From: a virus
Strand: one strand, 5' to 3'
Length of the DNA: 26,478 nucleotides
IMG/VR virus record: IMGVR_UViG_3300030380_000389
Coordinates: 1 to 26,478 of that record
The position numbers and the translations under genes are program-made. The notes under the pieces are model-generated. The model made no database searches. It was given only the letters and a program-made list of their open reading frames with translations, and had not been told where the DNA came from. Of the stretch, positions 1 through 26,478 are shown piece after piece. Within the stretch, counting starts at the first letter, position 1. The number at the start of each line of letters is the position of its first letter.

Positions 1-317
1 CCTGCCGCTCCTGTTATACCTTTTCCGATTGCTTGCATAGGAGTTGATGGACCCGTAGTGTTCATGAATTGAGAAACCTTCGGCATAGACATAGGACTTT
101 TACCTGTAGTTCCCATAAACCCAGTAGTGTTGCCTCCACCTAAACCCAACATGTTAGCCGCACTAGCAAAAGGAGAAGCAGCAAATCCTCCTTTTAACCC
201 TGCTTCAATGATGTTTCCTATTCCGCCGCCGCCTGCCGCCGCCGCGCTTGCGCCTGAAAAAGCACCCGCTAGGGATGTTAGTCCTGCTATTGCTGATACT
301 ATTCCGCCAATACCCAT
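1..317 (-). CDS. Gly/Ala-rich virion protein, N-terminal part only
   Basis: The reading frame opens with ATG at 317 (MGIGGIVSAIAGLTSL) and stays open to the window edge, so about 105 residues are seen and the C-terminus is missing. The start follows AAAGGC 12 bases upstream. The first 35 residues are small and hydrophobic, with an Ala run and a Gly run, followed by NIIEAG and Gly/Asn/Thr-rich, low-complexity sequence. This composition suits a tail or internal virion (ejection or pilot) protein able to contact membranes, but no family is recognised. It is the last gene of the structural operon in the window. The role is inferred from position and composition only. Confidence 0.7.
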   Translation of the reverse strand, partial: MGIGGIVSAIAGLTSLAGAFSGASAAAAGGGGIGNIIEAGLKGGFAASPFASAANMLGLGGGNTTGFMGTTGKSPMSMPKVSQFMNTTGPSTPMQAIGKGITGAA

Positions 318-358
318 GTGCTTTTGCCTTTCATATTTAACATACCTTACCTGTTTTT

Positions 359-661
359 TTACGAAACAGCAACTGTTACTGTTCCTATCGCGCCAGTTCC
401 TGTTGATCCAGCACAAGCGGCAACATTAACGAGAGCTATTTTAACAAATCCATCTACTTGATACAATGCCCCTGATTCTAATCCAACATCGTTATCGGCC
501 TGTAATTCAGTGAGTGTGGCTCTTGTACCTCGTAAGGGCCCAGGGTTTTGAAGTACAGAAAGAGTCGCCTCTAATGCTCTTACTAAATCACCCATGTATC
601 TATTGTCAACTTCTCTTGCTGGAGTGGGAAGTCTTGGGAAAGGAGTTACAGTATTAGACAT
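359..661 (-). CDS. small virion protein ending in a GTVTV strand motif
   Basis: 100 residues, with the ATG overlapping the stop of the 621-aa tail gene as TAATG, which implies translational coupling. The N-terminal half (about 15-50) looks helical, with a VRALEATLSVLQ segment. The C-terminal half is beta-rich and contains the DVGLESGALYQVDGFVKIAL segment. It ends in TGAIGTVTVAVS, nearly the same tail as the 107-aa protein at 9126-9449 (TGEIGTVTVVVT). Similar short proteins are common in marine phage structural clusters as I recall, without a known function. It is probably a minor tail component; that is an inference from its neighbours. Confidence 0.8.
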   Translation of the reverse strand: MSNTVTPFPRLPTPAREVDNRYMGDLVRALEATLSVLQNPGPLRGTRATLTELQADNDVGLESGALYQVDGFVKIALVNVAACAGSTGTGAIGTVTVAVS

Positions 662-2526
662 TACCGCCTACCATCCTGACGTAACTCAATCCTTGGAGTT
701 CCAAGTCGCCAATTCACACCCGCTGCATTTGAAGATATCTTAAAAGCAAACGCCCTACCCCTCAATCGTATGTCTGCTTTCGTTGTAAATTGTTCAAAAG
801 GAACGGTGGTTGAAGTTGCCGTCCAATCAATATCACTTGTATCCGTTTGCAAATACGCACCTCCTGGGAAGTTTTGCATTCCAAAAGTCATATCTACACT
901 TGGAGCTCCTGCCGTTGATCCTTGGAAACTAAGATCTGGAATAAGTTTGCTAATAAACATAAACCTGTCCCCATCTCCTATATCTACAGGACTAGCCTCG
1001 ATAGATGCAGTCATTGCGGAACCATCATCATCATATCCAATCTCATGGTTGTAAAGATATCCGCCTTGTGCTGCTATCGGGTATTGGTTAACACCTCGAT
1101 CCATAAACGCTGTTCTAGCTAAAGAACCATAGTACCAAACACCTTCTCCGTAATTATATGTAACGTACCTATCGTTCTGTCCGTCCCCACCATTAGCAAG
1201 AGAGTTTGAATTAGATACATAGAACCAGGTTAGTTCTGTAAACTCAGCGTTATGAGCCGCGTATGTTTTATCTTTTTGACCATAATCAAAATCGGCAAAC
1301 ACTTTATCTTTTACGGTGCAAGCTAACTGAGTCGTCTGCCCCTGGTAACTGTAGAAGGAATCTTGTCCCATCCAAAAAACAGCATCCTCAATAGCAACCG
1401 CAGCATTAGGACCCATGATTGTTATGCCCGTAGACAAAGGTTGAATACCAAAAGTAAACGGAGCACCTAGATACTGCATGGAATGTAAAGTACTATCAGT
1501 AAAAACTACTATCTCACGTTTTGTTTCAAGGGCTGTAACAAAAGTAGAACCCGTACCAATCCGTAAATCACCCGCTGAGTTCGTAGCTAGAGGAGTCCAA
1601 TCGGTTAAGGACTCTGAACTAGAGAAACGTATAAGCAACGGATCCTGTGTCGAAGTACCAATTGTATTTGTTCCAAACGCAATCACATGCCGAGAGTTAT
1701 CCGAAACCATTACTTGTTTTGCGACAGTGGGTATATCGCTACCAGTAAGAGAACTAATATCCACGGCTCGAGCAGCAAGTCCTCCACTTTCATCCCAATA
1801 GTAAATAGCTCCATCTCTTAAATTAAGTAGAAGGTCTTCTCCAAAGTTGTCTTGATTCCATAAAGCTAGTTGTCCTTCAACTCCTGCACCAAAGCTAGAT
1901 CCCCATGTGCCTCTACTCCAGGTTCCTGATCCCCAACCTGTTCCACCAACTTGTGTGTCTAACCCACAATCAATTTGGTATTTAGCAACCGTACTACCAC
2001 CGCCATTACCAGAGTCACTGGAGTTTCCCGTAGCTGATATATTTATAGTATAAGTGTTGGTAGTTGGAACAGTTTGTATTTCAAACTCTTGATTAAGAAT
2101 TGCGGCTGTAACATTTCCCCCTAGAGAGGCCGCGCTACTAAACGTAACAAAATCCCCTGCATTAGCACCATGCGAACTGTCCGTTACAGTTGCTGTAGTA
2201 AAGCCGTCACCAACAGAAAAAGTAGCTGATCCGCTAGTGGTTTTTCTAATAGGAGTAATATCATTGAAATCTGTTCCCCTTAGAATATAAAACTTTTTAT
2301 TCGTCCCTACTCCAATATATTGGTTGCCGTCTAGTGCCGTCCATGCAAACAAACTTCTAGCAGAACCAACATAAGTGTTTGATGTATACTTTTCCCAGCC
2401 ACCTATTTTCTCAGGAAGACCTAGTCTAAAACGAATTTTATCACAATCGACCCAACCACCTTCATTGGAAAACGAAGTAACATCTCTGTTGATGCCTGGT
2501 TTATATTGTAGTTTTGTTAAGGGCAT
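661..2526 (-). CDS. large tail protein (possible tail nozzle/hub)
   Basis: 621 residues; ATG at 2526 with CGGAG eight bases upstream. The N-terminus (residues 1-90) has the pattern KPGINRDVTSFSNEGGW followed by DKIRFRLGLPEKIGGW and a beta-propeller-like ALDGNQYIGVGTNKKFYIL. This is a very common marine phage protein type resembling tail hub or nozzle proteins of short-tailed phages; I do not claim a specific family. Residues about 95-185 look like an inserted Ig-like sandwich (GDFVTFSSAAS, then QTVPTTNTYTI). Residues about 195-215 carry W-G repeats (GWGSGTWSRGTWG) like those in the 388-aa protein. The C-terminal part is all beta, with a final WRLGTPRIELRQDGRR tail. The next gene down overlaps its stop. 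Confidence 0.75.
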   Translation of the reverse strand: MPLTKLQYKPGINRDVTSFSNEGGWVDCDKIRFRLGLPEKIGGWEKYTSNTYVGSARSLFAWTALDGNQYIGVGTNKKFYILRGTDFNDITPIRKTTSGSATFSVGDGFTTATVTDSSHGANAGDFVTFSSAASLGGNVTAAILNQEFEIQTVPTTNTYTINISATGNSSDSGNGGGSTVAKYQIDCGLDTQVGGTGWGSGTWSRGTWGSSFGAGVEGQLALWNQDNFGEDLLLNLRDGAIYYWDESGGLAARAVDISSLTGSDIPTVAKQVMVSDNSRHVIAFGTNTIGTSTQDPLLIRFSSSESLTDWTPLATNSAGDLRIGTGSTFVTALETKREIVVFTDSTLHSMQYLGAPFTFGIQPLSTGITIMGPNAAVAIEDAVFWMGQDSFYSYQGQTTQLACTVKDKVFADFDYGQKDKTYAAHNAEFTELTWFYVSNSNSLANGGDGQNDRYVTYNYGEGVWYYGSLARTAFMDRGVNQYPIAAQGGYLYNHEIGYDDDGSAMTASIEASPVDIGDGDRFMFISKLIPDLSFQGSTAGAPSVDMTFGMQNFPGGAYLQTDTSDIDWTATSTTVPFEQFTTKADIRLRGRAFAFKISSNAAGVNWRLGTPRIELRQDGRR

Positions 2527-2610
2527 TGATTATCTCCGTCAAATTATCCTCGTAGGATGATAACATTTTTTACAACAAAGTTAACCCCTTATCAAAACCT
2601 ACACTTACTT

Positions 2611-2973
2611 TTATGAACTAGGGTGTTTAGCTTTAATTTTTGCTACTTCCTCCTGCCAAGCCGCCAAGCCCTTTTCAGTGATATACTCAATTTGACTTGT
2701 TAATGATCCATAAGCCTCTATTCTAGCTCTTAGCCAAGCTGGATTAGTGTCCTCTTCCACTCCGTCACTAAAAGATATTTGATCTACTGATCCAGTTTGA
2801 CCAGCCGCTATCCATGAAGGGTTTGATACAGCAGCTTTTGGAGCATACCCTTGAACCCTTTCTTCAAAAGTTTCCTTCGTGTCACTTGTTTTTACTGGAA
2901 CATTAGCCCAAGAATCGTCAGCAAAGGTTACGACTGCATTGCCGTCTGTCAATTCTTTTATTGTGTAATCCAT
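2611..2973 (-). CDS. hypothetical protein, possible fibre-assembly accessory
   Basis: 120 residues; ATG at 2973 behind AAAGGAACG. The N-terminus (MDYTIKELTDGNAVVTFAD) is a short beta unit, the middle is loop-like, and residues about 75-120 are helical and charged (RARIEAYGSLTSQIEYITEK, then WQEEVAKIKAKHP). Small proteins with an N-terminal strand pair and a C-terminal helical hairpin just downstream of fibre genes are often fibre-assembly chaperones, and that is the best guess here. It lies between the small gene at 2996-3298 and the 621-aa tail gene. An 84-base gap follows (2527-2610); it holds an ATCCT/AGGAT hairpin without a T-run, and nothing else that I see. Function not established. Confidence 0.75.
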   Translation of the reverse strand: MDYTIKELTDGNAVVTFADDSWANVPVKTSDTKETFEERVQGYAPKAAVSNPSWIAAGQTGSVDQISFSDGVEEDTNPAWLRARIEAYGSLTSQIEYITEKGLAAWQEEVAKIKAKHPSS

Positions 2974-2995
2974 CTTTATCGTTCCTTTTTACACA

Positions 2996-3298
2996 TCATA
3001 AGACATAGGGATATGCAGGGTTTTCTGGTACTAAACTGTTCAAGTTATCGTCCGACCAATCAAAACCTTCTGAGTTCCATGATGTATAAACTTTGGCTAA
3101 ATAAATGGAATAACCTTCGTCATCCAACAGGCAATAAGCTTTGACCTTATTGCCATCGTCAACAAAAATCCATCGCCCTATTCCCTTATGTGTGTTGTTC
3201 GGAGTATCAACACCCCGATCTACTAACAAAGAAATTGCATTCGTTGTCGGATGTTTAAGATATACTTTATCACCTTCTTTTTTAATTGTAATATCCAT
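2996..3298 (-). CDS. hypothetical 100-aa beta-rich protein
   Basis: 100 residues; ATG at 3298 preceded by TAGGAGGAACG, where the TAG is the stop of the zinc-ribbon gene, so the two are probably co-translated. The protein looks beta-rich: MDITIKKEGDKVYLKHP, a middle strand segment GRWIFVDDGNKVKAYCLLDD, then SIYLAKVYTSWNSEGFDWSDD and a hydrophobic C-terminus ending PAYPYVL. Its start resembles that of its downstream neighbour (MDYTIKE against MDITIKK), which may reflect an old duplication or only a similar first strand. No family is recognised. It sits among adhesin accessory genes, so a tail role is plausible but unproven. Confidence 0.7.
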   Translation of the reverse strand: MDITIKKEGDKVYLKHPTTNAISLLVDRGVDTPNNTHKGIGRWIFVDDGNKVKAYCLLDDEGYSIYLAKVYTSWNSEGFDWSDDNLNSLVPENPAYPYVL

Positions 3299-3308
3299 AT
3301 CGTTCCTC

Positions 3309-3449
3309 CTACCAATTACCCACAGGACAACGTGCCGATTTTAAATGAACTTTTAATTTCATTATGCACATACACTTTTTACATTGTGAGATGCTTGATC
3401 TAAACCAATCACATTCTTTACATATATCATATCGCTCTGACGCTGACAT
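3309..3449 (-). CDS. 46-aa zinc-ribbon-like Cys-rich protein
   Basis: Translating the apparent gap between the adhesin and the next gene gives a 46-residue protein. Its ATG overlaps the adhesin stop as TAATG and its TAG stop lies directly against the next ribosome site. The cysteines are C10 and C13 (CKEC), C23, C26 and C28 (CKKCMC), and C41 in the final CPVGNW. Two paired CxxC knuckles plus the Lys-rich stretch between them (KLKVHLKSARCPVGNW) match, from memory, small phage proteins of the DUF6171 type, which would bind zinc. The Cys pattern and double coupling make a real gene very likely despite its length. It may be a regulator, a nucleic-acid binder or a minor virion part; none is shown. 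Confidence 0.85.
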   Translation of the reverse strand: MSASERYDICKECDWFRSSISQCKKCMCIMKLKVHLKSARCPVGNW

Positions 3450-4375
3450 TAAGTGTATGCTCCATTAATTGTTCCAGAGTTTGTACCAATTATTGTGTAA
3501 GCCGATACGCCTGAGAAAGTTACAGCTCGACCTGCGGCACCACCACTTGAACCTGATGAACCGTTGCTCCCACAATAGGAGCCGCCGTTACCGCCTGTAG
3601 CACCAGTAGCTCCTGCATTTCCAAAGGTTCCTCCGTTACCGCCTGTACCGCCATCACCAGCGTTTGCCTGTTCTTGTCCAGAATGTTGTGAACCCTCAGA
3701 TCCAGCGGAACCATTTGCTTGGGATTGACCGTATCCTTGGCCTATACCACCAGCACCACCTGTTCCTCCGCTAGTTGGGAAGTAGTATGAACTTTCATCC
3801 TCTTGACAACCACCAGCATTAGCGCAAGATCCTACACTACTACCAGCACATTGGTAACGTGTACCATTACCCCCAGTACCACCTTTTCCACCGCCTCCGC
3901 CTCCGCCTGAAAGGGTTGAGCCTGAAAGCATGTTAATAGTAATTCCAGTAGATTGAACCGTCATAGCAGTTCCGCCAGCACCTCCAGCACCTGAAGAGCC
4001 CGCTGATCCTGCTGTTCCTTGGATGTTACCAGAGTTGTTTATAACTAAAGTTCCACCCATACTGGTTGGTGCAGTTAGAATCCCCATAGTCGTTCCAGAG
4101 TTAATAGTATATACCTTGGCGATATTATCTGCCCAACTGCCAGAACTGGCATTGTCGAATAGTGTTTTTAAGTTAGCACTTGATGCCGCAGAAGCAGTTA
4201 CGGCTACATTGTTAGATTTACCGTACCCATCAGACATATCAATAGCACCAGAAGAAACATCAAATAAAGTACGCACATTTGAACCACCCATGTTAATAGT
4301 AGCGGTAGCTGTTAAATCAAGTTCTACGTTTACTTGCTGTAGGGATATTGGATTTCCTGCTGATGGTAATGCCAT
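3449..4375 (-). CDS. glycine-rich tail adhesin (receptor-binding candidate)
   Basis: 308 residues. The N-terminal 95 residues (PSAGNPISLQQVNVELDL, then FDVSSGAIDMSDGYGKS) form an attachment-type domain seen at the start of marine phage fibre proteins. Residues about 125-285 are dominated by Gly, with runs such as GGGGGGGKGGTGGNG and GDGGTGGNGGTFGNAG, interrupted by Cys- and Tyr-containing loops (C177, C184, C190 region). The protein closes with VTFSGVSAYTIIGTNSGTIN. Alternating Gly-rich strands are the mark of polyglycine-II sandwich adhesins, like gp38 of phage S16, that tip fibres and read the host surface; that assignment is by composition. It follows the S74 fibre gene and precedes the Zn-ribbon gene. 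The upstream ribosome site (GCGAG) is weak. Confidence 0.8.
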   Translation of the reverse strand: MALPSAGNPISLQQVNVELDLTATATINMGGSNVRTLFDVSSGAIDMSDGYGKSNNVAVTASAASSANLKTLFDNASSGSWADNIAKVYTINSGTTMGILTAPTSMGGTLVINNSGNIQGTAGSAGSSGAGGAGGTAMTVQSTGITINMLSGSTLSGGGGGGGKGGTGGNGTRYQCAGSSVGSCANAGGCQEDESSYYFPTSGGTGGAGGIGQGYGQSQANGSAGSEGSQHSGQEQANAGDGGTGGNGGTFGNAGATGATGGNGGSYCGSNGSSGSSGGAAGRAVTFSGVSAYTIIGTNSGTINGAYT

Positions 4376-4378
4376 GTT

Positions 4379-5806
4379 TTATCTCGCTTTTAATTCTTCA
4401 ATCTCAGCTTTCAATTCTTTAATTGCTTCAATCAGATAACCAGTAATATTGCCGTAGTTTACACTTAGTGTACCCATTTCATCTTCTGCGGTGAGTACAA
4501 GTTCTGGAGCAATCTTCTGTAGTTCTTGTGCGATCACACCTGATGAGTCTTTGCCTGTTTCGTCACGAACATAGTGTACGCCTCTCATCTCGCTTACTTT
4601 AGATAAAGCATCAGGTATCGTAGTTATGTTAGATTTTAGACGTTCATCAGAGAACGCAGTAACATCATTGTTAAACGTAGCCGCACCTGCCGCTGACATA
4701 TCAAGGGTGAGAGCTGTAATGGCTGAACCACCGTCTTGGCCTTTGAACAGCATATCTTTGTCGTTTGTACCCACTTCAAGTACAAAATCACTACTTGAAT
4801 TAGAAGCAATTCCATAGATAACTGAAGCATCGCCAAAAAGTATTCTACCGCTATTATCAGAATTAAGAGTTATATCATCAACAGCATCAATCGTAAAAGT
4901 ATCTGTAGCTGTAAGTGTATCACCGTCCAGAGTCATTTCATCTACAACCACACCAGCGTTGGCTGTTACTACACCTGAAGGTACAAAAGTTCCCGTAACT
5001 GTTACACCACCTGCGGCAGTAGCTAGTTTTGCGGAATTGTCGTGGTAAAGGGTGACTGCGCCATTTTCCACAAATGCTGCCATAGTTTCTGAGTCAGAAC
5101 TCATAAGATTAATGTCATCTGATTTAATAGAAAGCGAACCTGCTACAGTGTTATTAATAAAAGCATTAGACCCATCATAAAAAATTTGTAAATCTGCCCC
5201 TGCACCTAGTTGAACTTTTGCACTATCTGCAAAAGTAGCGTTTCCAGCATGAGCCGTAGTAGATGCAAAATCTACAGCACCATCAATGTCAACAACGTCT
5301 AGGTTAGTTGTACCGTCTACATCTAAGTCTCCATCAAAATCTGAATTTCCTGAAACAGTTAGAGCCGCGGCTTTAGTTGTACCCGCTAAATTAAGATCTG
5401 TTAAAACATCGTAGACCACGGCACCAGAGCCACCGCCATCCGTTGCAATCATCTTTGTTTCACCCGCTAGGATCGCAACATTAGCACCACTTCCTTGTGT
5501 GAAAGTTAAAGTATAACTTGTAGCGTTTTCCATAATCCAAACTTTAGAAGATGTATTTGGCAAAAGCGTTACTGTACATGCCTGTCCTCCTCCAGTAAGT
5601 TTAAGAGCCATGCTTCGATCTGCATCTGAAGCACCATCCGCTATGGTTATATTATCTGTTGAGGCGTTAGCAATCGCTCTTGTCCCCCAACCGAAAGCTT
5701 GCCCAATTAATTCTAAGTTGGTGTTTGTCGTTGTACCCCATGTTCCCGATTGATCGCCTGTCGCCATCTCGTTGAGTCTGAGGTTATTTACATATGTACT
5801 TGCCAT
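4379..5806 (-). CDS. tail fibre with C-terminal S74 intramolecular chaperone
   Basis: 475 residues; ATG at 5806 behind AAGGAA. Residues 1-45 (YVNNLRLNEMATGDQSGTWG) are a typical marine phage fibre N-terminus. The middle holds repeated beta-helical units (DFDGDLDVDGTTNLDVVDID, then LYHDNSAKLATAAGGVTVTG and GADLQIFYDGSNAFI). From about 386 the sequence SDERLKSNI opens a roughly 90-residue peptidase S74 domain, with ALSKVSEMRGVHY, GVIAQELQKIAPELV, NYGNITGYLIEAIKEL and a closing coiled coil. In this family the domain trimerises the fibre and cuts itself off next to the conserved Ser (about S386). It probably forms the fibre shaft, with the Gly-rich adhesin next door as tip. Confidence 0.92.
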   Translation of the reverse strand: MASTYVNNLRLNEMATGDQSGTWGTTTNTNLELIGQAFGWGTRAIANASTDNITIADGASDADRSMALKLTGGGQACTVTLLPNTSSKVWIMENATSYTLTFTQGSGANVAILAGETKMIATDGGGSGAVVYDVLTDLNLAGTTKAAALTVSGNSDFDGDLDVDGTTNLDVVDIDGAVDFASTTAHAGNATFADSAKVQLGAGADLQIFYDGSNAFINNTVAGSLSIKSDDINLMSSDSETMAAFVENGAVTLYHDNSAKLATAAGGVTVTGTFVPSGVVTANAGVVVDEMTLDGDTLTATDTFTIDAVDDITLNSDNSGRILFGDASVIYGIASNSSSDFVLEVGTNDKDMLFKGQDGGSAITALTLDMSAAGAATFNNDVTAFSDERLKSNITTIPDALSKVSEMRGVHYVRDETGKDSSGVIAQELQKIAPELVLTAEDEMGTLSVNYGNITGYLIEAIKELKAEIEELKAR

Positions 5807-5816
5807 TTTATGTTCC

Positions 5817-6983
5817 TTATGCCGCTATTTCAGTCCAATCAGGTGTTGTTGAGGAGGGGACTATTTTACCCCATACGTTTTCTTCGCCAATGAACCCCGT
5901 AGCACTAACTCCTGTTGAGCTTATCACACAAGACCCTTGTATGGCAATAGTTCCTAGTGCAGAAGTTCCAGAAACTCCTGTAGGGGATATTATTGAGGTG
6001 TGGTCTGTCGTTACTGTTCCAAGAGCCGAAGTCATAGCAGGGGCATTTGTAACGGGAGCACCTGTAGTAGGTAGTATGTTAAACACGAAAGGTGTATTCG
6101 CTGTTCCACCCATGCCACTATGGTTTGTACAATAGTAATATAAAGTTGGAGCAAACTCTGGTACAGTTATCTCTGTATACGCACCCGCTTGACCGGGAGT
6201 TCCGTTCACCGTTACTCCAGTGGTATACTCCGATCCCCCAGCGTGTGATCCATTGGACGTAGTAGAAAATCTAAGAGGATGACCTGAATTAGAAGAGTCT
6301 GACTGATCAAACCTGTAAGTGTTGCGCTCAAACAACTCTTGTGTTTGTTGTTGCACACCATCAATAAAATATTTATTTGCTCCACTTACATTTTGAACAG
6401 TCACTGTTTTTGTAATTGTTGTAGCAGAATAACCACTAATACTGACTGTCGAAGAAACTCCTGAAGGTGTTACAAGTGCTGTACCTACAACGGACTCGTC
6501 CCCTAATCCTATAGAACCAACCATTCCCGTTTCAGTAACTATTGCACCAGCACCAGCAAGAGCAGTGCCTAGCGCAGAAATCCCTACTACACCTGACTCT
6601 ATACTACGCCCTTCTGCAACGACTGTTGCTGTGCCTACCGCACCAGTGCCTACTTGACCCGCTACTAACCCACCTCCAATAGGTAGCCCTTCTGCAACTA
6701 TGCCACCCCAAAGACCAGAGCCAAAACCATCTTGACCCCAACCACCAAAAGGCATTGATCCTTCAACACCTGTTACTACGGCTGTTACAGGTATTTTAGC
6801 TAAAACGGAACCTACCGCAGAAGTCGCGGCAATACCTGTTGCTTCAATAATAAATATAGAAGAAGCGGCTACTGTTCCCAGTGCCGAAGTTGCGGCAACA
6901 CCTGTTGGGGAAACGGCAACATCAAGTTGACCGCCCCAACGATTATTACCCCAAGTGCTTTCACCCCAACCTATATTAGCCAA
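5817..6983 (-). CDS. W-G-repeat tail protein with a cupredoxin-like domain
   Basis: 388 residues. The start is TTG at 6983, supported by AAAGGAG seven to eight bases upstream and no nearby ATG. Residues 1-18 (GWGESTWGNNRWGG) and 80-94 (GGWGQDGFGSGLWGG) are W-G repeats. Between and after them are repeats of the form TGVxATSALGTV (about 27-40, 49-60, 130-140, 315-324, 335-346). Residues about 190-303 form a separate domain with GHPLRFS (H235) and YYYCTNHSGMGG (C285, H288, M291). This is the His/Cys-x2-His-x2-Met ligand pattern of type-1 copper cupredoxins, and the domain resembles ones seen in marine phages and bacteria as I remember. It is presumably a tail or fibre component; copper binding is inferred. 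Confidence 0.85.
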   Translation of the reverse strand: MANIGWGESTWGNNRWGGQLDVAVSPTGVAATSALGTVAASSIFIIEATGIAATSAVGSVLAKIPVTAVVTGVEGSMPFGGWGQDGFGSGLWGGIVAEGLPIGGGLVAGQVGTGAVGTATVVAEGRSIESGVVGISALGTALAGAGAIVTETGMVGSIGLGDESVVGTALVTPSGVSSTVSISGYSATTITKTVTVQNVSGANKYFIDGVQQQTQELFERNTYRFDQSDSSNSGHPLRFSTTSNGSHAGGSEYTTGVTVNGTPGQAGAYTEITVPEFAPTLYYYCTNHSGMGGTANTPFVFNILPTTGAPVTNAPAMTSALGTVTTDHTSIISPTGVSGTSALGTIAIQGSCVISSTGVSATGFIGEENVWGKIVPSSTTPDWTEIAA

Positions 6984-6995
6984 AGGATTACTCCT

Positions 6996-7448
6996 TTAAG
7001 CGATACGAATTATAGCGTTAGAAGCATCTGCCGTTGGAAACTGAACAGTAAATGTACCTGATGTAGATGTCTTGTTAGATCCAAAGTCAAGAACAGCTAC
7101 TGCTTTATTGCCGTTAGTGTCATTGTATATCAAAGCACCTCTTGCAGTAATGGTTGCAGTTGTAAAACTTCGATCCGCAAAGTCAGTGAACGCCGTTGTT
7201 CCAGAGGAGGTTGGTGCAACTTTAGTTAAAGCTAATCCTCCAGTGACATACGTTCCACTTGAAGCTACTTCTCCAGTTGTTACATACACCGTAGATGCGG
7301 CTCCTAATGTTGCAGTTGTACTGGACTTACCGCCACTGCCAATAGCATATAATGCTAATTTAAAAGCGTTTCCGTTAGTAGCAAAGTTATGTGTAGCTGT
7401 CATCAATTCTTTTTTAAACGATGTACACATTGCTTGTGTGATTGCCAT
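6996..7448 (-). CDS. virion structural protein, tail-associated
   Basis: 150 residues; ATG at 7448 in a GGAG-preceded context just after the upstream stop. The N-terminal 40 residues are helical (CTSFKKELMTATHNF, then AFKLALYAIG) and the rest is Ser/Thr/Gly-rich beta sequence. The pattern FTDFADRSFTTATITARGAL followed by LIYND is a recurring segment in tail or virion proteins of marine and other phages, as I recall. There is no signal or membrane segment. It sits between the small helical protein and the W-G protein, so it is likely part of the tail or its attachment point. The exact role is unknown. Confidence 0.75.
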   Translation of the reverse strand: MAITQAMCTSFKKELMTATHNFATNGNAFKLALYAIGSGGKSSTTATLGAASTVYVTTGEVASSGTYVTGGLALTKVAPTSSGTTAFTDFADRSFTTATITARGALIYNDTNGNKAVAVLDFGSNKTSTSGTFTVQFPTADASNAIIRIA

Positions 7449-7449
7449 T

Positions 7450-7740
7450 TTATATTCTCCTTATAGTATCGGCTAAATCGGGGTGACCAGCCTCTCGTAA
7501 TTTATGACATATAGTAGCACGTTCTTCACGTCTAGCCAACTCTATATGATAATGCACGACATTTCGTACATTATCAGAGAAAGCTTGCGCTTGTTGCCTG
7601 ATTGGTTCAGGTGCAGTCTCTGATACAGCAACTATTTTATCAACAGCCATTTCAGAAATCTGGTCGTTACTTAGTCCCCCATTGTCTGACGAAACTATTT
7701 TAATTAGTCCCGTCTCCATTCCTCCATTTACACTAAACAT
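7450..7740 (-). CDS. small helical protein of the connector region
   Basis: About 96 residues when started at ATG 7740 (MFSVNGGMETG), which has GGGAGAG eight to nine bases upstream. A longer version from ATG 7758 lacks a ribosome site. It overlaps the Rossmann-protein stop by eight bases. After a short beta start (LIKIVSSDNGG), residues 25-96 are helical: SNDQISEMAVDKIVAVSETA, PIRQQAQAFSDNVRNVVHYH, then REERATICHKLREAGHPDLA. Proteins of this pattern are frequent in marine phages, with the closing GHPDLADTIRR segment typical. A chaperone or small virion role is possible, but nothing in the sequence decides it. Confidence 0.75.
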   Translation of the reverse strand: MFSVNGGMETGLIKIVSSDNGGLSNDQISEMAVDKIVAVSETAPEPIRQQAQAFSDNVRNVVHYHIELARREERATICHKLREAGHPDLADTIRRI

Positions 7741-8440
7741 TTTTATACTCTCTCCCATTTACATATTGTAGATCATGTCTTCCAAACACCACAGGATCTT
7801 GATCCACTGGTTCAGGTGGTTCCATCTTAGATTGTTTGGTTATTAACAAGCCACCATTTTCATGTGTTTGAACCAAAGGATCTTTTAATCTGTGATAACC
7901 ATATAGTTTTTCGTTTTCTGGTACATTCGTATCCAAAAGACCTGAATTATGTGCAACTTCTATCTTTATTCCTCTTGATGTTGCTATGGCACACCAAAAC
8001 TCAGTACAAGCTCGACCAGCTTCTGCCATATTAACGTGCCTATAAGTGTAATCTAATCCGTACAAACAAAGTTCTTTTGCACCATAGTATATTGCATACG
8101 CTATTGCATACGGCACAGTATTATTAAAATAACAAATGTTTAATTCTTTAATTACTTCTTCAAGCGGATAAGGTTCTAGATGTTTAACTCTATTATCCAT
8201 TTCACAAGTAAGTATGGGCTTAGTGTTTTTTTCTAAAAACTCTCTAGCAATACCTGTTTGTGATCCTGCGTTCTCTGAGTCCAAGAACCTTGAAACTGGA
8301 TCCATCATAATAGTCTTGTCTACATGAATAATACCACCAACGCAGTTTATTCCCCATACCTCATCAAACTTTTCTGAACGTATCCGTGCAGCTATATAAT
8401 CGGAATAGCTCCCACCTAACCCAACAATAGCTATTTTCAT
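7733..8440 (-). CDS. DUF115-like Rossmann-fold protein
   Basis: 235 residues, start coupled to the upstream stop through ATGA. It opens with IAIVGLGGSYSDYIAARI, a Gly-rich first loop, then EVWGINCVGGIIHVDKTIMM. Residues 106-131 carry NNTVPYAIAYAIYYGAKEL and LYGLDYTY, matching the pattern N-x2-x3-A-x3-A-x3-GAK-x-I-x-L-x-G-x-D of DUF115/MptE-like and related sugar- or pterin-modifying proteins. The last 45 residues (EPPEPVDQDPVVFGRHDL) are Pro-rich and look like an added tail. It is an enzyme-like protein inside the connector genes, so it may modify a virion protein, glycan or nucleotide sugar. Family assignment is by motif only; the substrate is unknown. Confidence 0.7.
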   Translation of the reverse strand: MKIAIVGLGGSYSDYIAARIRSEKFDEVWGINCVGGIIHVDKTIMMDPVSRFLDSENAGSQTGIAREFLEKNTKPILTCEMDNRVKHLEPYPLEEVIKELNICYFNNTVPYAIAYAIYYGAKELCLYGLDYTYRHVNMAEAGRACTEFWCAIATSRGIKIEVAHNSGLLDTNVPENEKLYGYHRLKDPLVQTHENGGLLITKQSKMEPPEPVDQDPVVFGRHDLQYVNGREYKNV

Positions 8441-9129
8441 GATCTGCGTCTTTCTGGTAATCCTCTTCGATAAGCGTCTGAGTTCTCTCTAGCTTCAGCA
8501 TAGTCTTTTAATCTAGCTAGTGACTCTTGATATCGTATCTCATACATTTGTGCCAAATCTTGTTCCCCCTTCATGTACAAATTAGCCTCAACTAAACTAC
8601 CAAACAACATAGCATTCGGGGCGTTCTCACTTAACCAGGTGGTTCCATTATCACCAAGGGCGGTTAAACTTTGAGGCCTGTAAAAATAATGTAACTCCAT
8701 TTTATATGTATCATCAGGTACAGGTGCAAGAATAAAATTATCCTGATCAAAGTAGGCATAGTACAAAGGTTTTCCTACCTGTAAGAGAGACGCTGTCGTA
8801 TCTTGAGGAGCGGGAGTGTATGTCTGAATAAAGTTCACATCTTTTTGTAACAAAAATGTTCTAGCGTTAATTCCAGTAACAGCTTCTGCTCCATTGTATT
8901 GAGCAGACAGGCTAAAAGAAGCGAGGTAATCAGAGGGTACAGCAAGAAATTGACTGTTAGCATAAACAGTACCATCTACGTTTTTTCTAAATGTTTCTAA
9001 ATCAACTGATTTTAAAATCCGTTCTTCTACTGTTTTAATAAAAGTAGGAAGGTTAGCAACGAATGTTGTTTCCGTATTATCAGCGTATTGTTGTATTGCT
9101 GTTTTTAATTCTGCATATGTAAAACTCAT
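8437..9129 (-). CDS. head-tail adaptor (P22 gp4-like or related), second copy
   Basis: 230 residues; start and stop are both part of ATGA overlaps with the flanking genes. Residues 1-40 are helical (SFTYAELKTAIQQYADNTET, then LPTFIKTVEERIL). A beta middle follows (VDGTVYANSQFLAVPSDYLA and YFDQDNFILAPVPDDTYKME), and the C-terminus is a long charged helix (YQESLARLKDYAEARENS). This layout, with a buried ring helix and a strand segment reading PLYYAYFDQ, is typical of the adaptor or head-completion proteins that sit under the portal in short-tailed phages. The 222-aa protein two genes upstream has the same plan. Assignment is by layout and context. Confidence 0.7.
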   Translation of the reverse strand: MSFTYAELKTAIQQYADNTETTFVANLPTFIKTVEERILKSVDLETFRKNVDGTVYANSQFLAVPSDYLASFSLSAQYNGAEAVTGINARTFLLQKDVNFIQTYTPAPQDTTASLLQVGKPLYYAYFDQDNFILAPVPDDTYKMELHYFYRPQSLTALGDNGTTWLSENAPNAMLFGSLVEANLYMKGEQDLAQMYEIRYQESLARLKDYAEARENSDAYRRGLPERRRS

Positions 9130-9449
9130 GTTACTACCACCGTTACAGTTCCTATCTCTCCTGTCCCAGGGAGATCATTAGGAGTTAATCCATCATTACT
9201 TGCCATACCTACAGGATTCCACCCATATTGTATAACTCTTTCTGCGGCTAAATTTGTTTGAGGTCTGGGATCTCGCAGTGCTTGAGGGTCTGGAGAAACA
9301 GGAGGAGGACTTAACTGAGGTTGTTTTTCTTCCCATTCATCAGGTCCAACTTTAGATCCATTCCATTCTGTCCTCATAGAATGAAGACGATATCTCCATC
9401 CAGATCTATCTGATATTCCCCAAGCTTTTTTACCACTTGCATATGCCAT
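9126..9449 (-). CDS. small connector-region protein ending in a GTVTV motif
   Basis: 107 residues, joined to both neighbours (TAATG at the start, ATGA at the end). The N-terminus reads ASGKKAWGISDRSGWRYRLH, followed by RTEWNGSKVGPDEWEEKQPQ, a motif often seen in marine phage proteins that carry 'SGxxYPxxxxRxEWNGxxVxxxEYE'. Residues about 43-65 are Pro-rich (SPPPVSPDPQALRDPRPQ). The end TGEIGTVTVVVT is nearly the same as that of the 100-aa protein at 359-661. Its position between two gp4-like adaptors suggests a small connector or tail component. Function is otherwise unknown. Confidence 0.75.
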   Translation of the reverse strand: MAYASGKKAWGISDRSGWRYRLHSMRTEWNGSKVGPDEWEEKQPQLSPPPVSPDPQALRDPRPQTNLAAERVIQYGWNPVGMASNDGLTPNDLPGTGEIGTVTVVVT

Positions 9450-10117
9450 TAGCTAACCCTCAAGTAACTACCACTTGGTCTTAGAGGAAGATCTAAGAAG
9501 TCTTGATCCATATCAGAGGCTCTTGCAAACTCTTCTTCATACACTGCTTTTAATATTTGCAATCTATCGGGGGCTCTTTTCATAGCCATATAGTATGCAA
9601 GTCCCGCAACCATACAAGGATAGAACCGCAAAGGAGCTTCTACATTGTTGTAAAGATAATCTGCGTCTTCCATTTGTTGAATGTAATAATATGTAAGAGT
9701 GTCTGTTGAGTTTTCTGGTGTAGCCCAAACATTTAAAACTGGTGATATTGAACGATCAAAATAGTACTGACTAGGTCTTCCCTGGGTGGTTTTATCAGGA
9801 ATAGTGGCATAATTATCTCGACTAATTCTATCCATCTCATAATCTGTTCCATCCCGGTTCAGAACTACTTGTAGAATATCAACAGTATGTTTGCTTAAAG
9901 TGTATGCCGAAGTACCTTGTGTTAAAGCTTGAGTAGCCGAACGTACTGTCCAAAGATTTACACCTCTGTTCGACCAATCAGCAAACATCAAATTAAGAGA
10001 TCTTCTAGCAGTTTCTGCGTCATAACCAGTTCTAACTTCTAAACCACACCGCTCATACGCTTCTTCAATAATCTCACCAATACTAAGATCGAAGTTTCTA
10101 GTCCCTGACGTAGCCAT
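9449..10117 (-). CDS. head-tail adaptor (P22 gp4-like)
   Basis: 222 residues; ATG at 10117 behind GAGGG, overlapping the membrane-protein gene by 20 bases. It opens with FDLSIGEIIEEAYERCGLEV, then TGYDAETARRSLNLMFADWS and RGVNLWTVRS, a helical start seen in gp4/tail accessory proteins of short-tailed phages. The middle is beta (GTSAYTLSKHTVDILQVVLN, then GRPSQYYFDRSISPVLNVWA) and the C-terminus is helical (PDRLQILKAVYEEEFARASD). In that family the protein docks to the portal, closes the filled head and starts the tail. Its partner in this window would be the portal at 21183-23705. Family inferred from memory of the pattern. Confidence 0.75.
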   Translation of the reverse strand: MATSGTRNFDLSIGEIIEEAYERCGLEVRTGYDAETARRSLNLMFADWSNRGVNLWTVRSATQALTQGTSAYTLSKHTVDILQVVLNRDGTDYEMDRISRDNYATIPDKTTQGRPSQYYFDRSISPVLNVWATPENSTDTLTYYYIQQMEDADYLYNNVEAPLRFYPCMVAGLAYYMAMKRAPDRLQILKAVYEEEFARASDMDQDFLDLPLRPSGSYLRVS

Positions 10118-10316
10118 AAGTTACCCTCTCTATAGAAAGATTTTTCATAATCATCGCTAACATATTGTGATTAGCATCTAATTTAACATTCATTACTTCT
10201 GTGTTCTTATCTACATTTATTAATGTGCGCGTCACCCAAGTAGACCACGCTCCTGAAACACCTAAGACAGTTGTGATACCAGCCGCAATAAAAAGTAATT
10301 TTATTTGAGCACCCAT
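10098..10316 (-). CDS. small one-TM membrane protein
   Basis: 72 residues from ATG 10316 (MGAQIKLLFI), which overlaps the previous stop as TGATG and has GGAG six bases upstream; the longer version from 10328 is less likely. One membrane segment spans residues about 4-29 (KLLFIAAGITTVLGVSG, then WSTWVT). A polar helix of about 40 residues follows (RTLINVDKNTEVMNVKLDAN). A short N-terminal anchor plus an outside helix fits a small holin-like or inner-membrane spanin-like protein, but it sits in the connector genes rather than beside the muramidase. The role is uncertain. Confidence 0.65.
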   Translation of the reverse strand: MGAQIKLLFIAAGITTVLGVSGAWSTWVTRTLINVDKNTEVMNVKLDANHNMLAMIMKNLSIERVTYGYVRD

Positions 10317-10591
10317 CAGCATCTCCATCTTTTTCGAGCTTGCCGAAGCCGACTGTTAGGATCTTTAGCCGCCTTCGGAAACTTTTTCATTTGACCCGCA
10401 GATCGAGCGCAATATGACTTACGTCTCTTCGCATCCTTACTGCCCTTTTTAACTTTGCCTGTAACCGCAGTCTTTAATTTAGAACCAGGGTTTTTTCTCC
10501 TGTATGCTTTCACACCTTTCTCAGTCATTCCCGCACCACTCTTGGTTGGTCGGAAATTCTTTTTATTTCTTTTAGGCATGTTATCAGCCAT
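10316..10591 (-). CDS. small Lys/Arg-rich protein, DUF6321-like
   Basis: 91 residues; ATG at 10591 behind AGAGG. It is about one third Lys plus Arg. The core reads SGAGMTEKGVKAYRRKNPGS, then KLKTAVTGKVKKGSKDAKRR and KSYCARSAGQMKK, ending RQARKRWRC. From memory this matches the DUF6321 domain of phages and giant viruses, whose function is unknown. Two Cys, at 61 and 91. Strong charge suggests nucleic-acid binding or packing in the virion, but this is inference. It is one of several short basic Cys/Trp proteins here (see 18397-18633 and 18635-18778). The next gene overlaps its stop. Confidence 0.8.
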   Translation of the reverse strand: MADNMPKRNKKNFRPTKSGAGMTEKGVKAYRRKNPGSKLKTAVTGKVKKGSKDAKRRKSYCARSAGQMKKFPKAAKDPNSRLRQARKRWRC

Positions 10592-10599
10592 AGGAACCT

Positions 10600-11205
10600 C
10601 TATGCGTAGAAGATCGTTGCAGAAGTTGAATGAACAGAACTATATGTTATATACGCTCCATCTGTAAACAACATCCCATTATCTGGAACATCTGGATACT
10701 CTGAGCCTACACTCGCAGGAGTTTGATACTGTAAAAGAGCCGTTCCTGTTATAGATGTATTTCTAAAAGAAATTGTTCCACCTGTTGCAGTGCTTACCAA
10801 ATAAATACCTTTTAATCTGCATCTTCCATCAAAGATAATAGCTTTGATCGCTGTTCCTGAACCAGCCTCAACATTACCCGCAGGATTACCTACTGCCGCA
10901 ATTTGAGTGACTGTTGCAAAAGTGCTTGATCCTGTTGCTATATCCGCGTTTGCTCCTGTAATACTTTCTGTTTGAGCCGCGCCGTCTACATCCGTTCCAG
11001 TAACGGTAAAGGATATTCCACTATCGTTACCCGCAGAAGTAATTGTTACATTCCTTGGGCTATCGAAAGTAACGGCACCACCACTGGCTAAAGCTCCGCC
11101 TATAACCAAATTAGCGTTGTTTCCAACCGCTGCACTTGCTGAAATTCCATTTGGATCCGCCGCCGCTGATTCAATAAACGTGGATTGTACGTCTGAACCT
11201 GCCAT
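10600..11205 (-). CDS. beta-rich virion protein (head or tail decoration candidate)
   Basis: 201 residues; ATG at 11205 behind AAAGGAG. It contains no obvious helix-rich part. The sequence is Gly/Ser/Thr/Ala-rich (ASAAVGNNANLVIGGALASG, then VTFDSPRNVTITSAGNDSG), with a fibronectin- or Ig-like strand series (ISFTVTGTDVDGAAQTESIT). The C-terminus carries KGIYLVSTATGGTISFRNTS and ends SSVHSTSATIFYA. Such proteins between capsid and connector genes are usually decoration or virion surface proteins. No family is recognised. A hairpin lies just upstream, so it may be expressed separately from the gene before it. Confidence 0.75.
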   Translation of the reverse strand: MAGSDVQSTFIESAAADPNGISASAAVGNNANLVIGGALASGGAVTFDSPRNVTITSAGNDSGISFTVTGTDVDGAAQTESITGANADIATGSSTFATVTQIAAVGNPAGNVEAGSGTAIKAIIFDGRCRLKGIYLVSTATGGTISFRNTSITGTALLQYQTPASVGSEYPDVPDNGMLFTDGAYITYSSVHSTSATIFYA

Positions 11206-11226
11206 ATTATTCTCCTTTATAAAAGT

Positions 11227-11246
11227 GGTAGGGGTTACCCCCTACC
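11227..11246 (-). terminator. hairpin after the 182-aa gene, weak T-run
   Basis: On the minus strand an eight-base-pair stem GGTAGGGG/CCCCTACC with a four-base loop lies 12 bases after the stop at 11258. It is followed by ACTTTTAT, a short T-run. It resembles an intrinsic terminator, though a weak one, and lies close to the AAAGGAG site of the next gene, so it could instead limit ribosome access. The perfect GC-rich stem is clearly not chance-like for an otherwise AT-biased gap. Confidence 0.6.
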
Positions 11247-11257
11247 TTAATTAATGG

Positions 11258-11806
11258 TTACGCAATTTGAACGTACTCAATAATGAACGTGAACGATCCT
11301 GCTGTTGTCGCATCAACTGTATTAGTGATGTTGCAGTAAATAGTTCTTGCGGTGTCGGTGTATTGAACAGAAGCTGGTGCAGTTGTACCATCTTGTGTTT
11401 GAAGAACCAAACTAGTTACAGTTACGTTATGTTCTACTACAGTTGTACCGCCATCAAGAATCTCATCTGTCTGAGCCGCAACAATTTGTGCACCAGAAGA
11501 AGAAGTACCAACTTCATATCCAATATCACCTGTTCCAATAACTGGAGAAGTGTCACAAAATATTTTAATGTCAGTGATTATTGTATTTGCTGGCTGAGTA
11601 AACTCACCAATTGTCGGGCTATCCCCTGCCGTAGTGTTAACTGTAACACCTGTTGCAAAACCAACGTGTTTTACATATTTATTGGTAACAATACCTGTTG
11701 AAGCAATAACTGCGGTATCAGTGATTGCACCTGTTGTAGCGTTTTTAGATACTACTTTAAATCCGTTTTCGGAACGGACTGGTCCTGTAAATGTTGTATT
11801 AGCCAT
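11258..11806 (-). CDS. virion protein MANTTFTGPVRSENGFK type
   Basis: 182 residues; ATG at 11806 behind a strong AAGGAG. It starts NTTFTGPVRSENGFKVVSKN, an opening very common in marine phage structural proteins. The rest is beta sequence: GITVNTTAGD-like strands around 55-65, then FTQPANTIITDIKIFCDTSP, GGTTVVEHNVTVTSLVLQTQ and a closing FTFIIEYVQIA. One Cys about position 84 and another near 155. It is isolated between a terminator upstream (11878-11919) and a hairpin downstream (11227-11246), which suggests its own transcript. It is probably a decoration or tail-surface protein; the function is not known from the sequence. Confidence 0.8.
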   Translation of the reverse strand: MANTTFTGPVRSENGFKVVSKNATTGAITDTAVIASTGIVTNKYVKHVGFATGVTVNTTAGDSPTIGEFTQPANTIITDIKIFCDTSPVIGTGDIGYEVGTSSSGAQIVAAQTDEILDGGTTVVEHNVTVTSLVLQTQDGTTAPASVQYTDTARTIYCNITNTVDATTAGSFTFIIEYVQIA

Positions 11807-11832
11807 GTCAATCTCCTTGTCTAGGCAAATGT

Positions 11833-11851
11833 CAGTCGCACCATGCGACTG
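11833..11851. other. perfect 8-bp hairpin in the leader of the 182-aa gene
   Basis: CAGTCGCA and TGCGACTG form an eight-base-pair inverted repeat around a three-base loop. It lies in the gap upstream of the gene starting at 11806, without a following T-run on either strand. The minus strand has TTGACA at 11850-11855 overlapping one arm, a perfect -35-like hexamer, but no good -10 at 17 bases. It may be a protein-binding palindrome or a leader stem that protects or regulates the 182-aa transcript. Confidence 0.45.
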
Positions 11852-11877
11852 TCAAGGTGACTACAGATTACATCAAT

Positions 11878-11919
11878 TAAAAAGAAAAAGAAAGGGTCAA
11901 GCGTTAATACTTGACCCTT
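11878..11919 (-). terminator. intrinsic terminator after the 61-aa membrane gene
   Basis: On the minus strand AAGGGTCAAG pairs perfectly with CTTGACCCTT over an eight-base loop. It is followed by TTTCTTTTTCTTTTTAA. The hairpin starts seven bases after the stop at 11927. Ten base pairs plus a long T-rich run make this a strong candidate Rho-independent terminator that closes the transcript of the small membrane gene. Confidence 0.85.
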
Positions 11920-11926
11920 CCCTCAT

Positions 11927-12112
11927 TTATTTGTCGCAGTCGCAGTTTTTAGCTTCTTCTGCAAGAATAAGTCCTAAGATGGCACTAGCAACACCGATGA
12001 ACATTAATTCACCCATGCCTGTGATCATCCCAACACCTATAACCCCTACACCAATCGCAGCATAGCTAGATGGTTCAGTAAGTCTTTTTGCGACCCAATT
12101 TACAATTTTCAT
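11927..12112 (-). CDS. 61-aa membrane protein, holin-like candidate
   Basis: 61 residues from ATG 12112 (MKIVNWVAKRLTEPSS), chosen because AAAGGAG lies seven to eight bases upstream; a longer frame reads back through the terminator. After an amphipathic start, residues about 16-50 are hydrophobic and Gly-rich (AAIGVGVIGVGMITGMG, then LMFIGVASAILGLILAEE), enough for one or two membrane passes. The tail is NCDCDK with two Cys. It sits alone between two strong terminators directly after the capsid gene. A holin, antiholin or assembly-site membrane protein is possible; nothing decides between these. Confidence 0.75.
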   Translation of the reverse strand: MKIVNWVAKRLTEPSSYAAIGVGVIGVGMITGMGELMFIGVASAILGLILAEEAKNCDCDK

Positions 12113-12129
12113 AGTCAGTCTCCTTTCAT

Positions 12130-12164
12130 AAATAAAAAGAGGGCGACTGATTAAGCCGCCCTCT
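12130..12164 (-). terminator. intrinsic terminator after the major capsid gene
   Basis: On the minus strand AGAGGGCGGCT pairs with AGTCGCCCTCT (11 pairs, one G-U) around a five-base loop TAATC, followed by TTTTATTT. It lies 21 bases after the capsid gene stop at 12186 and before the AAAGGAG of the next small gene. The long GC-rich stem and T-run make it the best terminator in the window. It would end or reduce read-through from the head operon. Confidence 0.9.
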
Positions 12165-12185
12165 CTATTCTTTTCATAGTTCCGA

Positions 12186-13097
12186 TTACGCTCCTGGCGA
12201 ACCGAACACACAACGTGGATCAGAGAATCCGAAGCTATAACGCTCCCGAGCCTTGTATCTCATGTTGCCTGTATCGAAGTCGGCCTCCATGTTTGTAGAC
12301 ATTGGAGTACGCTCGAAATGGATAAACCCTCTAGGAGCATCTGTTTTAACCCACCACGCATCTGGATCAGTTAGGAAATCGTTAACGGTATAACCGTCAG
12401 GAACCATTCCCATTGATTTGATTGCGTTAGTGTCGTTATCAGCAGTGCCAACCCGAAGATTAGATACCATGATACGTTCTGCGATGAACTGAAGCTGACG
12501 TGGTAGAATTAACTTCATACCTCGAAGAGCTACTTTTAGTCCTCGCTCATCAACATACCCAGCAATACTGATCAACGCATCTTCCAAAGAAGTTTCGTTT
12601 AGATCAGAAGCAGTAGATGGTGTGTTTGATAGTGTCCCACCGTTTGTAAGAGGGTGTGCAGTTGAACAAAGTGCAACTCCATCTCCTCCAGCAGAAGCTC
12701 CACCAGTGAACGCATTGTTCAATATAGCGGCAGCTTTAACTTGCTTTGTGTGGGCCATTGATCTCGCAAGAGCACGGGTGTATCGGCTTCCGAGACGATC
12801 ATAAAGATTGTCCTCGATAGCTTCTTCCGTGATTGAGAAAGCCAATGCTATTGTTTCGTTGTTGTAACGAGCAGTGAATGCTTCGTTAGCATCATCGAAG
12901 TTTACAGCGGAACCTTCCGATTTATTCGGAGCAGCACCAAATCCAGAAAGCATTACTTCCTCTTCAAACGCTCTGTCTGAAGACTCAGTAGTATAGATTT
13001 CTGCATGCTGATTTTCGTACCTGTCGTACTCCATGCCAAATAGGGCATTGAGACCAGGCTCTAGCTCTTTTGCTAGTTGTGCGCGTGATATAGCCAT
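12186..13097 (-). CDS. major capsid protein (HK97-like)
   Basis: 303 residues; ATG at 13097 behind AAGGAG. It opens with ISRAQLAKELEPGLNALFGM and has the spine-helix region around 95-125 (NLYDRLGSRYTRALARSMAH, then TKQVKAAAILNNAFTGG). The middle has LCSTAHPLTNGGTLSNTPS, the region 165-200 is the A-domain-like YVDERGLKVALRGMKLILPR, then FIAERIMVSNLRVGTADND. It ends YKARERYSFGFSDPRCVFGS. The pattern, and the position directly after scaffold and accessory head genes, fit Mu gpT-like and other HK97-fold capsid proteins, about the usual length. It builds the icosahedral head with the scaffold (14244-15251). A strong terminator follows. Confidence 0.88.
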   Translation of the reverse strand: MAISRAQLAKELEPGLNALFGMEYDRYENQHAEIYTTESSDRAFEEEVMLSGFGAAPNKSEGSAVNFDDANEAFTARYNNETIALAFSITEEAIEDNLYDRLGSRYTRALARSMAHTKQVKAAAILNNAFTGGASAGGDGVALCSTAHPLTNGGTLSNTPSTASDLNETSLEDALISIAGYVDERGLKVALRGMKLILPRQLQFIAERIMVSNLRVGTADNDTNAIKSMGMVPDGYTVNDFLTDPDAWWVKTDAPRGFIHFERTPMSTNMEADFDTGNMRYKARERYSFGFSDPRCVFGSPGA

Positions 13098-13109
13098 ATC
13101 CTAATCTCC

Positions 13110-13754
13110 TTATACGCCAGTTGTAGAAACAGTAGCCGCTACAATAGAGCCAGTTGGCGCATTGAAGTGGTTGTTGATTCTAACGATTAGTGGGATACCA
13201 GCAACAGTGAAGTCAGAATTTCTAGGATCTTCTTGGATTCCCATGATTCTCAACGCCAATGTGTTGGTGGTTGCAACTGTATTCAAGTCCGCTGATGCAG
13301 AAGATATACCAGTAGTAGTAGAACCACTGTTACCTGATGCAAGAGCAATATTTGCGAATACAGATGTACGAACTTCCGCTTCTGTGTTCTGACCCGCAAC
13401 AACATTAGATGTAGCGATTACGAACAATTGATTTGGATCATCGTACAAGAAGGCTTTGACAGGATAGTTAGAATCCGCGCCAGAACCAGGCCAATAGTTT
13501 GACCATACTGTTTTTCCAGTAGTAGATGAGACATACTCACAACCGCCGAAAACACCAACTATAGAGACGTTACCACCAGCCGCAGCTTGTAGATCGTCAA
13601 TAACACCAGCCGCTAACGGAATAACCGCCATGCCCTGATATATAGGGTTAGAGTTGTCAGAGGCAATGCGATACTCAGTCATCCCAGTGGAGTTGGTCGA
13701 TTGACCAATTTTTCCTAACGGTCTAAGACCGAAGGACCCATTTGAATTTGCCAT
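13110..13754 (-). CDS. capsid accessory (decoration-like) protein
   Basis: 214 residues; ATG at 13754 behind GAGGTG. The sequence starts NSNGSFGLRPLGKIGQSTNS, typical of a phage family that sits immediately before the capsid gene. The rest is beta-rich: YRIASDNSNPIYQGMAVIPL, then NVSIVGVFGGCEYVSSTTGK and KAFLYDDPNQLFVIATSN. It ends RIMGIQEDPRNSDFTVAGIP and a Ser/Thr-rich tail. A decoration or capsid-stabilising role is inferred from location and fold-like content. No catalytic motif is seen. Confidence 0.78.
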   Translation of the reverse strand: MANSNGSFGLRPLGKIGQSTNSTGMTEYRIASDNSNPIYQGMAVIPLAAGVIDDLQAAAGGNVSIVGVFGGCEYVSSTTGKTVWSNYWPGSGADSNYPVKAFLYDDPNQLFVIATSNVVAGQNTEAEVRTSVFANIALASGNSGSTTTGISSASADLNTVATTNTLALRIMGIQEDPRNSDFTVAGIPLIVRINNHFNAPTGSIVAATVSTTGV

Positions 13755-13770
13755 TATAGCACCTCATTAA

Positions 13771-14232
13771 TTATTCGGTTGAGGTTTTTCCTCGTCCGAA
13801 GGTTACACGACTTTGCCTGTTCTGATGAATAGGCATCAAAGGATTTTGTTCCTTCATTAAATCCTGATCGACTGCCGCCATTGCTTCGCGGGTTCGGGTC
13901 CCGTAATACTCGTTTCTTTCATTGGCTGTCTCGATAGGTATGCGACACAACATCAAGCCACCGTTACCAATAACTCCTGCATATTTACCATCTTCAATGG
14001 TCGGAGCTTCGTAACCGGGATACTCATCAGCACGAACGGGTTCATACCCTTCACGAAGTTTGGTATGAACATTTGTCTTGTCATCCTCTCCTCGCATTGC
14101 TGTTCGTATCCAACGATGCACATAACCCGCTGGGGGTTCTGGGGCATCTAAGCGACTGGGTGGTGCCCAGGGTTTTCTGCGCGTTTCTTTTTCTCGCGTT
14201 TGAGTTGATCGTGGTGCTCTTGTATCTGCCAT
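13771..14232 (-). CDS. accessory head-assembly protein of unknown function
   Basis: 153 residues; ATG at 14232 behind AAGGAA. The N-terminal 40 residues are rich in Arg, Lys, Thr and Pro (RAPRSTQTREKETRRKPWAP) and look disordered. A conserved-looking core follows: PAGYVHRWIRTAMRGEDDKT, NVHTKLREGYEPVRADEYPG, then NGGLMLCRIPIETANERNEY. Its end contains RQSRVTFGR. I recall the pattern 'RWIR, REGYEPV, LMLCRIP' in marine phages between scaffold and capsid genes, unnamed. It may be a head protein or assembly helper; function not known. Confidence 0.78.
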   Translation of the reverse strand: MADTRAPRSTQTREKETRRKPWAPPSRLDAPEPPAGYVHRWIRTAMRGEDDKTNVHTKLREGYEPVRADEYPGYEAPTIEDGKYAGVIGNGGLMLCRIPIETANERNEYYGTRTREAMAAVDQDLMKEQNPLMPIHQNRQSRVTFGRGKTSTE

Positions 14233-14243
14233 TTTGTTTCCTT

Positions 14244-15251
14244 CTAGTTGTTAGCTTTTTCGCTAGTTTTCAAAAATTCCTTTGCATATCTATCCAGAGG
14301 AACATTTAGCTTTTTTGCCATAGCAACTTGTGACGGCGAGAGCTTCACGGTCCTGCGCCCCGATTTAACATTGCGAGATGCGGAGGATCCAGCGGGTGCG
14401 ACCTGGTTTCCCCCTCCCGTTTTCTTAGGTTGAGCGTCTGAAAACTTTTCTGGGAAGTATTCCCTAAGTTGACGATCTACCGCATTATAGTACTCATCGC
14501 TTCCTGTGTCAAAGCCTTCTGCTTCTAAGTTGTTATGAATAGCAAATGCAGATGCAGTCATAACCTCATCTTTACCAAACCACTCATTCTTCTCTGTCCA
14601 TGCTTTAGCTTTAGGATCCACTTGTTGTGGAGGAGGAGCCATCTGTTGTTGAGGCTGTTGAACTTGTTGTTGAGGCTGTTGAACTTGTTGTTGGGGCTGT
14701 TGTTGAGCTTGTTGTTGTCTAGCTCTAGCCACATGAAATCTTTGTTCTTCAATAGCTACACGGTTTAAAACTTCTTGAGCAGCAAGAAGAGCTTCAGAGT
14801 CTCCTTCCTCATGAGCTATCTTATATGCCCTATGTGCTGCCGCCTTTTGACTTTCTAAACGACCACCATATTCAGCGACATAACCTGTGTCTAATTGTTG
14901 CATCCTAGACTTCAAAGCCGCAATCTCTTGTTGTTGCAATTGTGCAACTCGTATTGCTTCTTCTTTATCTCGTTTCTCCTGATGAAACTTAGCTGTCTGT
15001 TTTTTTATTCTTTTTTGAACACCCTTGCTATAAGTTTCTAGCTCTTCATCGGATACTTCTTCTGACAGTTCCGCTTCAACTTTAGGTTCCTCTGGCTCTG
15101 CTATTTCAGCCTTGACCTCTTCTTTTTGTGGCTCAGAACTCTCAGCTTTGACCTCTTCTTTTTCTGACTGTTCCTCTTCTAGTTCCACAACAACCTCTTC
15201 TTCAAGATCTCCCGTTTGTTTAACTATACTCTCTGCATTTTCTACATTCAT
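14244..15251 (-). CDS. capsid scaffold protein
   Basis: 335 residues; ATG at 15251 behind AGGAGAG. Residues 1-75 are very acidic (LEEEVVVELEEEQSEKEEVK). Residues about 80-120 and 125-180 are coiled-coil helices (KRIKKQTAKFHQEKRDKEEA, then HRAYKIAHEEGDSEALLAAQ). A Gln/Pro tract with seven-residue repeats (VQQPQQQ) spans about 182-212. The C-terminus is basic (SRNVKSGRRTVKLSPSQVAM) and would bind the capsid shell. Acidic/coiled core plus basic tail is the usual scaffold plan in short-tailed phages, and the gene precedes the capsid gene. No protease gene is visible, so the scaffold may leave intact. Role inferred with good support. Confidence 0.85.
   Translation of the reverse strand: MNVENAESIVKQTGDLEEEVVVELEEEQSEKEEVKAESSEPQKEEVKAEIAEPEEPKVEAELSEEVSDEELETYSKGVQKRIKKQTAKFHQEKRDKEEAIRVAQLQQQEIAALKSRMQQLDTGYVAEYGGRLESQKAAAHRAYKIAHEEGDSEALLAAQEVLNRVAIEEQRFHVARARQQQAQQQPQQQVQQPQQQVQQPQQQMAPPPQQVDPKAKAWTEKNEWFGKDEVMTASAFAIHNNLEAEGFDTGSDEYYNAVDRQLREYFPEKFSDAQPKKTGGGNQVAPAGSSASRNVKSGRRTVKLSPSQVAMAKKLNVPLDRYAKEFLKTSEKANN
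14653..14715 (-). repeat. 21-base tandem repeat in the scaffold gene
   Basis: Two near-perfect 21-base units (plus strand GGCTGTTGAACTTGTTGTTG plus one base) and a partial third encode VQQPQQQ twice in the scaffold. In-frame expansion or loss would lengthen or shorten the flexible Gln/Pro linker without breaking the gene. Confidence 0.8.
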
Positions 15252-15260
15252 TTTTCTCTC

Positions 15261-15746
15261 CTAAATATGCTTAACGTCATCTGGTTCTAGTATGGTAGCA
15301 ATCACTTCGTCATCATTAATGATACGAACCTCACCACCTTCTATTTTAAAACGAGATCCTGCATAGCGACCAATGCAAACCCATTGACCTTCCTTGCACC
15401 ACGGTTCTGCGCCAGAGCCAAACTTATTTGGATCCTGATAGGCTAGTGGTCCAAGACGCATCACATAAGCAACAACAGTTGCTATAGATTCTCGTTCACG
15501 AACTTCTTCTGGAATAAACAATCCTCCACCAGTTTGTGCCTTACCCTGGTACGGCATAACTAAGATGCGCCACCCTGTGGGTTGAGGTAATCTTTCAACT
15601 AATGGTTGATCTAAGAGGGAAGGATCTAAGACCCTTTCATCGGCGGGTATATACGCGCTTTTAGCTTCTGAAGACGATTTCTCTGCCTCCTTTTCAGCTT
15701 TCCTTTTCTGCGCGACATGTTCAGGAAGATATAAGGTCTTCGACAT
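15261..15746 (-). CDS. GroES-like co-chaperonin
   Basis: 161 residues from ATG 15746 (MSKTLYLPEH), which has GGAG upstream and is preferred over the earlier TTG at 15797; it overlaps the previous gene by 26 bases. Residues 1-55 are a charged extension absent from bacterial GroES. Residues about 57-153 match Cpn10: PTGWRILVMPYQGKAQTGG, the mobile loop ending G-G-G-L76-F77-I78-P, then EVRERESIATVVAYVMRLGP and the closing WVCIGRYAGSRFKIEG plus VRIINDDEVIATILEP. Residues 100-120 are a longer roof loop. Phage GroES-like proteins (T4 gp31) replace or adjust host GroES so that GroEL can fold the capsid protein, and this gene lies just upstream of scaffold and capsid genes. Strong family match; partner choice inferred. 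Confidence 0.9.
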   Translation of the reverse strand: MSKTLYLPEHVAQKRKAEKEAEKSSSEAKSAYIPADERVLDPSLLDQPLVERLPQPTGWRILVMPYQGKAQTGGGLFIPEEVRERESIATVVAYVMRLGPLAYQDPNKFGSGAEPWCKEGQWVCIGRYAGSRFKIEGGEVRIINDDEVIATILEPDDVKHI

Positions 15747-15936
15747 CGTCAGCGTTCTTCTCCAGCAGGGCTTTAATTTCTTCTCTGGCAAAGGCAACGC
15801 CCCGTATCTCGCCTACCAAAGATTTGTACTGCTCCCAGTCCTGTGCTGCACCGTTGGATAGAGCTTGAGAGATATCCTCTTCTCTATCCTTCAATACCTT
15901 TAACATATAACGAGCAAATTCAACGCCGTCTAGCAC
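15721..15936 (-). CDS. small helical acidic protein
   Basis: 71 residues from a GTG start at 15936, immediately after the stop of the previous gene (15937). Nearly all helical: LDGVEFARYMLKVLKDREED, then WEQYKSLVGEIRGVAFAREE and a C-terminal KNADDVEDLISS. No cysteine or hydrophobic segment. A short helical protein before the GroES-like gene could be a scaffold helper or a small terminase-like factor, but no signature supports either. The 26-base overlap with the GroES-like gene implies joint translation. Real gene likely; function unknown. Confidence 0.7.
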   Translation of the reverse strand: MLDGVEFARYMLKVLKDREEDISQALSNGAAQDWEQYKSLVGEIRGVAFAREEIKALLEKNADDVEDLISS

Positions 15937-16176
15937 TTAATAGATTCCACTAAAGAAATTTGGTTTTACTTGAGCTCCTTGGCCTTTAACATCCACTTTA
16001 CCGCCATCTTTGTACTTAACCATACCGCCGCCCATCATGCCTTTAACACCTCGGCCTTTAAGAATGTCTTTCTTAGTAACCTTGCCATCACCAGTTAAAT
16101 CTGGGAAGCCGCCTTTGACCGCACCGCCATCTCTGTACTTCATTTTCTTTTTCTTTTTACCCATTGATCCACACAT
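15937..16176 (-). CDS. small Gly/Lys-rich protein with an EF-hand-like loop
   Basis: 79 residues; ATG at 16176 behind AAAGGA. It has a Lys run (GKKKKKMKYRDGG), then residues 26-37 D-L-T-G-D-G-K-V-T-K-K-D, the spacing of a calcium-binding loop (positions 1, 3, 5, 7, 9, 12), as in dockerin. Two copies of Y-(R/K)-D-G-G-x-V surround it (YRDGGAVKGG and YKDGGKVDVKG), and MMGGGM lies between. The C-terminus is Asn/Phe-rich (KPNFFSGIY). Short proteins with 'PDLTGDGK' loops are frequent in marine phages as I recall. It sits between the muramidase and the helical protein. Calcium binding and role are inferences. Confidence 0.75.
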   Translation of the reverse strand: MCGSMGKKKKKMKYRDGGAVKGGFPDLTGDGKVTKKDILKGRGVKGMMGGGMVKYKDGGKVDVKGQGAQVKPNFFSGIY

Positions 16177-16195
16177 AACCGTATCCTTTCTAAAG

Positions 16196-16708
16196 TTATT
16201 CTGTAAGTTCTAACGCTGCTTCCAACGTCTCATCGTTTCTTCTAGACCATCCACGACCAAAAGTGTCAAACGTACTTAGTCCTTCATAGAACTCTTGCCT
16301 CGTAGAATGCATCTTAACTACTACATCTTCAGGTAGCATATCATGTACAGCTTGGATTGTCATGGGGCCAATGTGTCCATCTGGTTCTGCGCCAACAATT
16401 TCTTGTAATGCTCGAGCACTTCTAGAAACTCCTGAGTTAACAGCCCAATCAAAAACAGCCCAATCTACTCCACTAGGTAGATCATCACAATGAGCTCTAT
16501 TCCAATACTCTTCTTCATATATGGGGTACACATCTTCTTGAACAAGGCTCTTCATTTCTCCGTCCATAACTTGACGACCTACATGTTGTTCATAAACGGC
16601 TCTCGTAACGCCGTGATTTGTTTCACCACCAGGATCATCTGGATGATCAACATATCCACCTTCATGTTCCAACAACATCTCCATGCAATGTTCAAAATTA
16701 CTTCTCAT
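16196..16708 (-). CDS. endolysin, GH108 muramidase
   Basis: 170 residues; ATG at 16708 shares its A with the stop of the holin-like gene (TGATG). The N-terminal domain has LLEHEGGYVDHPDDPGGETN with the GH108 catalytic Glu at E16, then HGVTRAVYEQHVG. The helix with YWNRAHCDDLPSGVDWAVFD and WAVNSG follows. Residues about 100-125 (LQEIVGAEPDGHIGPMTIQA) are the peptidoglycan-binding part common in this family, and it ends in FGRGWSRR. It hydrolyses the murein glycan backbone to release progeny. No signal peptide, so it needs the neighbouring holin-like protein to reach the wall. Length is usual for the family. Confidence 0.93.
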   Translation of the reverse strand: MRSNFEHCMEMLLEHEGGYVDHPDDPGGETNHGVTRAVYEQHVGRQVMDGEMKSLVQEDVYPIYEEEYWNRAHCDDLPSGVDWAVFDWAVNSGVSRSARALQEIVGAEPDGHIGPMTIQAVHDMLPEDVVVKMHSTRQEFYEGLSTFDTFGRGWSRRNDETLEAALELTE

Positions 16709-17169
16709 CAGCTTACCTTCCTTGCCTTATCTATAGCTCTTGACCCAAACCAGAAAGCTAGAATAGCCGCAAAGATTCCTTTAGTTTCCTCATCCCACAA
16801 CACTTGTATGGCTTCGGCAAAATTAGTCCCAGACTTCAGAGCTTCCATAAGTAGTGTTATTTCAATAGTCGCAAACAAAAGAAAGAAGGCGTATGTAATC
16901 ACAGGACGTACAGATTTTTGCAATCCAGCTATAAAACCTACACCCTTATTAATAGATATATCATGTTGGATAAGGCGATCATGTTCTTTATCGGCTCCCA
17001 TTGTTTCATACATTTTAAGATCTTGATCGTAGCCAGAAGCTCTTAGCTCTGCCATAGCTTTCATCTTGTCTAGTTCATGCTTGTTGTCTTGCTTCCTAGC
17101 AAATGAATCCGTAATTGCGGGAACGGCTGAACTAGCAAAGCCTAAAACTGTTCCTAAAATTGATAACAT
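16708..17169 (-). CDS. holin-like membrane protein
   Basis: 153 residues; ATG at 17169, AAAGGCG upstream. Residues 1-20 are weakly hydrophobic (LSILGTVLGFASSAVPAITD), residues 25-70 are polar helix (ARKQDNKHELDKMKAMAELR). Two clear membrane segments lie at about 88-110 (RPVITYAFFLLFATIEITLL) and 130-146 (GIFAAILAFWFGSRAI). The 'KSVRPVITY ... AFWFGSRA' pattern is common in phage holin-like proteins of the GTA/3-TM type and sits in front of the muramidase, coupled through TGATG. It probably forms the membrane lesion that lets the enzyme out. Evidence is topology, context and recalled family. Confidence 0.8.
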   Translation of the reverse strand: MLSILGTVLGFASSAVPAITDSFARKQDNKHELDKMKAMAELRASGYDQDLKMYETMGADKEHDRLIQHDISINKGVGFIAGLQKSVRPVITYAFFLLFATIEITLLMEALKSGTNFAEAIQVLWDEETKGIFAAILAFWFGSRAIDKARKVS

Positions 17170-17170
17170 G

Positions 17171-17341
17171 TTACGCCTTTGCTTTCTTTTGTGCAGTCTT
17201 CGAAAGATCTTTAAAATGGACTAATGTTTTAGAAGTTTTGGTATGGTTCTTACCCGTGTGCAAAGAACCATCAGACATTTTATGCATATTTCCTTTATAT
17301 AGAGTACCATTTTTAAGATAGTGTTTTTGACCTTTTCCCAT
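17171..17341 (-). CDS. 56-aa basic small protein
   Basis: 56 residues found in the space between the EF-hand and holin-like genes: ATG at 17341 with AGGAG eight bases upstream, stop TAA at 17171. It starts GKGQKHYLKNGTLYKGNMHK and continues with MSDGSLHTGKNHTKTSKTLV, a His- and Lys-rich arrangement of two short beta turns (YLKNGTLYKG, MSDGSLHTG), and a Lys/Ala end. From memory, similar small proteins (MGKGQKHY..) are widespread in marine phages and unnamed. Good ribosome site and closely spaced neighbours support a real gene. Possible roles include DNA binding or a virion part; unknown. Confidence 0.82.
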   Translation of the reverse strand: MGKGQKHYLKNGTLYKGNMHKMSDGSLHTGKNHTKTSKTLVHFKDLSKTAQKKAKA

Positions 17342-17350
17342 TTTATTCTC

Positions 17351-17674
17351 CTATTTAATTTTGGTTTTGCTTAACGCAGAACCTGTTATATACGCCGCTA
17401 CTATGCCTGTGTTTGCTATTAAAAATGTAGACAACACAGGTGATACAGTTTCCATTCTATCAAGTGAAACTATCGGAAGCAACAATAAAGCCACACCCAC
17501 GATTGAGACAACCATAGAAACCAACGCCATCATCCTTTGCGTATCAGCTTGTTTATCCTCGTTCTCAAGCCTAATCCACATTGCATGGCGATCCATTTCT
17601 TCGTCTGTCACGACCCCATCACCGTCAGCATCTGCCACAGCATACTTACTTTTTGCTTGTAGTTTCTTGGTCAT
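17351..17674 (-). CDS. two-TM membrane protein with an EF-hand loop
   Basis: 107 residues; the start overlaps the previous stop as ATGA. Residues 15-26 are D-A-D-G-D-G-V-V-T-D-E-E, a canonical EF-hand loop (D15, D17, D19, T23, E26), in a short cytoplasm-type N-terminus. A helix follows (MWIRLENEDKQADTQRMMAL). Two membrane segments lie at about 48-70 (ALVSMVVSIVGVALLLLPI) and 79-100 (PVLSTFLIANTGIVAAYITG). Being five genes from the muramidase and in the lysis neighbourhood, it may be a holin regulator or a second holin, and calcium could influence it. The loop is clear; function is inference. Confidence 0.8.
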   Translation of the reverse strand: MTKKLQAKSKYAVADADGDGVVTDEEMDRHAMWIRLENEDKQADTQRMMALVSMVVSIVGVALLLLPIVSLDRMETVSPVLSTFLIANTGIVAAYITGSALSKTKIK

Positions 17675-18384
17675 TTTGACATTCCAGCTAATGGGTTCTC
17701 TAATGCTTTGCGTATCTTATCGTCTAGATCTTTCTTTAAGTTCTCTATCAACTCTCTGTTTTCTTTTGCTAGAGCGTCCATCATATCTTGCGTCTCTGCC
17801 AACTTCTTGTCAAGTCTGTCCACTACTCTATCCCTTCGCTCCTCTGAACTAGAAATAAGACCTCGAATAATTGTTACATTATCTGAGCTAACTTTATTTA
17901 CATCCTCAACTGACTGCCTGTTCCTTGCTTCTTGCTTGTCCAGTACAACGGTTTGTTTGTCTAAATTAGCATTAAGCTTATCGGCGGTCACTTCTATGTG
18001 ATTGTTTAATTCAGCCACGTCCTGGTTTAAATCCATACGAAGATCATGCAAGTCTGTTTGTAAAGTAGCGGCGATAGCTTTAACACTATTGATTTGTTCT
18101 CGAATGACCGCTGAAGTAGCCTCATCTACCTCTTTTAACAATTCAAATTCTTTTTCAACTATTTTAAGTTCGGCATTTGTCTCGCTGATGTGAGACTCTA
18201 CCCATCCCATATCGGGACTAACATATTCCTGTACGGCCTCTTTCATGTCTTCGTAATCTTTGTAAAATTCAAAGACCGCCCAAGATCCACCTGCCAGTGT
18301 ACCCATCAAAGGTAAGATCCAAATGAGCTTACCGAGGAAACCTTTGCCAGAAACCTTTACGCCACCATACTCTACTTCAGCCAT
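17671..18384 (-). CDS. one-TM coiled-coil protein (spanin- or holin-partner-like)
   Basis: 237 residues; ATG at 18384 behind AAGGGG. The N-terminus EVEYGGVKVSGKGFLGKL leads to one membrane segment at about 18-40 (LIWILPLMGTLAGGSWAVFE). From about 60 to 230 the protein is a long, highly charged coiled coil (ISETNAELKIVEKEFELLKE, then SSEERRDRVVDRLDKKLAET and RELIENLKKDLDDKIRKALE). An inner-membrane anchor plus long coiled coil is the layout of an inner-membrane spanin, or of phage structural signalling proteins; it lacks any enzyme motif. Two genes downstream lies the holin-like/muramidase pair. Role is an inference from layout. Confidence 0.75.
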   Translation of the reverse strand: MAEVEYGGVKVSGKGFLGKLIWILPLMGTLAGGSWAVFEFYKDYEDMKEAVQEYVSPDMGWVESHISETNAELKIVEKEFELLKEVDEATSAVIREQINSVKAIAATLQTDLHDLRMDLNQDVAELNNHIEVTADKLNANLDKQTVVLDKQEARNRQSVEDVNKVSSDNVTIIRGLISSSEERRDRVVDRLDKKLAETQDMMDALAKENRELIENLKKDLDDKIRKALENPLAGMSK

Positions 18385-18396
18385 TTTACATTCCCC

Positions 18397-18633
18397 TTAG
18401 AAAGTTTTCTTCCAACTTACACGTTTAGAAGACGTTTTTCTTTTTGTAGCAGCTTTTCCTGCTTTAGTCTTACACTGTGCCATAGTAGGACGACAAGCTG
18501 GATATGATCCACCAGAACTACGAGACTTGCGACCACACGGTCCACCTGTCTTACAGTTTACCCAACCCTTACCTTTGTTGCGTCCGAACCATTTTCTAAG
18601 ACTATCGCTACTACTTTTTCTTTTTTTTGGCAC
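18397..18633 (-). CDS. Lys/Cys/Trp-rich small protein, DUF5872-like
   Basis: 78 residues from a GTG start at 18633, with TTGGGGAAAT upstream. It reads SLRKWFGRNKGKGWVNCKTG, then GPCGRKSRSSGGSYPACRPT and MAQCKTKAGKAATKR. Cysteines lie at 27, 33, 47 and 54; Trp at 15, 24 and 74. The pattern SLRKWF-GWV-C-CGR-YPACRP is, from memory, DUF5872, found in phages and in giant viruses with no known role. Heavy Lys/Arg content and four Cys suggest a metal-bound or disulfide mini-domain that contacts nucleic acid. It overlaps closely with the preceding 47-aa gene, so the two are likely made together. Confidence 0.83.
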   Translation of the reverse strand: MPKKRKSSSDSLRKWFGRNKGKGWVNCKTGGPCGRKSRSSGGSYPACRPTMAQCKTKAGKAATKRKTSSKRVSWKKTF

Positions 18634-18634
18634 T

Positions 18635-18778
18635 TTTATTTCCCCAATTTTTTGCTCCCACTTTTCTACACTTCACTAACGCTCCAGATCCATAAGCACT
18701 TGGCCAGGTGCCTCCCTTTCTAGTATAACGAGCCTTCACTTTCTTGTAACAAGCATCACGTTTTGCTTTTTTTCTCAT
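18635..18778 (-). CDS. 47-aa basic Cys/Trp small protein
   Basis: 47 residues; ATG at 18778 (MRKKAKRDACYKKVKARYTR), stop TAA at 18635, one base before the next gene's GTG. Residues 21-47 read KGGTWPSAYGSGALVKCRKV and end GAKNWGN. Cysteines at 10 and 37. The pattern D-A-C-Y-KKVK-x-RY with WPSAY-SGALVKCRK-GAxNWGN is very common in marine phages and some giant viruses, always unnamed, sometimes fused to other domains. It sits immediately before the DUF5872-like gene. Upstream GAAAGCAT gives only a weak ribosome site. Unknown function; nucleic-acid association is plausible from charge. Confidence 0.85.
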
Positions 18779-18786
18779 ATGCTTTC

Positions 18787-20433
<1,647 letters not shown>

Positions 20434-20994
20434 TATCTAAGGGCCTTTTCGTTGGTTCTTTCTTCTTTTCTACTTTAACAGGTTTTACTTCTTCTTTAGA
20501 GGTGTTCTGTTCTATAACAATAGCTTTTATGCTAGAGTCCTCTGGTATTAGTTCTGGATTCTTTTCCCACGCAGCTTTTGCTTCATCACCAATCTTACCC
20601 ATGAAGGGACATGGAGTCCCTGCCATCCACATACTTGTAAACACATTCCCATCTCCACATAAATGAGATACTGCGGCTACCTTCATACCCATTCCAAAAA
20701 GACTACGACTTAATTTAATTCGCTGACACACCTCATCTGTAATAGTTACACCTGTAGAAATACCTAAGACTTGAGTCTGCACAGATGCGGCGGCGGCAGA
20801 TTTACAAACATCACTGTTGTTTACCACCACGCTTGGAGCACTGGCAGTCGGTACAGATTTGTCCGTTACCACAGTTGATGAAACCGTGTTAGAATCCGCA
20901 GCATGAGCTTTTGAATACTCAGATGCCAACATAGCAAGAAGAGATATCAATCCCATGTAGATTACCATAAAGTAAATGATTTTTCTAAATATCA

Positions 20995-21183
20995 TTAGAA
21001 TACTCCTAAAAACCTTTGCGGTTTAGATATAGAGCTAAATCTGGAATTTACCATACCCCCTCGAGCCATGCCTTTTTTAGATAAAGCAATAGCTACTGCT
21101 TGTTTCTGAGGATAACCTTCAGACTTCAACTTTGTAATATTAGAGCTTACAACCTTTTTTGACTTTCCCTTTTTAAGTGGCAT
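20995..21183 (-). CDS. 62-aa Lys-rich protein, DUF6496-like
   Basis: 62 residues; ATG at 21183 overlaps the portal stop as TAATG. It starts [20 protein letters not shown], then [20 protein letters not shown], a pattern I know from small phage proteins of the DUF6496 type in which a short helix carries '[12 protein letters not shown]'. It then turns to [16 protein letters not shown]. No cysteine, one helix, strongly basic. The role is unknown. It lies directly after the portal gene and before the exported protein pair, sharing both junctions as overlaps, so it is certainly in the same transcript. Confidence 0.85.
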
Positions 21184-23705
21184 TACGGTTCAAACCCCCT
21201 ACGACTTCGAGTTGCTGCGGTGTCCGCTCTTTGTTGAACCGCATCTCGTTGTACATCTATTCGTTCTCTGTTCACTTCATTCCTATCATCTGCAATCTCT
21301 TCTTGAAGTTCTAATCGAGCCGCATCCGTTACAGCTTTCTGTTGTAACTTCTCTGTCTCAATCATCATATCTGCTTGGTCAGTCATTGCCTTACGTTGTT
21401 CTGACTCTTGCTTAATACCAAGTTCTTGCATTCTAATCTGAACCAAAGGATCAGCCATAGGATCAACAGGAGGTGGTGATAACTCTGGAAGATATTGTTG
21501 CATCAACTGTAGTTCTTGCATTGCTACAAGTTTTTCCATTTCTCCTGGTACTTGCATCTGTTGTTGAAGTTCTATCATTCTCTGTTGTGCTAAACGTGGA
21601 TCTGCACCTCCAGAATCAACATTCATTTTAACTTCGCTTAAAAGACCCGCCAACTCTTGTTCTACTTTTTGCTTTGCCAATAAAGAAATATGTTCTTGTA
21701 CATGCGCGTAAAATGTTCCTTGTACTTGAGGAGATGTAACAACCAACGGTGTTTTCAAAAACATAAGGTGGATAGCTATGTGTGTTTCATGATCTTGTTC
21801 TGGGAAGGCTTGAAGCAACTCTGACATAAGAGCTCTTGCATTCTCCACAGCGGGATCTAAAGGTGTAGGTTCTGGTTTGGGAGGTAGAATCTCATCAATG
21901 TTCTGAACCTCTAAGGCTTGATACATCCTTCTATATGCTGCGTATATGTTATGTATTTGAGGATTAGTTTGTGCCAACTGTAATTGAGATTGTGCTAACG
22001 TAACCCGTTGTGACATAGAAAAGATATTAGGATCCGATACTGGTATAACATCTACTCTTCCGTCAAAGTCCTGTGCCTTTATTGACCGTGGTGCTCCCGC
22101 TACATCATAGGGATACTCAGGCGGCAAGTTGTCAGAGAATATTCTTGCTAATAGTCTAAACTCGGTTTTTTGAGCGTAATGCAATCTCTTATGTATCGCT
22201 GACATAACTTTCATTCCACGTTCCAACATCGCAACTGTTGTGCCAACAGGAGTCTCTTGGTTCATGTTATTTACTTGTTCATCAGCTAAAGAAATGAATC
22301 TACGCCCACCTTCAATCAACACACCAAGAAGTTGTGCTAATGTTCCAGAAGGCTCCTTGTAAGGAAGAGGAGTAATTGCACTCCTTATATCCCCACCAGG
22401 TACATCTATATCCCGCCATTCGCCCGGTTGTAATGGGTCATCCGAATTACGCACCCTTACACCTCTGGCCTTGAATCCCGCTGGCAAATTAGCCAACGTC
22501 CCAGCGTCAATAAGTTGACGTAGGATGCTTGTTGCAGAACGACCAAGACCCCCAATCATGTGGATTAAGCCAAAACCATAAAAACCTAACCCAGGCATGA
22601 ATTTATAATGAACAAAATATTGTCGCTTCTTAGCTATCTCAGAGTTCTCTTCGAAGTTTCTTCGAATGGCAAGTATCTCACCAGAACCTTGATCAATAGA
22701 AACGATATATGGTAACTGTATCCCTGTGGCCTCACCTTCAGGGGACATATCTTCAAATCCTTCCAGATCTAAATTAACGTGCATTTCTAAAATAGTGTAC
22801 ACGTCATCCATGTATGTCTTAGAAATACCGTCTAACTCATTTACTTTTTGTTTAACGATGTCTTCTTCATCGGACTTGCTTAACTCTACATCTCTGTAGA
22901 ACTCCGCAACTTGCATCTTGCGTACTTCATTAAAGTCCATTCTTAAAATGTGAGTGACCCTTGAGGCTGTAGCTAAATCGCTTGCAGAGTACGGAATAAC
23001 TAAGTCTTGTGCAGGAATAAATTTAGATACCGCTCTTTGCAGTGCTTCATCGTAATAAACTTTTTTGAACGTAGACCCAGATAGCGGTAAATAAAATAAC
23101 AACTGATCCATGTCAGGATCAAACTCTTCCATTACCTCCATGAGTTGATAGTTCATGTAATCTTTAACTCTGTGCGCTTGATCTTCTCTCGCTTGATCTT
23201 GAAGACCCAGTACTTGTGTCTTTATAGGTCCACCCGAAGGTAGCAACTCTTTGTACGCTTGCGCTTGGAACTGAGTTACAGATTCCATAATCAAAGGATG
23301 TGTTACACCAGAAGCTCCTTCAAACGGAACCGCTCTCTCTGTTTGTTTAACACCAAGAAGATCAAGACCATTTGTATATGCCTCTTCCCACTCTGCCCTT
23401 GACGTAAGATCATCTTCGTATGCTCCTCGCAACTCGGAAGACAATTCTCCTAAATAAGTGTCATCTAAATATTCTGCTAAGTTTTCGTCATGCTCTATTT
23501 GAACATCAACCTCACCTTCAATCATTCCACTTAACGCTTGTATGAGAGCACCACCATCTTCCCCTGGTATTACTTCCGCTCCTCCTTCAAAGGTTTCTTC
23601 TTGGATGAGCTCAACGTCTTGACCTCCCATATTGGGTGCTGCTTCGCCGCCTTGCATAAGGCCAGAATCTACAATTGATCCCATTGGTTGTGGTGGTAGT
23701 GCCAT
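21183..23705 (-). CDS. portal protein
   Basis: 840 residues; the start overlaps the terminase stop as TAATG. The N-terminus is acidic and mostly disordered (residues 1-90). The portal body contains [20 protein letters not shown], then [20 protein letters not shown], a hallmark of large short-tailed phage portals, and [20 protein letters not shown]. Later come [20 protein letters not shown] and [20 protein letters not shown]. The last 200 residues are Gln/Glu-rich helix ([20 protein letters not shown], then [20 protein letters not shown]) and could form the barrel projecting into the head. A dodecameric ring at the vertex lets DNA in and joins the gp4-like adaptor. At over 800 residues it is on the long side. 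Confidence 0.9.
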
Positions 23706-25168
23706 TAGTAGTACTCCCTTTTCTGAGGGTAATAATCTTCTTCTAGGTCTTCTCCGTCAAGAGAAACAAATCCTCCTTGACGAAATCTCATTATTGCTAA
23801 CGTCATACTATCACAAAAGTCATCATGATCGCCATTAGGAAATGAAGCTACTTCTTCAATCACTTCATCTGTAAACTTTTTATCTGTTGGTGCCCATACT
23901 ACACCAGCTTCAAACATCGGTGCAACCATATGCATACGAGTTACTTTATCATTTCCTTTACCAGGTGCAAACCCCAAGGCTGGAATGCCTCGAAGCCGCA
24001 ACTCCTGTATCAAAGGAGTACCTGTAGCTTTTGCTTCTATCAACACCATATCTGGTTCCCAATACTCATGTTCGTCAAACGCAATCTCCTTTAACTCTGG
24101 AAAATTCCAACGCCCTCGTTGAGCATCCAGTAGTATTATGTTGTCAGGTCCGCCTTCTTCTGGATTGAATATACCCCAAGTTGTGATCGCTGAATAGTCC
24201 GCAGTTTCTTTTTTTGAGAATGCCGTGTCATATGCTTGTAAAATATACTTCAAAGGAGGTATCTTTTCCTCCTCCCAAGGTTGCCACCACTCTCTTTTAA
24301 CGATTGCACCCTCTGAAGTAGTCGGTTGTTGTTGCCATTGAGCAGACCATTTAGCTACAGGAAGAGAAGCTTTTATAGACAATAATGCGTCTTTTTCCCA
24401 AAACTCAGGCCATAATGCGTTATCTGAGGGTAAAATAGCTGGAAATTCAACAACCTCCCACTGATCTGACATCACATCTGACCCCTGTGCTGCCAATAAT
24501 CTACCCGTTAAATCCTTTTTTCCCCACCTTGTCATAACAATTATGATGGATCCACCTGGTTGGAGACGCTGTCGAGGTCCAGAAGTGTACCATTCATACG
24601 CATGATCAAAGGCAGTCTCGCTCAAAGCGTCTTGTTCCGAGTGTGGATCGTCAATAACAAACAAATCCGCACCACGACCCGTGACCGCAGCACCTACACC
24701 CGCCGCAAAGTACTCACCACCCTTGTCAGTTTGCCATTTTCCCGCACCTTTGTTGTCTTCTTTTAGGTTTGTGTTTGGAAAAATGTCTTTATATTGCGGA
24801 TCATCTATCAAATCCCGCACTTTTCTACCAAAACGCACCGCAAGTTCCGTATTATGGGTGGCTTGAATGATTTTTAACTTGGGATTACGCCCCAAAAACC
24901 ATGCTGGCATAAGATATGACGCAAATTCTGACTTAGAATGACGTGGTGGCATGTTAATGATAAGCCTTTTTAGCTTACCTTCCGCCACTTGTTCTAGTTT
25001 TTCTGCAATAATCCTGTGATGTCGGCCTTCAATGAAGTTCTCGTACACATGATGTGCAAAAGGCATGAACTTTTCTTGCGCCTCGTCCCTAAGATCAAGT
25101 CGTTTCTTAGCTTCTGTGAGGCTTAGTATTTCCTTTAACGCCTCTTCGGGAAGAGCCTGTAAGTTCAT
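23705..25168 (-). CDS. terminase large subunit
   Basis: 487 residues; start overlaps the upstream stop as TGATG. The ATPase half has a Walker A of the PPRHSKS type at 74-81, Walker B LFVIDDP (169-175), and the coupling motif MTRWG (212-216). The nuclease half has D313 in QAYDTAFSKKETADY, E378 in MVLIEAKATG, and D447/D449/D450/D453 in GDHDDFCDS. The protein pumps DNA into the head and cuts concatemers at the portal. Type resembles TIGR01630-like (psiM2 ORF9-like) terminases. No small-subunit gene is recognised in the window; it may lie upstream beyond 26478. Confidence 0.95.
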   Translation of the reverse strand: MNLQALPEEALKEILSLTEAKKRLDLRDEAQEKFMPFAHHVYENFIEGRHHRIIAEKLEQVAEGKLKRLIINMPPRHSKSEFASYLMPAWFLGRNPKLKIIQATHNTELAVRFGRKVRDLIDDPQYKDIFPNTNLKEDNKGAGKWQTDKGGEYFAAGVGAAVTGRGADLFVIDDPHSEQDALSETAFDHAYEWYTSGPRQRLQPGGSIIIVMTRWGKKDLTGRLLAAQGSDVMSDQWEVVEFPAILPSDNALWPEFWEKDALLSIKASLPVAKWSAQWQQQPTTSEGAIVKREWWQPWEEEKIPPLKYILQAYDTAFSKKETADYSAITTWGIFNPEEGGPDNIILLDAQRGRWNFPELKEIAFDEHEYWEPDMVLIEAKATGTPLIQELRLRGIPALGFAPGKGNDKVTRMHMVAPMFEAGVVWAPTDKKFTDEVIEEVASFPNGDHDDFCDSMTLAIMRFRQGGFVSLDGEDLEEDYYPQKREYY

Positions 25169-26478
25169 CAGACAACTTCATTAGGATTTAACACATAGGG
25201 GGTAATCGGTGCTACCGTTCTAGGTTGGTAGTACACTCCAATACCAGGGCGACCATATGTGACGGCAGGTGTTTCTTCTTCTTCTTCAACCTCGTCTTCA
25301 ACTTGGTCTATCGGAACACATACATACATACCATTAATTAGTCTAAGTTCATAACCAGGAGGACAATTTCCTCCGTCATCTGGTGGTACAGTAGTGTCGT
25401 CGTCATCTCCGCCAGATCCGACAGGAGGAACAACAACATCTCCTCCAGTATCGTCATACGGTGGGAAGACAGTCGTATCTATGTATGGATTAATATTGGT
25501 AGTCTCTACAGGATCCGTTGTAACATTACCAGATGTATCTACCGTAACATTAGTCCCAGAAGTAGATGTACCAGTGGCAGTACCAGAAGTAGATGTAATA
25601 GTTGGTGATATAATCTCTGCATCCTCAAGAACTTGATTATTAAATCCTTTTCGAGGTAGATTCGGACCTTCAGGTGTTATAATCTCATCCGCTAGAACTG
25701 CATCCTCAAGAGGAGTATTATTAAGTCCTTTAAATCCTGGTCGAGGTGCTCTAAGAACATTGTCGTTCATAACTTCACCTTCAAAAACAAAAGGTGCTAC
25801 CCCTGTTTGATTTTCAGCTCTCTCCATTGGTAGAATGTTTGGTGCTGAAACAACGCTTCGACTCTCACCCGAAGTTCTAGAAGGAGTTAATCCCATTGAT
25901 TGTTCTGCGAAGTTGGCAATTTCAACCATTGAGAACGGAGTACTATTCTCTATTCTTCTAGCTGTCTCCATTGACAACTCTCCAGATATTGCAATCTCAT
26001 TGTTAATTAGATCCATTACAGCCATTGTGTCCATAGTTGAGGCAGCGTTATTAGGAACATTCAAATTCATTTCTGCTTGAGTCGCACCTACAAATTCATT
26101 TGCTGGGGTTACGTCACCAGTAGATCGAGGAGTATTAATAGCCATCATCCGTGCAGCTTGCTCCTCGTTTAGAATCCCTTGTTCAATCAAAGCTTGGATT
26201 TCAGATTGTTTCTGAAGAAGAGTTGGATCTACATCAGGTCCCCTTTGAGGAGCACCTGGAGGATTAAAGTTTGGACCTTGTCGATTACTTGGCAAAACAT
26301 TAGATACAGGAGTAATTGCAGTATCTTCAGGAGTAAAGCTTGCATCTTGGTCTGGTGCCAATGGAACATTTCTCCCTGCTAAAATCTCACCCACTAATGG
26401 ATTAGTTTCACCCGATGGAGCTAAATCTGGGAACACCGCTCTCTGTTGTGCGTCACCTGTTGAAGCTTCTTGTGCCGC
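25168..26478 (-). CDS. acidic low-complexity phage protein, 5' end outside the window
   Basis: The frame is open to the right edge (the codons beyond the GTG at 26436 read AAQEASTGDAQQRA), so the true start lies outside; at least 436 residues are seen. Residues after the GTG are Pro/Asn-rich (LAPSGETNPLVGEILAGRN). A helix region lies near 70-100 (QKQSEIQALIEQGILNEEQA), and Ser/Thr/Gly tracts follow (TSGTATGTSTSGTNVTVD). The C-terminal third is acidic (GGDDDDTTVPPDD), with NCPPGYELRLINGMYVCVP, a Cys-bracketed mini-motif, then EDEVEEEEE and a Tyr/Pro-rich end. It is coupled to the terminase by TGATG. No family recognised; perhaps a virion or internal protein. Confidence 0.8.
   Translation of the reverse strand, partial: AAQEASTGDAQQRAVFPDLAPSGETNPLVGEILAGRNVPLAPDQDASFTPEDTAITPVSNVLPSNRQGPNFNPPGAPQRGPDVDPTLLQKQSEIQALIEQGILNEEQAARMMAINTPRSTGDVTPANEFVGATQAEMNLNVPNNAASTMDTMAVMDLINNEIAISGELSMETARRIENSTPFSMVEIANFAEQSMGLTPSRTSGESRSVVSAPNILPMERAENQTGVAPFVFEGEVMNDNVLRAPRPGFKGLNNTPLEDAVLADEIITPEGPNLPRKGFNNQVLEDAEIISPTITSTSGTATGTSTSGTNVTVDTSGNVTTDPVETTNINPYIDTTVFPPYDDTGGDVVVPPVGSGGDDDDTTVPPDDGGNCPPGYELRLINGMYVCVPIDQVEDEVEEEEETPAVTYGRPGIGVYYQPRTVAPITPYVLNPNEVV

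Follow-up and report, generated by a model that had tools for sequence, protein, structure and literature searches.

The described proteins closest to the domain reported here are of two kinds. On the cellular side stand type-1 blue copper proteins: amicyanin (for example 1aac), a soluble electron carrier, and the respiratory electron-transfer proteins rusticyanin and three-domain nitrite reductase, the latter with a cupredoxin at its N-terminus (2dv6, 6tfo). On the viral side, iron-binding HxH motifs have been described in phage tail fibres, among them T4 gp37 and that of Alteromonas phage R22Y, in which paired histidines hold octahedral iron (PMC11705849). A search of the open-access literature (subscription journals lay outside its scope) found no cupredoxin named in a phage virion; an intact copper-protein site on phage tails is undescribed there, though present in the baseplate protein gp9 of hundreds of cyanophage records.

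We analysed a stretch of DNA of 26,478 nucleotides from an uncultured marine phage (hereafter the window), in which a protein of the tail region contains such a domain. The domain resembles amicyanin in its fold, in the order H...C..H..M and in its C-x2-H-x2-M loop, but it forms part of virion proteins where amicyanin is a free carrier. Like the HxH fibres it would, if metal-bound, place a metal in the tail; in contrast to them it would do so through an independent fold whose ligands include a Cys, and the HxH motif is absent from the 388-residue sequence of the window protein. The fold and the ligand set were known already; what is new is where they occur, in proteins of the tail and baseplate of ocean phages. 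We take the domain to be a metal-binding, probably copper-binding, cupredoxin on the virion, inferring copper binding from the computed fold and ligand conservation.

Placement and fold of the inserted domain

The 388-residue protein is built of W-G repeats and ‘TGVxxTSALGTV’ units, a series that is broken by residues 190–303, which include GHPLRF and YYYCTNHSGMGG. The initial annotation had placed a cupredoxin-like domain at 6015–6417; a domain does lie there, but that span overshoots by about 60 nucleotides into the following rod segment, residues 190–303 corresponding to 6075–6416. The features of this region, with their basis in brackets, are:

5817–6983, minus strand: 388-residue tail-region protein (open reading frame with a TTG start; orthologues L002, L003 and L395–L416)
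6417–6983, minus strand: N-terminal repeat segment, residues 1–189 (orthologues, some of which carry the insertion and some not)
6075–6416, minus strand: cupredoxin domain, residues 190–303 (AlphaFold model, PDB fold matches, family alignment)
6279–6281, minus strand: codon of H235, putative first His ligand (H in 361 of 362 Cys-containing relatives)
6129–6131, minus strand: codon of C285, putative Cys ligand (sequence and family alignment)
6120–6122, minus strand: codon of H288, putative second His ligand (H in 362 of 362 Cys-containing relatives)
6111–6113, minus strand: codon of M291, putative axial Met ligand (M in 361 of 362 Cys-containing relatives)
5820–6074, minus strand: C-terminal repeat segment, residues 304–388 (repeats run on in the domain-less orthologues L408 and L412–L414)
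4379–5806: tail fibre with a Peptidase_S74 chaperone domain

Because its neighbour is this chaperone-bearing tail fibre, and with homologues of the domain found in tail fibres and baseplate proteins, the 388-residue product is likely to be a tail protein.

The full-length AlphaFold model of the protein is unusable (pLDDT 35). The domain by itself, modelled from a 67-sequence alignment, yields a confident structure (mean pLDDT 93.7, pTM 0.86); since the members of that alignment had been preselected for the four ligands, its invariant columns were set aside as evidence. The top PDB matches of the domain model in Foldseek are nitrite reductase, rusticyanin, multicopper oxidases and AcoP. By VIA-align the best of these are the N-terminal domain of the three-domain nitrite reductase 2dv6 (Z 9.6, 3.2 Å, 103 residues) and rusticyanin (Z 8.6), both with only 15–16% identity to the phage domain, and many small laccases match as well. 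The domain is predicted to be a Greek-key β-sandwich that matches solved cupredoxins, as members of this superfamily do, and the cupredoxin fold that had been proposed from the sequence, which a model of any other fold would have contradicted, is borne out by a confident model whose best solved matches are copper proteins. The matches listed are copper proteins and a few others, none from an Ig-like family, VIA-align having re-examined only what Foldseek had already matched. Separately, giant-virus ‘Beta-sandwich proteins’ (Pithovirus, Marseillevirus) in BFVD match the domain model at E values of 1e-5 to 1e-6 (ranks 39, 45 and 50).

In the model H235 immediately precedes a strand, C285 ends the penultimate strand, and H288 and M291 lie in the loop preceding the last strand, positions of secondary structure at which cupredoxins hold their copper ligands. 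When the profile is aligned with profiles of cellular cupredoxins, both His and the Cys fall on their counterparts and the Met falls on a Met, at probabilities of 67% and 92%, compared with 0.1–0.2% for reversed cellular cupredoxins used as a control. Whether the four residues would converge, the second condition posed at the outset, is addressed only indirectly, by their places in the secondary structure and by this alignment, which agree. The Met that hhalign places opposite the phage Met is the one at +6 in pseudoazurin-type sequences, whereas we take the true ligand there to be the Met at +8; the alignment therefore supports the His, Cys and His pairs and not the Met.

The sequence has what marks a type-1 copper site, namely a conserved His and, further on, a last loop that contributes Cys, His and Met, and the order His, Cys, His, Met read from it at the outset is indeed that of blue copper cupredoxins. 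Its spacing is cupredoxin-like too, as had been claimed: C-x2-H-x2-M is the spacing of amicyanin (CTPHPFM) and not that of plastocyanin, which is C-x2-H-x4-M. Amicyanin is absent from the PDB sequence matches of the domain and of its profiles, the two having at that level the ligand spacing alone in common, and it has Asn after the first His where Pro follows in 356 of the 362 Cys-containing domains.

Direct sequence searches with the window domain return no match in Pfam, NCBIfam or the PDB sequences, and neither Pfam nor NCBIfam has a family for it. The domain has its fold class in common with PF00127 (Copper-bind, the plastocyanin/azurin family), but the curated cut-off of that family is not reached: the window domain does not match, and the single match among 67 relatives has an E value of 0.03. 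PF25489 (a plant At5g54830-like domain) is the commonest weak Pfam match (17 of the 67 relatives, best E 0.0012) and is perhaps a distant eukaryotic relative.

Spread and mobility of the domain

That similar domains occur in marine phages and bacteria had also been suggested, and this understates the case. The window domain matches at least 356 of 50,697 phage records, nearly all of them from cyanophages and a few from phages of SAR11 and Methylophilales; nearly all are aquatic. Cyanophage gp9, the baseplate wedge tail fibre connector (PHROG 677), ends in a C-terminal copy whose ligands are those of the window domain, and this version matches 336 records, nearly all from T4-like cyanophages. 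The baseplate protein gp9 carries the domain in most matching cyanophage records, whereas in rod proteins of the window type it is optional.

Occurrence in cellular genomes is rare. At least 27 loci were found in 84,980 species, all in marine metagenome or single-cell assemblies to judge by their titles; the figure is a lower bound because the scan was pattern-based, and many of these loci are perhaps phage DNA. Two taxonomic samples, each including the genome on which it was centred, contain the domain in 2 of 299 and 2 of 197 genomes. Likely bacterial relatives are L420 and L422, neighbours in genome G164 that each consist of a single domain behind an apparent signal peptide, and a protein of a Porticoccaceae assembly (L421), also with an apparent signal peptide, in which Gln occupies the axial Met position, a substitution known from stellacyanin. 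From their sequences all three look secreted, as would be expected of cupredoxins.

Across the fetched loci the domain is placed N-terminally, internally, C-terminally or as a pair, and its carriers comprise gp9 connectors, baseplate wedge proteins, tail fibres and an SU10-type adaptor. At the window site itself, the orthologues L408, L412, L413 and L414 continue uninterrupted without it. Two other genes of the window, neither of which carries the domain, have counterparts that do: in phage 023Pt_psg01 it lies N-terminally on a homologue of the adaptor at 9449–10117, and in L061 and L081 it lies towards the C-terminus, after an N-terminal part that by eye resembles the 107-residue protein. These genes and a further adaptor are:

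8437–9129, minus strand: SU10-type adaptor (PF24175; Pfam match)
9126–9449, minus strand: 107-residue protein, without the cupredoxin domain (homologue in 023Pt_psg01 by tblastn)
9449–10117, minus strand: SU10-type adaptor, without the cupredoxin domain (PF24175; Pfam match)

The searched 29.6-kb region of phage HTVC027P holds no copy of the domain. In relatives of the window phage, then, the domain is a movable module, optional at the window site. The two PF24175 adaptor-type proteins flank the 107-residue reading frame.

Ligand conservation and possible roles

Conservation was assessed over 362 distinct Cys-containing domains with a median pairwise identity of 35%, in which H235, C285, H288 and M291 rank as the top four columns by conservation. 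The ligand codons vary synonymously (CAT/CAC, TGT/TGC) while the residues are fixed, and dN/dS in four orthologue pairs is 0.10–0.19 in the domain against 0.23–0.45 in its flanks; in these pairs the domain is coding and under stronger constraint than the sequence around it.

A chance motif is ruled out by the rank of the ligands as the top four columns together with the synonymous codon change. An intradomain disulfide is ruled out as well, since exactly one Cys is present in 357 of the 362 Cys-containing domains.

Searching the fetched loci with the family profile gives 525 domain copies, and masking the four ligand columns leaves that number unchanged. All four ligands are present in 361 of 418 distinct domains; in 56 the Cys, the second His and the Met are missing together, also when the ligand-masked profile is used for the search, and a single domain is intermediate (L045, with D, C, H, L). 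The 56 domains without these three ligands represent a second, degenerate copy within a cyanophage baseplate wedge protein, and several of these proteins also show a first copy with all four ligands. One such protein is L089 (reading frame at 2849; degenerate copy at residues 549–689), whose first copy retains all four ligands while the second is without Cys, second His and Met; the degenerate copy is alike in many of L092–L170. The degenerate baseplate copy is a natural metal-free control. As the degenerate copies may descend from one ancestral loss, their joint ligand loss counts as few independent events.

Drawing on the computed fold, ligand conservation, joint ligand loss, modularity and spread on tail and baseplate proteins, we lean towards a type-1 cupredoxin that is displayed on the virion, where a rod-like tail protein may carry or lack it, is loaded with copper late and works at host contact. 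The domain would fold metal-free in the host cytoplasm. A point against this reading is that phages assemble there, where free copper is probably almost absent, so that loading would have to come later. The metal, presumably copper, would be taken up after virion release or from the envelope of the host. Once bound, it would stiffen the loop that bears the ligands, and the rigid patch so formed on the surface might help the tail to touch or hold the host during adsorption. Ocean phage particles may on this account carry copper, which would offer a concrete, testable chemical handle on their attachment and add a copper side to the proposed link between phages and iron. A broader claim, that most T4-like cyanophages and some SAR11-type phages have functional copper centres on baseplate and tail, loaded from seawater or the envelope and required for attachment, we hold only tentatively and think rather doubtful; were it correct, phage particles would be a copper-binding component of the ocean.

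A metal could also have a purely structural part, its ion stabilising a small β-sandwich that acts as a generic decoration or adhesion domain in the manner of the Ig-like domains of phage tails. The optional presence of the domain and its movement between virion proteins are typical of decoration domains, and the second baseplate copy manages without ligands; yet that very copy shows that the fold can persist metal-free, and the full ligand set is nonetheless retained in 361 of 418 copies; we consider this account unlikely. Structural or adhesive use of some kind is nevertheless favoured over catalysis, given that the hosts are diverse and that neither a partner nor a second redox centre was found. 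A redox-active site would pass electrons to or from a component of the host envelope, or destroy reactive oxygen, at the moment of contact, as might be expected of a ligand set typically used in electron transfer; the His-Pro at the first ligand, also found at the laccase type-1 site, and the small laccases among the structural matches agree with it. The lack of a redox partner or second centre just noted, and the presence of the domain in phages of cyanobacteria, SAR11 and Methylophilales, contrary to what a single host partner would predict, make such a site improbable in our view.

More doubtful again is a different metal (zinc, silver or iron), or a lure that engages host metal uptake as a copper analogue of the ‘Ferrojan horse’. 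Sites of Cys, His and Met do take other soft metals, and HxH iron-binding motifs are known from tail fibres (PMC11705849), but both the fold and the exact ligand set match copper proteins, and no link to uptake receptors was found. Finally, the residues might be retained for packing in a domain that binds no metal and is a mere binding module. The first-column His, still present in 14 of the 56 copies without Cys, second His and Met, indicates that this column alone can persist where there is no site; packing, however, would not single out H, C, H and M as the top columns with three of them lost jointly, and we give this explanation very little credence. The late-loaded copper module at host contact remains the reading we prefer.

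Gene neighbourhood and phage kinship

Among isolates, the closest terminases and capsid proteins to those of the window are from SAR11 phage HTVC027P and phage 023Pt_psg01. Further genes of the window are:

12186–13097: capsid protein
15261–15797, minus strand: GroES-like co-chaperonin (PF00166)
16196–16708, minus strand: likely endolysin, combining glycosyl hydrolase 108 and a peptidoglycan-binding domain (PF05838, PF09374)
18787–20433, minus strand: 548-residue protein that matches nothing in Pfam and contains long acidic repeats of Pro-Glu and Asp-Met-Glu

A GroES is annotated at the equivalent position in the gene order of both HTVC027P and 023Pt_psg01.
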